A stretch of 64,000 bases of DNA from the NCBI RefSeq assembly GCF_019966515.1, contig NZ_JAIMIB010000001.1:558001-622000 (forward strand), given 5' to 3'. Source of the DNA: Roseovarius aestuarii (GTDB lineage Bacteria > Pseudomonadota > Alphaproteobacteria > Rhodobacterales > Rhodobacteraceae). Below, piece after piece: positions 1 to 64,000 of this stretch; the first letter of the stretch is position 1, and every line of letters starts with the position of its first letter. The position numbers were made by a program, and so were the translations under genes. The notes under the pieces are model-generated. The model did not search any database and was not told the DNA's origin. It was given only the letters and a program-made list of their open reading frames with translations.

Positions 1-226
1 GCCTTGGTCAGCATCGCCGGCGAGGCATCCACGCCAATAACCGAACGCCCTGCGGCGCGCGCCGCCAATGCTTCACCCAGTGCGCCATTGCCGCAACCCA
101 GATCAACCACGTCACCGGCACCCATCCGCCCAACCGCATTAAGCAGATCCAGCCCGGGCCGCAGGCGCAGGTCGTGGAACCGGGCGTAGGCTCCGGGATT
201 CCAGTCAGAAGATCGCGCAGTATCAC

Positions 227-230
<4 letters not shown>
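1..230 (-). CDS. SAM-dependent methyltransferase, trans-aconitate methyltransferase-like (partial)
   Basis: Only the N-terminal 76 codons lie in the window; the 3' end is cut off. The reading frame opens with [20 protein letters not shown] and then shows the class I SAM-binding motif [15 protein letters not shown] followed by GVDASPAML. The WNPxxYxRFxDxRxRPxxDLL start is the pattern of trans-aconitate 2-methyltransferases (Tam), which methylate trans-aconitate formed from cis-aconitate. The start is a GTG whose last bases form a GTGA overlap with the ftsH stop, so the gene is probably translationally coupled to ftsH. The methyltransferase fold is certain from the motif; the Tam substrate is inferred from the N-terminus alone. 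Confidence 0.75.
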
Positions 231-2143
<1,913 letters not shown>

Positions 2144-2199
2144 GGAAACTCTCCCATGAAATCGATCGGACCCGCGTCTAGCACAAGACCCACCTGTCT

Positions 2200-2227
2200 T
2201 AAATAGAGATCATTACTCGATCTTCAA
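2200..2227 (-). promoter_or_regulatory. candidate sigma-70-type promoter of ftsH
   Basis: On the minus strand TTGAAG (2227-2222) is followed after 16 bases by TATTTA (2205-2200), about 57 bases upstream of the TTG start of ftsH. It sits in the only sizeable gap between tilS and ftsH. Similarity to the consensus is moderate and there is no direct proof of use. Confidence 0.35.
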
Positions 2228-2244
2228 CGTCATTCTATAGCATC

Positions 2245-3504
2245 TTACGAGCATAATAATGAGGCAAAATAGCCTTCTTCGTGGCGGATCAGCTGCGCGA
2301 CCCAGCTATTACCGTGATTTGCCAACGGTGCCGCGACCAACTCGCCACCTCGCCAGACCGCTGGGCCCGACAGTTGCGAGGCTTCCGGCAGACCCGCCAA
2401 ACGCCAATCGGGGCATTGTCGTAACCCTTCTGGACCAAGCGCCCCGATCTTCAAATCATCTGTGCTGATATCGCCTGTCAACCGCCATCGCGCGTCCCAG
2501 ACCTCCCCGATATCGACACGCGATTCTGTAACCGCCTGGTATTCCCGAATGACCCTCAATCGATCAGGCTCTATGATCACCTGACACCCCTGCAAGGTCA
2601 TGCCTGTCCCGTCGCGGATTGCCGCCATAAGCAATTCGATCGCTCGTCCGCGCGCTGAATACTCGGCATTGCTGATCCATTTCAGGACCGATTGAATCAG
2701 CCGGCGCGCAACCTCGTGCGGCAGCGCATCAAATTCTTGACGTGTGATCAGAATGTCGCCCGCCTGAAAGGTCACCAGGTCGCGGGCGGCCTGAAAAACA
2801 TACCAACCGAGCGTCTTTCGCACATCGGACATATGCCGCGCCACCGCGGTCAGCGAAGCGGCGTTAATGCCCAATGGTGCCAGCGCCGCAAGAACCTGAC
2901 GGGCGCGAACCCGTTCATAGGCGTCGTCTTCATTGGTCGGGTCGTCGATCCAGCGCACACCGCGATTGCGCAATTCACTCCGAAGCTCTTCCCGACTAAC
3001 CTCAAGCGCTGGACGACAGAACACGACCTGCCCCTGACGCCGGGATGGTGCCATGGCCGATAAGCCATCTACCCCCGCCTCTCGTGCCAGTCGCATCAGA
3101 AAGGTTTCTGCCTGGTCATCGGCAGTATGACCCAAAGCGACGTGGCTGATCCCACGATTGACGGCCCAGCTTTCAAGCAATCGATACCGCGCGCGCCGTG
3201 CCTGATCCGGCAGATTACCACGGCCATCCCAGCCACCCCAGATCAGGCAATCGTGGCTGATACCCAGACGTGCCGCGTGTTCGGCAACCTGTGCGGCCTC
3301 ATCCGCAGATTCCGGCCGCAATCCGTGGTCTACCGTAACCGCGTGCAGCACCGGGCCGTCCTGGTCGGCCCAGTCACGTAGCAGATACATCAGCGCCAGC
3401 GAATCACTGCCTCCCGATACCGCGACACCAAGCCGAACGGGGCGATCAGGCAAAAATGCGCTGGCGATACGGTCGATCAGCGACGTGTTGCCCCTTGCGG
3501 TCAC
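2245..3504 (-). CDS. tilS: tRNA(Ile)-lysidine synthase TilS
   Basis: Modifies C34 of the AUA-reading tRNA-Ile to lysidine with ATP and lysine, an essential decoding step. The 419-residue protein has the N-type ATP pyrophosphatase P-loop VAVSGGSDSLAL (about 28-39), then HTADDQAETFLMRL and a conserved DDPTNEDDAYERVRAR segment typical of TilS. The start is GTG in a GTGA overlap with the stop of cpoB. The C-terminal third is less conserved but gives a normal family length. tilS downstream of pal/cpoB and before ftsH is a common alphaproteobacterial order. Confidence 0.93.
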   Translation of the reverse strand: MTARGNTSLIDRIASAFLPDRPVRLGVAVSGGSDSLALMYLLRDWADQDGPVLHAVTVDHGLRPESADEAAQVAEHAARLGISHDCLIWGGWDGRGNLPDQARRARYRLLESWAVNRGISHVALGHTADDQAETFLMRLAREAGVDGLSAMAPSRRQGQVVFCRPALEVSREELRSELRNRGVRWIDDPTNEDDAYERVRARQVLAALAPLGINAASLTAVARHMSDVRKTLGWYVFQAARDLVTFQAGDILITRQEFDALPHEVARRLIQSVLKWISNAEYSARGRAIELLMAAIRDGTGMTLQGCQVIIEPDRLRVIREYQAVTESRVDIGEVWDARWRLTGDISTDDLKIGALGPEGLRQCPDWRLAGLPEASQLSGPAVWRGGELVAAPLANHGNSWVAQLIRHEEGYFASLLCS

Positions 3505-4349
3505 TGACAGCCCAATTGTCCCATCTGGGTCTGCGCCTGCGGCGCCACCGCATCCTGCGGGAATCTCACTCCGACCTCGCTCAGCGTCACACAGGCCTGG
3601 TCAGTCTGCCCCAGTTGTCCCAGAATAGCGCCAAGCCGGTACAACGCTTCCGGCGCAAGCGGTCCGGCCTCATTCGTACTGAAGAGATCAAGATAGGCGC
3701 GCCCCGCCTGCTTCAGATCACCGGATTTTTCCAGCGCCTCGCCCCGCATCAACCCTGCTCTTTCAGTCAGAGGACCACCGGGATAGGCCTGCTGAAACGC
3801 CGCGAGCTTGGTTGCGGCAACTGCATAGTCACCCGCTGTCAAAGCTGCCTCTGCCGCCTCGAAATCAGCTTTCTCACTTACCGCCAGTTCAGGTCCGTCT
3901 TCGGGCAGAGTAGCATCATCGTCTGCTGGTAAAATCACGGCATCGGTGCCGCCATTGGTCGCGGGTGCCACGCCGCCCAGTGTATCGCCGGTCTCAAGCG
4001 TGCTGACATCGCAGCCGCTTTCAAGCTCACACAGGCGAAATTCAAGATCGCCAACGCGGTTCGTGCCATCGGTCACCACCCGGTCGATGCGAAACTCCAG
4101 CTCTTCGGTCTTGGAGATAAGGCGTTGCAGTTCACTTTCGATCGCACCCAGTCGATCAAGGGCCGAGCCACCCACCGCAACATCGCCAGAGGCGCCGGTG
4201 GTGCTGAGCTCGCGCTTGAGCCGCTGCACTTCGACATAAAGGATCGACAACTCCTGGCGGATGTCCGCCAGGGTTTCGTCATTCTGCGCCTGTGCCCCAA
4301 GGGGGCTGACAACGGCCAACAAAGCCAGAACAGTAATAAATCGGCGCAT
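3501..4349 (-). CDS. cpoB: Tol-Pal cell division coordinator CpoB (YbgF)
   Basis: Periplasmic partner of the Tol-Pal system that links outer-membrane constriction to cell-wall synthesis. Residues 1-21 are a Sec signal peptide (MRRFITVLALLAVVSPLGAQ). Residues about 25-95 form a coiled coil of heptads (LADIRQELSILYVEVQRLKR) and residues about 160-282 contain TPR-like repeats such as GDYAVAATKLAAFQQAYPGG and APEALYRLGAILGQLGQ. This order of coiled coil then TPR is that of YbgF/CpoB. It lies 15 bases after pal in the tol operon. Confidence 0.92.
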   Translation of the reverse strand: MRRFITVLALLAVVSPLGAQAQNDETLADIRQELSILYVEVQRLKRELSTTGASGDVAVGGSALDRLGAIESELQRLISKTEELEFRIDRVVTDGTNRVGDLEFRLCELESGCDVSTLETGDTLGGVAPATNGGTDAVILPADDDATLPEDGPELAVSEKADFEAAEAALTAGDYAVAATKLAAFQQAYPGGPLTERAGLMRGEALEKSGDLKQAGRAYLDLFSTNEAGPLAPEALYRLGAILGQLGQTDQACVTLSEVGVRFPQDAVAPQAQTQMGQLGCQ

Positions 4350-4364
4350 CTTCTTCCTCCGCGC

Positions 4365-4877
4365 TTAACTGACCGGCACGACTGAAACCACGGTCACCGC
4401 CCGACGGTTCTTCGCGTAGCAGGCCTCTTCACTGCAAATCTCGATCGGGCGTTCCTTACCGAAGCTCACCACTTTCAGGCGGTTCGGCGCTACACCACGG
4501 CTCACAAGATATTCCTGTACCGAATTTGAACGCCGCGCTCCAAGCGCCACGTTATATTCCCGTGTACCCTGCTCGTCCGCATGACCTTCGATCGTCGCGT
4601 TAAATTCAGGGTTCGACGTCAGCCATTGCGCCTGCCCGTCCAACGTAACCTGTGCCTGCGGTGTGAGCGTCGACTGGTCAACCTGGAACAGTACCCGGTC
4701 GCCCACAGTCTGTTGGAAATAAAGCGGTGATTTTGGATCCTGTGCGCTGCCCGGCTCAAAGGCGCCGCTGCCCGCGCCACCGGCACCGCCATTCGCACCA
4801 CCGAACCGGTCGGCATTGGTACATGCCGCCAGCGCCAGACCGGCGCATAGCAATAGTGTCTTGCTCAGATATGTCAT
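4365..4877 (-). CDS. pal: peptidoglycan-associated lipoprotein Pal
   Basis: Outer-membrane lipoprotein that binds peptidoglycan and TolB. A lipoprotein signal ends in the lipobox LAAC (mature Cys about residue 18). The C-terminal half is an OmpA-like domain with the peptidoglycan-binding pattern ATIEGHADEQGTREYNVALG and RRSNSVQEYLVSRGV. The ATG at 4877 (MTYLSKTLLL) is preferred over an upstream in-frame GTG because it gives a compact lipoprotein signal. It is 77 bases downstream of tolB in the same operon. Confidence 0.95.
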   Translation of the reverse strand: MTYLSKTLLLCAGLALAACTNADRFGGANGGAGGAGSGAFEPGSAQDPKSPLYFQQTVGDRVLFQVDQSTLTPQAQVTLDGQAQWLTSNPEFNATIEGHADEQGTREYNVALGARRSNSVQEYLVSRGVAPNRLKVVSFGKERPIEICSEEACYAKNRRAVTVVSVVPVS

Positions 4878-4954
4878 GTTGTGCCCCACTCGTTTGTTTC
4901 ATTGCCCTAGTGCCTTCTATCATAGCCCGCACGCCATGAAAACGCGCGTCCCAC

Positions 4955-6280
4955 CTAATTTTGCAACGGAGACCAAGCCGGATCGCTGGCGCCCGACTCG
5001 GTCGTGACCGGTTTCAGGTTCCGACCGCTGATATCCACCGAATAAAGCCCGGCCTTGCCTGCTGCGCCCTGGGTTTCGCGGGTAAACATGATCACCCTGC
5101 CATTGGGTGCCCAGGTCGGCCCCTCGTCCAGAAATGACGCCGTCAACAGCCGCTCTTCGCTGCCATCGGTTCGCATCACCCCGATATGGAAACGCCCCTT
5201 CGATTGCTTGGTAAAGGCCACCAGGTCACCGCGCGGCGACCAGACCGGTGTGCCATAGCGCCCCTGACCGAAACTGATCCGCCGCGCCTCGCCGCCACCC
5301 GACGACATGATGTAAAGCTGTGGCGTGCCCGAGCGGTCAGATTCAAACACGATCTGGCTGCCATCAGGACTGAAACTAGGTGCCGTTTCGATTGATGGAG
5401 TTGTCGTCAGCCGTGTCGCTGAACCGGACGCGATGTTCATAGCAAAAAGGTCGGTATTGCCGCCCTGGGTCTGCGAATAGACGACCGTTTGCCCATCAGG
5501 GCCAAAGCGTGGCGCAAAGCTCATCGTGCCTGCCTGCGTTTCCAACACACGCCGATTCACGTTAGCGATATTCAACACATAGATGCGCGGCTCGCCGGTT
5601 TCATAGCTTGTGTAGAGAATGCGATCGCCGGTCGGGGAAAATCGCGGCGCCAGCACGATGGCCGCGCTGTCGGTCAGATATTTCACATTGGCCCCGTCAT
5701 AATCCATGATCGCCAACCGCTTGGCGCGTTTATCCTTGGGGCCACTTTCCGCGACATAGACAACCCGGCTGTCGAAATAGCCGCCCTCACCGGTGATGCG
5801 GGAATAAACCTGATCTGCAATCTTGTGGGCGATACGCCGCCACCCATCCTGGGTTCCGACCAGTTGCTGCCCCTGCCCCAATTCCTGACCTGCGAACACG
5901 TCATAAACCCGGAACCGCACCACCAACTTGCCCTGACTATCAACGCTGACAGCACCGGCAATAAGTGCCTGAGCGTTGATCGCCTTCCAGTCGGCGAACT
6001 GTACCGGGCTTGAAAAGCTGGTGATCTGGCTGATGAACGCCTCCTTTGGCAATTCCCGAAAAAGTCCGGTTCCGCTCAGATCCGCCGCGATCACCCGCGC
6101 TATGTTACGCCCAAACTCCGCTCCCGCGCCCGAGTCTGCCACAAAATCCGGCACCGCGTAGGGCAAGGGCTCGATCACACCCTCGTCAATCTCGATTCGA
6201 AGCGGACCGGGGCTCTGCGCGGCGGCAGGGGCGATAAACAGCGTCAGGGCCATTAGGAGCGTAAGAAACTGTTTCATCAT
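4955..6280 (-). CDS. tolB: Tol-Pal system beta-propeller protein TolB
   Basis: Periplasmic protein that shuttles between Pal and the TolA energy transducer. The 441-residue product has a signal peptide ending in APAAAQ (about 17-22), an N-terminal domain with the alphaproteobacterial pattern [20 protein letters not shown], and six WD40-like repeats, each with motifs such as [34 protein letters not shown] and [16 protein letters not shown]. The ATG overlaps the tolA stop (ATGA), implying coupled translation. Confidence 0.96.
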
Positions 6281-7389
6281 TTGATCCTCATTTTTTCGGG
6301 ATTGAATGTCATCTCAATATCGCGCCAATGGTCATACTTGTCGCGGGGAAGATCGAAGCCTTTGGCCCCGCAGCGCAAAACCGCCCGGCGCGCGGCCTCA
6401 TATGCCTTGCTGACCGCTGCGCCCGATCCGCCGGTGGCGCTTAGCTGTGTTACGGATTGGGGTTTTCCATCCTGGGTCATTTTGACGCCCACCACCACGG
6501 TCACCTGCAACGCGTCGGTGCTCAGGCTGCCAACGTTCCAGCATTGCTTGACGGCAACGCGCAGCGCATCCTTCTCACCACGGGTCAGCGGTGGCCCGCT
6601 TGGCGCGGCTGTCCCGGTTTCACCACCTCCCAAAGCTTCGGCAAGTGCGTCATTGACCGAACTGCTGTCGGTCCGCGGTTCAGTCACCTCGGTGTCGGGT
6701 TGGGCCGTTTGTACCGGCTCCACCGGTTCGGTCGGTTCTGGCCGCGACGGGCGATTTTTTGGCCGTAACGAGGTTACCGGAGCCTGCGCAGGCTCTTCGG
6801 CTTCCGTCACGATCTCGGTCGCGGCCTCCTCAGGCGCGGTGGCTTCGGTTTCTTCACGCGGGGTTTCTGCGGCTTCATCAGGCACGGTCTCGGGCTGGGC
6901 AACCTCGTCCACCTGCGTCTCAGGTTCGGGTTGGGCGACCGGTTCCGGTGCGACCCGTTCTGCCGCCCGCGGCTTGGGTTGCTCGGCCACCTCGGGCACC
7001 AACACAGCAACATCTTCAGCGGGCGGCGTCAGTTCCGGTGCCTCATCGCTGACCTCAGCTTCGGGAGGTGGAGCCAACTCACTTACATCCGGGCTCTCGT
7101 CCGGTGGTGCTGTTTCAGCCTCTTCGGGCTGGGCAATCTCGGGCGAGCTATCGGCGGCAGTGCCCAACTCAGGTGCACTGTCCTCAGCAGGCGCTTCCGG
7201 CGTCGTGATATCCACTGCCGTATCCGGTGCCTCCTGCGGTGCGACCAGGGCCGCGTATTCCTCGCCGGAAATCGCCGTCACTTCGGTCACCTCAAAAGGC
7301 AGCGGCTCGGATTTGAACACGCCGCCCAGCAAGGCCCAGCTGATCAGGGCCAGATGCCCCGCCCCGGATATGATCTGCCCGGTATTCAT
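6277..7389 (-). CDS. tolA: TolA/TonB-type energy transducer of the Tol system
   Basis: Couples proton-motive force from TolQR to TolB and Pal. A single N-terminal membrane anchor (about 8-26, [19 protein letters not shown]) is followed by about 220 residues rich in Pro, Glu and Ala (for example [20 protein letters not shown]), the expected periplasm-spanning arm, and a TonB/TolA-like C-terminal domain (about 270-370, including [20 protein letters not shown]). The acidic Pro-Glu arm differs from the Ala-Lys helix of enterobacterial TolA, as in other Rhodobacteraceae. Position between tolR and tolB fixes the assignment. Confidence 0.9.
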
Positions 7390-7398
7390 CTCTCTGCG

Positions 7399-7857
7399 TC
7401 AGCCGTCCCGGCCGTCCAGCGTCGGGCCGCCGGTATCCGTCACCAGCCCGATATCATTGAAACCGCCTCGATTGAGCGCGCCCATCACCTGCACCACGTC
7501 GGCGTAAGACACCGACCCGTCTGCGCGCAGGTATATGCGCGCGCTGTCCCGCTCGGCAGCAATCGCCTGCAATTTCGCCACCAGCTCATTGCGGTCTACC
7601 TCAGTCGTCTGGATCATCACGACGCCCTCGGCAGTTACGGTGACTGTCAGTGGCTCTTCCTGCTCTCCCGGCAAGGCCGCAGCAGCGGTTTTTGGCAATT
7701 CCACCGGCACGCCCACCGTCATCAGCGGCGCCGCCACCATGAAGATGATCAGCAGCACCAGCATCACATCCACGAAAGGCGTGACATTGATCTCGGACAT
7801 CGGGCGCGACCGCCCCCGGCCCCGCCGTCTGCGGCCCCCGTCACCGGCCTTTTGCAT
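7399..7857 (-). CDS. tolR: biopolymer transport protein TolR (ExbD family)
   Basis: Stator-like subunit of the TolQR proton channel. It has a basic cytoplasmic N-terminus (RRRRGRGRSR), then SEINVTPFVDVMLVLLIIFM, which holds the single membrane helix and the conserved proton-carrying Asp (about residue 30), and a periplasmic domain ending with LRADGSVSYADVVQVMGALN. I chose the ATG at 7857 because a GGGGGGTGG Shine-Dalgarno-like run precedes it; an in-frame ATG at 7872 is possible. The gene follows tolQ closely. Confidence 0.93.
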   Translation of the reverse strand: MQKAGDGGRRRRGRGRSRPMSEINVTPFVDVMLVLLIIFMVAAPLMTVGVPVELPKTAAAALPGEQEEPLTVTVTAEGVVMIQTTEVDRNELVAKLQAIAAERDSARIYLRADGSVSYADVVQVMGALNRGGFNDIGLVTDTGGPTLDGRDG

Positions 7858-7875
7858 GACACCACCCCCCATCGG

Positions 7876-8571
7876 TCAGCCGTCCAACTGGCGGCTGAGG
7901 ATGGTGGCGAATTCATCTGCAAACGCCTCGTAACCGGCGACGATCCTGTCGCTGTCGGCACTTAGCTTATTGTAGAAGATCACCGCCGGGATCGCTGCCA
8001 GCAGCCCCAGCCCCGTGGCCAGAAGCGCCTCGGCGATGCCCGGCGCGACAACCGCCAGATTGGTGCTTTGCTGTTCGGCAATCTCGATAAAGGCGTTCAT
8101 GATCCCCCAGACCGTGCCGAAAAGCCCGACAAACGGCGCGGTCGAGCCGACCGTGGCCAGCACCTGCAACCCATGCTGCAGCCCTTCGGCCTCTTTCGTC
8201 ACGGCCACGTCCATGCTGCGGTCGATCCGCGCGGTGGCTCCGGCGATCATCTCGCCATCATTACGGTGCGACCGTCGCCATTCCATCATGCCGGCGGCAA
8301 AGATGCGCTCCGACTGCCCACCAGGCTCGGGGCCGATTTCATCGAAAAGCTGGTCCAGCGGCTCTCCGGACCAGAAACGGCGGTCAAAAATTTCTGCCTC
8401 GCGGCGCGCCTTTCGATAGGTAATCCATTTCTGAATGATGATCGACCAGGCCCAGAAGGAGGCCACGATCAGCATCAGCATGACGATTTTTACGATAAAG
8501 GTTGCGCGTGCGAATAGCGCCCACATGGAGAAATCAATCTCCTGTGCCATTGCCAGGGTTTCTGCTTCCAT
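7876..8571 (-). CDS. tolQ: proton channel protein TolQ (ExbB/MotA family)
   Basis: Inner-membrane channel subunit that powers TolA. The 231-residue product has three membrane segments: about 22-46 (TFIVKIVMLMLIVASFWAWS), about 137-160 (VLATVGSTAPFVGLFGTVWG) and about 170-200 (APGIAEALLATGLGLLAAIP). The VGSTAPFVGLFGTVWGIMNAF signature is diagnostic for the TolQ/ExbB family. The ATG at 8571 follows AGCAGG; a second in-frame ATG lies seven codons later. Confidence 0.95.
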   Translation of the reverse strand: MEAETLAMAQEIDFSMWALFARATFIVKIVMLMLIVASFWAWSIIIQKWITYRKARREAEIFDRRFWSGEPLDQLFDEIGPEPGGQSERIFAAGMMEWRRSHRNDGEMIAGATARIDRSMDVAVTKEAEGLQHGLQVLATVGSTAPFVGLFGTVWGIMNAFIEIAEQQSTNLAVVAPGIAEALLATGLGLLAAIPAVIFYNKLSADSDRIVAGYEAFADEFATILSRQLDG

Positions 8572-8685
8572 CTGCCTGCTCTTTTATTTTGGCCCGGTTA
8601 TGTCCCAGACTTATTGCTGTGCAAACTAGACGATTTAAAAGGGGAAAGCCAATCACATCGCATCAGGAGCGGTTTTTTTCAGGGT

Positions 8686-9072
8686 TTAATGCAGCATCAG
8701 GCGGATATTTGCCGGAAGACGCGCCGGTTGCCCATTCTCATTCAGGCAAACAATCGTCACGATCGCCGAAAAAAGCAGATCATCGCCCCGGCTGACCTTC
8801 TGCTCCATCACCAGTCGCGCGCCGGTCACCGCCTGCGTAGTGGTCTCAACCTGCAATTCATCGTCAAACCGGGCAGGTGCCAGATAGTCGGCTTCAACCC
8901 GCCGGACAGCAAAGACGACGCCCTGATCGCGCATCGCATTCTGATCAATCCCGATCTCACGCACCCAATCACTTCGGGCGCGCTCGATGAACTTCAGGTA
9001 GTTGGCGTAATACACGATCCCGCCCATGTCGGTATCTTCGTAGTAGACGCGGATCGGGAAAATATAGCTCAT
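8686..9072 (-). CDS. ybgC: acyl-CoA thioesterase YbgC (hotdog fold)
   Basis: Small hotdog-fold thioesterase that is the conserved first gene of tol-pal operons. The 128-residue product shows the family signature YYEDTDMGGIVYYANYLKF with the catalytic Asp (about residue 15), followed by ERARSDWVREIG and RRVEADYLAPARFDDEL. It is probably cytoplasmic and acts on acyl-CoA or acyl-ACP linked to phospholipid metabolism. It is separated from tolQ by 114 bases, which may hold a second promoter. Confidence 0.93.
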   Translation of the reverse strand: MSYIFPIRVYYEDTDMGGIVYYANYLKFIERARSDWVREIGIDQNAMRDQGVVFAVRRVEADYLAPARFDDELQVETTTQAVTGARLVMEQKVSRGDDLLFSAIVTIVCLNENGQPARLPANIRLMLH

Positions 9073-9102
9073 GTCGCGGACCCTATGGGCAGTCTCGTCT
9101 GG

Positions 9103-9659
9103 TTACAAGTCCGGCCCAATAGCCAGAGAGTAGGACGCCAAAGTGTCATAGATAGGCCCCTCCGGTGTCAGCGTCGAGCGGTAGAGCGCGAAGTCCGCGA
9201 CCATAAATTCCGGCAGTGAAAAGGCGCCCTCTCGTGCAAGAAACGCTGCAAGCTTTTCGGACTCACCGGGTACCTGGCGTTGCCGGAACCGGGCCAGGGT
9301 CACATGCGGGCGAAAGCGCTCGCGTGGCAGGTTCACGCCCACGGCGCGCGCCGCGATACGTACGCGCTTTCGCAGAGAAACTAGCGCCGGATCTGGCGAA
9401 ACAGCAGCAAAGACCAACCGTGCCTTTGCGCCGCCGAGTGCATCCAGTCCCGCGATCCGTATACGTGGCTGCGGCCCGGTGATCAGGGCAAGTTCGTCGT
9501 GTAGCGCCGCCAGAACCATCTCGGGTTGTTCGTCCAGAAAGGCCAGAGTCAGGTGCAGGTTTTCCGGCGCCACTGCCCGCCCGATCGACAGCTCCGCCTG
9601 CACGCGCTCGAGCGCGGAAATTACCTTGTCCGGAAGGGGGGGCCGACAAACGCACGCAT
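9103..9659 (-). pseudogene. thpR: RNA 2',3'-cyclic phosphodiesterase ThpR, frameshifted near the start
   Basis: The main frame encodes a 2H phosphoesterase with the two catalytic motifs HLTLAF (in PENLHLTLAFLDE) and HVTLARF (in RFRPHVTLARFRQR), as in ThpR / 2'-5' RNA ligases. The expected start ATG CGT GCG TTT GTC (MRAFVG, complement of 9657-9659) is in another frame and stops after 12 codons. The frames would join into MRAFVG-PP-LPDKVISALERVQAEL if the run of seven G at 9636-9642 (C on the coding strand) had eight. So the gene is either a real frameshift mutant, phase-variable, or a sequencing error in a homopolymer. Without the first 19 codons, translation could only start at an internal GTG (9603). 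Confidence 0.8.
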
Positions 9660-9665
9660 CGTAAG

Positions 9666-10301
9666 CTAGGTCTGTGGGGCGGCTTGCATCCGCGCGTATA
9701 TCCGCAGCGCATGACTGGCATCCTGCGCCACCACCGGCAGGATCGGATCATAACTGACCCGGATCAGGTCCCCAATTTCAGGCTTGAGGATCACGCCGCC
9801 GCTCTCGGGCAAGTTCGCCAGCGGGGAATGATCAAGAAACGCCTGATCCGACCATAGCAGGATCGTCTGGACCATCTGGTTCAGCGCCAGTGTTTCAGCG
9901 GGGATATCGCTCAGGCTTTGGTCCATGCGCAGGAAAACAAAGCTTGCCTGAATTGCGCCTGCGTCGTCGAAGCGGAAACTGCGATACTGGTTAGCATCCG
10001 CCGCCTTCAACCGCGCCACCAGAGGGCCAAGATCCGGGATCAACCGGTCAAGATCGGGCACCTGAGGCAGCTCGTCCCAATCGCGAAAGAAAAAGAACAT
10101 CAGGTTCGCACCCAGTTCCGGGTCGGCCTCGGCCATTTCGTGACCGGCAAGGCGTACCACGGCCTCGACTGCCCCCTTGACCACGCTCAGCGTCGCATCA
10201 TCGACGCCAAAGACAATAGGCGCAATCGGCCGTCCCCACCGAGCAAAAAGATACGTATCGTCGCTGCGGGTGAAATACGCCTCTATCTCGTCCGGTTGCA
10301 T
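9666..10301 (-). CDS. conserved protein of unknown function
   Basis: A 211-residue soluble acidic protein beginning MQPDEIEAYFTRSDDTYLFA. It contains FARWGRPIAPIVFGVDDATL, NLMFFFFRDWDELPQVPDLD and a C-terminal GVILKPEIGDLIRVSYDPIL. No signal peptide or membrane segment is visible. It ends six bases before the original ATG of thpR and may be cotranscribed with it. I do not recognise a named domain; the sequence looks like a Rhodobacteraceae-conserved hypothetical protein. Coding is supported by length, codon pattern and a GGGA ribosome site before the ATG. Confidence 0.8.
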   Translation of the reverse strand: MQPDEIEAYFTRSDDTYLFARWGRPIAPIVFGVDDATLSVVKGAVEAVVRLAGHEMAEADPELGANLMFFFFRDWDELPQVPDLDRLIPDLGPLVARLKAADANQYRSFRFDDAGAIQASFVFLRMDQSLSDIPAETLALNQMVQTILLWSDQAFLDHSPLANLPESGGVILKPEIGDLIRVSYDPILPVVAQDASHALRIYARMQAAPQT

Positions 10302-10411
10302 TCCCGAAAGTCCTTTATCTCAAATCCCGGACGACATACCAAAACCGGGCCCGAGGTCAACGCACCCTTGCTTCTCCTTTCCCCAAAATACTCGAAATCC
10401 AGACAGGAAAG

Positions 10412-11440
10412 TCACTTCCCAAAGAGGTCAGATTGCGCCTTTCCGTCTGGCGCGGCCAAGCCCAGATGCCGCCAGCCGCGTTGCGCCAGCATGCGTCCGC
10501 GCGGGGTGCGTTGGATCAGCCCCTGCTGCAACAGGAACGGCTCGATCACCTCTTCAAGCGCATCGCGCGATTCCGACAACGCGGCACTGATGGTCTCGAT
10601 CCCCACCGGCCCGCCCTGGTAGGCGTCGGCGATCAGCGTCAGATACCGCCGGTCAGCGCCATCGCAACCCATATGATCCACGCCCAATCGGGTCAGCGCG
10701 TGATCGGCAATGGCGTGCGTCACCCGGCCATCACTTTCAACCAGGGCAAAATCCACCACGCGCCGGAGCAGTCGGCCGGCAATCCTCGGCGTGCCCCGCG
10801 CGCGACGGGCAATTTCTCGCGCACCCTCTGCATCGGCGGGCGCGCCCAGCAGATCGGCATTGCGGCTCACGATCTCGAAAAGCTCGTCATCGGTATAGAA
10901 CTGCAACCGCACCGGGATGCCGAACCGGTCGCGCAGCGGCGTCGTCAACAGCCCTAACCGCGTGGTCGCCCCGACCAGCGTGAAGGGCTGCAATTCGATC
11001 CGCACCGTGCGCGCAGCCGGGCCCTCGCCGATCACCAAATCCAGCTCGAAATCCTCCAGCGCGGGGTAGAGCACCTCCTCAACCGCCGGGTTCAGCCGGT
11101 GAATTTCATCGATGAACAGCACATCATTGCGCTCCAGATTGGTCAGGATCGCCGCCAGATCCCCCGCCTTGGCCAACACCGGGCCCGAGGTCATCCGGAA
11201 CCCGACGCCCAGCTCTCTCGACAGGATCTGCGCCAGCGTCGTCTTACCCAGACCGGGCGGGCCATGAAACAGCGTATGATCCATCGCCTCGCCGCGCTGG
11301 CGGGCGGACTGGATGAAGACGCGCAAATTGGCCCGCGCTTCGGCCTGACCGATGAATTCGCTCAGCTGTTGCGGCCGCAGCGACCGGTCCTGATCTTCAG
11401 GAAGATGTTCAGGCCGCAAGGTGGGATCAGGCTCGGCCAT
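10412..11440 (-). CDS. ruvB: Holliday junction branch migration helicase RuvB
   Basis: Hexameric AAA+ motor that drives branch migration with RuvA. The 342-residue product starts with [20 protein letters not shown], has Walker [10 protein letters not shown] (about 60-68), Walker [11 protein letters not shown] (about 108-117), sensor 1 in [20 protein letters not shown], and the C-terminal winged helix that includes [12 protein letters not shown] and [16 protein letters not shown]. It starts three bases after the ruvA stop, so the two form an operon. Confidence 0.97.
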
Positions 11441-11443
11441 CTA

Positions 11444-12097
11444 TCACCCTTTCGGTGCCAGCAATTTCAGCGCCGCCCGGATCAGCGCAGAGGTCTCCGC
11501 CTCGGGCGCATCACCTGCCGCCTGCGCCACGGCACCGGCGGCTTCGCCCGGCGCATAACCCAGATTACTCAGGGCTGACAGCGCCTCGGCCTGCGCGCCG
11601 GACCCGGCTACAGGTGCGGCGGGCACAGTTGCCTCGATCACCTCATCGCTGCCGCGATCAATAACCGGCACCGGGCTCGCGCCCATCGCCATCACTTGCG
11701 GCGCCTTGTCTTTCAACTCATTTACCACGCGCTGCGCGGTCTTGGGGCCGATCCCCTTAGCCGCCTTGACCGAATTCCAGTCGCCCAGCGCAATCGTACG
11801 GCCCACGCCGTCAGGCCCCAGCGCGCCCAGAATCGCCATTGACGCCTTGGCACCAACCCCCTGCACCGACATCAGGAGCCGGTGCCACTCCTTTTCGACC
11901 AATGAGGTGAAACCGAAAAGCTGCAGATTATCCTCGCGCACCAGAAGGTCGGTATAAAGCGCAGTATGTTCGCCGACCCCTGGCAGCGATTGCAGCGTGC
12001 GATCATTACAATAGACCAGATACCCCACACCGCGCACATCGATCAGCACGTGATCCTCGGCGCGGTAATCCACCCGGCCTGCGATCCGCCCGATCAT
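11444..12097 (-). CDS. ruvA: Holliday junction-binding protein RuvA
   Basis: Tetrameric junction-binding subunit. Residues 1-62 are the OB fold ([20 protein letters not shown]), followed by the helix-hairpin-helix domain with [20 protein letters not shown] and [20 protein letters not shown], an acidic linker, and a C-terminal domain that contacts RuvB ([20 protein letters not shown]). The ATG overlaps the ruvC stop (ATGA). Length of 217 residues is normal for alphaproteobacteria. Confidence 0.96.
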
Positions 12098-12591
12098 GCA
12101 CGCACCTTCTCAGCTGTTACCTGGATCGACCGCGCATAATGCGCATGACATATGGCAATTGCCAAAGCGTCCGCCGCATCGGGGCTGGCCGGATCGCACC
12201 CCGGCAGCTGCACCTTCACCATATGACCGATCTGCGCCTTGTCGGCGTGCCCCACACCCACAACGGTCTTCTTGACCCGGTTGGGCGCATATTCCCCGAC
12301 GTTCAACCCGAACTGCGCCGGCACCAGCATCGCAATGCCCCGCGCCTGGCCCAGTTTCAGCGTGCCCGCGCCATCCTTGTTGACGAAGGTTTGTTCCACC
12401 GCAGCCGTATCCGGCATGTGGGCCTCGCACACTGCTGTAAGCTGTTGATGAAGGGATAACAGGCGCGCCGACATATCCTCTCCCCTTGATTTGCAGACGC
12501 CATTCGCCACATGGCTCAGACGGCTGCCATCCACGTCAATCACTCCCCATCCGAGGTTTCGCAACCCGGGGTCAATACCCAATACACGCAT
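12094..12591 (-). CDS. ruvC: Holliday junction resolvase RuvC
   Basis: Endonuclease that resolves Holliday junctions. The product of 165 residues starts [19 protein letters not shown], which holds the first catalytic Asp (residue 7) of the RNase H-like fold. Later acidic catalytic residues occur in [20 protein letters not shown] (Glu) and [20 protein letters not shown] (Asp). I moved the start from an upstream in-frame codon to the ATG at 12591 because this gives the exact conserved N-terminus. It is first in the ruvC-ruvA-ruvB operon. Confidence 0.96.
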
Positions 12592-12629
12592 GAAAACAGC
12601 CCTGCTCTTTTGTGTTTTGCCAAGCACTA

Positions 12630-12644
12630 GCACGAAACGAGAAC
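12630..12644 (-). promoter_or_regulatory. possible LexA (SOS) operator upstream of ruvC
   Basis: Read on the minus strand the bases are GTTC-TCGTTTC-GTGC, one mismatch from the alphaproteobacterial LexA box GTTC-N7-GTTC. It lies about 40 bases upstream of the ruvC ATG, the expected position for an SOS operator. ruvCAB is often LexA-controlled; this call rests on one imperfect match. Confidence 0.35.
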
Positions 12645-12864
12645 AAACACCAAGCGGAATGCGCAACGTTATCTCGCATCTCCCCCATTCAGCATCACAT
12701 CAAAATGGCGGCGAAAGCCATACGGAACACGCCAGTTATGCATTGATTGCATAGGGAATATGCAGTTTTCGCCGCTTGTAAGTGCGGCATTTCAGGACTA
12801 GCTCAGCCACAGACATCGAACTGTTACAAACCGGGTCAACATACCGGAAAGAAGGAAGAAAATC

Positions 12865-13062
12865 ATGGCCGTCATCGACACCACCCGCACCCATGCCGCA
12901 ACCGGCATCATTGGCGACGCCGTTGCAAAATTCACCGCTGCGTTCACCGCATGGTTTGACGCCCGCGCCACCCGTAAGGCCCTGTCGCAACTCAGCGAGC
13001 GCGAGCTTGACGATATCGGGTTGAGCCGCGCCGACATCAGCCGCATTGGCATCTACCACTGA
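12865..13062 (+). CDS. DUF1127 (YjiS-like) small protein
   Basis: A 65-residue protein with the DUF1127 core near its C-terminus: ARATRKALSQLSERELDDIG followed by LSRADISRIGIYH. Members are small, basic, Arg-rich proteins common in alphaproteobacteria; some affect RNA turnover, stress responses or phosphate/carbon metabolism. A strong ribosome site GAAGGAAG precedes the ATG, and a clear terminator follows 46 bases after the stop, so the gene is probably monocistronic. The exact role here is unknown. Confidence 0.9.
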   Translation: MAVIDTTRTHAATGIIGDAVAKFTAAFTAWFDARATRKALSQLSERELDDIGLSRADISRIGIYH

Positions 13063-13108
13063 GATTTGCTTTCCGGTCACTCTCCCTGGCCGATTTAGCA
13101 ATAAAGAG

Positions 13109-13138
13109 CCCTGCGCCCCTCCCTGCGCAGGGTTTTTT
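13109..13138 (+). terminator. rho-independent terminator after the DUF1127 gene
   Basis: CCCTGCGC (13109-13116) pairs with GCGCAGGG (13125-13132) around an 8-base loop, followed directly by six T. This is a textbook intrinsic terminator for the DUF1127 transcript. Confidence 0.9.
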
Positions 13139-13213
13139 CTTTCAGGCCTGTTTGACCCCATGTGCAAGCCAGCGGCTGCTCAGGATTTGACAAACAAGGT
13201 TTGCCAACAACTC

Positions 13214-14113
13214 TTATGCGCGGGCGGCTTTCGGACTTGGAAGTTCGGCGAGGATCCAGTTGCGAAAGGCAATCACGCTGGCGATATCCTGCTTTGTCGG
13301 CGGCACCCACAGATAATATGATTTCGCGGGATTAACCGCCAGATCGAACGGGCGGACCAAGTGCCCCGCCGCCATCGCGTCGTGACAGATAAACTCGTCG
13401 CCCATCGCAATGCCCTGGGCATTGATCGCCGCCGAATAAACCTGCGTCATATCCGCGAATATGATGCCCTTCATATCCTCGCGGCCTGCCACATCCGCCA
13501 TGCGCAACCACGCCGTCCAATCACCGCGGTCCGACAGATGCAGCAGATCGGCGCGCAGAACATCCCCCGGAGCCGAAAGTCCTCCCAACCGGTTCAACAG
13601 AACCGGACTGACCAACGGGGTAAACGCGACCTCGCGCAGCACTTCGACCGGCCCGGTATGACGCGCCGGATCGCCAAACGCCACAAAGACATCGGCCTCG
13701 GGGTCCGAGAGATCGTCCAGCGCTTTGGGCGATACGATTCTCAGTGAAACCTCGGGGCATATCGCGCGGAACCTCGAAACCTTAGTATTCAGCCAATTCG
13801 CTGCAAACCCGGGCGTACAACTGACGATAAGCTGGCCGCTCAATCCGCCCCCAGCGTGGCGCGAGGCCGAACGGCTGATCATCGACAGCGCCGCACTTAC
13901 ATCATTGGCATAGGCTCGGCCCCGGCTGGTCAATTCGATCCCGGTACCGACCCGATTGAACAGCGTGAAACCTAAATCACGCTCAAGCAGCCGCAATTGG
14001 TGGCTGACCGCACTGCGCGTCAGGTTCAGCTCTTCTGCAGCCTTCCAGACCACACCGTGGCGCGAAAAGCTCTCAAGCGCGCGCAGGGCCTGGGTCGTCG
14101 GAATACGTGACAT
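13214..14113 (-). CDS. LysR-family transcriptional regulator (GcvA-like)
   Basis: The 299-residue product has an N-terminal winged helix-turn-helix (RALESFSRHGVVWKAAEELN, then LTRSAVSHQLRLLERDLGF, about 10-55) and a C-terminal LysR substrate-binding domain (about 90-290, from GQLIVSCTPGFAANWLNTKV). The N-terminal pattern is that of the GcvA subgroup. It is divergent from the M20 amidohydrolase/dimethylargininase-like pair and probably controls it from the shared 145-base intergenic region. Its ligand is unknown. Confidence 0.9.
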   Translation of the reverse strand: MSRIPTTQALRALESFSRHGVVWKAAEELNLTRSAVSHQLRLLERDLGFTLFNRVGTGIELTSRGRAYANDVSAALSMISRSASRHAGGGLSGQLIVSCTPGFAANWLNTKVSRFRAICPEVSLRIVSPKALDDLSDPEADVFVAFGDPARHTGPVEVLREVAFTPLVSPVLLNRLGGLSAPGDVLRADLLHLSDRGDWTAWLRMADVAGREDMKGIIFADMTQVYSAAINAQGIAMGDEFICHDAMAAGHLVRPFDLAVNPAKSYYLWVPPTKQDIASVIAFRNWILAELPSPKAARA

Positions 14114-14148
14114 GCTGTTTCGCTTTTCCTCTGAAAATATTGCTCACC

Positions 14149-14164
14149 AAATCTTGCCAGATTT
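14149..14164. promoter_or_regulatory. candidate LysR operator (perfect 16-base dyad)
   Basis: AAATCT-TGCC-AGATTT is a perfect inverted repeat in the divergent region, 36 bases upstream of the LysR gene and about 95 bases upstream of the M20 gene. AT-rich interrupted dyads of this size are the usual LysR recognition sites. A second dyad, CTTTC-N7-GAAAG (14204-14220), lies nearer the M20 gene and could be the activation half-site. Confidence 0.45.
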
Positions 14165-14258
14165 AACCCAAAAGGTGAAGGAAATTACCCAATGAGAGAG
14201 AACCTTTCACTTTTCGAAAGCACAGTTCACGGGCTAAATGCGACTCAAGGAGATTGCA

Positions 14259-15818
14259 ATGTCGCTGTCGAATGCTCAAACCGATGCCCTGAACGTGATT
14301 GACGCCCGGATGCCAGAGCTTTCGGAATGGTGTTCAACCATCTTCGATTTCGCAGAGCCCGCCTGGCGCGAGTACCGCTCGGCCGAATGGTACGTGGCCC
14401 GTCTGCGGGCCGAAGGTTTCACCGTCGAGGAGGGCTCCGGCGGCATGCCCACCGCCTTCTGCGCCGAATGGTCCAATGGCGACGGGCCAGTCATCGGCAT
14501 GTATGCTGAATACGATGCGGTGCCCGGAAACTGCCAAGCGCCCAGCACCCGGCGCGAACCACGCAAGGGCCTTGGGTTTCAGGCCGGCGGCCATACCGAC
14601 CCGCATTCGGGGCTCGGCATCAGCACGCTGGGTGGTCTGCTTGCTACCAAGGCAGCGATGGAGAAGCACGGCATCAGAGGCGGGCTGCGCTATACCGGGG
14701 AACCAGCGGAAAAGGTGCGCGGCTCCAAACCCATCCATGCGGCCAAAGGCTATTATGACGGGCTGGCGGCGATGCTGTCCTTCCACCCGTTCTACATGCT
14801 GCCGATGTGCAATACCGTGCGGTGGGACACCCATTGCGGCGCGGCCTACGCGATGATCTACCGCTTCATCTGTGATGCGCCCGAGACCTGGGGTGCGACG
14901 GATAACGCGCCCATACCGCAAAGCCATTCCGACGTGCGCGCACCCGGCGCCAATGACGCGCTGACGATGATGTACCAATCGTCCAAGGCGCTGCGCGAAG
15001 CCATGCTGCCGCATCAGGGCGGCTGGTCGGTCTCCGAGGCGATCCTGACCGCCGGGCAGGCCACCGCCGACAACCTGCCCGCCGGGCTGGCCGAAATCCA
15101 GTACATGATGCGCGTGCCCACCATTGAAATGGCCGACCGGATCACCACCGTTCTGGATCGCAATGCAGAAGCCGCCGCCGCGATGACAGGCTGCCGGGTG
15201 GAGCGTCACTGGGTCTGCAAATCCCGCCCGGGGCTTGCCAATCACGCGATGGCGAACGTGGTCTGGGACGCGCTGCAACAGGTCGGCGCGCCGCACTGGG
15301 ACGAAACGGCAAACAACATCGCACGCGAGATCCAGCGCAATGCGGGCACCGAACCGATGGCACAGCCTTTCATCGACGAGCTTACCCGGCTGGTCCCGCC
15401 ACAAGAGGCCGAGGCGATCCTGCGCCGCGATCTGCCGCCCAGCCAGATCAGCTCCACCTCGGACGACTATACCGACATGTGCTGGCACGCCCCCATCGCC
15501 CGGTTCTACATCGCCCGCCCGGCCCTCAGGGGCGGGCCTTACCCGGCGTGGGTGATGAACGCTTTGGGAGGCATCCCCGCCACCATCGACCCGATGATCC
15601 GCACGGCCTCCAAAGTGCTGGCCGCCTCGGCCCTGCGCCTGCTGGAAGACAAGGCCGCCCGCGACGCGGCGATGGAGGAATTCAAGACCCGCACGGGCGC
15701 GGCAATGATCCCACCGCTCTGCGATTACGACCCGCCGGTTCACTTCCGCTGGCCGGAATACGTCACAACCCCGCGCGGCCATGACTGGTGGATCCCCGCC
15801 AGCATGCCCGGCGCCTGA
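14259..15818 (+). CDS. M20-family amidohydrolase, AbgB-like
   Basis: A 519-residue metallo-amidohydrolase. The block VIGMYAEYDAVPGN (about 78-91) and the YTGEPAEKVRG segment match the AbgB/amidohydrolase branch of peptidase family M20, which cleaves N-acyl amino acids or p-aminobenzoyl-glutamate. The usual GHxCGHN metal motif is replaced by GGHTDPHSGLG (His112, Asp114, His116), so metal ligation may differ. I chose the ATG at 14259 because AAGGAG precedes it by seven bases. It is followed after 20 bases by a dimethylargininase-like gene and preceded by a divergent LysR gene, suggesting a two-enzyme catabolic operon. Substrate unknown. Confidence 0.85.
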   Translation: MSLSNAQTDALNVIDARMPELSEWCSTIFDFAEPAWREYRSAEWYVARLRAEGFTVEEGSGGMPTAFCAEWSNGDGPVIGMYAEYDAVPGNCQAPSTRREPRKGLGFQAGGHTDPHSGLGISTLGGLLATKAAMEKHGIRGGLRYTGEPAEKVRGSKPIHAAKGYYDGLAAMLSFHPFYMLPMCNTVRWDTHCGAAYAMIYRFICDAPETWGATDNAPIPQSHSDVRAPGANDALTMMYQSSKALREAMLPHQGGWSVSEAILTAGQATADNLPAGLAEIQYMMRVPTIEMADRITTVLDRNAEAAAAMTGCRVERHWVCKSRPGLANHAMANVVWDALQQVGAPHWDETANNIAREIQRNAGTEPMAQPFIDELTRLVPPQEAEAILRRDLPPSQISSTSDDYTDMCWHAPIARFYIARPALRGGPYPAWVMNALGGIPATIDPMIRTASKVLAASALRLLEDKAARDAAMEEFKTRTGAAMIPPLCDYDPPVHFRWPEYVTTPRGHDWWIPASMPGA

Positions 15819-15838
15819 ACCTCAGAAAGGACCCTTCC

Positions 15839-16762
15839 ATGGCTCTTGATAAAACAACCGACGCCTTCACCCTGCAGCGCCGCAACCCGAAGGGCGGCAC
15901 CGCGCCGCTCACCAACTGGGGCTTCAAAAACGAGACCGACCCGCTGACCGACGTGCTGCTCGGCTCGCCAGCGCATCTCTTTCACCGCGCCACGTCGAGC
16001 CTGTCGCGCAAGCATCTGCGCGAAGCCCCCTGCAACATCCAGACCGCCCAGGCCCAGCACGCCGAACTGGTCGATGCCTACCGGCACTTCAACGTCAATG
16101 TGCATATGCTGGAGGCCGAGCCGGAACTGACCATGCAGGTCTATTCCCGTGACAGTTCCTGCATGACCCCCTATGGCGCCTTCATCACCGCAATGTCGCA
16201 ATGGTGGCGCCGGGGTGAAAACTACGCGGCGATCCGTGCCTATGAGAAGCTCGGCATCCCGATCTATGACATGGTCACCGCCGGCACCTTCGAAGGCGGC
16301 GATTTCAACGTGATCGAGGAAGGCTGCGTGCTGATCGGCTGCGGCGAGGCCCGCACCAACGAGGCCGGTGCCAAGCAGGTCGCAAGCTGGTTCGAGGCCG
16401 AGGGCTGGGAGGTGCGCATTGCCTATATCGACGAATATTACGTGCATATCGACCTGATGGTGGTGCCCGTGGCCGACAAGCTGACTGCCGTCTGCCTCGC
16501 CTGCACCGAGCCCGCGATCGTCGACTGGCTGCGCGCAAAAGGTCACGAGATCATCGATGTGCCGTTCCAGGACACGATGGCACTGGGCTGCAACATGATG
16601 TCGCTAGGCAATGACAAAGTGATCGCGCCGTCGTCGTCCACGGTCCTCATCGACCAGCTCCGCGCCCGTGGCTTCGAAGTAGCAGCGGTCGAAACCGCCG
16701 AGATCTCCAAGACCGGGGGCGGCATCCATTGTATGGCACAGGCCTTGCGGCGCGAGGCATAG
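15839..16762 (+). CDS. dimethylargininase/amidinotransferase-family hydrolase
   Basis: A 307-residue member of the guanidino-group-modifying superfamily (dimethylarginine dimethylaminohydrolase, arginine deiminase). The expected catalytic elements are present in order: Asp105 in VYSRDSSCM, GTFEGGD (149-155), RTNEAGAKQ, the catalytic His203 in YVHIDLMVV, and the nucleophile Cys298 in KTGGGIHCMAQ. It therefore probably hydrolyses a substituted arginine or other guanidine to citrulline or ureido product. The ATG at 15839 follows AGAAAGG and gives the family-like N-terminus. It is the second gene of the LysR-linked operon and ends at a bidirectional terminator. Confidence 0.85.
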   Translation: MALDKTTDAFTLQRRNPKGGTAPLTNWGFKNETDPLTDVLLGSPAHLFHRATSSLSRKHLREAPCNIQTAQAQHAELVDAYRHFNVNVHMLEAEPELTMQVYSRDSSCMTPYGAFITAMSQWWRRGENYAAIRAYEKLGIPIYDMVTAGTFEGGDFNVIEEGCVLIGCGEARTNEAGAKQVASWFEAEGWEVRIAYIDEYYVHIDLMVVPVADKLTAVCLACTEPAIVDWLRAKGHEIIDVPFQDTMALGCNMMSLGNDKVIAPSSSTVLIDQLRARGFEVAAVETAEISKTGGGIHCMAQALRREA

Positions 16763-16858
16763 TAGCGGTCAAACGCGTTTGAAAACCCGCTTTGGCTGAT
16801 AGCTGAAAGATTTATTCCTCGCGCCTTGGTTCGGCGCGGGCGCTCCAGGCAAAAGAAA

Positions 16859-16890
16859 AGCCCCGCGCCGAACCATGCGCGGGGCTTCTA
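16859..16890. terminator. bidirectional intrinsic terminator
   Basis: AGCCCCGCGC (16859-16868) pairs perfectly with GCGCGGGGCT (16877-16886) around an 8-base loop. A T-rich tail follows on the plus strand (TCTATTTT), and on the minus strand the stem is followed by TTTCTTTT. It sits between the convergent dimethylargininase-like gene and the small membrane-protein gene and can serve both. Confidence 0.85.
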
Positions 16891-16998
16891 TTTTACCGAA
16901 CAACTCGTTTTACTTGGAGGACACCGAGAGAGAAAGCTCCAGTAGCGCCGCGCGCACCCTTCGGGACAGGGGAACCACGCGCAGCAAATTCTTGCCGG

Positions 16999-17355
16999 TT
17001 AGTTGAAGATATGCCCCAGCTGCGTGGCCACACCCACGGTGACAGGGTCAGGCTGCATGGCAAACGCGCCGACCTGCTCGATCAGCGTGCCGTTTTTCAA
17101 GGCAGCAACCCGTTCTTCATAGATCGAAGCCCCGGTATGCGCCATCACCATGCCCTTGAAGACAAAAAATCCGATGAGCAGCACGACAATTGCTTTGACG
17201 GGAACACCCGCCCGGCGACGTACCGGACGAAAGACAATCAGACCATCGCGATCAATCGTGCCTTTGTACCCACGCGCCATTTTTGCGTGCTTGGTATCAA
17301 TTTTTTCCAGACGGTCTTCAAACCCGTCGTAAGAATTGGTCATTGTTCTATTCAT
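16999..17355 (-). CDS. small single-pass membrane protein, unknown function
   Basis: A 118-residue protein starting MNRTMTNSYDGFEDRLEKID. The N-terminal 50 residues are basic and soluble (KHAKMARGYKGTIDRDGLIV), a single membrane helix follows at about 53-73 (VPVKAIVVLLIGFFVFKGMV), and the rest (EERVAALKNGTLIEQVGAFA) is probably periplasmic. The ATG at 17355 has GGGAA upstream; an in-frame codon at 17370 and an ATG at 17343 are alternatives. No named domain is recognised. Conservation among Rhodobacteraceae is likely but not checked. Confidence 0.75.
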   Translation of the reverse strand: MNRTMTNSYDGFEDRLEKIDTKHAKMARGYKGTIDRDGLIVFRPVRRRAGVPVKAIVVLLIGFFVFKGMVMAHTGASIYEERVAALKNGTLIEQVGAFAMQPDPVTVGVATQLGHIFN

Positions 17356-17450
17356 AGCAGTTTCCCGCAAACATGGCCCCCACCACGATCAAGAAAAAAC
17401 TACGTTTGAAATGAGGCGAAAACAAGGCCGCAACATTGAATCTATTGTTT

Positions 17451-18335
17451 TCAAAGCAAATTTGCGTCAAATCTGCAAAGCATTGTCGTCGTCCAATCCC
17501 CAATCTCCTGCCGATCCACCAGACTGTTTCCTGATCGCGCATAAATCTCGATCACCTCGTCTGCCTGCTCATTTAAAATGCCCGACAGAATCACGTGTCC
17601 GCCAGGGCGTAAACTGGCGGTTATGTCACCCGCCAGCGCGATCAGCGGTCCTTTGAGGATGTTGGCAAAGACCAGGTCAAATGGCCGTGATTCGGCCAGC
17701 TTAGGGTGGTCCAGCCCCGCCGCCTCAAGACACATGACCCGGCCTTCCAGTCCGTTCGCGGTCACATTAGCCGATGCGACATCGACCGCGACCTCATCAA
17801 TGTCGCTTGCAATCACGGTCCCGTTCCAGACCCGCGCGGCAGCCATCGCAAGCACCGCCGTACCGCACCCCAGATCCAGAACCGACTGCGCGTTATAACC
17901 ATCATCAACCAACCGGTCCAGCGCGCGCAGGCAGCCCAGTGTGGTGCCGTGATGCCCGGTGCCGAACGCCATCGACGCTTCGATCAGCAGTGGCTCACAG
18001 CCCTCTGGCACCTTGTCGGCATCATGGCCGCCATAGACGAAGAACCGCCCCGCCGCGACCGGAACGAGCTCGCGTTTTACCTTCGACACCCAGTCGGTCT
18101 CGGGCAATTCCGAGACTGCGAAGGGCCGCGCGCCGTGCAGTGTTGATAGCAGCGCCAGCCCGGCCTCATCCGGGGCCTCATTGAAATATCCCCCCACTTC
18201 CCACAGGCCCGAACCATCTTCCATTTCAAACACACCCACGCCCGTGGGCTCAGGATTCAACGTCTCCAATGCCTCGGCCAAGGCCTCGGCGGGCCCTTTC
18301 CCCGACAGGGTCGTCAGTGCGGTGAATGTGGGCAT
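17451..18335 (-). CDS. prmA: ribosomal protein L11 methyltransferase PrmA
   Basis: Trimethylates L11 at several positions using SAM. The 294-residue protein has the PrmA signature EASMAFGTGHHGTTLGCLRA, SAM motif I SVLDLGCGTAVLAMAAARV, and VFANILKGPLIALAGDITAS, which matches the NPPY-equivalent NIL motif of PrmA. The N-terminal substrate-recognition domain is slightly shorter than in E. coli, as in other alphaproteobacteria. The next gene upstream is the MFS protein with an 87-base gap. Confidence 0.93.
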   Translation of the reverse strand: MPTFTALTTLSGKGPAEALAEALETLNPEPTGVGVFEMEDGSGLWEVGGYFNEAPDEAGLALLSTLHGARPFAVSELPETDWVSKVKRELVPVAAGRFFVYGGHDADKVPEGCEPLLIEASMAFGTGHHGTTLGCLRALDRLVDDGYNAQSVLDLGCGTAVLAMAAARVWNGTVIASDIDEVAVDVASANVTANGLEGRVMCLEAAGLDHPKLAESRPFDLVFANILKGPLIALAGDITASLRPGGHVILSGILNEQADEVIEIYARSGNSLVDRQEIGDWTTTMLCRFDANLL

Positions 18336-18422
18336 GTGCGGGCTCCGGCTCGGGTCAAGCCGATGCTCTAGCCCGGCATTGCGCCGAAAGCCAGCGCCAA
18401 CACGGTCGCTCTGAACTCTTCC

Positions 18423-19655
18423 TTACTCCGCCGGTGCAGGCGCGAAGCGTGAAAACACGGTTTCGTTGCCCTTCTCGGGATGGCGCGGGATCAGAAAGGC
18501 CATCAGCAAAGAGACCAGTGACATGCCTGCCGCCATCAGAAACACTGCCGCGGGTGACACCAGCCAGAGATAGCCCAGCCCCGCCGGCAGGAAGACGGCA
18601 GCGATATGGTTGATGGTAAAAGCCACAGCGGCTGTGGGCGCGATATCGCCCGGGTCGGCGATTTTCTGGAAATAGGTTTTGAGCGCCATCGCCATCGAAA
18701 ACAGCAGGTGATCTATCACGTAGAGCACGGCGGCCAGCAACACGCCCCAGCCAAAGAAATAGATGCCGCCATAGGCCAGGAACACGATCACCAACCCGAC
18801 ATATTCAAAGATCAGCACGTTGCGTTCGCCAAAGCCGAAAACAGCGCGCCCCACCAGCGGCGCGAATAACATGTTGGCCACAAGGTTGATCATGAAGAGC
18901 GCCGTGATCTCATGCACGTCGAAGCCGAATTTCTCGACCATCATGAAGCCCGCGAAGACAATAAAGATCTGCCGCCGGGCGCCGGCCATGAACTGCAGCG
19001 CATAGTAGAGCCAGTAGCGGCGCCGCAGGATCATCTTCTTGATCTGCGGATTGGGCGCCTCGAATTGCGGATAGGCAAAAAGAGCAAAAAGCGCCACCAG
19101 CGCGGTGAAGCCGCCAGCGATCAGATAGACCGTGTTATAGGTCAGCCCAAGCGCCTCCCAGGTCATCACGATCAGCACATAGGCCACCAGCGTCGCGCCC
19201 GACCCCGCGGCGACCAGCCAGCCCAGCATCTTGGGCGCGGTCCGCTTGTCGAGCCATTGAAGCTGCAGCGACTGGTTGACCGTCTCGTAATAGTGAAACC
19301 CGATCGAGCTGAGCATGGTGATAGTCAGGATGCCGCCCAGCGACGGAAACCACGCCGTCATCGCCGTCGCGACGCCCAGCAGGATCAGCGAAACCAACCC
19401 CAGCACCTGCTCGCGCATGAAGATGATGATCGCGATCACGCCGATGGCGAAAAAGCCGGGGATCTCGCGCACCGTATGCAGCCAGCCAATATCCGAGCCA
19501 TCGAAATTCGCCGCCTCGATGACGAAATTGTTCAGAAGTGCAGACCAGGTCGAAAACGCAACCGGCATCGCCGCCGCCATCAGAAAGAGCAGCGTGATTG
19601 GTCGGCGCCAGAATGGCAGGCTTTTAGCCTCGCCCAAGGGGACAGTCTTGGTCAT
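18423..19655 (-). CDS. MFS-type membrane transporter, substrate unknown
   Basis: A 410-residue integral membrane protein with about 11-12 hydrophobic segments (for example ITLLFLMAAAMPVAFSTWSA, FFAIGVIAIIIFMREQVLGL, LLAAVLYVIDHLLFSMAMAL). The two halves are separated by a basic cytoplasmic loop QFEAPNPQIKKMILRRRYW, the layout of the major facilitator superfamily. No substrate signature is recognised. It is divergent from the GAPDH-like gene with 171 bases between them. Confidence 0.8.
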   Translation of the reverse strand: MTKTVPLGEAKSLPFWRRPITLLFLMAAAMPVAFSTWSALLNNFVIEAANFDGSDIGWLHTVREIPGFFAIGVIAIIIFMREQVLGLVSLILLGVATAMTAWFPSLGGILTITMLSSIGFHYYETVNQSLQLQWLDKRTAPKMLGWLVAAGSGATLVAYVLIVMTWEALGLTYNTVYLIAGGFTALVALFALFAYPQFEAPNPQIKKMILRRRYWLYYALQFMAGARRQIFIVFAGFMMVEKFGFDVHEITALFMINLVANMLFAPLVGRAVFGFGERNVLIFEYVGLVIVFLAYGGIYFFGWGVLLAAVLYVIDHLLFSMAMALKTYFQKIADPGDIAPTAAVAFTINHIAAVFLPAGLGYLWLVSPAAVFLMAAGMSLVSLLMAFLIPRHPEKGNETVFSRFAPAPAE

Positions 19656-19826
19656 GCCCCGTCCCTTACGCCGATTGTACAGGCTTGGCGAGGCCGGGTT
19701 CTGTGCACCAGCACACAGGCGTGCCTCAGCACCATTGTATCGACTTCACCTAACATTGTATGGCCCCTCTGGCCCCCGCCCGCCCGTTGCGCTAGCGATT
19801 GGGCCAATCAGGCCCCGAGGTGTCCC

Positions 19827-20816
19827 ATGCCCAAGATCAAGATCGCCATCAATGGTTTCGGCCGGATCGGCCGCACCATCCTGCGTATCCTGCTGCAGGA
19901 CGGACAGGATTTTGATCTGCAACTCATCAACGAAATCGAACCTCTGGGGACCTGCGCGTATCTTTTTAAGTATGACAGCGTTTTTGGCCCCTTTCCGGGT
20001 GAGGTTACGACCGGAGAGCAATCCCTGACCGTGAACGGGCGCCGCATCCCGTTTCTGAACGCCACCGATCTCTCGACCCTTGATCTGTCGGGGGTCGACC
20101 TGGTGCTGGAATGCACCGGTATGGGCGGCACCCGCGCCGTGGCTGAGCGTGGCCTTGTCGCTGGCGCGCGTGCCGTGCTGGTCTCGGGGCCATCGGCTGA
20201 GGCAGATATCACCCTTGTAATGGGGGCCAATGAACATGAACTCGGCGACCAGCGCATCATTTCCAACGCGTCCTGCACCACCAACGCGCTGGCACCACTG
20301 GCGAAACTTTTGGATGACGCCTATGGCATCATCAGCGGTCAGATGACGACGGTGCATTGCTATACAGGCAGCCAGCCGACCATCGACAAACCCCGTGATG
20401 CGCCCGAACGATCGCGTGCCGCGGCACTCAGCATGGTGCCGACAACAACCTCGGCCCAGCATCAGACCGGCCTCGTGCTGCCGCATCTCAAGGGCCGGAT
20501 TGAGGCGCGCGCCATTCGCGTACCAACCGCAAGCGTGTCGGCCATCGACCTGACAATACAGACCCGAGACAAGGTGAGCGAAGGACAGGTGAACCGGCTT
20601 TTGCAAGAGGCCGCAATCAGCTCAACCGTTTTCGGCTGGACCGATCAGCCGCTGGTCTCGTCAGATCTGCGCGCGCGCCCCGAATCCATCGTGCTTTCGG
20701 GCCGCGAGACCTCGGTTTCGACAGGCGGATTGCTGCGCGTCTTCGGCTGGTACGATAATGAGTGGGGGTTTTCTCAGCGCATGCTCGACATGGCGCACCA
20801 GATCGGCAACCGGTAG
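19827..20816 (+). CDS. glyceraldehyde-3-phosphate / erythrose-4-phosphate dehydrogenase family protein
   Basis: A 329-residue phosphorylating aldehyde dehydrogenase. It has the NAD fold GINGFGRIGR-type start (INGFGRIGRTILR), the catalytic SNASCTTN (Cys150) and general base His177 in TTVHCYTGSQ, and the C-terminal WYDNEWGFSQRMLDM. Some positions look like erythrose-4-phosphate dehydrogenase (Epd): INE instead of IND after the second beta strand, KLLDDAYGI, and RVPTASVSAIDLT. Others (RAAALSMVPTTTSA) look like GAPDH. The ATG at 19827 gives the canonical N-terminus; the frame stays open far upstream only because it is antisense to the MFS gene. Function could be glycolytic or in pyridoxal phosphate synthesis. 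Confidence 0.88.
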   Translation: MPKIKIAINGFGRIGRTILRILLQDGQDFDLQLINEIEPLGTCAYLFKYDSVFGPFPGEVTTGEQSLTVNGRRIPFLNATDLSTLDLSGVDLVLECTGMGGTRAVAERGLVAGARAVLVSGPSAEADITLVMGANEHELGDQRIISNASCTTNALAPLAKLLDDAYGIISGQMTTVHCYTGSQPTIDKPRDAPERSRAAALSMVPTTTSAQHQTGLVLPHLKGRIEARAIRVPTASVSAIDLTIQTRDKVSEGQVNRLLQEAAISSTVFGWTDQPLVSSDLRARPESIVLSGRETSVSTGGLLRVFGWYDNEWGFSQRMLDMAHQIGNR

Positions 20817-20829
20817 CTGCTACCAAATT

Positions 20830-20857
20830 GTGCGCGTTTCACGCGCGCAGATTTTCT
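20830..20857 (+). terminator. weak candidate terminator after the GAPDH-like gene
   Basis: TGCGCG (20831-20836) can pair with CGCGCA (20844-20849), followed by GATTTTC. The stem is short and the T tract is interrupted, so efficiency is doubtful. It is placed 14 bases after the stop codon. Confidence 0.35.
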
Positions 20858-21006
20858 CGTCGCCCGCCTCCGGCCTCCTCCTCGGGTGGCGTGGCGCTTG
20901 TGAAAACATCCTGCCAGATTTCGTCAGCATGCCCGGGAATAGCCGTAACCGGACTTGAAGTGGCTAGCCGAAACATCAAATGTGGAGCGGACCCGGAGGA
21001 CCTGCC

Positions 21007-23208
<2,202 letters not shown>

Positions 23209-23218
23209 ATTTATGAAC

Positions 23219-24010
23219 CTAACCTTCCGCCAATAAACCATTCAAAAACTCTCTGACTGGCGGGTCTGCTTTGATTTGATTCAGCTTGTGAACCGGGTAT
23301 ATCCCGTATCCAATGATTTTTTGCGTTTCTTTTTCACGGAAAAATCTCCGCCTTAACTCATTGATATAACGAGTTTCCTTAATTCCATAAGTAGAAGGTC
23401 CATCGTCGACGCATCTAAACAATGCATGTGCGACCAAGTCGCTCGTCTGAAGCAGTTTTTCGTTTTCTTTTGGAGAACAATAAATTGAGTTAGGGTTGAT
23501 GTGCTTCAAGTTCTTCGTTGCAGCCCAGATCGGATTTTGCCGACATTTACTTACGAGACCACGCAGAGCCGAGTAATCGAAGTTTCCTTCTTCGAAACAA
23601 ATGGAGACATCATCCTCTGCGATTCCATTCAACTTTAAAAACAATCCAAGTCGCTCAAGGATATACTGCGCACATTTGCTGTAATACCGCTTGTCGTCTC
23701 CCTCAATGTCTTCGCCATAAGACCCGAGCGTTTCTTTGAGCGATATGACACCGAACAACAGAATTTTCTCTTTCGCCAACTCCTGAGTGAATCGACAAAT
23801 TTGATTGTGATTGATTTTTGAACAGTGGAGATCAGGCTTACCAAATTCTGAAGCTAGTTTGGATAAGCGGTTTCGAATGCCGTTGCGTAGTTGATTGGGA
23901 ACAAGAACGCCCCCTAAGGTCATATAGCGTGAAGCACCACCTTCTGTCTTGCTGCGAATTTTTTTGATACCTGATTGGCCACTTTCATCAACGAAGAATG
24001 TAAATTTCAT
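23219..24010 (-). CDS. DUF3800 domain protein (probable RNase H-like fold)
   Basis: A 263-residue protein that starts MKFTFFVDESGQSG, with the FVDESG motif that defines DUF3800 proteins, then LHCSKI, and a C-terminal LLQTSDLVAHALFRCVDDG, the second acidic motif of the fold. These proteins are scattered on islands and near phage-defence or mobile genes; activity is mostly unknown but the acidic residues suggest a nuclease-like site. Base composition is strongly AT-rich, with many AAA, AAT and ATT codons, unlike uvrB and the RND genes beside it. It is convergent with uvrB, with only ten bases between stops. Horizontal acquisition is likely. Confidence 0.82.
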   Translation of the reverse strand: MKFTFFVDESGQSGIKKIRSKTEGGASRYMTLGGVLVPNQLRNGIRNRLSKLASEFGKPDLHCSKINHNQICRFTQELAKEKILLFGVISLKETLGSYGEDIEGDDKRYYSKCAQYILERLGLFLKLNGIAEDDVSICFEEGNFDYSALRGLVSKCRQNPIWAATKNLKHINPNSIYCSPKENEKLLQTSDLVAHALFRCVDDGPSTYGIKETRYINELRRRFFREKETQKIIGYGIYPVHKLNQIKADPPVREFLNGLLAEG

Positions 24011-24490
24011 GGCTTTTGATATGTATCCGGCAATTTGATTTTTCTATGGTGATCATAGCAAGTGAAGCAGCAGTGCCAATCCGCGTTCTAGTCAAACATG
24101 AGCCGGTTGTCCCCACTACATCTACTTTTCTAAACTGTACTGCTTGGGACAGCGCCGACCCGCGGGGTGGCGCTTCCAACATCTGTTCGGAGCACTTTAT
24201 CCCTGCCAAATACCTCCTCGCTCAGTTTGGCGCACATACCTCACCAAAGCGCCGCCCCATGGGGGCGGGTCGGCGCTGGCCCGGCGGGCTTCGCCCTTGA
24301 TTCCGGACCGGAGCTGATGAACGGGCGAAACCTGTCAACGAGCGCTGCATCTCCGCAAAACGCAACGGTCGACCTGTTAAACCCGCCCAATACAGCCATC
24401 CGCACCGACGCAATACCGACGTGATACAGGCAGCCCCTTCTCAGCGATTTCAACGCGTTAACGCTGATTCGCGGCGCCGGGCGCGATCCA
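24011..24490. other. 480-base region without a supported gene; mosaic composition
   Basis: The first 150 bases share the AT-rich composition of the DUF3800 gene and probably hold its promoter. Composition then switches to GC-rich at the inverted repeat (24150-24278). Short open frames on both strands show no recognisable domain, signal or ribosome site. No tRNA or transposase remnant was identified. Confidence 0.5.
24150..24278. repeat. long-spaced inverted repeat beside the DUF3800 gene
   Basis: CAGCGCCGACCCGC (24150-24163) is the exact reverse complement of GCGGGTCGGCGCTG (24265-24278). Inside it GGTGGCGCTT (24167-24176) and AAGCGCCGCC (24247-24256) form a second, one-mismatch pair in register, and CCGCCCCATGGGGGCGG is a local near-palindrome. 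The arms are 101 bases apart. This could be an RNA hairpin, a pair of recombinase sites or the trace of an element end. Confidence 0.6.
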
Positions 24491-27400
24491 CTACTTCTTG
24501 CGTGAGAAAAGCCGCATGATCGCCACGTAGAAAACCGGTGTGAAAAACAGCCCCATGATCGTAACGCCCAGCATGCCGAAGAAGACCGCCGTGCCCAGCG
24601 CCTGCCGCATCTCGGCCCCCGGCCCTGTGGCGATCATCAGCGGCACGACGCCGAGGATGAAGGCAAAGGCGGTCATCAGGATGGGGCGCAAGCGCAACCG
24701 ACTGGCCTCGATCGCGGCCTCGACGATGCCCATGCCCGCCTCGCGCGCCTGTTTGGCGAACTCGACGATCAGGATGGCGTTTTTCGCCGCCAGCCCGACC
24801 AACACGATCAGCCCCACCTGGGTCAGGATATTGTTGTCCATGCCCCGGAAGGTGACCCCGCCAAGGGCTGCGAGAATAGACAACGGCACAATCAGGATGA
24901 TCGCGAATGGCAGGGTCAGGCTTTCATAAAGCGCGGCCAGAAACAGGAAGGCGAGCAGCACCGAAAGGGCAAAGATATAGGCGGCGGTATTGCCTTGCGA
25001 GCGCTCCTGCAAGGCCAGTTCAGTCCACTCGTATCCGATGCCCGGCGGCAGCACCGCTTCGGCAAGCTGCTCCATGGCGATCAGCGCGTCGCCGGTCGAC
25101 ACCCCCGGCGCGGCAGAGCCCTGCACCGGGACCGAGACAAGCTGGTTGTAGCGCTGCACCAGCACCGGGCCCGCCGTATCGCGGATCGCCACCAGCGTAC
25201 CAAGCGGAATTAGTGCGCCGGTGGCGGAGCGCACCTTCAGGTTGGCGATATCCGCATTCTCCAGCCGGAAGCGTTCATCCGCCTGCGCGCGCACCTGAAA
25301 AAGCCGCCCGAAAGCATTGAAATCGTTCACGTAAGCCGAGCCAAGATTGATCGCCAAGGTTTCGAAGATCGCACCGATAGGCACGTTCAGGATCTGTGCG
25401 CGCACCCGGTCGATATCCAGGAAAACCTGCGGGCTGCTGGCCGAGAAGGTGGTGAAAACACCGGTCACCTTGTCGGATTGCTGCGCCGCGCCCATGATCG
25501 CATAGGCCGCGCCGAGAACGCGGTTCATGTCGGCGCTTTCCTTCTCCTGCAGTTGCAGCTTGAACCCGCCACCGGTGCCGACGCCGCGTACGGATGGCGG
25601 TGCGATGGCGATGATGAACGCCTCGCGTATCCCCTGCATCCGCCCAAAGAGGTTGCCGACGATGGCGCCAGCGCTCAGGCCGCTTTCCTTGCGGTCCTCA
25701 AAGCTTTCGAAGGTGGTGAAAATCACCCCCTGATTGGAGGCATTGGTGAAGGTCGCGCCAGAAAACCCTGCAAAGGCCACGGCATTTTCGACACCCGGCG
25801 TTTCAAGGGCGATATTCGTCGCGCGTTTCGTCACCTCGTCTGTGCGTTCAAGCGAGGCCCCGTCGGGAAGCTGCACAACCACGATGGCATAGCCCTGATC
25901 GCTGTCGGGGATGAAGCCCGTCGGTACGGTCTGGATGGTCCAGGCGGTAGCCCCCAGCAGGCCAAAATAAACAAGCAAGGACAAACCAAGCGTTGCCCAT
26001 GACCGCACCAGAAAGGCTATGATGCGGGCATAGGTCGAGGCCATCAGGTCAAAGCCCCGGTTGAATCCGTGGCTCAGCGCATCGGCGAACCGCGCCAAGG
26101 GGCTCTTCGCCGTTTCCCCCTCGGGCTTCAGCAGAACCGCTGCCAGAGCGGGCGACAGGCTGAGAGATATAAGCGCAGAGATGATCGTGGCTACCGATAT
26201 CGTCACCGCGAATTGGGTGTAGAACTGCCCGGTGATGCCCGGCACGAAAGCCGAGGGGATGAATACCACGATCAACACCAGCGTCATGCCGACGATGGCG
26301 CTGGAGACCTCGTCCATCGTCACCAGTGCGGCCTCGCGCGGGGATTTGCCCTCTTTGATGATACGCTCGACATTTTCGACCACAACGATGGCATCATCAA
26401 CGACAATACCGATCGCAAGGATCAACCCGAACAGCGTCAGCAGGTTCAGCGTGAAGCCAAGCGCCAGCATGATGGCAAAGGTCCCGATCAGCGAAATTGG
26501 AATGGCGACCAGCGGGATAATCGCCATCCGCCAGCTTTGCAGGAAGACAAGGATGACGATGACGACCAGCACCACCGCTTCGAGGATCGTGGTGTAGACC
26601 GCATTGATCGACGCCGAGATGAAATTGGTCGGATTGTAGACCACCTGGTATTCGAGGCCCGGCGGGAAATCCGCGCTCAACCTGTCCATCTCGGCGATGA
26701 TCTCATCTGCCGTTGCCAGGGCGTTCGACCCCGGTCGCTGAAAGATGCCCATTGCCACGGCGGGCTTGTTGTTGAGGTACGAGTTCGTACCGTAGGACCG
26801 GGCGCCAATTTCGACGCGCGCCACGTCGCGGACACGCACGATCCGGCCATCCTCGGTCGAGTTCACGATCACCTGACCAAATTCTTCCGGTGTCTCCAGC
26901 CTTCCGGCAGTTGTCACCGAAATCTGGAAGGCACTGCCAACACGATTGGGCGGAGCACCGAGAGAGCCTCCCGAAACCTGCACATTCTGTTCGCGCAACG
27001 CATTCACGACATCACCTGCCGTCAGACCCAGCGACGAGAGCCTGTCCGGATCGAGCCAGACGCGGGCGGAAAACTCGCGCTCGCCAAAGAGCAAGAGGTT
27101 TCCCACACCGTCGAGCCGGACCAGCCGGTCCCGCACTCGGGCGCGGGCATAGTTCGAAACATAAAGCTGATCGAAGGTTTCATCCGGTGACAGCATATGC
27201 ACGACCATCATCAGGTCGGGCGAGGATTTGGTGGTAGTTACACCAAGGTTACGCACCTCCTGCGGCAGACGGGGTTCGGCGGCAGAAACACGGTTCTGTA
27301 CCAGGACCTGCGCAACATCCAGATCCGTGCCCAGTTTGAAGGTAACGGTCAGGCTCATCGAGCCATCGGCGGTGGAATAAGAGGACAGGTAGAGCATCCC

Positions 27401-27619
27401 CTCTACGCCATTAATCTCCTGCTCAAGCGGCGTTGCCACCGTGGCGGCAATGGTTTCGGCATCGGCACCCGGATAGGCCGCGTTGACGACGATAGAGGGC
27501 GGCGCGATCTGCGGGTATTGCTCAATCGGGAGCTGGAAATACGAGACCAGCCCGATAATCGTCATGACAATTGACACGATCGCCGCGAAAATCGGGCGAT
27601 TGACAAAAAAGCGCCCCAT
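24491..27619 (-). CDS. RND (HAE1 family) multidrug efflux permease
   Basis: A 1042-residue inner-membrane proton-driven pump. The start MGRFFVNRPIFAAIVSIVMT, the TM4 proton-relay LAIGIVVDDAIVVVENVERI with paired Asp, the second-half GLAAKNAILIVEFAKQ with the relay Lys, and twelve membrane segments in two repeats are those of AcrB/MexB proteins. I placed the start at the ATG at 27619, one base after the stop of the adaptor gene, with GGAGAA upstream. No outer-membrane channel gene is present nearby, so a TolC-like partner must come from elsewhere. Substrates cannot be told from sequence. Confidence 0.94.
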   Translation of the reverse strand: MGRFFVNRPIFAAIVSIVMTIIGLVSYFQLPIEQYPQIAPPSIVVNAAYPGADAETIAATVATPLEQEINGVEGMLYLSSYSTADGSMSLTVTFKLGTDLDVAQVLVQNRVSAAEPRLPQEVRNLGVTTTKSSPDLMMVVHMLSPDETFDQLYVSNYARARVRDRLVRLDGVGNLLLFGEREFSARVWLDPDRLSSLGLTAGDVVNALREQNVQVSGGSLGAPPNRVGSAFQISVTTAGRLETPEEFGQVIVNSTEDGRIVRVRDVARVEIGARSYGTNSYLNNKPAVAMGIFQRPGSNALATADEIIAEMDRLSADFPPGLEYQVVYNPTNFISASINAVYTTILEAVVLVVIVILVFLQSWRMAIIPLVAIPISLIGTFAIMLALGFTLNLLTLFGLILAIGIVVDDAIVVVENVERIIKEGKSPREAALVTMDEVSSAIVGMTLVLIVVFIPSAFVPGITGQFYTQFAVTISVATIISALISLSLSPALAAVLLKPEGETAKSPLARFADALSHGFNRGFDLMASTYARIIAFLVRSWATLGLSLLVYFGLLGATAWTIQTVPTGFIPDSDQGYAIVVVQLPDGASLERTDEVTKRATNIALETPGVENAVAFAGFSGATFTNASNQGVIFTTFESFEDRKESGLSAGAIVGNLFGRMQGIREAFIIAIAPPSVRGVGTGGGFKLQLQEKESADMNRVLGAAYAIMGAAQQSDKVTGVFTTFSASSPQVFLDIDRVRAQILNVPIGAIFETLAINLGSAYVNDFNAFGRLFQVRAQADERFRLENADIANLKVRSATGALIPLGTLVAIRDTAGPVLVQRYNQLVSVPVQGSAAPGVSTGDALIAMEQLAEAVLPPGIGYEWTELALQERSQGNTAAYIFALSVLLAFLFLAALYESLTLPFAIILIVPLSILAALGGVTFRGMDNNILTQVGLIVLVGLAAKNAILIVEFAKQAREAGMGIVEAAIEASRLRLRPILMTAFAFILGVVPLMIATGPGAEMRQALGTAVFFGMLGVTIMGLFFTPVFYVAIMRLFSRKK

Positions 27620-27620
27620 C

Positions 27621-28748
27621 CTAGTTCTCCGCAACCAGCGGAAGTTCAGTCATCTCGGGCGTTACAACACCGCCGGGCCGGGCGCGCACCATACCTTCGA
27701 CAACGATGGTTTCAGACCCGTCCAGACCCGAGCGGACGACCCGGTACCCATCGACTTTCGGGCCGATATCCACCTCACGCGGCACGACATTCCCCTCACC
27801 ATCCACGGTCATCACCAGCCTGCGGTTCTGATCGGCGACGATCGCCTGGTCAGGGACAAGCACCCCCTCATAGGGCAGTGATCCAGGCACGTTAATACGC
27901 CCGAAAAGGCCCGGCGTCAGAATGTCATCGGGGTTTTCCAAGACCGCGCGGACCCGCATCGTACCGGTTTCACGGTCGATCCGGTTTTCCGAAAAGTCCA
28001 GCACACCGACCTGCGGCGGGATGCTTTCATCCGACAGCATGACCGTCACTTCCAGCCCGCCACCGCCCTCCTGCAACGGCACGCCCCGGGCGCGGGCATC
28101 GCGCGCATAGGACAGGAAATAGCGCTCATCAATGTCGAAATAGAAATACACCGGATCGCTTGAGACAATCGAGGTCAGCACGGTTTCATTTGCCGTCACC
28201 AGATTGCCCGGATTAACCAGCCTGCGGTCGATCCGGCCCGAGATCGGCGCGCGGATCTCCGTGAACTCAAGGTCGATCTGGGCCAGTTCACTGGCCGCGC
28301 GGGCTTGCTCCAGCGCACCTTGTGCGGCCAGAAACGCCTCGCGTCGTTGATCCACCGAGCTTTGCGAGATGTTGCCGTTGGTGATCAGCGCTTCGGCCCG
28401 CTCAAGCTGCTCCTGCGCAAAATCAAATGTCGACTGCGCCACGTTAATCTGCGCTGTCGCCTGCCTCAGCGCCGTTTCGAAAGTCCGCTGCTCAATCGTG
28501 AAAAGCAGATCGCCCTTCTCGACAACGCGGCCATCGGTAAAATGGACCTCGCTCAGATAGCCGGACACCCGCGCGCGTAGCTCAATCTCGGATTTGGCCT
28601 CGAACCGGCCAACGAATTCGTCGTTCTCGATAATTTCCTTCACCACCGGCTTAGCAACCGTCACGGGCGGCGGTCCCTGTTGCGCGCTCAGAGGGCCGAT
28701 GCAGCTTAGCAGCATCAGGACAATACCGGCAGTGGTGGCTATTTTCAT
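27621..28748 (-). CDS. RND efflux periplasmic adaptor (membrane fusion protein)
   Basis: Periplasmic adaptor that links the pump to an outer-membrane channel. The 375-residue product starts MKIATTAGIVLMLLSCIGPL, a signal peptide that may include a lipobox-like LLSC. It is followed by the biotin-lipoyl-like SEIELRARVSGYLSEVHFTD and EKGDLLFTIE, an alpha-hairpin (about 85-150), and the beta-barrel region AQIDLEFTEIRAPISGRIDR. The ATG at 28748 is preferred over an upstream in-frame codon because it gives the signal peptide. It is the first gene of the two-gene efflux operon. Confidence 0.92.
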   Translation of the reverse strand: MKIATTAGIVLMLLSCIGPLSAQQGPPPVTVAKPVVKEIIENDEFVGRFEAKSEIELRARVSGYLSEVHFTDGRVVEKGDLLFTIEQRTFETALRQATAQINVAQSTFDFAQEQLERAEALITNGNISQSSVDQRREAFLAAQGALEQARAASELAQIDLEFTEIRAPISGRIDRRLVNPGNLVTANETVLTSIVSSDPVYFYFDIDERYFLSYARDARARGVPLQEGGGGLEVTVMLSDESIPPQVGVLDFSENRIDRETGTMRVRAVLENPDDILTPGLFGRINVPGSLPYEGVLVPDQAIVADQNRRLVMTVDGEGNVVPREVDIGPKVDGYRVVRSGLDGSETIVVEGMVRARPGGVVTPEMTELPLVAEN

Positions 28749-28822
28749 GAAACGATCCCTCAAAATAATGCGGTCGGCCGGGGGCATTCCGTCCCGGCGC
28801 GATTGGCATTCGTGTCATAAGA

Positions 28823-28850
28823 CAACCTTAGTCATATCCAACCAAGGTTG
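28823..28850 (-). promoter_or_regulatory. dyad overlapping a candidate promoter of the RND operon
   Basis: CAACCTT (28823-28829) and AAGGTTG (28844-28850) form a perfect inverted repeat with a 14-base spacer. On the minus strand the same stretch reads TTGGTT-N17-TCTTAT (-35/-10 like; the -10 element lies at about 28817-28822). A repressor bound here would block this promoter. No TetR- or MarR-type gene is adjacent, so the regulator is not known. Confidence 0.4.
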
Positions 28851-29093
28851 ACACATCCAATAGCGCACACTGGTCGCGATTATTTTGCACAAGAGAAACC
28901 GTATCTGACACGCAAGCCAAAAGAACAAAAGAATAATCAGCCAGGCCCTAACGCCCAAAGTTTCATTTCATACCGGTTTCGCGCCCATCGAAACGATCCC
29001 GAAACAAACGAAACCCGGTGACACAAACCGGGAAATCCACCCGAAACATCCGTTTTCTAAGTACTGCGCATTCCAATGAACCGGAGCGCCGTC

Positions 29094-30155
29094 ATGCGGA
29101 CCAATACTCAGAATTACTTCAGAAGGCTCACCCCCGCCCAGATTGGCATGGGTTTTGCCTGGGTCGGTGTGCTGATTTACGCCTCGTCCAATTCCATCGC
29201 CAGCTTGCTTGTCGATATTGGCGCCGCGAACCCCGTGGCCGGTGGGCGCAATGCGATCACCTTCACCAACCTGCTGTTTCTGGGGTCATTGATTTCGCTC
29301 ATCCCGATGGCAATCTTGTTTCGGAGCGACTGGACCCGTGCAAATCTGCGCCGCCTCTCGCGCCGCGACTGGGGGTTGCTGACCGTGTCGGCCTTTCTGT
29401 CGTCAGCGCTGACCCCGGGGTTGTTCTTTTTCGCACTGGAGCATTCAAGCGTCACCAACGTCGTGCTGGTCAGCCGGATCGAACCGCCGCTGTTTTTGCT
29501 GGCTGCAGGTTTGTTCCTGAAAGAACGGGTCAATCCGCGTGCCTTCGGGGCTGGCCTTGTTGCCTTGCTGGGCGCGATGCTGATGATTTCACTGCGCGAA
29601 GCAGGCGGTGAGTGCAATTTTGGCATGGGTGAGGTCGTCGCCGCGGCGGCCACCCTGTCCTATATCGCCTCGGCCATCGTGGCCCGCCGCGCGTTGAAAG
29701 CTATCCCTATGGGCATCTTCTCGATCTACCGCACGGCGGCAGGCTCGGTGATCTATTTCGTCCTGATCGTCACACTGCAAGGGCCTCAGCAGTTTCAGGA
29801 CATCTTCTCACCGGTTTTGCTGAAATGGATATGGGTCTATGCGGGGATCGTATTTGTAATCGGTCAGCTGGCCTGGTTCTTTGCCCTGAAATACGCGCGC
29901 TCTGGTGACATGGCGCTGGCATCATCCTTCTCTCCGGTGGCGGGCATCATCTTTGCCATGCTGCTCTTGGGTGAAAACCCCGGCGCGGGCCTGTTGCCGG
30001 GCGGCGCGCTGATCCTGATGGCGATCTGCATTGGCCAGATGAAGACGCCGATCCTGCCGCGTATCCGGCGTTGGCAGCCTGTCATCGCGGTAGGTGGTTT
30101 CGCCCGGGCACTTGCCCCGCGGCCTGCTTATTGCCTGGCGCCCGTCGGTGGGTGA
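29094..30155 (+). CDS. EamA/DMT-family transporter
   Basis: A 353-residue inner-membrane protein with ten predicted helices in two EamA repeats, for example MGFAWVGVLIYASSNSIASL, GLLTVSAFLSSALTPGLFFF and the second repeat ending MALASSFSPVAGIIFAMLLL. The SSVTNVVLVSRIEPPLFLLA and RSGDMALASSFSPV segments are the paired conserved helices of drug/metabolite transporters. The ATG at 29094 follows GGAG. An uncharged tail after GQMKTPILPRIRR is unusually long. Substrate is unknown. It is convergent with the response-regulator gene. Confidence 0.85.
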   Translation: MRTNTQNYFRRLTPAQIGMGFAWVGVLIYASSNSIASLLVDIGAANPVAGGRNAITFTNLLFLGSLISLIPMAILFRSDWTRANLRRLSRRDWGLLTVSAFLSSALTPGLFFFALEHSSVTNVVLVSRIEPPLFLLAAGLFLKERVNPRAFGAGLVALLGAMLMISLREAGGECNFGMGEVVAAAATLSYIASAIVARRALKAIPMGIFSIYRTAAGSVIYFVLIVTLQGPQQFQDIFSPVLLKWIWVYAGIVFVIGQLAWFFALKYARSGDMALASSFSPVAGIIFAMLLLGENPGAGLLPGGALILMAICIGQMKTPILPRIRRWQPVIAVGGFARALAPRPAYCLAPVGG

Positions 30156-30169
30156 TTTCAGTGGCGCGT

Positions 30170-30880
30170 TCAATCCGGATCGTAAATATAACCGATCCCA
30201 CGGACAGTCTTGATGATCTGAGGCTTCTGCGGGTTCGGTTCGATCTTGCGGCGCAGACGCGAGATACGAATGTCGATGCTGCGGTCAAACGGATCCCACG
30301 ACCGGTCATGTGCCTGCTCGAGGATCTGATCGCGATTGAGAACACGGCCCTTGTTACGGGCAAAAAGGCTTAGCAGGTTAAACTCCATCGCAGTCAGCGG
30401 CACTTCGTCCCCGCCGGAGGTCTTTAGCTGCGCCGCGGTCAGGTCCAGTGTAAATTCACCGAAAGGAGCGGTCGCCGGCGCCTCACCGGAGGTGGGCTTA
30501 TCAACCGGTTCGGCCTTGCGTCGCAGCACCGCTTTTACGCGCGCTTCAAGCTCGCGCAGGTCGACGGGTTTCGCCAGATAATCATCCGCCCCCATTTCAA
30601 GGCCTACGATCTTGTCAATCACCTCGCCCGCCGCCGTCAGCATCACCACCGGGACCTGGTTGCTCGTCCGAAGCGACCGCAACGTCGTTAACCCATCTTC
30701 GCCCGGCATGTTGATATCCAGAAGGATCAGGTCGATATCTGTTTCGTCCAGACGCGCGCGCAGTTCATCGCTGTTCGCGGCAGCAACGATATTGAAGCCG
30801 CGCTTAGACAGGTATTCCTGCAACATCTCGCGCACATCGCGCTCGTCATCGCACACTAATATGGTTGAGGTAGAGTTCAT
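30170..30880 (-). CDS. OmpR-family response regulator
   Basis: A 236-residue two-component regulator. The receiver domain (1-118) has the acidic pair DDE at 11-13, the phosphoacceptor Asp55 in LILLDINMPGEDG, the Thr of VVMLTAAG and the Lys of DYLAKPVDL. After an unusually long Pro/Ala/Thr linker (PVDKPTSGEAPATAPFGEF) comes a winged-helix DNA-binding domain with NLLSLFARNKGRVLNRDQIL and ISRLRRKIEPNPQKPQIIKT. The ATG overlaps the stop of the upstream hybrid kinase (ATGA), so kinase and regulator are an operon and probably cognate. Confidence 0.94.
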   Translation of the reverse strand: MNSTSTILVCDDERDVREMLQEYLSKRGFNIVAAANSDELRARLDETDIDLILLDINMPGEDGLTTLRSLRTSNQVPVVMLTAAGEVIDKIVGLEMGADDYLAKPVDLRELEARVKAVLRRKAEPVDKPTSGEAPATAPFGEFTLDLTAAQLKTSGGDEVPLTAMEFNLLSLFARNKGRVLNRDQILEQAHDRSWDPFDRSIDIRISRLRRKIEPNPQKPQIIKTVRGIGYIYDPD

Positions 30881-33135
30881 TCCGGCTCCTGCTCTGCTGA
30901 AGCGATGATATCGGCGACGAAACCACGCAACTCCTTGGGTGATACGGGTTTTTCAACACAAGGCCGCTTTGACTCGGCCAGAAAGGTTTGCGAGGCACGC
31001 CCCATCGTATCTCCGGTTACGAATCCGGTTTTGTCAATCAGGTGCGGGAAGTCCCGCTTGATAATCTCAAAAAATCCGCGCCCGTCTGTTTCGGGCATGT
31101 TCAGATCGCTCAGGATCAGCCCGTACTCATGCTGCTGCATGCTTTGCACCGCTTTGCTCGCCTGGCTGAACACATCCACCTCAAATCCGCTGCGTGTCAG
31201 AATTTCTGCATTAAGTTCCGCGACCTCGGTTTCGTCATCCAGAATGAGAATGCGGATTTTGCGATCAGTCGGCTGGTGTATTTGCCTGGTTTCCGGCTTC
31301 GGGGGCGCGGCGACATCGACGGGCAGGAAAATCCTGAAGACCGAGCCGCCTTTGGGCGCAGATGACAGGGAAATGCTGCCGTTATGCGACTGGATGATCC
31401 GATGGCACAAGGCCAGCCCTATACCGGTCCCCTCGCCGACATCCTTGGTTGTGAAAAACGGTTCAAATACCCGACCGCGGATGCTGTCGGGGATGCCAGG
31501 CCCGTCATCCTTGACGATGATCTCGACCCCCTTCTTGTCTTTTGTCGCGCGGCTGGTAACGGTGATTTCAGAGCCTGTTTCGCCATCGCGCATCGCCTGT
31601 TCAGCGTTCAGAATGAGGTTGATGAACACCTGCGTGATCTGATCCGGATCGGCACAGAGCTTGGGCAGGCCCTCGGCCAACCGGCATTCCATCGACGCGC
31701 CATCACCCTTGTCACCATAGCGCGCCACGTCCACCGCCGTCTGGATAATCTCATTGATATCGACACGCTGCATCCGGGCCGGTTGCTGACGCGCCATGGT
31801 CAGAAAGGTCTTGACGATCTTGGCACAGCGTTCAGCGGCATGGCTGATCTTTTCCACCTGGCGCAAGGTTTCGGCGTCTTTGCAATCTTCACGCAACATC
31901 AGTGAATGTCCTACCACAACGGAAAGCGGGTTGTTCAGTTCATGGGCAACCCCGGCCAGCAATTCTCCCATCGCCGACAGCTTTTCATTCTGATAAAGCT
32001 GGTCCTGCTGCTGCGCGAGTTCTTCTTCGATCTGCATTTGCTCGCTCAGATCGCGAGTGTGCGACACGATCACCTCTTCCCCATCATAGTCGATCAGCCG
32101 CGCCGAGACCGCCCCCCAGAACCGTTCGCCCTTGGCATTCAGATACTGAGCCTTGAATTCCGTGACCGATCCTTTGCGACGCAGCTTTTTAAGATAACCT
32201 GCGCGGGTATCGGGATCGGCATAGAACTGTTTGGAGCTGTCGACCCGGCCAAAAAGCGATATCGTTTCGGGGCTGCTGAACAACACCTCGCCCGTGTCCG
32301 CCTTGGTCATCTGAATTGGCGTGGGACACGCTTCGAGAACGCGGCGGATCATCGCCTCGCGCTCTTGCTGATCGCTCAGGTCCATGATGGCGGTCACCAC
32401 GTAGGTATCACCCTCGAATTCGACCAAACGACCCCATGATGTGGTGGCACAAAGCTCTCCGGCCGCGTTCCGCAGGGTGATGTGATAATCGTCAACCCGG
32501 CCCTTCTTTCGCAACTCGCTGATATAGTTTTCACGGTCAATAGGCTTCACATAATGCTCTAACGCGCTGCTCGTATTACCAAAAAGCGAGACCGCGCCGG
32601 GCGACCGGTAGAGAATGCGACCATCTTCAAGCCGCGCCATAACAATCACCATCGGGCTGGTTTCCAGCACCGTCCGCAGGATGTTTTCCTGTTCCCGAAC
32701 AACCGCTTCGGCCTGAAGGCGCTCGGTCACGTCAATATTCGTGACCACAAAGCCGCCTCGGCTTGTCGGGCTGAATCGCGTTTCGTAGAACGAGCCGTCG
32801 GTCAGTGCGACAATACGTTTTTGACGGCCCTCTGTCTTTGTGAACGCCCGCCCCGATGCAAGTCTTTCGGCCATATATTCCTCGACCCGTCCAATAGCAT
32901 CCGCATACTGGCCCCTCTCGGCGCCAGCCCTGACCAGATCTTCCCAGACCGCACCGCGCTCGATCAGGTCGCCGATCATTGGAAACATGTCGACATAGCG
33001 TTGGTTGCAGGTGACGAGCCGATGTTGGGAATCATAGACAGCGATGCCTTCGGATAGAGCCTCAATCGCATCCCACACAAGATCTGCCGCTTCGGGATTG
33101 CGTTCGAAAGTCGCTGGTTCAGTTCCGATTGTCAT
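30877..33135 (-). CDS. hybrid sensor histidine kinase (PAS-PAS-PAS-HisKA-HATPase-REC)
   Basis: A 752-residue soluble sensor with no membrane segment. Three PAS-like domains are visible: about 18-140 (ALSEGIAVYDSQHRLVTCNQ), 150-258 (VIVMARLEDGRILYRSPGAV) and 265-365 (PIQMTKADTGEVLFSSPETI). The H-box is AGVAHELNNPLSVVVGH (His398), followed by N and G boxes (LILNAEQAMRD, DDGPGIPD, GEGTGIGLALCHRI). A C-terminal receiver (about 627-745) carries Asp677 in LILSDLNMPETDG. This layout implies internal phosphorelay. It shares its PAS-kinase order and sequence with the kinase at 38150-39616. Confidence 0.94.
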   Translation of the reverse strand: MTIGTEPATFERNPEAADLVWDAIEALSEGIAVYDSQHRLVTCNQRYVDMFPMIGDLIERGAVWEDLVRAGAERGQYADAIGRVEEYMAERLASGRAFTKTEGRQKRIVALTDGSFYETRFSPTSRGGFVVTNIDVTERLQAEAVVREQENILRTVLETSPMVIVMARLEDGRILYRSPGAVSLFGNTSSALEHYVKPIDRENYISELRKKGRVDDYHITLRNAAGELCATTSWGRLVEFEGDTYVVTAIMDLSDQQEREAMIRRVLEACPTPIQMTKADTGEVLFSSPETISLFGRVDSSKQFYADPDTRAGYLKKLRRKGSVTEFKAQYLNAKGERFWGAVSARLIDYDGEEVIVSHTRDLSEQMQIEEELAQQQDQLYQNEKLSAMGELLAGVAHELNNPLSVVVGHSLMLREDCKDAETLRQVEKISHAAERCAKIVKTFLTMARQQPARMQRVDINEIIQTAVDVARYGDKGDGASMECRLAEGLPKLCADPDQITQVFINLILNAEQAMRDGETGSEITVTSRATKDKKGVEIIVKDDGPGIPDSIRGRVFEPFFTTKDVGEGTGIGLALCHRIIQSHNGSISLSSAPKGGSVFRIFLPVDVAAPPKPETRQIHQPTDRKIRILILDDETEVAELNAEILTRSGFEVDVFSQASKAVQSMQQHEYGLILSDLNMPETDGRGFFEIIKRDFPHLIDKTGFVTGDTMGRASQTFLAESKRPCVEKPVSPKELRGFVADIIASAEQEPE

Positions 33136-33289
33136 AGGCTTTTTTTATCCGTGCAATGTTTCAGCCCTTTTTCGGGAAGGCAGTCTTTTGTTTCAATTGT
33201 AACAGCAGCGGCCGGTTTCTGATCCAACGCTCCGCCTTACTATATTGTATTTATTGTATTTTTCAATTTTTCGATTTTTTACTTCGGAA

Positions 33290-33305
33290 GTTTCAATACT
33301 GAAAC
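33290..33305. promoter_or_regulatory. perfect dyad GTTTCA-ATAC-TGAAAC
   Basis: A 16-base perfect inverted repeat in the divergent region between the hybrid kinase and the cysK operon. It is about 90 bases upstream of the candidate leader peptide and about 155 bases from the kinase start. Its form is that of a dimeric regulator site. The binding protein is unknown. Confidence 0.45.
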
Positions 33306-33393
33306 GAAAAAGCGCCTTGGGTGACAACAGACTGCAACCTTGACCCTTCAGAAGTTTTCCAATCGCAACAATCCGACGCGAAGGAAAACCAGG

Positions 33394-33519
33394 ATGAAAC
33401 ATACATTTCCACCCCCCGGTGCAGCCAACGCGCCTTATCCCGCCCGACCGCGGTGTCACCGCGATTTTCCCGCAACCTGTCATCCGGGCACGGCCCCGGC
33501 ACCACAACGAAAGGTCTGA
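33394..33519 (+). CDS. possible 41-residue leader peptide of cysK
   Basis: ATG at 33394, preceded by GAAGGAAAACC, opens a frame of 41 codons that ends with TGA at 33517-33519, four bases before the cysK ATG. The peptide begins MKHTFPPPGAANAPYPARPR and contains two Cys and nine or more Pro codons, both of which can stall or sense translation. Its tight spacing to cysK and good ribosome site favour a translated upstream ORF. It could equally be chance in GC-rich DNA, and no homologue is recognised. Confidence 0.35.
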   Translation: MKHTFPPPGAANAPYPARPRCHRDFPATCHPGTAPAPQRKV

Positions 33520-33523
33520 CCAC

Positions 33524-34675
33524 ATGTCCCATATCAAGGCATCCATTCTCGACACGATCGGCAACACGCCGATTGTGAAAATCAACAATATCGGCCCTAA
33601 CGACGTCGATCTTTATGTCAAGCTTGAGGCGTTCAATCCGATGGGCTCGGTCAAGGATCGTCTCGCACTCGGCGTCATCGAAGCAGCCGAACGCGACGGG
33701 TCGCTCAAACCCGGCCAGACCGTTATCGAAGCCACCAGCGGCAACACCGGTATTGGTCTGGCAATGGTCTGCGCACAAAAAGGCTATCCGCTGGTCGTGA
33801 CCATGGCTGAAAGTTTCAGCGTTGAGCGCCGCAAGCTGATGCGGTTCCTGGGGGCCAAGGTTGTCCTGACTCCGGCCGCGCAAAAGGGCAGCGGCATGGT
33901 GGCCAAGGCACGCGAGCTGGCTAAAAAACATGGTTGGTTCATGTCCCGGCAGTTTGAAAACCCCGCCAATACCGAAGTACATAGCCGCACTACGGCGCAG
34001 GAAATCCTGCGCGACTTTGGCAAGGATGGGTTGGATTACTGGGTAACCGGCTTTGGCACCGGCGGCACCCTCACCGGCGTATCCCGCGTGCTGAAGAAAG
34101 ACAGCCCAAAAACCAAAATTATCGCCGCCGAACCGGACAATGCCCGGCTCATGGGCAGCGGCATGGTGCAGCCCTTCAATGCAGATGGCAGCGCCGCCGC
34201 CAGCCACCCCGAATTCCGCCCGCACCCGATGCAGGGCTGGTCGCCCGATTTCATCTCGGATCTGGCGAACCAATCACTTGAAGCCGGCTATATCGACCAG
34301 ATGCAACCGGTTGCCGGGGCAGATGCCCTGGCGATGGCCAAGGCGTTGGCCTGCAAGGAAGGCATTTTTTGTGGCATCACCGGCGGCGCCACCTTCGCCG
34401 CCGCGCTTCAGATCGCCAGGTCGGCACGCAAGGGATCGAAAATCCTCGCCATGCTGCCAGACACCGGAGAGCGCTATCTCTCAACCCCGCTGTTCGAGGA
34501 CGTGCCGACTGACATGACCGCAGATGAGATGGCGCTGTCGCATTCCACGCCGGGCGCGCGTTTCGACCTACCCACCCCTAACGGAGCCGGTAACGCCGTC
34601 AGCAACGGCACTCCGCAGACCCCGATCACCACCGGCCGTCAGGCCAACGCGCCAACACAGAGCGTCGACGCCTAA
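33524..34675 (+). CDS. cysK: cysteine synthase A (O-acetylserine sulfhydrylase)
   Basis: PLP enzyme that makes cysteine from O-acetylserine and sulfide. The 383-residue product starts MSHIKASILDTIGNTPIVKI and has the PLP lysine Lys44 in NPMGSVKDRLALG, the substrate loop EATSGNTGIGLAMV (69-82), and the PLP-phosphate loop GFGTGGTLTGVSRVL. After the usual end (TGERYLSTPLFEDVPTDM) there is a non-conserved low-complexity tail of about 50 residues rich in Asn, Gly, Thr and Pro (PTPNGAGNAVSNGTPQTPIT), longer than in typical CysK. It is followed after 27 bases by a PLP decarboxylase, suggesting an operon. Confidence 0.93.
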   Translation: MSHIKASILDTIGNTPIVKINNIGPNDVDLYVKLEAFNPMGSVKDRLALGVIEAAERDGSLKPGQTVIEATSGNTGIGLAMVCAQKGYPLVVTMAESFSVERRKLMRFLGAKVVLTPAAQKGSGMVAKARELAKKHGWFMSRQFENPANTEVHSRTTAQEILRDFGKDGLDYWVTGFGTGGTLTGVSRVLKKDSPKTKIIAAEPDNARLMGSGMVQPFNADGSAAASHPEFRPHPMQGWSPDFISDLANQSLEAGYIDQMQPVAGADALAMAKALACKEGIFCGITGGATFAAALQIARSARKGSKILAMLPDTGERYLSTPLFEDVPTDMTADEMALSHSTPGARFDLPTPNGAGNAVSNGTPQTPITTGRQANAPTQSVDA

Positions 34676-34702
34676 ACTTCCGACGCAACAGGAGCCGTCA
34701 AA

Positions 34703-36118
34703 ATGAAACAGGTACATTCCTTCCCCACCCTCGCAGGTCCGCTTGCTGCAGCCTCGGCCTATGCAACCGGGTATCGCGAGAGCAAGACCAACCTGCATCC
34801 GACGGCAACACTGGCCCAGTTGCGAAACTCCTTTGGCGGCGATCTGCCCGCCAAGGGCCAACCCGGCGAACAGGTTATTGCCGATCTCATCAAGGCCGCA
34901 GAGCCCGGGCTGGTCGGCAACACTCAGCCCGGGTTCCACGCCTGGGTCATGGGCAGTTCGCATCCGGTTGGTGTCGCCGCAGATTGGCTGACATCGGTCT
35001 GGGGGCAAAACGCCGCGCTCTACCAAGGTTCGCCAGCCGCCGCTACCGCCGAAGAGACCGCCTGCGACTGGCTGCTCGACATTCTCGATCTGCCGCGCGA
35101 GGCATCCGTTGGTATCACCACAGGTGCAACAATGGCAGGCTTCATCGGCCTTGCCGCCGCTCGCGACGAACTGCTGCGCCGGGCCGGTTACGACTTTGCC
35201 GAAACCGGCCTGCAATATGCGCCACCGGTGACAGTGTTCGTCGCCGAAGACACTCACGCGTCGAACCTTGCGGCGCTGCGGTATCTGGGTTTCGGAACCA
35301 ACAACATCGTCGCGGTCGCCTGCGATGATCAGGGGCGGATGATCACCGATGACATCGCCCGGCATGTGGCAAGGGTCAGCGGCCCCCGGATCATCGTCGC
35401 CACCGCCGGTCACATCAATTCGGGTGCCTTTGACGATTTCCACGCCCTCGCCGATCTGGCCGAACGGCATGGCGCCTGGCTGCATGTCGATGCTGCCTTT
35501 GGCCTCTGGGCGCGCGCCAGCGTTTCGACCCGCAGCCTGACCAACGGGATTGATCGCGCAGACAGCTGGTCAACGGATGGACACAAATGGCTGCAAATCC
35601 CCTTCGACGCGGGTTTTGCCATCGTCCGGGACAGCCAGGCCCATCGCCGCGCCATGAACATCACCGCCGGCTATCTGCCCGACGACCCTGATGACGGTCG
35701 CAATGCGACTCACTTCAACACCGAACTGTCGCGGCGTGCACGTGGTTTCACGGTCTGGGCAACGCTCAAGGCGCTGGGCCGTGAAGGGATCGCGGACATG
35801 ATACGCAACCATTGCGACTGCGCCAGCCTTCTTGCCCATAAGCTACGCAGGCTGCCCGGTATCCGGATTCATAATGATGTGATGCTGAACCAGCTGATCC
35901 TGTCCTTTGACCGGGGCCGGGGTGATGCCGATGCCAACCGAATGACCCAGGCGATGGAAGCGGCGCTGAACGCCGACGGGCAGCATTTCTTTCGAACCGC
36001 CACTTGGCAAGAGCGTTGCGTTCTGCGGGTTTCGATCATCAGCGTTGATACCGGTCCGGAGCATATCCAGACGCTTGCGCAAAAAATCGAAGCGCTCTGG
36101 CACGATATCCGCCGCTAG
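34703..36118 (+). CDS. group II pyridoxal-dependent amino-acid decarboxylase
   Basis: A 471-residue decarboxylase of the aromatic amino acid/glutamate decarboxylase fold. Visible features are the cofactor-stacking His185 in AEDTHASNLAALRY, Asp263 in AWLHVDAAFGLWA, and the Schiff-base lysine in STDGHKWLQIPFD (Lys295). The usual tyrosine/tryptophan pocket residues cannot be judged. It lies 27 bases after cysK with an AACAGGAG ribosome site and ends at a terminator. Its position suggests a cysteine-derived or related substrate such as cysteine sulfinate, but aromatic substrates are equally possible. Confidence 0.88.
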   Translation: MKQVHSFPTLAGPLAAASAYATGYRESKTNLHPTATLAQLRNSFGGDLPAKGQPGEQVIADLIKAAEPGLVGNTQPGFHAWVMGSSHPVGVAADWLTSVWGQNAALYQGSPAAATAEETACDWLLDILDLPREASVGITTGATMAGFIGLAAARDELLRRAGYDFAETGLQYAPPVTVFVAEDTHASNLAALRYLGFGTNNIVAVACDDQGRMITDDIARHVARVSGPRIIVATAGHINSGAFDDFHALADLAERHGAWLHVDAAFGLWARASVSTRSLTNGIDRADSWSTDGHKWLQIPFDAGFAIVRDSQAHRRAMNITAGYLPDDPDDGRNATHFNTELSRRARGFTVWATLKALGREGIADMIRNHCDCASLLAHKLRRLPGIRIHNDVMLNQLILSFDRGRGDADANRMTQAMEAALNADGQHFFRTATWQERCVLRVSIISVDTGPEHIQTLAQKIEALWHDIRR

Positions 36119-36162
36119 TCAGGCGGAAGGCCAGCGGCCACTCACGGTGTCGCTTGCTGAAA

Positions 36163-36191
36163 CCTCGCCGGAGAAATTCGGCGGGGTTTTT
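36163..36191 (+). terminator. intrinsic terminator after the decarboxylase
   Basis: CCTCGCCG (36163-36170) pairs with CGGCGGGG (36179-36186), with one T-G pair and an 8-base loop, then five T. It closes the cysK-decarboxylase operon. Confidence 0.85.
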
Positions 36192-36420
36192 CCTTCTATG
36201 CCGGATATCCGGCGCCACGCGTTCGGGCACGGTTTTGCTGAAACATATGAAACGCAATACCGCTAGGCGCGACCAAGGGCTGAAACACAGAAATCTTATC
36301 CTGTCTCACAACCCGGGCGCGGTAGATATCTCCTCGCTTACCTCCCTGCCCCGTGTTCGGGGACACATCATCTGTCAGGCTTTGGAGCCAAACGACTTTG
36401 ACCACAGAAAGGAAAATAAC

Positions 36421-36561
36421 ATGGCCCGCTTCAAGATAAGCAACCGCTTCGCTGCATCCCAGATGGCGCTCACCTCTGCCCGCAATGGGCGTTCAAAACC
36501 CGTGCCCGAGACAAAACAAGGATATTTCCAACGTATCGAATTTGACGTCGCGATGATCTGA
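36421..36561 (+). CDS. small basic protein, unknown function
   Basis: A 46-residue open frame beginning MARFKISNRFAASQMALTSA and ending RIEFDVAMI, preceded by GAAAGGAAA seven bases upstream of the ATG. It is basic, with no membrane helix or signal. The region upstream (36192-36420) has no other gene. The frame extends upstream but without a good start. Coding is suggested by the ribosome site and codon use; no family is recognised. Confidence 0.45.
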   Translation: MARFKISNRFAASQMALTSARNGRSKPVPETKQGYFQRIEFDVAMI

Positions 36562-36651
36562 GATGTGGGCGCCTGGCTTATCAGCCGGGGCGCGATTGCA
36601 CGGCCTGACGTCACAAACCAAATACTTCTAGGACTTACAAAATTGAAAACA

Positions 36652-36680
36652 TTGACCGTTTAAGGCAATCTTGCGAAAAT
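36652..36680 (+). promoter_or_regulatory. candidate promoter of the globin-cyclase-kinase operon
   Basis: TTGACC (36652-36657) is followed after 17 bases by GAAAAT (36675-36680), 64 bases upstream of the globin ATG. The -35 match is good and the -10 match moderate. The local stretch is the most AT-rich part of this gap. Confidence 0.35.
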
Positions 36681-36743
36681 CCGGTTGCGCTGGCTTGATG
36701 CCAAAAGCAAGGCGTCGCGCCATTAGCGTGAATTGGGGGATTT

Positions 36744-37115
36744 ATGGAAAAGGCACTTTTTGACAAATATGGCGGTTTTTCAACCGTCAGCAAAATCGTC
36801 CTGTCGCTCTATGACAGGTTGCTTGAAGATGATGATGTCGGGCCATTCTTCGATGATGTCGACATGCCCAGACTGATCGACCACCAGACGAAATTCGTCT
36901 CGTCGCTGATGGGCGGGCCAGCCTCGTTTACCGACGATCACATTGAACGCGCCCACAGCCACATGGACATCGACCATCTGCATTTCGACAAGCTGAAAGC
37001 GATCGTGTCGGAAACGCTGGCCGATTTTGACGTGGCTGAAGACGATATCAAGACAGTGCTCAGCGCGTTCGAGGACCGGCGCTCGCTTTTGGTCGAGAAA
37101 CCCAATGTCAATTGA
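36744..37115 (+). CDS. group 1 truncated haemoglobin
   Basis: A 123-residue two-over-two globin. LFDKYGGFSTVSKIVLSLYD is the usual helix A-B start with Tyr23 at B10; FFDDVDMPRLIDHQTKFVSS carries Gln48 at E11; LMGGP is the EF turn; and His71 in IERAHSHM is the proximal F8 haem ligand. Tyr-B10 and Gln-E11 together mark forms that bind O2 and NO tightly. GGGGGA precedes the ATG. The gene overlaps the next one, a nucleotidyl cyclase, by 11 bases. Such linkage suggests the globin senses or supplies a haem-bound gas for the cyclase and kinase, rather than only detoxifying NO. Confidence 0.92.
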   Translation: MEKALFDKYGGFSTVSKIVLSLYDRLLEDDDVGPFFDDVDMPRLIDHQTKFVSSLMGGPASFTDDHIERAHSHMDIDHLHFDKLKAIVSETLADFDVAEDDIKTVLSAFEDRRSLLVEKPNVN

Positions 37116-38148
37116 AGCCATCAATGAACAATTACTACGTGCAATCGGCGTGGGCGTCGCCCTGATTGCGCTCGACACCTACGCGGTGCGCTACCGGAAC
37201 GATACGTTCAACGAATGGTTCGGTGAAAACGAGGGCGCTTCGACCGTGCCCGATTTTTTCCCGTCGCTCGATCTCGATGAGCTCAAGACCGCGATAGAAA
37301 GTGGCGGAAAACTGACCACCGAAACCTCTTTCAAGCTGCGTCGCCGCAAAATGACCGTGGCGCTGGAATTCAACCGCGCTGATGACGCGAGCGAAAACAT
37401 CGCCGTGCTGGTCTGTCAGAACATCACTCGCATCAAGGAACTGGAATCAATGATAGATTCCTATTCGATGATGGTTGAACGCAATACGCATGAGATTAAA
37501 CGCGAGAAGGAGCAGGTGGAAAAACTGCTTCTGAACATGATGCCGCGTGCCGCCTATGAAGAGTACAAGACTTTCGGCGTGGTCTCGCCGCGCCTCTTTG
37601 GTCCGGTCTCGGTGCTGGCGCTGGATTTTACGGATTTCGATGCCCTGCTGTCCGAGAATGAACCCGGCGTCGTGGTCAGTGAGCTTAATGATATCTATAG
37701 CGCATTCGACCGGATCGGGGCGCAATTCGGCTGCCAGCGCATCCGCACCAATGGCGACAGTTATGTCGCCGTGTCAGGCGTGCCGGACCCGAACGAAGGC
37801 CATGCGAAGGCCGTTGCCAGTTCCGCTGTCCGGTTCCTGCGATATCTGGAACGTCGCAACGCAACGCATCCAATCCAGTGGAACGCGCGGATCGGCGTCG
37901 CCGCCGGATCGGTCATCGGCTCGGTTGTTGGCGCCCAAAACTACATTTACGATGTGTTTGGCCCAACCGTTTCCGCGGCACTCAAATCCCGGTCCGCGGC
38001 GCAGCCGATGACCCTTGCGACAAATCAGGATTTTGCTCGTCAGGTCAGCGACAAATTCCTTGCCTCGGCGGTGACGGGTGACACCAAACCGTTCGAAAAC
38101 GGTTTTGCGCTGATCGAGGAAATAGCCGATCAGGACCGGAAAGGCTGA
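37105..38148 (+). CDS. PAS-like/class III nucleotidyl cyclase with altered catalytic residues
   Basis: A 347-residue soluble protein: PAS-like N-terminal domain (1-108), coiled-coil signalling helix (109-145, LESMIDSYSMMVERNTHEIK), and class III cyclase domain (165-300). Both metal-binding Asp are present: Asp174 in VLALDFTDF and Asp218 in RTNGDSYVAVSG. Substrate positions Arg214 and Asp283 (YIYDVFGPT) resemble adenylate cyclases. But the transition-state Asn and Arg of the usual TVN-x3-R pattern are Ser290 and Lys294 (TVSAALK), so activity may be low or lost. The ATG at 37105 lies inside the globin gene; the stop is next to the kinase start, indicating one operon. Confidence 0.9.
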   Translation: MSIEAINEQLLRAIGVGVALIALDTYAVRYRNDTFNEWFGENEGASTVPDFFPSLDLDELKTAIESGGKLTTETSFKLRRRKMTVALEFNRADDASENIAVLVCQNITRIKELESMIDSYSMMVERNTHEIKREKEQVEKLLLNMMPRAAYEEYKTFGVVSPRLFGPVSVLALDFTDFDALLSENEPGVVVSELNDIYSAFDRIGAQFGCQRIRTNGDSYVAVSGVPDPNEGHAKAVASSAVRFLRYLERRNATHPIQWNARIGVAAGSVIGSVVGAQNYIYDVFGPTVSAALKSRSAAQPMTLATNQDFARQVSDKFLASAVTGDTKPFENGFALIEEIADQDRKG

Positions 38149-38149
38149 T

Positions 38150-39616
38150 GTGACTATGCAAGCGGCACCGGATATCCAACTTCCTGCCGACAAAGCGATG
38201 CGCGATATCGCCGAATTGCTGCAAGACGGGATTGCCATCTTTGACGCGGATGCTCGGTTGCGCCTGGTGAATACAAGCTTTCGCAACGCCTATCCGGGCC
38301 TATCGGATATCCTGAAACCCGGTCTGTCCTGGTCGCTTTTCCTACACGAGGCGGTCAATCGGGGCGCCATGCCGCTGCCGGTAAGTAAACGCCTGAACAC
38401 CATCGAGACCGGGCTGAGCGATACCGTAAGCCCTTCAAACAACGTACAGATGCCGGCGACTTCGGCGACAACCCTCACTCTAAGATTAGGGCCAACAAGC
38501 GATGGCGGCTTTGCGCTGACCCAATCCGAAGCCATCGGTCCGGTTGATGATACCGAAGCGGCGCGTGATGCTGAAATCCTGTTGCGCAAAGTGCTCGAGG
38601 CATGTCCCAGCAGCCTTATCATGTCGCGCATCGCTGACGGGCAAATCCTCTATCGCTCGCCCGCCGCCACGGAATTGCTGGGCACCGACAAAAGCAGCTT
38701 TTCGCATTTCGCCCATGTCAGCGAGCGCGCCGATTTCGTCACGCTGCTGCTGCCCGACGCCGCCATCGACGACATGCGCGTCACCTGCCTGCGCCCGGAC
38801 AAGACCGAATTTCCGGCACAGATTTCGGCCAGGCTGATCGACTATCGCGGCGAGGATGTCATTGTCGCAACTGTTGAAGACCTGACCGACGAACTGGCGG
38901 TTCAGGCTGAAATGGACCGTCAGAAAGAGCAGTTGTTTCAATCCGAAAAGCTCTCGGCCCTGGGGGAGCTGCTGGCGGGCGTTGCCCACGAGTTGAACAA
39001 CCCCCTGTCGATCATCGTGGGTAATGCCGAAATCCTGCATGAAGAGATTGAAGACGAGGGCCTGAAACAACGTGTCGGCAAGCTCAGTCAGGCCGCGCAT
39101 CGCTGTGTTCGTATCATTCGCTCTTTCCTGTCCCTCGCGCGTCAACAGCCGCTCGACCTCAGACCGCAGGACCTGGCCAATCTGATCGAGAACGCAATCG
39201 AAGCAGTGGCAAACGAGGCTGAAACCGTCAATATCAGGCTTGACGCCACGCCACATCCGGATGCCCCCGCCGTCATCGCCGATGAGGTGCAGCTGACACA
39301 AGTCATTATCAACCTGCTGACCAATGCCATACAGGCCATGCAGCAGGCGGGTGTCGGGGACCAGATCGTGGTGGGATGCCACTGGAATGCCAATACGCTC
39401 ACGCTCAGGGTCACCGACAACGGCCCGGGTATTAGCGATGACATCAAAACCCGCATTTTCGACCCCCTTTTCACCACCAAGGATGTTGGCACCGGGGTCG
39501 GGCTGGCCTATTGCCACCGCATCATCGCCGCCCACAAGGGTCAGATCAGCCTTGAACGGACCACGACCCCCGGGGCCACTTTTTCCGTTGAACTGCCGAT
39601 CGCCGTTAACGAATGA
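38150..39616 (+). CDS. sensor histidine kinase (two PAS-like domains, HisKA, HATPase)
   Basis: A 488-residue soluble kinase. PAS-like domains lie at about 18-125 (LLQDGIAIFDADARLRLVNT) and 145-250 (LIMSRIADGQILYRSPAATE). The H-box is LLAGVAHELNNPLSIIVGN (His280), with N box INLLTNAIQAM, G1 DNGPGISD and G2 GTGVGLAYCHRI. It lacks a receiver. The order and wording match the hybrid kinase at 30877-33135, so the two are paralogues; a missing partner could be the OmpR regulator beside that kinase. Start is GTG at 38150 or ATG at 38156, just after the cyclase stop. Confidence 0.93.
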   Translation: MTMQAAPDIQLPADKAMRDIAELLQDGIAIFDADARLRLVNTSFRNAYPGLSDILKPGLSWSLFLHEAVNRGAMPLPVSKRLNTIETGLSDTVSPSNNVQMPATSATTLTLRLGPTSDGGFALTQSEAIGPVDDTEAARDAEILLRKVLEACPSSLIMSRIADGQILYRSPAATELLGTDKSSFSHFAHVSERADFVTLLLPDAAIDDMRVTCLRPDKTEFPAQISARLIDYRGEDVIVATVEDLTDELAVQAEMDRQKEQLFQSEKLSALGELLAGVAHELNNPLSIIVGNAEILHEEIEDEGLKQRVGKLSQAAHRCVRIIRSFLSLARQQPLDLRPQDLANLIENAIEAVANEAETVNIRLDATPHPDAPAVIADEVQLTQVIINLLTNAIQAMQQAGVGDQIVVGCHWNANTLTLRVTDNGPGISDDIKTRIFDPLFTTKDVGTGVGLAYCHRIIAAHKGQISLERTTTPGATFSVELPIAVNE

Positions 39617-39713
39617 ACATGTTGGCAAAAACCATCCTGCAAAGGCGTTGCGGCAGACGCGCGCCCCCGGCGCGACTGACATTGTTCCCAATACTATTGT
39701 TTGAGGGTAGAGA

Positions 39714-40652
39714 GTGACGCAAACACCTGCCAGCGGCGCAACCAGACCAGATACGAGAACCAGAATGCCAAAAGTACAGGTGGTTGTGCCGACTTACAAT
39801 CATGCCCCCTTCATCGCGGAAACGCTCGACAGTATCCTTGCGCAGGAAACGACGCATGATTACCAGATCCTGATCCACGACGACGCGTCGACCGATGGCA
39901 CCCGTGAAATCATTCAGGACTATGCCAAGCGCCACCCTGGCCGTTTCGAATGTATTTTTCAGGAAGAGAACCAGTTTCAGCAGGGCTGCAGGATCGCGTC
40001 ACTGGTCTGGCCGCATTACAAGGCGCAATATATCGCCTATCTGGATGGTGACGATCTCTGGATTCGACCGGATAAGCTTCAGATCCAGGTTGACTTCATG
40101 GATAAGAACCCGCGGTGCATGATCAGCCAGACCCATTCGATCTTCTTCAACAGCAATACCGGCGAAACCATCGAACACTTTCCCCCGCCTGGAAAGCGCG
40201 GCGAGCGGACCTGTTTCGAAAATCTGGCGCCCGGCAACTATCTACTGTCTTCGGCGGTGATGCACAGGCGTTCGGCCTTGCCCAAACTGCCGTCGGACTT
40301 TGACGAGATCGGTTTTGGCGACTACGCGAAATTCGCTTTGATTGCCCGCAAAGGCTGGATCGGGCTGATCCATATCGAAGCAACCAAATACCGCATTCAC
40401 GACAAAAACATGTGGTTTGGCAAATCGCTTGAGGAACGCGTGGCAAAGACCCAAATCGTGCAGGCCTACGTGGCAAAATATGCCCCCAAACCCTTTGATG
40501 CCTACTGGAAGTCTGAAAGCACCGGTGTCCCGTTAACAGCGGAACAGCAAATTGCGGGCAACAAGGCGCGCAGGCTTCGAAACGGGGTCGATGAGATATT
40601 GGGCGTCTTTCAGAAACCACTCTTTAAGATCAGAAGATTGATCGGTATCTGA
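39714..40652 (+). CDS. family 2 glycosyltransferase
   Basis: A 312-residue GT-A-fold enzyme. QVVVPTYNHAPFIAETLDSI is the nucleotide-binding start, LIHDDASTDGTREI the base of the fold, and AYLDGDDLWIRPDKLQ the DxD metal motif. The C-terminal part (HRRSALPKLPSDFDEIGFGD) is like transferases that decorate surface polysaccharides. GTG at 39714 follows GAGGG; an ATG at 39765 is possible. First gene of the glycan cluster, about 100 bases after the kinase. Confidence 0.9.
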   Translation: MTQTPASGATRPDTRTRMPKVQVVVPTYNHAPFIAETLDSILAQETTHDYQILIHDDASTDGTREIIQDYAKRHPGRFECIFQEENQFQQGCRIASLVWPHYKAQYIAYLDGDDLWIRPDKLQIQVDFMDKNPRCMISQTHSIFFNSNTGETIEHFPPPGKRGERTCFENLAPGNYLLSSAVMHRRSALPKLPSDFDEIGFGDYAKFALIARKGWIGLIHIEATKYRIHDKNMWFGKSLEERVAKTQIVQAYVAKYAPKPFDAYWKSESTGVPLTAEQQIAGNKARRLRNGVDEILGVFQKPLFKIRRLIGI

Positions 40653-40725
40653 TGTCGCGCCCGGGCAGCAGACATCGTACCGGCGATTGCCACGAAAACA
40701 GCGTTTCGCAGATCAGGAGATTACC

Positions 40726-41703
40726 TTGACCCAATCGGACAGGACATCGGCCTTTCAAAGGAACGCCCGGCTCGAAGCCCTTTTGAAAAACCTGAACACA
40801 TCAATCGCCGGAACCACGATGCCCGGTGGCGATACGCCGTCCCTAGCACCGCTGTTCATCCTGGGCACACCGCGCAGCGGCACCACCTATTGCATGCAAT
40901 GGCTCGCAGCGAGCGGCGCATTCTCTTATCCATCGAACTTCATCGCCCGTTTCTGGCGGTCACCCTTTATTGGCGCGATGACCCAGCAGATGCTCACCGA
41001 TCCCGATTTTGACTTTCGTGGAGAGTTTTCCGATGTCAGTTACCATGGCCCGGAACAGAATTCCGAACTAGGCAAAACGCGCGGCCTGCTGGCCCCGAAT
41101 GAGTTCTGGTATTTCTGGCGGGCCATTTTCCCCGACGACAAGGATATCGGGATTGATCTGACCCGGGCCACCGTGGCTCAATTTGAAGAATTCAGCAAAA
41201 AACTGCGCGAGCTTTCAAGCGTTCGGGCCCGGCCCGTTGCCACCAAGGGCATGATCATCAACCATCAACTCGACAGCTTCGCCGCGAACATGCCAGAGGC
41301 GGTTTTTCTAAATCTCGATCGTGACCCGGCGCATGCGGCATGGTCGCTTCTGCGCGCGCGCGAACGGATGCATGGCGATGAGAATACATGGTATTCTTTC
41401 AGAACGCCGAACCACGAAGCACTAAAAGCCTTTCCCGCCCCGGAACAGGTCATGGGGCAGATCGAGACAATCCGCAGTGACCTGCACAAGCAACTGAACG
41501 CCCTGCCAAAAACACGGTGGCTGACACTGGACTATGCCGAGCTTTGCGGCGACCCCAATGGCTCGTTCGAAAAACTGCGCGCGCTTTATGCGAAGAATGG
41601 CCTGACGCTGGAGGGGGCGAACACCCTGCCCCCCACCAATCTGTCCGTGCCTGCCATACCGGAAGACGTGGCAATGGCTTTCAAGGATTACCAAAGACGC
41701 TAA
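40726..41703 (+). CDS. sulfotransferase family protein
   Basis: A 325-residue PAPS-dependent sulfotransferase-fold protein. The 5'-phosphosulfate loop is LFILGTPRSGTTYCMQWL (about 43-60) and the 3'-phosphate region is probably VFLNLDRDPAHAAWSLLRAR. The start is TTG at 40726, five bases after AGGAGA. It probably transfers sulfate to a sugar hydroxyl of the glycan made by this cluster. Confidence 0.86.
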   Translation: MTQSDRTSAFQRNARLEALLKNLNTSIAGTTMPGGDTPSLAPLFILGTPRSGTTYCMQWLAASGAFSYPSNFIARFWRSPFIGAMTQQMLTDPDFDFRGEFSDVSYHGPEQNSELGKTRGLLAPNEFWYFWRAIFPDDKDIGIDLTRATVAQFEEFSKKLRELSSVRARPVATKGMIINHQLDSFAANMPEAVFLNLDRDPAHAAWSLLRARERMHGDENTWYSFRTPNHEALKAFPAPEQVMGQIETIRSDLHKQLNALPKTRWLTLDYAELCGDPNGSFEKLRALYAKNGLTLEGANTLPPTNLSVPAIPEDVAMAFKDYQRR

Positions 41704-41767
41704 CGCGCCATCCTTGATTTTCATATCAAGAACAGCTCGCTAACCTATCGATTTTCGCGCTGCCACG

Positions 41768-42850
41768 TCAGGCATCCGCACCCGTCATGAGACGGGTAAG
41801 GTCTTCCGTGATCTGACTTTTCGTCGCCTGGCCCATGTCGGGATGAGTGGGGATATTTACGATATGCGCATACACGTCCTGCGTCATCGGCAGATCCGCC
41901 AGGGGTTTGTAATACTTGGCAAAATTGATGTGCTTGGTCAGGCGCAAACGCTCCAGCGGGATCGGCTCGACCGACAGGAATGCACAGCTGGTCTTCGGTG
42001 TCGGCCCATCAGGGGGCAGCAGTGGACGCAGGCCCATTTCCCGGGCAATTTCTTCGATACGTGCGGCCTGTTCGTGATAGCGCGGCGTCCATTCTTCTAC
42101 CGCTTCCAGCCGGCTGATGTGAAACGCGCAGGCGATATCCGATATCTTGCCGTTGTTCATCCACAAATGTGCGGCTTCGGGCGGCGCCTCGTAATTGAGA
42201 AGCGTATAAAATTCCTCGGCCTGGTCTGCCGGGGTGATCGCCAGCCCCCCTTCGCCCAGCCCATAGGGCTTGGTCTGGTGCAGGCTGAAACTCTGCCACG
42301 GCCAATCGGGAATGCCGGCGCGAACACCTGCCGCATTGTCAAACAGCAAAGCCTTACCGGTTTCTTTGGCAAAATCGATATAGTCAGAAAAATCCTGCAC
42401 CATGCCCAGTGTATTGACCACGATGACACCATCAAAACTGTCCGGGTCAAGCGCCCTGAGCGCCGCTAGATCGAGCATCCCGCGGGCATCGCAATCGACA
42501 AATGTCACATCCGCAAAGTAGCCGCGCCCCATGTTCTGAAACGTAAAGCTTGACGACACCCAACGCAGCTTCTGTCCGGCAGCCTGCTCGTGCAGACGCG
42601 CCATCGCCTCCAGTGCCACGCCGCCATTGGCGCAAGGTGTCACTCTCGCGCCCTCCGGCACTTGCAAGTGTTCGGCGAAAGCGTCTGCCATCCGGTGATA
42701 GAGCGGCCCCCGATTTGCCCAGAGGTTCTCTCTGGCGCAGGCCTCGAGCAGGGTCGAGACACGGTCCATCGCAGGGGTCTTGTTTTCGACAAATCTTATC
42801 ACGCGCTGGCCCTCGGTTTCTTGAAAGATCACAGGGGGCGAACCCCGCAT
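41768..42850 (-). CDS. DegT/DnrJ/EryC1-family aminotransferase-like protein
   Basis: A 360-residue PLP-fold protein related to sugar aminotransferases. RVTPCANGGVALEAMARLHE is the cofactor region near the N-terminus, LLFDNAAGVRAG holds the Asp binding the pyridine nitrogen, and SFSLHQTKPYGLGEGGLAIT has the Schiff-base Lys. It probably makes an amino sugar for the surface glycan. GTG at 42802 with GAGGG upstream is an alternative start. Its gene and wbqC-like neighbour form a minus-strand pair with a 44-base gap. Confidence 0.87.
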   Translation of the reverse strand: MRGSPPVIFQETEGQRVIRFVENKTPAMDRVSTLLEACARENLWANRGPLYHRMADAFAEHLQVPEGARVTPCANGGVALEAMARLHEQAAGQKLRWVSSSFTFQNMGRGYFADVTFVDCDARGMLDLAALRALDPDSFDGVIVVNTLGMVQDFSDYIDFAKETGKALLFDNAAGVRAGIPDWPWQSFSLHQTKPYGLGEGGLAITPADQAEEFYTLLNYEAPPEAAHLWMNNGKISDIACAFHISRLEAVEEWTPRYHEQAARIEEIAREMGLRPLLPPDGPTPKTSCAFLSVEPIPLERLRLTKHINFAKYYKPLADLPMTQDVYAHIVNIPTHPDMGQATKSQITEDLTRLMTGADA

Positions 42851-42894
42851 GCGTGGCTATCAGCCCGCCCGCACCAGCGCAAGCGGGGCACCGG

Positions 42895-43644
42895 TCATTC
42901 CAGCGTGTAACATCCCAGCATCGCGCGTATCTCAGCAGGGTCGTTGAACATCATCACATCAAGAATGGACAGGTTAGGCACGAATTCGGCGTCAAACTGA
43001 CGATAGGCGACATCGCTGGATTGAATGAATTTAAGCTCAATACCATGAGAGCTGAAATCGCTTTTGTCATAGAGATCACGTCCGCCCGGTGCATTGACAT
43101 AGATTTTCGTATCACGCGTCTTGCAGATCGCCTGAATACGCTCGGCCGCTCTAAGACCCTGCCCGGCCTGCAGATCGGACGATCTTAGAAGCAGCACATC
43201 AATGCCAAGATAGGCCTTAACCTCGATCAGCGATGCATAAAGAAAATCGGCAAGATTGCGGCTGTCGGGTTGCAATATCCTACCCAGCAGCGCCGACACA
43301 TTCTGAAAATAGGGTGCGTTGGCGTAGGCATGCGCCACCTTCTTCTGCAGGTCACGGCACGCCTCGTCCCAATGATCGGTCAGATATCTTTCATTGATTC
43401 CAACCCTCGTACTGCCCTTGCGCAGCGGTAGTGTGAAGGTTTCGGCATTTCCATTCCAAAGCAGCCGGTTGCGATTAATCCAGCCCCTGGTGAACTGCAC
43501 GTCGTCATAGACCACGAATTCATCCACCGCCTGCATCATCTGCCAATAGCCGATATAGGGCAGAAAATAGGGCTGCATTATTGCCACTCTCTTTCCTTGC
43601 CCGGGGGACTTTATGTCGGTGCTTTGTTGCAGCGCAAAACTCAT
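42895..43644 (-). CDS. WbqC-family protein
   Basis: A 249-residue protein with the family start VAIMQPYFLPYIGYWQMMQA and DEFVVYDDVQFTRGWINRNR. WbqC-like proteins occur in O-antigen and capsule loci, often next to DegT aminotransferases, as here; they are thought to act on amino-sugar acylation, but biochemical data are few. The first ATG (43644) is used; an internal ATG at 43578 gives MQPYFLP directly. The 5' end is divergent from the sulfotransferase gene, with little room for promoters. Confidence 0.88.
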   Translation of the reverse strand: MSFALQQSTDIKSPGQGKRVAIMQPYFLPYIGYWQMMQAVDEFVVYDDVQFTRGWINRNRLLWNGNAETFTLPLRKGSTRVGINERYLTDHWDEACRDLQKKVAHAYANAPYFQNVSALLGRILQPDSRNLADFLYASLIEVKAYLGIDVLLLRSSDLQAGQGLRAAERIQAICKTRDTKIYVNAPGGRDLYDKSDFSSHGIELKFIQSSDVAYRQFDAEFVPNLSILDVMMFNDPAEIRAMLGCYTLE

Positions 43645-43706
43645 CTACTAGAGTGGGCCGGGTATGTTACTCAGCCGATATCGCGCGCAAGCTAGGGGTT
43701 TTTGAA

Positions 43707-44708
43707 TTGCACCACAAGTTGCTCGTCAACCCGGTATTCCTGATGTGCTCTGAGCGATCAGGAAGCAATCTGATTGCGCGTATTTTTGACGCCCACCCGG
43801 ATTTTTTCGCCCCCAGCCCGGCACATCTTTTTCGGGTGTTTTCGACGCTTGATCAGAACCGCGATCTCAGCGCCGAAATCCTGCGCATGTTCGATCGGAA
43901 ACTTGGCATCTGGATGCTCGACAACCAGCCGCAGGCAGAACGCGCGGCATTGCTTGCACAGGCCAGGACCTCGGCAGAAAAAATCGCGACCCTGCTGAAC
44001 GCCGAAGGCCGATTGCGCAATCGCCCGCGTCTTTTTCTCAAGGAAAATTCCACGCATTCCTTCCTGCCCTTTATCGAGCAGGTATCCCGGAACCCGACCT
44101 ATGTGCTGATGGTGCGCGACCCCCGCGACATGGCGGTGTCATGGGTCAACGCCCCGACACTGAGAGGCGGCGTTTTGCGGTCGGCCCGGCGCTGGCTCTC
44201 GGACGTCGAAGGGGCTCTGCAGGCCGACAAAGAAGGGCGCCGGATCGTGCACCTGACCTATGAGTCGTTGATCAGCCAGTCCGAAGATACATTGCGCCGT
44301 GTCTGCAAGGAACTGGATATCGAATTCTCCCCGGTCATGCTCGAACATGTCAGCAACAGCGAAGGCGTGGCGCAAGACGCAGGACGTACGGCGCTATGGC
44401 AAAACCTGTCCCGCGATATCATGCGCGACAATTTCAACAAGTTTCAGGGTCGGCTGGATGACAATGAAATCGCCTATATCGAGACCCTGTGCGGCCCGCT
44501 GATGGCACAGTTCGGTTATGCCAAATCCCGCCCGGCGGATGCCCCGCCTTTCGGATCGGAGGATAATTTTGACGATCTCGAGGCGGCGTTGAAAGCACGC
44601 GAGCCCTGGACCAAACCGGCCTATCAGGATCTGCCTCAGGACGAGCGCGCGCGGCTGAAAGCCTGGTCCGCACTCAAACAGGAGCTTGATGACAAATACG
44701 GCCTCTGA
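43707..44708 (+). CDS. sulfotransferase domain protein
   Basis: A 333-residue protein with VNPVFLMCSERSGSNLIARI as the PAPS 5'-loop, LMVRDPRDMAVSWVN as the 3'-phosphate motif, and C-terminal helices typical of carbohydrate sulfotransferases. I chose TTG at 43707 because TAGGGG lies eight bases before it and the loop is then close to the N-terminus, as in relatives; the frame is open to 43581. It is clearly different from the proteins at 40726 and 44894, so the three are not recent duplicates. Confidence 0.83.
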   Translation: MHHKLLVNPVFLMCSERSGSNLIARIFDAHPDFFAPSPAHLFRVFSTLDQNRDLSAEILRMFDRKLGIWMLDNQPQAERAALLAQARTSAEKIATLLNAEGRLRNRPRLFLKENSTHSFLPFIEQVSRNPTYVLMVRDPRDMAVSWVNAPTLRGGVLRSARRWLSDVEGALQADKEGRRIVHLTYESLISQSEDTLRRVCKELDIEFSPVMLEHVSNSEGVAQDAGRTALWQNLSRDIMRDNFNKFQGRLDDNEIAYIETLCGPLMAQFGYAKSRPADAPPFGSEDNFDDLEAALKAREPWTKPAYQDLPQDERARLKAWSALKQELDDKYGL

Positions 44709-44893
44709 TCGACAAGCCAGAATGACCGGCAGCGCCGACAATCGCGCGGGCGACGGTTTTCAATGGAAAATCGTGATCGGGCACGATACCAACGGCACGA
44801 TACCCCGGACACACGGGACACTTTGACAGACACAATCAGCGACACCCATCGCATTAGGGCCGATTTTCGCCAGACAACCGCAAGACAGATCGC

Positions 44894-45601
44894 ATGAAAC
44901 TTCGCCAACTTTTCAGTTCAGACAATAAAACCGACCAACCGGACCCACGTCAGGACGAAAAGATTTTTTGCATTTCGTTTCAGCGTACCGGGACGACAAG
45001 TGTTGGCGGTTTTCTGAAGGAGTTGGGCTATTCCGTTGCCGACTGGTCCGTATCGCACCGCAACCAATGGGGCCGCAAATGGGTAGACGGCCAATTCGAC
45101 GCGATTACCGAAAGCAAAGATTTCATCGCGCATCAGGGCTTCGAAGACGGGCCCTGGTTCGCGCCTGAATTTTACCGGTTTCTGTATCACCGGTTCCCGC
45201 GATCAAAGTTTATTCTGTTCGAGCGTGACGCCGATGCCTGGTTTCAATCGATGCTGTCCCATTCCGGGGGACGCTCTCTGGGTGTTACCGCCGTTCACGC
45301 CAAGATTTACCGCCGCGAGAGCGAATATCTGGATCTGTGCGCGGCAGCGGATGACCCAGAAACGGTTGATCAGAACGGTTTGGAACTGGCCGGTCACAAG
45401 GATCACTATATTGATATTTATCGCACCCGGAATCGTGAGACCCGCCAGTTCTTTCAGGCCCGCGACCCAAACCGGTTGTTCACCGGCAGGCTGGAAGATC
45501 CGGATAAATGGCGACGGCTGGCCGAATATCTGGGACATGATCCCGGATTGGCGCAAGAGGTTCACATGAACAGATCGCCACAATCGACCGGCAACGCATG
45601 A
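44894..45601 (+). CDS. sulfotransferase-fold protein (third type)
   Basis: A 235-residue protein with IFCISFQRTGTTSVGGFLKE (about 24-43), the PAPS-loop form seen in the Sulfotransfer_4-type family, followed by SKFILFERDADAWFQSML in place of the 3'-phosphate motif. An N-terminal segment rich in charged residues precedes the fold. The stop overlaps the start of the next glycosyltransferase (ATGA), so they are coupled. Substrate unknown. Confidence 0.83.
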   Translation: MKLRQLFSSDNKTDQPDPRQDEKIFCISFQRTGTTSVGGFLKELGYSVADWSVSHRNQWGRKWVDGQFDAITESKDFIAHQGFEDGPWFAPEFYRFLYHRFPRSKFILFERDADAWFQSMLSHSGGRSLGVTAVHAKIYRRESEYLDLCAAADDPETVDQNGLELAGHKDHYIDIYRTRNRETRQFFQARDPNRLFTGRLEDPDKWRRLAEYLGHDPGLAQEVHMNRSPQSTGNA

Positions 45602-46566
45602 CACCGACAGCGCCGTCCCAGCTGCCCGACGAACGCCCGCAACTTCGCTACAGCGTCGTTATCCTGAGCTATAATCAGGAAGACTATATCGGCGATGCCA
45701 TACGCTCGGTTCTGACGCAGGAATGTTTCCCTGTCGAAATCCTGGTCTCGGATGACTGCTCGACCGATGGCACCTTTCATGCGGCACAGCGTGCCGTCGA
45801 GGGCTATCGCGGGCCGCACAGTCTTCATATGCGCCGCAACCCCAAGAATATGGGGCTAATCGCCCATATCAACCAGATCGTCGAGACGGCGACAGGGGAT
45901 GTCATCATCCCGGCCTATGGCGATGATATTTCTCTACCGTCGCGCGTAGCCGAAATCGCAAAACTGTTCGAGGCGCGCGCACCCCTGCTCGTCCATTCCG
46001 ACGCGATCGCCATAGACGAAAATGGCAATGAAACCCGTTCGCATTACCGGAAGGCGGATTTCTATCGCACCACCGACGCCTTGCAGACAGCGACATCGAT
46101 GGCGCTATACTTGGGCGCTTCCGGCGCATGGCACCGCGAACTGTTCAGCAAATACGGGCCGATACGTCATCCCAATGTCTATGAAGATCACATTCTGGGT
46201 TTTCGTGCAGCGTTGGAGAACCGCGTGGCGTTCATCGACAAGCCGTTGCTGAAGTACCGCGAGGGGGTCGGCATATCCCACCAGCTGAACCGTGAGCGTC
46301 ATCGGGAAGATGCCGGCACCCGCCGCAGGAAGATCCTCGATATGATGATCGCAACATTCAGTCAGCGGCTGGCGGATGCGGCAACGCATGGCATGTCAGC
46401 CAATCATGCGGTGATGAAGAAATTGCTTCGCGCAAAGCGTAAGGCGGAATTGCGGCGTGCCTGCTATGGCGGGATCGGGCGAATGGTGGCCGGCAACCTA
46501 AGCACGCCAGGCGCGGCATTGTCCGCTGCCGCCGCAGAAGGGCTCAGGATCATCCGGCGGCGATAA
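45598..46566 (+). CDS. family 2 glycosyltransferase
   Basis: A 322-residue GT-A enzyme. SVVILSYNQEDYIGDAIRSV and ILVSDDCSTDGTFHAA form the nucleotide site and PAYGDDISLPSRV carries the metal-binding Asp pair. It ends with a basic, amphipathic stretch (MKKLLRAKRKAELRRACYG) that may associate with the membrane. It closely matches the protein at 48494-49444 in the first 230 residues, so they are paralogues with probably different acceptors. Confidence 0.9.
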   Translation: MTPTAPSQLPDERPQLRYSVVILSYNQEDYIGDAIRSVLTQECFPVEILVSDDCSTDGTFHAAQRAVEGYRGPHSLHMRRNPKNMGLIAHINQIVETATGDVIIPAYGDDISLPSRVAEIAKLFEARAPLLVHSDAIAIDENGNETRSHYRKADFYRTTDALQTATSMALYLGASGAWHRELFSKYGPIRHPNVYEDHILGFRAALENRVAFIDKPLLKYREGVGISHQLNRERHREDAGTRRRKILDMMIATFSQRLADAATHGMSANHAVMKKLLRAKRKAELRRACYGGIGRMVAGNLSTPGAALSAAAAEGLRIIRRR

Positions 46567-46573
46567 CGGCCAG

Positions 46574-48361
46574 CTATTTCTTTTCGTCGTAGCCCTGTTT
46601 CTGCGCCTTGTAGAGCTGGGCATAAAGCCCGTTATCGGCCAGCAGCTTGGCATGTTTGCCCCGCTCGATCAGCTTGCCCTTCTCCAGCACGAAAATATTA
46701 TCGGCATCCGAGACCGAAGACAGCCGGTGCGCGACCACGATGGTTGTCTTGCCCTTGGTCAGGCGATCAAGCGCGGTCTTGATCCGTGCCTCGGTGGCCT
46801 GATCCAGCGCCGATGTGGCCTCGTCCAGCAACAGGATCGGCGCGTCCCGCAGGAACGCCCGCGCGATGGCGATACGCTGCTTCTGCCCGCCCGAAAGCTG
46901 TGCCCCCTTTGGACCAACGGGCGCGTTCCCCCGGCTGCGGATGAAATCGGCAATCTCGGCGTCTTCGGCTGCCTTCCAGACCACCTCGTCGCTGGCGTCA
47001 CGATTCACGTAGCGGATGTTTTCCCAGAGCGAATTGTTGAAAATCACGATATCCTGGGCCACGACCGAGAACGAGTTGCGCAGTCTTTCCAGCTTCAGCT
47101 TGTCGATGGGGATACCATCAATCGTGATTTCGCCGCCCTGCGCATCATAGAGCCGCGACAAGAGCGACAAGATCGTGGTTTTACCCGACCCGGTGGATCC
47201 GACAATCGCCGAAACCTTACCGCCTTCGAAGGTCATGTTCAGACCTTTGAACAAGGGCTGATCGTCGCTGTAGCTGAAATCGACATCGCGCAGCACGATG
47301 TCCGCGCCGGTGTCAAACTCCTCAATCGGGTCCGCCACATCGTTGATCGTGGGTTTTTCGTCGTAAAAGCCGCGAACCCGGTTGAGAATGACCAGATTGT
47401 TCTGAATCCCGCTCACGAACTGGGCAACCAGCCGCGCCGGGTCGAACACCATGACCATGCCAAGCAGGAAGGTGATGATTTCGGCCCCGTCCGCATCAAA
47501 ATCGGGGCTCAGCACCATATAGCCGCCTCCGCCGATCACCAGGGCATAGACAAAAGCCGTCGAGAGGTCGATCGACGGCATGACAAGCGCCTGTGTCGTC
47601 TGTGACTTCAGGACCAGATCGCGCATCAGCGCCGTGCCTTTCAGCATGCGCCGACGTTCGACCTCTTCCTGGTTGGCGATCTTCACCGTTCGCATACCGT
47701 TGGTCATCTCCTCGATGCCACTCATGTATTCAATCGATGCTTCCTGGATCTTTTCCTGAACTTCCCTGACCCGTTCGGCGACATAGTTCATGACCCAGAT
47801 GATCAGCGGCAGAACGATCAACGCTGTGGCGAACAGATACGGGTTTTTATAAATCAGGTATCCCGACACGATAACGACTGTCACCGAATCCCGGATGGCC
47901 CCGGCGACCGCACCGCCCACGAAGATGCCCAGTGTTTGCGGCTGCCCAACAACCTGTTGCAGGATTTTCCCCGATTTGGTGCGCTCGAAATAGGCCAGAT
48001 CCAGGTTCATCATGTGGTCGATCATGTCACGGCGCACTTCGAACACGACACCATTGCTCATGCGCATCGACGTGATCGGTATCAGATAGGACATAAGCCC
48101 GCGCACCGAAAACAGGAAGAACACGTAGAGACAGACGCCAAACAGTTCCCGCAGCGTGCCGGATTCGAAAATCACGCGCAGGCCGTTTTCAGTCATCGCA
48201 AGAAATTGCTGATACACCACGCCCTGAATGATGATCATGCCAAGGATCAGCAGAATCATCTTCCAGCGAGAGCGGCAATATTTGTGCCACAGCCACTGCA
48301 GATTGTCCTGGTCCTTTACGGACAGGAGCGCACCGTAGTTCTTTTTCTGTTTTTTCGTCAT
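46574..48361 (-). CDS. MsbA-like ABC exporter (fused TM and nucleotide-binding domains)
   Basis: A 595-residue half-transporter that probably acts as a homodimer to flip a lipid-linked glycan or lipid A-type lipid. Six membrane segments fill residues about 35-320 (for example MILLILGMIIIQGVVYQQFL). The nucleotide-binding domain has Walker A IVGSTGSGKTTIL, signature AQLSGGQKQRIAIARAF, Walker B ILLLDEATSALD and the His switch VAHRLSSV. It is convergent with the glycosyltransferase at 45598, seven bases apart. Location inside a glycan cluster supports polysaccharide or glycolipid export. Confidence 0.9.
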   Translation of the reverse strand: MTKKQKKNYGALLSVKDQDNLQWLWHKYCRSRWKMILLILGMIIIQGVVYQQFLAMTENGLRVIFESGTLRELFGVCLYVFFLFSVRGLMSYLIPITSMRMSNGVVFEVRRDMIDHMMNLDLAYFERTKSGKILQQVVGQPQTLGIFVGGAVAGAIRDSVTVVIVSGYLIYKNPYLFATALIVLPLIIWVMNYVAERVREVQEKIQEASIEYMSGIEEMTNGMRTVKIANQEEVERRRMLKGTALMRDLVLKSQTTQALVMPSIDLSTAFVYALVIGGGGYMVLSPDFDADGAEIITFLLGMVMVFDPARLVAQFVSGIQNNLVILNRVRGFYDEKPTINDVADPIEEFDTGADIVLRDVDFSYSDDQPLFKGLNMTFEGGKVSAIVGSTGSGKTTILSLLSRLYDAQGGEITIDGIPIDKLKLERLRNSFSVVAQDIVIFNNSLWENIRYVNRDASDEVVWKAAEDAEIADFIRSRGNAPVGPKGAQLSGGQKQRIAIARAFLRDAPILLLDEATSALDQATEARIKTALDRLTKGKTTIVVAHRLSSVSDADNIFVLEKGKLIERGKHAKLLADNGLYAQLYKAQKQGYDEKK

Positions 48362-48493
48362 GAGTGTCAGCTCATCCGTCAGAGGCGCAGAAGAGTGCTT
48401 TGCCAGCAGTTTCCATATCGTCCCGCCAATTACATATTTGCCTCAGAATGACAACTGAACCCAGACCGATCCCCGGCAAGGCGGTAGCTGGCA

Positions 48494-49444
48494 TCATTTG
48501 CGTTTGACGATGTAATTAAGTTCGGAAAGCGTGGTCTTAATGGCCGGACCACCGTATTTTAGCACATATCGCCACCAGGGCATTATATAGAAATGGCCCC
48601 GCAGGCGTACTTTCTCGACTGCGGCCTCAAGCGACTGGATGATGTCATGATCTTCAGGCAGGCCAAAGGTTCGGGCATCTTTCAACCGCTGCTCGAACAA
48701 GGTCATGCGGGGCACGAACATCTTCTTGCGGCGCTCTCGCGACTCGGCCATCGTATCCAGCCTGTAGCGTGTGCTGACGCCTCCAGCGTTCGAAATTCCG
48801 ACATCCTGCCGGTAGCAAACCAGTTTTTCGTCGATATAGCTGATACGCCCCTCAAGCGCCGCGCGGAACCCGGTGATCAGATCCTCAAACGCCTTACTAT
48901 AACTTGGAAGCGGACCGTACTTACGCCAGAGTTCCCGGCGATAGGCCGAGGTGGCGCCCAGAAACAGCGAATCCGACAACGCTGCTTTGGTTACATCGGT
49001 GGTGTGATAGAAAAGCGCGTGATGGTGCCATGCCTCTGACGGATTTCCATCTCCGTCGACAGTGCTGGCATCCGTGTGCACCAACAGAGCGTCATCGCGC
49101 TCCATCACTTCGAGCAAGCGCGACACCCGGTTAGGCATCGATGTATCATCGGCCGGAAACGGCACGCACACTTCTGCGCTTGCCATATCAACCAGATGGT
49201 TGATGTGACGATTGACACCAAGGTTTTTCCGGTTTTGGTTCAGTACGATATCGTGCGGCCCGTCATAAGCGTCCGCCATCTCGCACATGATTTTGAAAGT
49301 CGCATCCTGCGAGCAATCATCCGACAGAATGATCTCAAGCCCTTCCGCGTCTTGCGACAACGCGCAATTCACCGCTTCGCGGATATAATCTTCTTGGTTA
49401 TAGGCAAGCAGCAAAATGCTCGCGCGATATTGAGATTTGGACAT
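48494..49444 (-). CDS. family 2 glycosyltransferase
   Basis: A 316-residue GT-A enzyme with ASILLLAYNQEDYIREAVNC, IILSDDCSQDATFKIM and the acidic VPFPADDTSMPNRVSRLLEV metal motif. FLGATSAYRRELWRKYGPLP matches YLGASGAWHRELFSKYGPIR of the protein at 45598-46566, showing common origin. It lies on the minus strand just upstream of the ABC exporter, 132 bases away, and may be cotranscribed with it. Acceptor unknown. Confidence 0.9.
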   Translation of the reverse strand: MSKSQYRASILLLAYNQEDYIREAVNCALSQDAEGLEIILSDDCSQDATFKIMCEMADAYDGPHDIVLNQNRKNLGVNRHINHLVDMASAEVCVPFPADDTSMPNRVSRLLEVMERDDALLVHTDASTVDGDGNPSEAWHHHALFYHTTDVTKAALSDSLFLGATSAYRRELWRKYGPLPSYSKAFEDLITGFRAALEGRISYIDEKLVCYRQDVGISNAGGVSTRYRLDTMAESRERRKKMFVPRMTLFEQRLKDARTFGLPEDHDIIQSLEAAVEKVRLRGHFYIMPWWRYVLKYGGPAIKTTLSELNYIVKRK

Positions 49445-49693
49445 GACAATCTTTAGGTGTGGGCTACCGTGCGCACCCGCTACTAGGGCTGCAAATAAAG
49501 ATCAACCGCTATCGGCATGAAAAACGCCTTCCTGACTTTTGCGCACCATATGGATATATCGCCATGACGTTGCAACCGTGAAACTGCGGATTGCGTAATG
49601 GCACCCACAATGTTCTGGCTTTCGTCCGGTGGACAAATTCTAGTAAGAATGATCAGAACTGAATGCCCGCCGCCCTGGAACAGGAAAACAACA

Positions 49694-50167
49694 ATGCACC
49701 GAAACAGGTATTTTCTGATCACCTGGGCGTTGATATCGCTGCTGAGCGCGGCGTCATGCGGTTTCACGCCGGTCTATGCACCGGGCACGGGAACGCAACA
49801 GGCACTTTCAGAAATCGAGATTGCGGAACCGAAAAGCAAACAAAGCTATCTTTTCGTGCGCGAGATGGAAGATCGTATCGGCCGCTCGACAAACCCGAGC
49901 AAGCTGCTGAAATATGAGGTCAAAATCCGGGGTGAAGGTGTCGAAAGCGATTCTGATCGACGGCGTTTTGTTGGGGTCGTGACCTATCGGCTGATTGAAA
50001 ACGAAACCAAAAAGCTCGTGGCCTCGGGGAGTGTGGATTCATTTGCCGGTTACTCGGTTTCAGATGGGTTGCTTATCAGCGCGCGCGAGGATGCTGTCGA
50101 CCGGTTGATCGTCGTCCTTGCAGATCAGGTCACCCGGGAACTCATCGCCAAACTGGCCCAGCCATAA
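49694..50167 (+). CDS. LptE-like outer-membrane lipoprotein
   Basis: A 157-residue lipoprotein. The signal peptide ends in SAAS-C and the mature protein starts CGFTPVYAPGTGT, the hallmark of alphaproteobacterial LptE, the plug of the LptD lipopolysaccharide translocon. The rest (RRRFVGVVTYRLIENETKKL, RLIVVLADQVTRELIAKL) fits the LptE fold. The usual roseobacter lptE is expected between leuS and holA; here the neighbours are glycan genes, so this may be a second copy. The ATG at 49694 begins the signal peptide. Confidence 0.8.
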   Translation: MHRNRYFLITWALISLLSAASCGFTPVYAPGTGTQQALSEIEIAEPKSKQSYLFVREMEDRIGRSTNPSKLLKYEVKIRGEGVESDSDRRRFVGVVTYRLIENETKKLVASGSVDSFAGYSVSDGLLISAREDAVDRLIVVLADQVTRELIAKLAQP

Positions 50168-50470
50168 CGCCCTATCAGGAAAAAAGTCGATGATTTGCGC
50201 CCCGGGGCGATTACGTGACCGCGCCAAATATTGGTTTCAGCCCCATGGCGCGATGGCAACATTACGCCAAACATCGGCGCCAGCGACGATAAGGCCCAGT
50301 TGGGCCCACGACGTTAGACGCCAATGCATTTCATTAGGAATGGCCATACCGTGGGATGCGAAAAATTGCCGATAGGACGCCCGGCGCGTCGTTCCTGATT
50401 TTTTGATCGCGACTTTGCTGATCCTCGTCTTGGCCTGATCAATAACTTGGCCGACTTTTTCGTCACCACC
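50168..50470. other. 303-base region without a recognised gene
   Basis: Contains a perfect palindrome GGCCCA-GT-TGGGCC (50293-50306) and a weak hairpin-plus-T feature at 50376-50404. Short open frames show no family or ribosome site. It lies between the LptE-like gene and the end of the Lrp-type gene. Confidence 0.5.
50376..50404 (+). terminator. weak candidate terminator
   Basis: GACGC (50376-50380) pairs with GCGTC (50386-50390) around CCGGC, followed after eight bases by six T. The stem is short and the T tract distant, so it may only weakly terminate the lipoprotein transcript. Confidence 0.3.
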
Positions 50471-50926
50471 CTAGCTCGCAGGCAAAGAGTTTCTTCTGAT
50501 CATTGTCCGCAACGCAAAGCTAGATCGCATCGAACGGATGCCGCCAATTTGCATCAACCCATCCTCCAGAAACCGGTCAAAGGCCGACAGGTCCGCCGCC
50601 ACGACGCGGATCAGCACATCGCGTGTACCGGTCATAAGATAGCACTCCATCACCTCGTCAAACCGCAGCAGCGCGGCTTCGAATGCCTTGATGGCATCGC
50701 GCGACTGGGTATCGAGTTCGACAAAGATAAAGACATTCAGCGGCAGGCCCAGCTTTTCCTGATCCACGCGGGCCGAGTACCCGGTAATGACCCCATCCGC
50801 CTCAAGCCGGGCAATCCGCCGGGCGCAGGGCGTCGGAGACAGGCCCACAGCCTCTGAAAGCTCGCCCAATTTCTGGCGGCCATCGCATTGCAGGGCCGCG
50901 ATTATCTGCCTGTCGAGATGGTCCAT
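50471..50926 (-). CDS. Lrp/AsnC-family transcriptional regulator
   Basis: A 151-residue regulator starting MDHLDRQIIAALQCDGRQKL, with the helix-turn-helix LGELSEAVGLSPTPCARRIA and a C-terminal RAM (ligand-binding) domain (FDEVMECYLMTGTRDVLIRV). ATG at 50926 gives the canonical start and has GAGAA before it; the frame is open to 50977. It is divergent from leucine dehydrogenase, so it probably senses branched-chain amino acids and controls that gene. Confidence 0.9.
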   Translation of the reverse strand: MDHLDRQIIAALQCDGRQKLGELSEAVGLSPTPCARRIARLEADGVITGYSARVDQEKLGLPLNVFIFVELDTQSRDAIKAFEAALLRFDEVMECYLMTGTRDVLIRVVAADLSAFDRFLEDGLMQIGGIRSMRSSFALRTMIRRNSLPAS

Positions 50927-51046
50927 TTTCTCTAAAAACCTTGGCTGATTTAGTGATTCCATGCTGTCGTAACGCAATTTTTATCTCAATACGCTGTTTT
51001 TTCACGTATCGCATCCTTTATTCCTACATGTAGGAGGACCCGTTCC

Positions 51047-52093
51047 ATGCTCACGAAAATCGCATCTACCACCCACGAAGCCGTTTATCAGATCTCAGAC
51101 CCGGAGACCGGGCTGCAAGGGTTCATCGCGCTGCATTCCACGCGGCTCGGGCCCGCGGCGGGTGGTCTCAGAATGCGGGAATACGACAGCGCTCAGGCCG
51201 CTCTTGAGGATGTGCTGAAGCTCTCACGCGGCATGACCTACAAGAATGCTGCGGCAGGGTTGCCCCTCGGCGGCGGCAAAGCCGTGATCATGGGTGACCC
51301 CAAGGTCAAGAAAACGCCGGAACTGCTTCGCGCCATGGGGCGCGCCGTCGACGCGCTCGACGGGCGCTACTGGACCGCCGAGGATATGGGCATGAGCCCC
51401 GAAGACATGGCGGAACTGGCACGCGAAACCCGCTATGTTGCCGGGTTGGACAGCGGCAGCCATGCCAGCGGCGATCCATCGCCGGTCACTGCTGAGGGTG
51501 TATTCAACGCGATGCAAGTGGGTGCCACCCACCGCTTTGGCAGCGCCGATCTGAAGGGCAAGACCGTCGCCATTCAGGGTTTGGGCCATGTTGGCTGGCA
51601 CCTGTGCAGAATGCTTCACGACGTCGGCGCCCGACTGATCGTGGCGGACATGGACGCCGCGCGCGTTGCCGGTACGGTCAAGGAATTCGGCGCGCAACCG
51701 GCAGCGCCGGATGAGATTCACCGGGTCGAGGCCGACATCTTTGCGCCCTGCGCGATTGGTGGCACTCTCAACTCCCGAACCATTCCTGAGCTGCGCGCCA
51801 GCCTTGTCTGCGGCGCTGCCAACAACCAACTGGCACAAACATCGGATGCAGACATATTGGACGAACGCGATATTCTCTACCTGCCCGATTATGTCGCCAA
51901 TGGCGGCGGCATCATCAATGTCGCAGCCGAAATCCTGAAAATCGAGAACCGCACCCCCTGGGTCGCCGAAAAACTCGACACGTTGCGCCAGACGATGCAA
52001 CGGATCCTGTCCAAAGCACGCGCCGAACGCAGCAGCCCGGCGCATGTAGCGGATCGCACCGTGGACGAACTGATCCTGCAAGAAGCTGTCTGA
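51047..52093 (+). CDS. leucine dehydrogenase (Glu/Leu/Phe/Val family)
   Basis: NAD-dependent oxidative deamination of branched-chain amino acids. The 348-residue product has GPAAGGLRMREYDSAQAAL, the catalytic Lys region GMTYKNAAAGLPLGGGKAVI with Lys in MTYKNA, TAEDMGMSPEDMAEL, and the NAD motif VAIQGLGHVGWHLCRML. TAGGAGGA precedes the ATG, a very strong ribosome site. Size and motifs match leucine dehydrogenases rather than the larger glutamate enzymes. It is divergent from the Lrp gene. Confidence 0.92.
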   Translation: MLTKIASTTHEAVYQISDPETGLQGFIALHSTRLGPAAGGLRMREYDSAQAALEDVLKLSRGMTYKNAAAGLPLGGGKAVIMGDPKVKKTPELLRAMGRAVDALDGRYWTAEDMGMSPEDMAELARETRYVAGLDSGSHASGDPSPVTAEGVFNAMQVGATHRFGSADLKGKTVAIQGLGHVGWHLCRMLHDVGARLIVADMDAARVAGTVKEFGAQPAAPDEIHRVEADIFAPCAIGGTLNSRTIPELRASLVCGAANNQLAQTSDADILDERDILYLPDYVANGGGIINVAAEILKIENRTPWVAEKLDTLRQTMQRILSKARAERSSPAHVADRTVDELILQEAV

Positions 52094-52154
52094 TACGCTC
52101 GGTCAATGCTAAGCCCCGTGTGAAAGGAATGAGTGGTTAACCGGTGATCATCCG

Positions 52155-52176
52155 GCGGTTTTGAATTGAAAACCGC
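52155..52176. promoter_or_regulatory. perfect dyad between leucine dehydrogenase and the lipoprotein gene
   Basis: GCGGTTTT (52155-52162) and AAAACCGC (52169-52176) are perfect inverted copies with a 6-base spacer. There is no T run after it, so a terminator is unlikely. It could be an operator or a stem loop in the 145-base gap. Confidence 0.35.
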
Positions 52177-52238
52177 GGGCGGTTTCGGCATTGATCCCCT
52201 CGAGCAGTATCGCGCAAAAGAGCGAAGGGGCAGGAGCA

Positions 52239-52589
52239 ATGAAGAACATTCTGATTCTGGGTTTGGCAGGTGCATTGCTTTCCGGCTGTGGCAGCAGTTC
52301 CACCCAGCCCCGACGCACGATCAGCACGGCTCCCCTGCCCTTCGCTTCGGGTCCGCTCAGCAACGCCTGTCTACGATCTGACCGTGGCGCACGATCCGGC
52401 AAGCTATGTGGCTGCATTCAGGCCGTCGCCAATCAGACGCTTACCGGCAGCGAGCAACAACGGGCAGTGCTGTTTTACACCAACCCTCAACAAGCGCAGG
52501 ATATCCGGCAATCCAAACGTGCCAGCGATGAACATTTCTGGAAAACCTACAGCGCCTATGCCGAACGCGCCGAACGCATCTGCCGCTAA
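52239..52589 (+). CDS. small lipoprotein, unknown function
   Basis: A 116-residue protein. MKNILILGLAGALLSGC is a lipoprotein signal with the lipobox LSGC. The mature part has CLRSDRGARSGKLCGCIQAV and ends RASDEHFWKTYSAYAERAER, with four Cys that could form disulfides. GCAGGAG precedes the ATG at 52239. Similar Rhodobacteraceae proteins exist to my recollection but without a known function. It ends convergently with the racemase gene, the two 3' ends overlapping by four bases. Confidence 0.78.
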   Translation: MKNILILGLAGALLSGCGSSSTQPRRTISTAPLPFASGPLSNACLRSDRGARSGKLCGCIQAVANQTLTGSEQQRAVLFYTNPQQAQDIRQSKRASDEHFWKTYSAYAERAERICR

Positions 52590-53275
52590 GTAATCCGACC
52601 TTCGGCAAATCCGACGATGGCGTCGGTCAGGCAATCAAGGCTGTCCAGCCACGAGGTGGCTTCGGGCAGATACCCTGTCAGCAATGACAGCTCCGTACAG
52701 GCGATCAGCAGGTGATCGGCGCCGCTGTCCAGTAAAAGCTGCGCCTGCGCGGCCATTGCGGGGCCGGTTTCCGTTGCTTCTGCGCCCGCTTTAACCGCCC
52801 GGATCATCGCCAGCATGGCGTCTTCATCCCCGGTCCAGACCGGTGACAACCCGTGATCCGCAAAGCATGTATCGAACACGCCCACGCGGCGGGTCGCGGG
52901 GGACGCCAGCATGCCCACGCGGCCCGCCCCGGACGCGGCAAGGCTCTGCGCTGTCATGGTGATCATGTTCAGAAAGGGCAGATCGCTGGCCGCCTCGATC
53001 GCGGGCGCATAGTGGTGCGCGGTGTTACACGGCATCGCCAACGCCTGCGCCCCCGCCGCCCCAAGATCGCGCGCCATGCCGCGCAGCACCGGGCCCGGAT
53101 CCGCGCCGCCACCTTCGATCAGCGCCGCGATGCGCGACGGCACCTGCGGGTTCTGATGCACGATCAGCGGCACGTGATCGGAATCGTCACGCGCCGGAAT
53201 CGCCTTCAGTACCTTCTGCATCAGCAGGATGGTGGCCTCGGGCCCCATCCCGCCCAGGATGCCGACTGGTTTCAT
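52586..53275 (-). CDS. aspartate/glutamate racemase family protein
   Basis: A 229-residue cofactor-independent racemase. [14 protein letters not shown] is the family start, and the two catalytic Cys lie in [14 protein letters not shown] (Cys83) and [11 protein letters not shown] (Cys193). Members convert L- and D-Asp, Glu or related acids. The ATG overlaps the stop of the cysteate sulfo-lyase-like gene, so the two enzymes are probably cotranslated and may act in one pathway, for example on D- or L-forms of a sulfonated amino acid. The exact substrate is not visible. Confidence 0.88.
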
Positions 53276-54276
53276 TTCGGGACGTCAAAGCAATGCGTAT
53301 ACCCGGTCAGGCCGATCGCACCGCCGGTGTGCAGGAACACGATCCGTTCGCCCTTTTTGAAATGGCCCTTGCGGATCAGGTCGATCAGACCGGCGCCGCC
53401 CTTGGCTGAATAGACCGGATCCAGCAGGATCGCCTCGGTTTTCGCAAAGATATCTATTGCTTCCAGTGTGTCCTCGCCAGGCATACCGTAACCGGGTCCG
53501 ACATAATCGGTATTAGCCACCACGTCCTCGCGCGCCACCACCCCGGGGCAGCCCAGCTTTTCGGCGGTTTTCACTGCAAGGCTAAAGACATTCTCTTCCT
53601 GTTTCGGCTTGGGCGCCCGCACCCCGATGCCCAAAAGCGGAATATTTGCATTCATCGCCTTGAGGCCGGTGATCAGGCCCGCCTGCGTTCCGGCCGACCC
53701 GGTGGCATGCACGATGTGATCGACGTTCAGACCCATGGTCACGAACTGGTTCAGCATCTCGAAGGCGCAGTTGACATAGCCCAGTGCGCCGGTCGCGTTC
53801 GAGCCACCCCCGGGGATGGTATAAACATTGCGGCCCTCGGCGCGGAACTTGTCGGCGACCGCTTCCATCTCGGCATTCATGTCCAGATCGGGGCCGCGAT
53901 GTTCCATCGTCGCTCCGTGCAGGTGATCCAGCAGGACATTGCCGCTGTATTTGTAGTTGTCAAAATTATAGCCGGTGCGATCTTCCAGCAGGATATGGCA
54001 ATCCATGCCCAGCTTAGCGGCGGCGGCGGCGGTCTGACGCGCGTGGTTCGATTGCGTCGCGCCCTGCGTCATCACCATGTCCGCGCCCTGCGCCTGCGCC
54101 TCGGCCATCAGGAATTCCAGCTTGCGGGTCTTGTTACCGCCGGTACTGAGCCCGGTGCAATCGTCGCGCTTGATCCAGATTTCCGGCCCGCCCAGATGCT
54201 CACTCAGGCGCGGCATCAGTTCAAGCGGGGTGGCCAGATGGGCCAGACGGACCCGAGGGAATTTGGCAAGGTTCAT
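53272..54276 (-). CDS. cuyA: L-cysteate sulfo-lyase / D-cysteine desulfhydrase (CuyA-like)
   Basis: A 334-residue PLP enzyme of the ACC deaminase/D-cysteine desulfhydrase family. [20 protein letters not shown] holds the PLP lysine (about Lys49), [20 protein letters not shown] the Ser/Asn-binding region, and [20 protein letters not shown] is family-typical. To my recollection the sequence is very close to CuyA of marine roseobacters, which releases sulfite, ammonia and pyruvate from L-cysteate. The ATG at 54276 has GGAG before it. A LysR gene is divergent and an Asp/Glu racemase is coupled downstream. No sulfite exporter (cuyZ) is beside it. Confidence 0.87.
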
Positions 54277-54384
54277 GGGGTTTCTCCATATTTGACGTTT
54301 ATCGACATTAAACACATCTCATTCCCCCAAACAAATTCGAAATCCGGACTTCTTTTTGCATATCCTGCAACTTATACTACTTAG

Positions 54385-55320
54385 ATGAGGCTCGAATGGA
54401 TCGAAGATATTCTGGCGGTGCTCGACACTGGATCGTTCAGCGCCGCGGCAGAACGGCGGTTTCTGACACCCTCGGCCTTTACCCGCCGCATCCGAGGGAT
54501 CGAGGATGCGCTTGGCTGCGCCCTTTTCGACCGCGACCGCAAACCGGTGACCCTGCTGCCGCATGTCCGCGCGATGGAAGCAGAGCTGCGCGAGGCTGCC
54601 CGCCGTTTCCGCGAATTGCGCGCCGGGCTGTCGGACCGTGACGGGCTCAACCGCAAGCGCCTGACGCTGGGCTGCCAGCACGCGCTGACCACCATGGTCT
54701 CGCCGCTGCTGACCCGCAGCCTGACCGAAGAGCGCGATATCGAGCTGCGCATCCGTTCGGGCACCCGCAGCGAATGCCAGTTGATGCTGCTCAGGCGGGA
54801 AATCGACTTTGGCCTGGTCTACCAGACCGATGACGAGGCCACCGCCTTTGACCGGCGGCTCTTTGAACAGATCGCCTTTGGCGCGGATCACCTGATCCCC
54901 GTCGCGAACCTGCAGGGCAACGCCCAGCTGCGGCAGGCGCTGGACCGGATGGAACTGCCGCTGATCATCTACCCGGCCGATATCTACTTGGGCGAAATCC
55001 TGCGCCTGCACCTGCTGCCCGCGCTCCCGCGTGAGGCGATCACCCGCAATGTCGCCGAAACCGGGCTGACGCCCGCAGTGCTGCAATTCATCCGGCAGGG
55101 GCTGGGCATCGGTTGGCTGCCGCGTTCGGTCGCGCATGAGGCGCTGGCGCGGGGCGAACTGACCGACCTCTCAGACCGCCTGCCCGGCAGACGGCTCAAC
55201 ATCCGGCTGCTGCGCACGCTTTCGGGCGGTAATGCGCTGGCCGATGCGGCCTGGGCGCGCCTGCGGACGCAGGCCGCGCAAATCCGCGTGGATGGGATCG
55301 ACACCGCGCCCCCGGACTAG
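54385..55320 (+). CDS. LysR-family transcriptional regulator
   Basis: A 311-residue regulator. LEWIEDILAVLDTGSFSAAA and AERRFLTPSAFTRRIRGIED form the winged helix-turn-helix (2-60), followed by a substrate-binding domain (about 90-300). The start is the first ATG, about 108 bases from the divergent CuyA-like gene, which it probably regulates. Ligand is likely the pathway substrate or product. Confidence 0.9.
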   Translation: MRLEWIEDILAVLDTGSFSAAAERRFLTPSAFTRRIRGIEDALGCALFDRDRKPVTLLPHVRAMEAELREAARRFRELRAGLSDRDGLNRKRLTLGCQHALTTMVSPLLTRSLTEERDIELRIRSGTRSECQLMLLRREIDFGLVYQTDDEATAFDRRLFEQIAFGADHLIPVANLQGNAQLRQALDRMELPLIIYPADIYLGEILRLHLLPALPREAITRNVAETGLTPAVLQFIRQGLGIGWLPRSVAHEALARGELTDLSDRLPGRRLNIRLLRTLSGGNALADAAWARLRTQAAQIRVDGIDTAPPD

Positions 55321-55339
55321 GGAGCGCGGGCAAACCTCT

Positions 55340-56383
55340 TTAGTAGGGCATCGCATGGGCGCGATGCGCCATGTCGATATCACGCAACACCTCGTCGCTC
55401 AGCGTCACATCCACCGCCCCCAGCGCCAGATCAAGCTGTTCCATGCTGGTCGACCCAAAAATGGCCGAGCACATGAACGGCCGCGTCAGGCACCAGGCCA
55501 GCGCCATATGCACCGGGTCTAGCCCGTGCTTCCGCGCGACCTCGAGATAGGCATCGACCGCCGGGAACGCCCGGTCAGTCCTGCGCCCGCCCAGATTGGC
55601 GACATAGGACATGCGCGATCCCTCGGGCACCGCGCCGCCCTGATACTTGCCAGTCAGCATCCCCGCCGCCAGCGGCGAAAACGCCAGCAGGCCGACATCC
55701 TCGTTGACGCTCAGCTCCGCCAGATCGGTGTCATAAAACCGGCACATCAGGGAATACTCATTCTGAACGGACGCCACCCGGGGCAGCCCCCTGTCCTCGG
55801 CGACCCGTAACCATTGCGCCGTCCCCCACGCGCTTTCATTCGACAGACCAAAGGCGCGGATTGTCCCCTTCTCGACCTGCCTTTGCAGGGCATCCAGCGT
55901 CTCTTCCATATGCGCTATCGTCTCGTTTCGATTTTGCGCAGACGGGTCATAAAACCAGTTTTGCCGGAACATGTAACTGCCGCGATTAGGCCAGTGAAAC
56001 TGGTAGAGGTCGATATAGTCGGTCTGTAGCCGCTGCAACGACCCCTTGATCGCGCCGGGGATCGACTGTGCCGTGATCGGGGCGCCGTCGCGGATATACC
56101 GCATCCCCGCGCCCGAATGTTTGGTGGCCAGGATCACCTGATCGCGCCTGCCGGATGCGGCATTCCACGTCCCGATAATCTCTTCAGTCCGCCCGGCGGT
56201 CTCGGCGCTGATCGGGTTCACCGGATACATCTCGGCGGTGTCGATAAAATTGATCCCGCGCTCCAGCGCCCGGTCGATTTGGGCATGCCCCTCCGCCTCT
56301 GTGTTCTGCGTCCCCCAGGTCATCGAACCCAGACAAAGCTCACTTACCATCATTCCCGTGCGACCCAGCGGGTTCATCTTCAT
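55340..56383 (-). CDS. aldo/keto reductase
   Basis: A 347-residue NADPH-dependent TIM-barrel oxidoreductase. The N-terminal MNPLGRTGMMVSELCLGSMT and the catalytic INFIDTAEMYPVNPISAET (with the catalytic Asp and Tyr) are of the Tas-like branch; VILATKHSGAGM carries the Lys, and LYQFHWPNRG the His. The C-terminal region with VYFGSTSMEQL-like FGSTSMEQLDLALGAVD binds the 2'-phosphate. Physiological substrate unknown. It is convergent with the LysR gene, 19 bases away. Confidence 0.9.
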   Translation of the reverse strand: MKMNPLGRTGMMVSELCLGSMTWGTQNTEAEGHAQIDRALERGINFIDTAEMYPVNPISAETAGRTEEIIGTWNAASGRRDQVILATKHSGAGMRYIRDGAPITAQSIPGAIKGSLQRLQTDYIDLYQFHWPNRGSYMFRQNWFYDPSAQNRNETIAHMEETLDALQRQVEKGTIRAFGLSNESAWGTAQWLRVAEDRGLPRVASVQNEYSLMCRFYDTDLAELSVNEDVGLLAFSPLAAGMLTGKYQGGAVPEGSRMSYVANLGGRRTDRAFPAVDAYLEVARKHGLDPVHMALAWCLTRPFMCSAIFGSTSMEQLDLALGAVDVTLSDEVLRDIDMAHRAHAMPY

Positions 56384-56656
56384 CGCACATTCCTTCCCTG
56401 TTGCGCCCGGGCCACCCTAGGGCAGCGGCCAATGCATTCGCAAGCAGAAGGGGTTGCAGCGAAATCCTGACGTTATTTTACCTCGTGGCGGGGATTGAAG
56501 ACGCAGTGTAAAGACATTCAGACCTACTATGAGGCTCCGGCGCCGACGCGTTTGAGTTCCGGCTTACGCACGGGAGCTTCCAGTCCTGCGACCTATGTCG
56601 AGCTCACATTTTCGGGCCCAAGCCGGTCATGTACCCACGATTGAACAATGTCGACC

Positions 56657-57580
56657 TCAGGTCGAAGCCCTTCGCGACAAGAGCGAAAACAAGCGTCCGT
56701 CCGTCACCGCGAAACCCAACGCGATAATGGCGAAACCAATCCACGCTTCCAGTCCCATTTGCTCGCCAAGGAACATCACGCCAAGGGCAATTGCGAAAGG
56801 TGGAATAAGCAAGGTGACCAACAAAAGATTGGCGGCCCCGGCACGTATCAGAATGGCAAAGTAGAGGAAATACGCCAGCGCCGTCGACAAAACTGCCATT
56901 CCGATAAGAGCGCCCCATACACTTGCGGAGAGAGCAAAACTTGGCGGGCCATCGAACACGAGCACGATTGGGATCATCAAAACTGTACTCCCGATCAACA
57001 TGCCGAGCGCGTTCATGAGCGGTGATTGACCAGCTAGCGCTGCCTTGCCCCAGACACCAGCAAAGGCGTAAGATAGCGTCGCCCCAAGAATGGCGAGTTG
57101 AGCCAGATTGCTGGGATTGAACTCTGTCAATGCGCTTGGCCCCATGATGAACGCCACACCTGCAATTCCCAAGGCAGCACCAATGATTTTCTTTGCCGTC
57201 AAAGGTTCATCCGGAAGCAAAAGACCTGCGACAACGGCAGCGAACATGGCGGTCGTTCCATTCAGAATGGAAGCCAGCCCGCTTTCGATCTGCGTCTGCC
57301 CCCAGAATATCAACGAAAAGGGAATGGCATTATTCAGCGCACCCATCACCAGATAAGCTCCCCAGACCCGGAGGGAGCGAGGCACCGCAATGCCTTTAAA
57401 AAGCACAATCAACGCCAAAACCGGCACAGCCCAGATGACCCGATGAAGGGTAATGGTGAGCGGCGGCACCTCACGCAGAGCAATTTCGCCGAAGAAAAAC
57501 GACCCTCCCCAAACCGCTGCTAGCAGCAACAGCATGAGAGTGGACGTCCGATCCAGGGTCAGCGTGGGCGCTTTGGTCAT
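56657..57580 (-). CDS. EamA/DMT-family transporter
   Basis: A 307-residue inner-membrane protein with ten predicted helices in two EamA repeats; LLAAVWGGSFFFGEIALREV and ILNGTTAMFAAVVAGLLLPD in the first, ATLSYAFAGVWGKAALAGQS in the second. Composition is somewhat more AT-rich than its neighbours, and a 468-base gap with no recognised gene follows it upstream, so it may be recently acquired. Substrate unknown. Confidence 0.86.
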   Translation of the reverse strand: MTKAPTLTLDRTSTLMLLLLAAVWGGSFFFGEIALREVPPLTITLHRVIWAVPVLALIVLFKGIAVPRSLRVWGAYLVMGALNNAIPFSLIFWGQTQIESGLASILNGTTAMFAAVVAGLLLPDEPLTAKKIIGAALGIAGVAFIMGPSALTEFNPSNLAQLAILGATLSYAFAGVWGKAALAGQSPLMNALGMLIGSTVLMIPIVLVFDGPPSFALSASVWGALIGMAVLSTALAYFLYFAILIRAGAANLLLVTLLIPPFAIALGVMFLGEQMGLEAWIGFAIIALGFAVTDGRLFSLLSRRAST

Positions 57581-58048
57581 GCTCGGCAGGTCCAGTTTTC
57601 TAATTTGTCATACCCTGGTACCTTATTCGACCGGAGAGAAACGACCCGTTTCATGCGGATAGAATTTAAAAACGCGACAAAGGTCAAAAGGATGGGATGT
57701 CGAAGCAGGTCTTGGGGCGCCCATAGCTTTTCTCCGCTTCGTCCCGCACCTCATCCACTCAGCGGTCGTGCCAAGCTTGTGATCGGTCTCAGCGATGTTT
57801 TGGAACACAGTCCGAACATCCTGAATGGCGAAAACTCTCGACATCTTGCGCCGATATCTGGCGTGGCGCCCGCATCACGCAAGCCGGATAGAGAAACTCA
57901 ATCCGACGAGAGTGGAACCGAATGTGAAAATGGCGGCCCGAGTCGAAGCAACACCAGCGCTGTACATGTTGCTGTGGCTATCCAGCGACATCAGATCTGA
58001 TTGCGTACGTTTCCCGCGTATAGGATGTACGGAACGTACGTTCTGCCC
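57581..58048. other. 468-base region without a recognised gene
   Basis: Base composition is lower in GC than flanking genes. Several short open frames on both strands (the longest about 130 codons) lack a ribosome site, domain or convincing codon use. An 8-base inverted repeat CGTACGTT/AACGTACG (58004-58011, 58033-58040) lies at the right end, without a T run. It may be a decayed insertion. Confidence 0.5.
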
Positions 58049-58393
58049 CTACTCCAACAGCGCGATGGGCGCGTCCGGGCGGCGATAGAAATCAAGCGGC
58101 TGACGGTCGGCGGCTTCGGTCGTGCGCTTGTACTCAAACTCGATCTCGTCGCCCTCCTCACCGCTTGCCACGATCAGGCAGCGCGACAAATGCGTGGTGC
58201 CGTCGAACATATCCACCAGCCCGCGCAGATGTGGTGCTTCATCAGCATCGAGCGAGAAGCCGTTATTCCAACTACGTAATATCTTGAAGCTCCGGTCACC
58301 CGCCCGCACACTCAGGCGGTTGCTTTTCTTCAGCGCCTGCTTGCGCGCAGCATCCAGGCCAGCCTGAACTTCCGGTGACAAAAACGTCGACAT
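58049..58393 (-). CDS. conserved protein of unknown function
   Basis: A 114-residue soluble protein. It begins MSTFLSPEVQAGLDAARKQA (a basic helix), then has FKILRSWNNGFSLDADEAPH and ends EFEYKRTTEAADRQPLDFYR. The pattern of a helix followed by a beta-rich segment with conserved Trp and Asp-Ala-Asp is seen in Rhodobacteraceae hypothetical proteins, to my recollection. Upstream is an unusual double dyad (58441-58477). No function can be given. Confidence 0.75.
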   Translation of the reverse strand: MSTFLSPEVQAGLDAARKQALKKSNRLSVRAGDRSFKILRSWNNGFSLDADEAPHLRGLVDMFDGTTHLSRCLIVASGEEGDEIEFEYKRTTEAADRQPLDFYRRPDAPIALLE

Positions 58394-58440
58394 GGGGTGA
58401 TTCCCTTAACCATTACAGCCAAAGAATGTCGCACGCATAT

Positions 58441-58477
58441 GTGACGGTCACGTTAAATATGGCGAATACCCATATTT
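58441..58477. promoter_or_regulatory. two adjacent perfect dyads upstream of the 58393 start
   Basis: GTGAC-G-GTCAC (58441-58451) is followed at once by AAATATGG-CGAATAC-CCATATTT (58455-58477). Both are perfect inverted repeats. They lie 48-84 bases upstream of the ATG of the small unknown gene, a position typical of operators for dimeric regulators. Confidence 0.5.
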
Positions 58478-58577
58478 AGGACCAATTGGCGGTATTTTCA
58501 TGGCTAAAACGTGAATTGTTCCGCTATATTCAACAGATTGTGTCGATCCGAGAAACAGTTCTGCCAGGAGTGAGGGG

Positions 58578-59090
58578 TTATTCGTAAGGTTTTGTATTTT
58601 CCGGGTAAAACCAAACCGCGCAAACCGATCCACCGCCACCGTGATCCCCGATAAAAACCCCGTCTGCATGGGCAAGATAAGCTGTGATCGCGGTAAACTC
58701 CTCGACCTGTTTTGCTGTCGCTTTTCCGCCGCGTGACAGAAGTTCCTCGATCTCTTGCCGGTCGCCATAGCGCTGTGCCGCCCATGCGGCTTGCTGCATA
58801 GGCGGCGGCACCGACGGATGCCCCCAGCCCCACATGAAAGACCCGTCTTCCGCATAGGTGCCCGCCACCTGCGCAATCACGTTCAGGCCCGCTTCACCCT
58901 CGCATTTCAACTCCAGATCTCCGGTTTCAAGGTCCAACTCAAAACCCGTGACATCCGGCACCGGGTTTTTCGCTTTTATATCCGCCACATATGCCTTGGC
59001 TTCACGGGTAAGTTTCTTGAAGTTCTTCGGCACCGAGCGCACGCCCTGATCCGCTTTCCGGTTCACGAATTCCGTTAAAAAATCTCTCAT
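58578..59090 (-). CDS. conserved protein of unknown function
   Basis: A 170-residue soluble protein starting MRDFLTEFVNRKADQGVRSV. It has FELDLETGDLELKCEGEAGL, then a Trp-rich AEDGSFMWGWGHPSVPPPMQ and AAWAAQRYGDRQEIEELLSR; such WxWGW segments are common in DUF6882-like and related immunity-type proteins, but I cannot assign it firmly. ATG at 59090 is chosen because the conserved-looking region starts there. It lies 25 bases after the cobL stop on the same strand. Confidence 0.72.
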   Translation of the reverse strand: MRDFLTEFVNRKADQGVRSVPKNFKKLTREAKAYVADIKAKNPVPDVTGFELDLETGDLELKCEGEAGLNVIAQVAGTYAEDGSFMWGWGHPSVPPPMQQAAWAAQRYGDRQEIEELLSRGGKATAKQVEEFTAITAYLAHADGVFIGDHGGGGSVCAVWFYPENTKPYE

Positions 59091-59115
59091 CCGTGTCTCT
59101 CCCTGCGCCCGACAT

Positions 59116-60309
59116 TCAACGTCGGACCAAACTCCATTGCGTGATCTCATCCAGCTCTTGCCAGTTGCCCGCACCATCGGCGCGCGCGCCTGTGAGTTTC
59201 ACCAACTGACCGCCGTGATGTTTGTGTAAATCCGACAATAAAACCGCATCTTCCACCGTTACCGCATTGCAAACCACCCGCCCCAGCGGACGTAAGGCCA
59301 TCCAGGTTGCGCGGAACACATCCTCGGACAACCCTCCGCCTATGAACACCGCATCGGGAGCTGCCAGCCCTTCCAGTGCTTCGGGTGCGTGACCCGCCAC
59401 CAGTTCCAGCCGCGGCGTACCCAGCGCCAGCGCGTTTGCCGCCGCCATGGTCCGACGGCCGGCACGTGGCTCGACCCCTATGGCCCGTGCATAGCGCGCG
59501 GCCCGCATCCATTCGACCGCGACCGACCCGCACCCAGTGCCGATATCCCATAAAGGCGCGCCGCGCATCGGCATCAGTTTGGCCAGTGTCACAGCGCGTA
59601 CTTCCTGCCTGGTCAGTGTTTCATCACGTTGAAACAGCTCATCCGCCAGCCCGGGTACACGCGGCAACAACGCCGCATCGGGCGCGGCGACGCATTCGAC
59701 CGCCAACGTATTGAACGCGGGCACCGTGTGTGACCAGGTTTCAGCCACTCCGTCAAACCGCTCCTCTTCGGGTCCGCCCATCGCCGCCAGCACAGTCATC
59801 GGCGAGGCGCCAAAACCGCGTTCGGTCAGAAAGCGCGCGATCTGCCCCGGTGTCTCGGGGCCGGTTGTCAGGATCAGCAAACGCACATGTGGTTGAATAA
59901 AGGCAATCATCTGCTCGACCGGACGACCATGCGCGGTCAACGTCTCAAGATCGGCCATCGACCAGCCCATGCGAGCCGCCGCCATCTGAAACGCACTGAT
60001 CTGCGGGTGATAAGTGATCTGCGCCGGGTCGATCGCCCGACCGATCCGCGCACCAATGGAAAACCACAACGGATCACCGGTGGCCAGCATCACCACCCGG
60101 CGCGGCCTGAGATCGTTCAGTAGCGCGATCAGGTCGTCGAACTGTTCCGGCCAGTCCAGCCGCTCAGCCCGCAGCGTCTCAGAAAGAAGCTCATGCCGAT
60201 CCCCGCCGATAACCACATCAGCCGCTTCCACCACGGCCCGGGTCGCCAGCTGCAACCCCGCCAACCCATCCTCGCCAATGCCCACGATATGCAACCAGGT
60301 AGTCGGCAT
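59116..60309 (-). CDS. cobL: precorrin-6Y C5,15-methyltransferase (decarboxylating) CobL
   Basis: Methylates C-5 and C-15 of precorrin-6Y and decarboxylates the C-12 acetate in aerobic cobalamin synthesis. The 397-residue protein is a fusion: N-terminal CbiE-like domain (1-200, WLHIVGIGEDGLAGLQLATR, VVMLATGDPLWFSIGARI) and C-terminal CbiT-like domain (about 215-397, PLWDIGTGCGSVAVEWMRAA, FIGGGLSEDVFRATW). Full fusion length is normal for CobL. It is near cobC and cobD at 62-64 kb but on the opposite strand. No cobalamin riboswitch was recognised upstream. Confidence 0.94.
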   Translation of the reverse strand: MPTTWLHIVGIGEDGLAGLQLATRAVVEAADVVIGGDRHELLSETLRAERLDWPEQFDDLIALLNDLRPRRVVMLATGDPLWFSIGARIGRAIDPAQITYHPQISAFQMAAARMGWSMADLETLTAHGRPVEQMIAFIQPHVRLLILTTGPETPGQIARFLTERGFGASPMTVLAAMGGPEEERFDGVAETWSHTVPAFNTLAVECVAAPDAALLPRVPGLADELFQRDETLTRQEVRAVTLAKLMPMRGAPLWDIGTGCGSVAVEWMRAARYARAIGVEPRAGRRTMAAANALALGTPRLELVAGHAPEALEGLAAPDAVFIGGGLSEDVFRATWMALRPLGRVVCNAVTVEDAVLLSDLHKHHGGQLVKLTGARADGAGNWQELDEITQWSLVRR

Positions 60310-60485
60310 CCCGCCTCTAAAACATCTCTTTGCGTCTCACTGTCTCGTCTAATGTGCCTTGGCATAGGTTGCAAAACGATATCTCCGCCGGACTGCATTG
60401 TGCGCAAGCGCACCAGCCATGCGCGGGGATCGGCATTTCCGATTTCGCATGTGGCGTTACATTCCTGCGCAAAGGAGTATGAGAC

Positions 60486-61460
60486 ATGGGGCAACTGGTA
60501 AACGGCGTCTGGGAAGATCGCTGGTACGACACGAAATCCTCGGGCGGCAAGTTCGTCCGTTCCAACGCAAAATTTCGCAACTGGATCACCCCGGACGGCG
60601 CCCCCGGCCCATCAGGTGAGGGCGGCTTCGCGGCGCAATCCGGGCGCTACCACCTTTATGTCTCATACGCTTGCCCCTGGGCACACCGAACATTGATCTT
60701 CCGGGTTCTCAAAGGCCTCAGCGATCATATCGGCGTTTCGGTCGTGCATCCCGATATGATCGCTGATGGCTGGACCTTCGATGACAGCTACCCGTGGGCC
60801 ACTGGCGACAGGCTTCATGGCCTTCCGTTCGTCCGCGATCTTTATCTGAAGGTCGACCCCGACATCTCGGGGCGCGTGACGGTGCCCATCCTATGGGACC
60901 GGGAACGCGAAACCATCGTCTCGAACGAAAGCGCCGAGATCATTCGTATGTTCAACTGCGCCTTTGACGGTATAACCGGCAATACCGATGATTATTGGCC
61001 CGAGGTGTTGCGCGAGAAGATCGAGCCGATCAATCAGCGCATTTACGACACCGTCAACAATGGCGTCTACAAGGCGGGCTTTGCCACGTCGCAGGACGCG
61101 TATGACGCCGCTGTAGTGCCTCTTTTCGACAGCCTTGTTTGGCTTGAACAGCGCCTTGCCGGGAACCGCTATCTGATGGGTGAACAAATAACCGAGGCCG
61201 ACTGGCGGCTATTCACGACGCTGATCCGTTTCGATCTGGTCTATCACCTGCATTTCAAATGCAACCGCGCGCGGATCGTCGATTTTCCGAACCTGTGGCA
61301 GTATCTGCGCGAGCTATACCAATGGCCGGGCGTGGCCGGGACGGTTAACTTTGACCACATCGTGCGGCATTACCACTACAGCCATGACACCGTTAATCCG
61401 CATCGGATCATACCGATCAACCCAGAAATTGATTTCGACATTCCGCACGGGCGTGGATAA
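60486..61460 (+). CDS. glutathionyl-hydroquinone reductase-like GST-family protein
   Basis: A 324-residue xi-class glutathione transferase. The start GQLVNGVWEDRWYDTKSSGG and the active-site YACPWAHRTLIFRVLKGL (Cys63) are typical of YqjG/PcpF-type enzymes that reduce glutathionyl-hydroquinones. ISGRVTVPILWDRERETIVSN and YLMGEQITEADWRLFTTLIR complete the GST fold. GGAGTATGAGAC precedes the ATG. It lies between divergent cobL and the convergent receiver gene; a link to cobalamin is not evident. Confidence 0.92.
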   Translation: MGQLVNGVWEDRWYDTKSSGGKFVRSNAKFRNWITPDGAPGPSGEGGFAAQSGRYHLYVSYACPWAHRTLIFRVLKGLSDHIGVSVVHPDMIADGWTFDDSYPWATGDRLHGLPFVRDLYLKVDPDISGRVTVPILWDRERETIVSNESAEIIRMFNCAFDGITGNTDDYWPEVLREKIEPINQRIYDTVNNGVYKAGFATSQDAYDAAVVPLFDSLVWLEQRLAGNRYLMGEQITEADWRLFTTLIRFDLVYHLHFKCNRARIVDFPNLWQYLRELYQWPGVAGTVNFDHIVRHYHYSHDTVNPHRIIPINPEIDFDIPHGRG

Positions 61461-61476
61461 AGCAAAACAACGAAGG

Positions 61477-61839
61477 TCAGCAGGCGCGCCCGTAATGTTC
61501 AACCATCGCCGTCAGATCCTCTGGCGGCGTATCAGTCTGCAGATAGGCACATGCGTTGGCGCTAAGGTTAAAGATGGACCCGTCTGAGAAAAACGACGTG
61601 TTGGTCACGAAGATCACTTGCGTGTCGGGGTAGCGATAGCTGGCCAGATCTGCAATCGCAAAGGCACTGCCCTGATCAAGTACAAGATCAAGAACAATAA
61701 TATCAAAACTTTGGGTCTGAAGCGCGTTGGCGGCGCCCGCCTGACTATGCTCCAGGCGCACAACCATACCCTGACGCTCCATGTGTTTGCGCCACAGAGC
61801 GCCTAAATCCGGTTGGCTTTCGACAATCAAAACTCTCAT
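61477..61839 (-). CDS. single-domain response regulator
   Basis: A 120-residue receiver without an output domain. It starts MRVLIVESQPDLGALWRKHM; the phosphoacceptor is Asp51 in DIIVLDLVLDQG and Thr79 lies in VIFVTNTSFF. The usual acidic pair is reduced to Glu7 and Asp11, and the conserved Lys after the YL motif is replaced (AYLQTDTPPEDL), so phosphorylation chemistry may be altered. ATG at 61839 matches the domain start. A perfect CtrA-type box lies about 86-101 bases upstream, which suggests cell-cycle or motility/gene-transfer regulation. Confidence 0.85.
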   Translation of the reverse strand: MRVLIVESQPDLGALWRKHMERQGMVVRLEHSQAGAANALQTQSFDIIVLDLVLDQGSAFAIADLASYRYPDTQVIFVTNTSFFSDGSIFNLSANACAYLQTDTPPEDLTAMVEHYGRAC

Positions 61840-61924
61840 TTCCGCTCCGATCAACCAAGGCATGAAAAGATAATTTGGGTTATGTGGAACTATGCTAATG
61901 TATATGACTCTCTCGCCCCAACGG

Positions 61925-61940
61925 TTAACAAAGCGTTAAC
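61925..61940 (-). promoter_or_regulatory. CtrA-type binding site TTAA-N7-TTAAC
   Basis: The plus strand reads TTAA-CAAAGCG-TTAAC and the minus strand TTAA-CGCTTTG-TTAAC: a perfect full site in both directions. It is in the 337-base gap between the receiver gene (86 bases away) and cobC (237 bases away). The nearer gene is the likelier target. CtrA is the conserved cell-cycle/motility regulator of alphaproteobacteria; in Rhodobacteraceae it also controls gene transfer agents. The rest of this gap (61840-62176) has no recognised gene or riboswitch. Confidence 0.7.
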
Positions 61941-62176
61941 AGTTACAGTTTGTGTTCACCCGTGAGCGCCAGCGCTTGTTTCTTGCGCGGTTTTCCGCTT
62001 GAAAGAGTAAAAATTGGACTTTTGCGGCATGACTCCCAGAAATTACATAGCGCGGCGCGCTCGCCTGGGCTGGACATTTCTCCTGGGTGGCGCAACAGGC
62101 TCAAGACGCCTGAACCGGCCGGAAATGACCTGTCGGTTAACACGGTCTGCCACCGTCAGCGAGGGATCTGAATAAG

Positions 62177-63112
62177 GTGACAAAGCCACGTGATCACGGT
62201 GGTGGTGTGGATGCCGCTGCCATCGCCTATGGCGGTACGCGGGCCGATTGGATCGACCTGTCGACAGGCATCAACCCGGTGCCCTATCCGCTGCCTCCTA
62301 TCCGGCCGGAGGCCTGGACAGCGCTGCCTGACGAGGCCGCATCACAGGCCCTCGAAGCGGCAGCGCGATCTTTTTGGCGGGTGCCGGACAGTGCGGCCAT
62401 CCTGGCCACACCCGGTGCCTCGGCGATCATCGCCCGCATTCCGGCGCTCGCACCCGCAGGCGTGGTCGACATCCCCGCCCCCACCTATAACGAACACGCC
62501 GCCGCCTTTGCGGCACAAGGCTGGCAAATGGGCTCGGATAACGTGTCTGCAAAAGTCATCGTGCACCCGAACAACCCCACTGGCCACTGGTATGACGCCG
62601 CAGAAGTGACGGCCCCGCTGACAATCATCGACGAAAGCTTTGCCGATGTTGCTGCTGACCGATCACTGATCCATCTGGCCGACCAGCCGGGGCGGATCGT
62701 GCTGAAAAGCTTTGGCAAGTTCTGGGGCCTCGCCGGGCTGCGCCTGGGTTTTGCCATTGGTCCGGAGGATCTCATTGCGCAGCTTTCCCAGTTGACCGGC
62801 CCCTGGCCTGTTTCTGGTCCGGCGCAGGATATCGCCACAGCCGCGTTGCGTGATCACGACTGGGCGATGGCCACACGAAAGCGTCTTGAAGGCGACGCCG
62901 CACGCCTCGACGCCCTGATGACCGATGCCGGGGCCAAAGTCGCGGGCGGCACATTGCTGTTTCGGCTCTACCGCGTCACGAACGCCGCTGCCTGGCAAGA
63001 TCGCCTCGCACGCCAACATATCTGGACCCGTATCTTTCCCTATGCCGATGATCTGATCCGCCTCGGGTTGCCAGCGCCCGGCGACTGGGCGCGGGTTGAG
63101 GCCGTGCTATGA
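62177..63112 (+). CDS. cobC: L-threonine-O-3-phosphate decarboxylase CobC (CobD type)
   Basis: PLP enzyme that makes the (R)-1-amino-2-propanol phosphate linker of cobalamin. The 311-residue product has the [12 protein letters not shown] start, the [12 protein letters not shown]-like [14 protein letters not shown] substrate motif, [11 protein letters not shown] and the Schiff-base Lys in [17 protein letters not shown]. The start is GTG at 62177 with GAGGGA upstream. The stop overlaps the cobD start (ATGA), so the two are coupled. Confidence 0.92.
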
Positions 63113-64000
63113 GCACCGCGCTAATCCTGGTCATAGCGATGATCCTCGACGCTTTGCTGGGCGAGCCACGTTGGCTCTGGTCGCGCCTGCCACATCCGGC
63201 GGTGCTGATGGGGCGTGCCGTCGGCTGGACCGATGAGTACCTCAACAGCGGCACCCTGCGCCGAGCGAGGGGAGTAACCGCTATGCTACTGCTGGGCGTC
63301 TGCGCACTTCTGCTAGGTTGGGTACTAAGCTGGTTCGGCCCATTTATCGAAATCATTATAGTTGCGATCCTGCTGGCTCAGCGATCACTGATCGATCATG
63401 TCCGCGCCGTGGCGGACGCGCTGCGCCTGTCGCTGGGCGATGCCCGCCGCGCCGTGGCCCGTATCGTTGGCCGTGATACCACCGCGATGCAAGCCCCCGC
63501 CATCGCCAGAGGAGCCATCGAATCGGCTGCCGAGAACCTATCGGACGGGGTGATTGCGCCCGCTTTCTGGTATTTGATCGGGGGGCTGCCGGGATTGCTG
63601 CTTTATAAGATCACCAATACCGCGGACAGCATGATCGGCTACCGCAATGACCGCTACGAGGCGTTCGGCTGGGCCGCTGCTCGGTTGGACGATCTGCTCA
63701 ATCTGATCCCTGCCCGCCTGACCGCGTTGCTGATTGCCCTGTCTCACGGGCAAATGCGCGCGCTGGTCGACATTGCTGCAGATGCCCGCCAACATCGCTC
63801 GCCCAATGCCGGCTGGCCCGAGGCCGCGATGGCGCGGGCTCTGAACGTCGCGCTCGCGGGGCCACGCTCTTACGAAGGCGAAATGCACGATTTCCCTTAT
63901 GTCTTTGACGCCGGTCAAAGGCAGATCGGCGCACCGCAAATAGATTCGGCCTGCACCGCCCTGTGGCGCACATGGGCCACAGCGCTGCTGGCAAGCGTTG
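63109..64000 (+). CDS. cobD: adenosylcobinamide-phosphate synthase CobD (CbiB), partial
   Basis: Integral membrane enzyme that attaches the aminopropanol linker to cobyric acid. 297 codons lie in the window; the 3' end is cut. It begins [20 protein letters not shown], the family start, then [20 protein letters not shown], and has [20 protein letters not shown] and [20 protein letters not shown], both diagnostic of CobD/CbiB. The start ATG overlaps the cobC stop, giving a cobC-cobD operon. Confidence 0.94.

Follow-up and report, generated by a model that had tools for sequence, protein, structure and literature searches.

What does a small haemoglobin do when it is encoded directly ahead of a cyclase and a histidine kinase (HK)? 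Truncated haemoglobins are widespread, and their role is mostly unclear. An operon in the window, the whole 64,000-nucleotide stretch of Roseovarius aestuarii DNA that was analysed, places one of them at the head of two signalling genes. An earlier note on this DNA proposed that the globin is a separate sensor subunit controlling both a second-messenger enzyme and a phosphorelay. We asked which parts of that proposal hold across related genomes and what the operon is likely to transmit.

The operon and its neighbours

All three genes lie where the earlier note had placed them, with open reading frames and Pfam families in agreement. On the forward strand, the operon runs from a group 1 truncated haemoglobin of 123 aa (36744-37115; Pfam Bac_globin 9e-14, over cut-off) through a 347-aa protein with PAS-like, long-helix and class III cyclase-like parts (37105-38148, ATG start; Pfam Guanylate_cyc 2.5e-28) to a sensor HK (38150-39616, GTG start, alternative in-frame ATG at 38156; Pfam PAS_7, PAS_8, HisKA and HATPase_c). 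Globin and cyclase frames overlap by 11 bases, again as described before, and the kinase start lies a single base beyond the cyclase stop codon. Upstream of the globin, a 46-aa micro-ORF (36421-36561, forward strand) has a Shine-Dalgarno-like AAAGGA and shows protein-level similarity in related loci; whether it belongs to the globin unit is uncertain.

The globin resembles group 1 truncated haemoglobins (trHbs) in sequence and in predicted structure. Its best PDB profile matches are group 1 trHbs, and its AlphaFold2 model has a 2/2 fold, with Foldseek TM scores of 0.84 to HbN and 0.81 to THB4. Alignment to solved group 1 globins places Y23, Q48 and H71 at pocket positions, which we take to be B10, E11 and F8, with F36 as CD1 and H47 as E10; these are the Tyr-B10, Gln-E11 and proximal His named earlier. 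Among 95 distinct globins, H71 occurs in all, and Y23 and Q48 in 94, as does H47; the single row without Y23, Q48 and H47 (L051) is cut at a contig end. H47-Q48 aligns with the HQ of Synechocystis cyanoglobin (1s69), and by sequence the protein is possibly a GlbN-type, endogenously hexacoordinate trHbN, with His-E10 as candidate ligand to the iron. We infer that it binds haem and an exogenous ligand.

The second protein is predicted to join a PAS-like domain to a cyclase fold through a helix. In its AlphaFold2 model (pTM 0.52), residues 1-106 form the PAS-like domain, 107-145 a single long helix and about 160-318 the cyclase-like domain, and the top structural match in Foldseek is human soluble guanylate cyclase (sGC). 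At E 0.01, Guanylate_cyc was the only Pfam family in the protein, with no PAS domain among the hits; of the PAS/class III cyclase described before, the class III domain is thus confirmed by Pfam, and the PAS domain appears in the model.

The third protein carries the expected kinase core. HisKA, HATPase_c and the H, G and F box motifs were all found, the N-box pattern gave no match in the motif check, and Pfam detected no receiver domain. The H-box His is intact here and present in 84 of 84 HK rows. Two further kinases, L070_HKd and L092_HKu, stand out in the HK tree by a branch length of 10, and they probably do not belong to the group.

A second kinase and a response regulator, both absent from the earlier note, lie on the reverse strand. 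The kinase is a hybrid HK (PAS domains-HisKA-HATPase-receiver by Pfam; 30877-33135), kin to the operon HK on the HK tree and divergently oriented with respect to the globin operon. The start of an OmpR-type response regulator (REC and Trans_reg_C by Pfam; 30170-30880) overlaps the hybrid HK stop by 4 bases. A gene for a cysteine synthase A-like PLP enzyme (33524-34675, inferred start; Pfam PALP, NCBIfam cysK just over cut-off) lies on the forward strand in the interval that separates the hybrid HK from the globin. A PLP-dependent decarboxylase (34703-36118, forward strand; Pfam Pyridoxal_deC 4.6e-52) is also encoded here, and both PLP enzyme genes are close to the globin unit in some relatives.

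Conserved pairing of globin and cyclase

The globin gene lies immediately 5' of the cyclase gene in every ortholog locus. This holds for 100 of 100 loci (98 distinct), 80 of them from genome contigs (80/80) and 20 from a family sample (20/20), and the globin is also upstream in all 17 longer class-sample matches, two of which repeat family-sample loci. Across 295 family genomes, the globin (E <= 1e-15) and a full-length cyclase co-occur in the same 20, and each of the 21 globins adjoins a cyclase. The arrangement is far above chance. In-frame matches in Ruegeria suggested a globin-cyclase fusion, but stop codons divide the genes in 102 of 102 loci. Close to the end of a contig, genome G240 encodes part of a cyclase, 137 residues that are 90% identical to one from Ruegeria and that were kept outside the full-length count; no globin was found in this genome at the threshold. 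Four class-sample matches (L141-L144) have the catalytic domain only, at 34-43% identity and without a globin, and fall outside the family.

This exclusive pairing bears on a simpler account of the globin. It could have a house-keeping role, as an NO dioxygenase or in handling O2, and protect its neighbours or merely be co-transcribed with them, without being a sensor subunit. Published work ties group 1 globins with Tyr-B10 and Gln-E11, for example M. tuberculosis HbN and Tetrahymena trHb, to NO detoxification, and flavoprotein oxidoreductases, whose genes are close to the unit in many relatives, could act as reductases. Such a role sits poorly with a globin that, in the 295 family genomes, occurs only beside the cyclase, and Pfam found no flavoprotein among the scanned genes of the window (30170-40652). 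We regard it as quite unlikely. A globin subfamily confined to the side of a signalling partner offers a sensor function that can be tested.

The kinase is a frequent but less strictly placed companion. A related HK lies near the globin-cyclase pair in 73 of 80 loci and is absent in seven, two of which have short flanks; the L092 HK, an outlier on the HK tree, is included in this count. Neighbouring genes were counted with protein probes because greedy ORF calling gave antisense artefacts in high-GC loci. The three-gene order globin-cyclase-HK, whose conservation the earlier note had asked about, is exact in 37 of 80 loci (29 + 8). An OmpR-type regulator is also close to the HK in relatives, with HK and regulator together in only 5 of 20 wider regions.

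Catalytic residues and the downstream kinase

The window protein retains only part of the residue set of a class III adenylate cyclase. It still has the two metal aspartates, D174 and D218, as well as D283, the adenine Asp; across the 98 distinct cyclase rows, neither D218 nor D283 ever varies. R214 stands where the adenine Lys is expected, S290 (codon 37972-37974) replaces the transition-state Asn, and K294 (codon 37984-37986) replaces the transition-state Arg. The protein has the fold and both metal Asp of the class, shows R214/D283 in place of the Lys/Asp substrate pair, and lacks the transition-state Asn/Arg. These missing residues were not foreseen in the earlier note.

Residue loss and a kinase directly downstream largely coincide. 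In the set of 98 distinct cyclases, 41 are followed directly by an HK, and every one of these lacks the Asn and/or the Arg; 53 keep both N290 and R294 and have no downstream HK, and none combines both intact residues with a downstream HK. The remaining four have lost one or both without an HK directly behind them: L063 and L064 (HQ), L018, whose HK is adjacent and divergent, and L079, with no HK behind the cyclase. A further 22 distinct cyclases follow suit: five of five with a downstream HK lack Asn and/or Arg, 15 of 15 without one keep both, and two are unreadable. In genome G125, a second globin-cyclase pair (D218Q, N290I and R294L by eye) has no HK within about 8 kb. With this pair and the four exceptions above, we dropped the notion that catalytic loss always comes with a downstream HK. 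The downstream HK has about one origin on the cyclase tree, so the cases that tie it to catalytic loss do not count as independent observations; an independent-pairs sign test found only two pairs and had no power (p = 1).

Sequence change in the HK clade falls disproportionately on the catalytic domain. Positions 290 and 294 changed 12 and 18 times in the clade, against a single change at either position in the remaining 55 rows, and in extra change they rank 10th and 2nd among 165 catalytic-domain columns. Arg294 is kept in 16 of 42 clade members, and Asp174 is lost in two (G036 and G125). The ratio of branch-length totals, HK clade to rest, is 1.69 (1.45-1.95) for the catalytic domain, 0.49 (0.45-0.54) for the PAS and helix, and 0.79 for the globin; L018 (branch 2.82) was excluded from these tests, and L022, L075 and L093, identical to other rows, were left out for the globin. 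Relative to the PAS-helix part, the catalytic domain thus changed about 3.4 times faster in the HK clade than in other rows, a contrast between domains that says nothing firm on a slowing of the PAS and helix.

These patterns weigh on a reading in which the cyclase is still active with unusual residues, so that the globin controls both second messenger and kinase, as the earlier note proposed. The three kept aspartates, two of them invariant, are in its favour, as are the conservative nature of the changes at 294 (Arg to Lys) and 214 (Lys to Arg). Moreover, Ma1120, with Ala at the Asn position and the Arg kept, and Rv1900c, with His at the Asn position, are both described as active cyclases, so loss of the Asn by itself is no proof of inactivity. 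The excess of changes at 290 and 294 in the clade, the disproportionate change of the catalytic domain and the loss of a metal Asp in two members all speak against an active enzyme, which we consider unlikely in the window.

A shared active site would also account for the incomplete residue set. The window protein would then supply the metal side of a heterodimer, a role comparable to that of mammalian C1 or of a single sGC subunit, with the Lys, Asn and Arg contributed by a second class III cyclase. Both sGC and mammalian adenylate cyclase function as complementary halves, the residues kept here are mainly the metal-binding set, and the genome has nine Guanylate_cyc matches, the window cyclase included. 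Only one match in the genome to the window cyclase reaches E <= 1e-3, however, so any partner would be remote; Asp174 is lost in G036 and G125 and Asp218, by eye, in the second copy of G125. We give this arrangement very little weight.

A proposed sensor relay and its known counterparts

Our preferred reading, to which we assign a probability of roughly 55%, is a haem sensor in separate parts whose cyclase protein, in the window clade, is a non-catalytic relay from globin to kinase. Sensing would fall to the truncated globin and transduction to the PAS-helix-cyclase protein, a layout like that of sGC with a stand-alone globin in place of the H-NOX domain. In relatives outside the window clade, the cyclase mostly has the full ATP cyclase residue set and would be expected to produce cAMP according to the ligand state of the globin. 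In the window clade, the transducer would now be a pseudocyclase, its transition-state Asn and/or Arg gone; because it keeps the fold, the metal Asp and the adenine Asp, it may still bind ATP.

The signal would start with a ligand that is probably O2 or NO, possibly displacing the distal His-E10. Through presumed physical contacts, the ligand state would pass to the PAS-helix part and on to the operon's own PAS HK, whose probable next targets are the neighbouring receiver domain and the OmpR-type regulator. Absence of the Asn, Arg and adenine Lys, together with the disproportionate catalytic-domain change in the clade, makes phosphorelay alone the likely output of the window operon. Of the separate globin controlling cyclase and kinase that the earlier note envisaged, the gene linkage stands and is conserved, and second-messenger control is doubtful in this genome.

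The trio looks like a new gas sensor assembled from parts. More tentatively, and at somewhat less than even odds, we propose a two-subunit sensor across Alphaproteobacteria, made of a hexacoordinate truncated globin and a PAS-helix-cyclase protein and convergent with sGC, in which one branch became a pseudoenzyme relaying gas binding to a recruited HK and so moved its output from cAMP to a phosphorelay. Relatives that show the step from apparently active cyclase to pseudocyclase relay would allow a swap of signalling output to be studied in evolution. No described truncated globin-cyclase or globin-cyclase-kinase gene set appeared among the literature matches listed, subscription journals being mostly outside their scope.

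Known systems share individual features with this one. By profile, the nearest solved relatives of the globin are cyanobacterial GlbN and Tetrahymena trHb, and Synechocystis cyanoglobin has His-E10 and Gln-E11 in common with it; to our knowledge, neither GlbN nor Tetrahymena trHb is tied to a cyclase or kinase. NosP is a stand-alone haem protein acting on neighbouring signalling enzymes, and we know of no H-NOX or NosP system with an intermediate PAS-cyclase protein. The sensor globin of globin-coupled sensors has a 3/3 fold. H-NOX is likewise reported to be a separate small haem protein acting via downstream signalling partners (PMC10746521). Both H-NOX and NosP differ in haem fold from the truncated globin here. 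Globin-coupled sensors combine sensor globin and output domain in one protein, as reported for AfGcHK and HemAC-Lm, in which the haem-carrying globin domain governs a kinase or a cyclase (PMC8697598; PMC12755159). Here, by contrast, a 2/2 truncated globin has its own gene, fused in 0 of 102 loci.

The comparison with sGC (H-NOX-PAS-coiled coil-cyclase) rests on the PAS-helix-cyclase layout that the predicted model has in common with it as its top structural match. In sGC, a haem sensor acts on a cyclase. That sensor is a fused H-NOX domain; the window cyclase has none, with Guanylate_cyc as its only Pfam family and a model that starts with the PAS-like domain, and the candidate sensor is instead a separate group 1 truncated globin. 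The enzymes differ as well, since the cyclases of relatives have ATP-type residues and those of the window clade lack residues for catalysis. If the proposal is true, the unit would be a bacterial counterpart of sGC put together from separate genes.

Globin and cyclase as a genetic pair

ORF coordinates bear out the positions and the 11-base globin-cyclase overlap that an earlier note had reported. The globin (36744-37115, +; Pfam Bac_globin, 9e-14) overlaps the cyclase (37105-38148, +; Pfam Guanylate_cyc, 2.5e-28), and one base separates the cyclase from the operon histidine kinase (HK; 38150-39616, +; Pfam PAS_7/PAS_8/HisKA/HATPase_c, without a receiver). Neither globin nor cyclase matched an NCBIfam model at E 0.01.

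The globin is directly upstream of the cyclase in all 20 family loci and all 80 genome_contigs loci (the best 80 of 93 relatives confirmed in that scan), so this part of the gene order described earlier holds in relatives. These loci carry 98 distinct cyclases; one globin, cut by a contig end (L051), is counted as upstream. No globin-cyclase fusion occurred among 102 loci examined, a set with repeats of the window. Across 295 family genomes, 58 gave any cyclase match at E 1e-3 and 20 encode a full-length ortholog (identity 45% or higher); weaker matches were a second copy in genome G125 (33%), a fragment in genome G240 and partial matches to other cyclases. The reverse search with a globin profile (E 1e-15) returned the same 20 of 295 genomes, where 21 of 21 globins adjoin a cyclase, the 21st being that of the diverged G125 copy.

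Cyclase matches occurred in 20 of 385 genomes of the class sample, with the globin upstream in 17 of 17 longer matches (two repeat the family sample; at L138 it lies ~230 bases from the cyclase) and no globin at four partial matches. In the phylum sample 3 of 398 genomes matched at E 1e-60, all from the same class. Judging partly by record titles, we take the relatives from the genome_contigs scan to belong to Rhodobacterales, Rhizobiales, Sphingomonadales, Kiloniellales and Sneathiellales. The closest cyclase among the matches listed in the genome_contigs scan (80%) is from an uncultured Roseovarius, and 10 of 60 genomes of the genus matched, making the unit patchy among close kin.

The globin is highly conserved in its haem pocket. 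Among solved structures, profile comparison places it nearest to group 1 truncated globins (Tetrahymena, a cyanobacterial globin and HbN), and its structure model aligns to HbN with TM 0.84. All 95 distinct globins have F8 His, and 94 have B10 Tyr, CD1 Phe, E10 His and E11 Gln, the remaining row being cut there. In the alignment E10 His falls opposite the His of the HQ pair in Synechocystis cyanoglobin, and it would make an attractive switch. According to PMC7082302, Lys-E10 of THB10 and THB11 does not ligate reduced iron, so a ligand residue at E10 does not by itself prove ligation.

Several loci show irregular copies. The second G125 pair (L211, L212) has a globin that reads open with its His residues, and its cyclase match breaks near residue 34. 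G240 holds a 137-residue C-terminal cyclase fragment near a contig end (L023), 90% identical to a Ruegeria cyclase, and no globin at E 1e-15. Two distant loci (L133, L139) have in-frame stops within the cyclase match, reflecting either decaying copies or sequence errors. The only other Bac_globin match of the window genome (L122; 5594-6010, -, contig C5) shares 27% identity across the matched stretch, and the 12 kb fetched around it held no match to the unit's cyclase or HKs.

Kinase position and the cyclase active site

The HK link to the pair is common, not universal. The three-gene order of the earlier note is conserved in part: a related HK lies directly downstream in 37 of 80 genome_contigs loci (29 downstream only, 8 with both positions), but only upstream on the opposite strand in 36 (including L092, an outlier on the HK tree) and nowhere in 7, two with short flanks. 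The window carries both kinds, the second being a hybrid HK with an OmpR-type regulator (30170-33135, -). Downstream HKs without a receiver, most downstream HKs with one, and upstream HKs occupy separate parts of the HK tree. Searching 292 genomes of the order with the operon HK (E 1e-90) matched eight, seven with the cyclase. In 5 of 20 wider regions from the family and class samples an HK and regulator lie near the pair, one in the order HK-regulator-globin-cyclase (L169).

Loss of catalytic residues largely tracks a downstream HK. By position, we take the class III residues to be two metal Asp, Lys/Asp for adenine and Asn/Arg for the transition state. Published accounts bear out these residue classes. 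The window cyclase keeps D174, D218 and D283 and has R214, S290 and K294. Both Asn290 and Arg294 remain in 53 of the 98 distinct cyclases, and none of these 53 is directly followed by an HK; the other 45 lack at least one of the two residues, and 41 of the 45 have such an HK. All 41 belong to a single 42-member clade (SH-aLRT 99, on a quick tree that was not bootstrapped). A further 34 loci, 12 repeating counted cyclases, gave 22 others, of which two have in-frame stops and fall outside the counts: all 5 that have a downstream HK lack Asn and/or Arg, and all 15 that have none keep both.

The clade's catalytic domain has changed disproportionately. Within the clade 12 changes fall at position 290 and 18 at position 294, against a single change at each in the remaining 55 rows; by extra change in the clade they rank 10th and 2nd among 165 catalytic-domain columns. 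Of the 42 members, 33 have replaced K214 by R and two have lost D174. With domain branch lengths fitted on one topology (24 column resamplings per domain), the clade/rest ratio is 1.69 (1.45-1.95) for the catalytic domain, 0.49 (0.45-0.54) for PAS plus helix and 0.79 for the globin; as these are total lengths, only the between-domain contrast counts, ~3.4-fold more change in the catalytic domain relative to PAS plus helix.

The cyclase model comprises a PAS-like domain, a single ~39-residue helix and a cyclase fold (mean pLDDT 81), with domain placement uncertain at pTM 0.52. Its top Foldseek match is human soluble guanylate cyclase (E 9e-19), with a TM (by query) of 0.47 and an rmsd of 14 across 369 columns, as would fit a flexible layout. 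The helix may be of the signalling type described in PMC1592074.

These patterns suggest, with only moderate confidence, that the window cyclase is a pseudocyclase that would relay the globin signal to the operon HK. The catalytic shift happened about once on the tree and therefore amounts to a correlated history rather than a repeated experiment. By published accounts the cyclases Ma1120 and Rv1900c tolerate loss of the Asn, and 16 of 42 clade members keep Arg294. L063/L064 show residue loss without a downstream HK; at L018 the adjacent HK is divergent, and at L079 other genes follow the cyclase. Read by eye, the second G125 cyclase lacks the second metal Asp as well as both transition-state residues, and there is no HK within ~8 kb. 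For these reasons our confidence goes no further.

Putative signal path and neighbouring genes

The anatomy of the unit suggests a most likely path in the window genome. Ligand on the globin would alter its contact with the PAS domain and thereby the long helix, which, in complex with the operon HK, would alter kinase activity; phosphate would pass to the hybrid HK receiver or the OmpR-type regulator.

Neighbouring metabolic genes, which vary by clade, are candidate targets. OsmC and two flavoproteins lie upstream in the same direction in 22 of the 29 downstream-HK-only loci, and an alpha/beta hydrolase in 9; a methyltransferase accompanies 29 of the 36 upstream-HK-only loci. The eight loci with both HKs have cysteine synthase (8/8) and PLP decarboxylase (6/8).

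In the window, adjacent cysteine synthase-like and PLP decarboxylase genes (33524-36118, +) also lie near the unit in some relatives; our guess is that together they could turn a sulfur amino acid into its decarboxylated form, for example a taurine precursor. Upstream of the globin is a micro-ORF of 46 aa (36421-36561, +) that has a good ribosome site. Its counterparts (L042, L043, L045, L046, L047, L184, L189) share a C-terminal (F/Y)DxAMI and, except L045 and L184, an N-terminal RFxxSN; weak N-terminal matches lie between the OsmC and flavoprotein genes in L055, L057, L058 and L059. Counted by codon position, changes show no more than a slight excess at third positions.

Relation to known haem sensors

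Kinases and cyclases with a haem sensor fused to them or encoded alongside are already known. Among the matches listed from the open PMC literature, as far as their accessible parts go, we found no description of a truncated globin-cyclase(-kinase) gene set. Beside the known sensors the novelty is therefore that of a variant, not a new kind: the apparently new elements are a truncated globin as constant partner and an apparent pseudocyclase.
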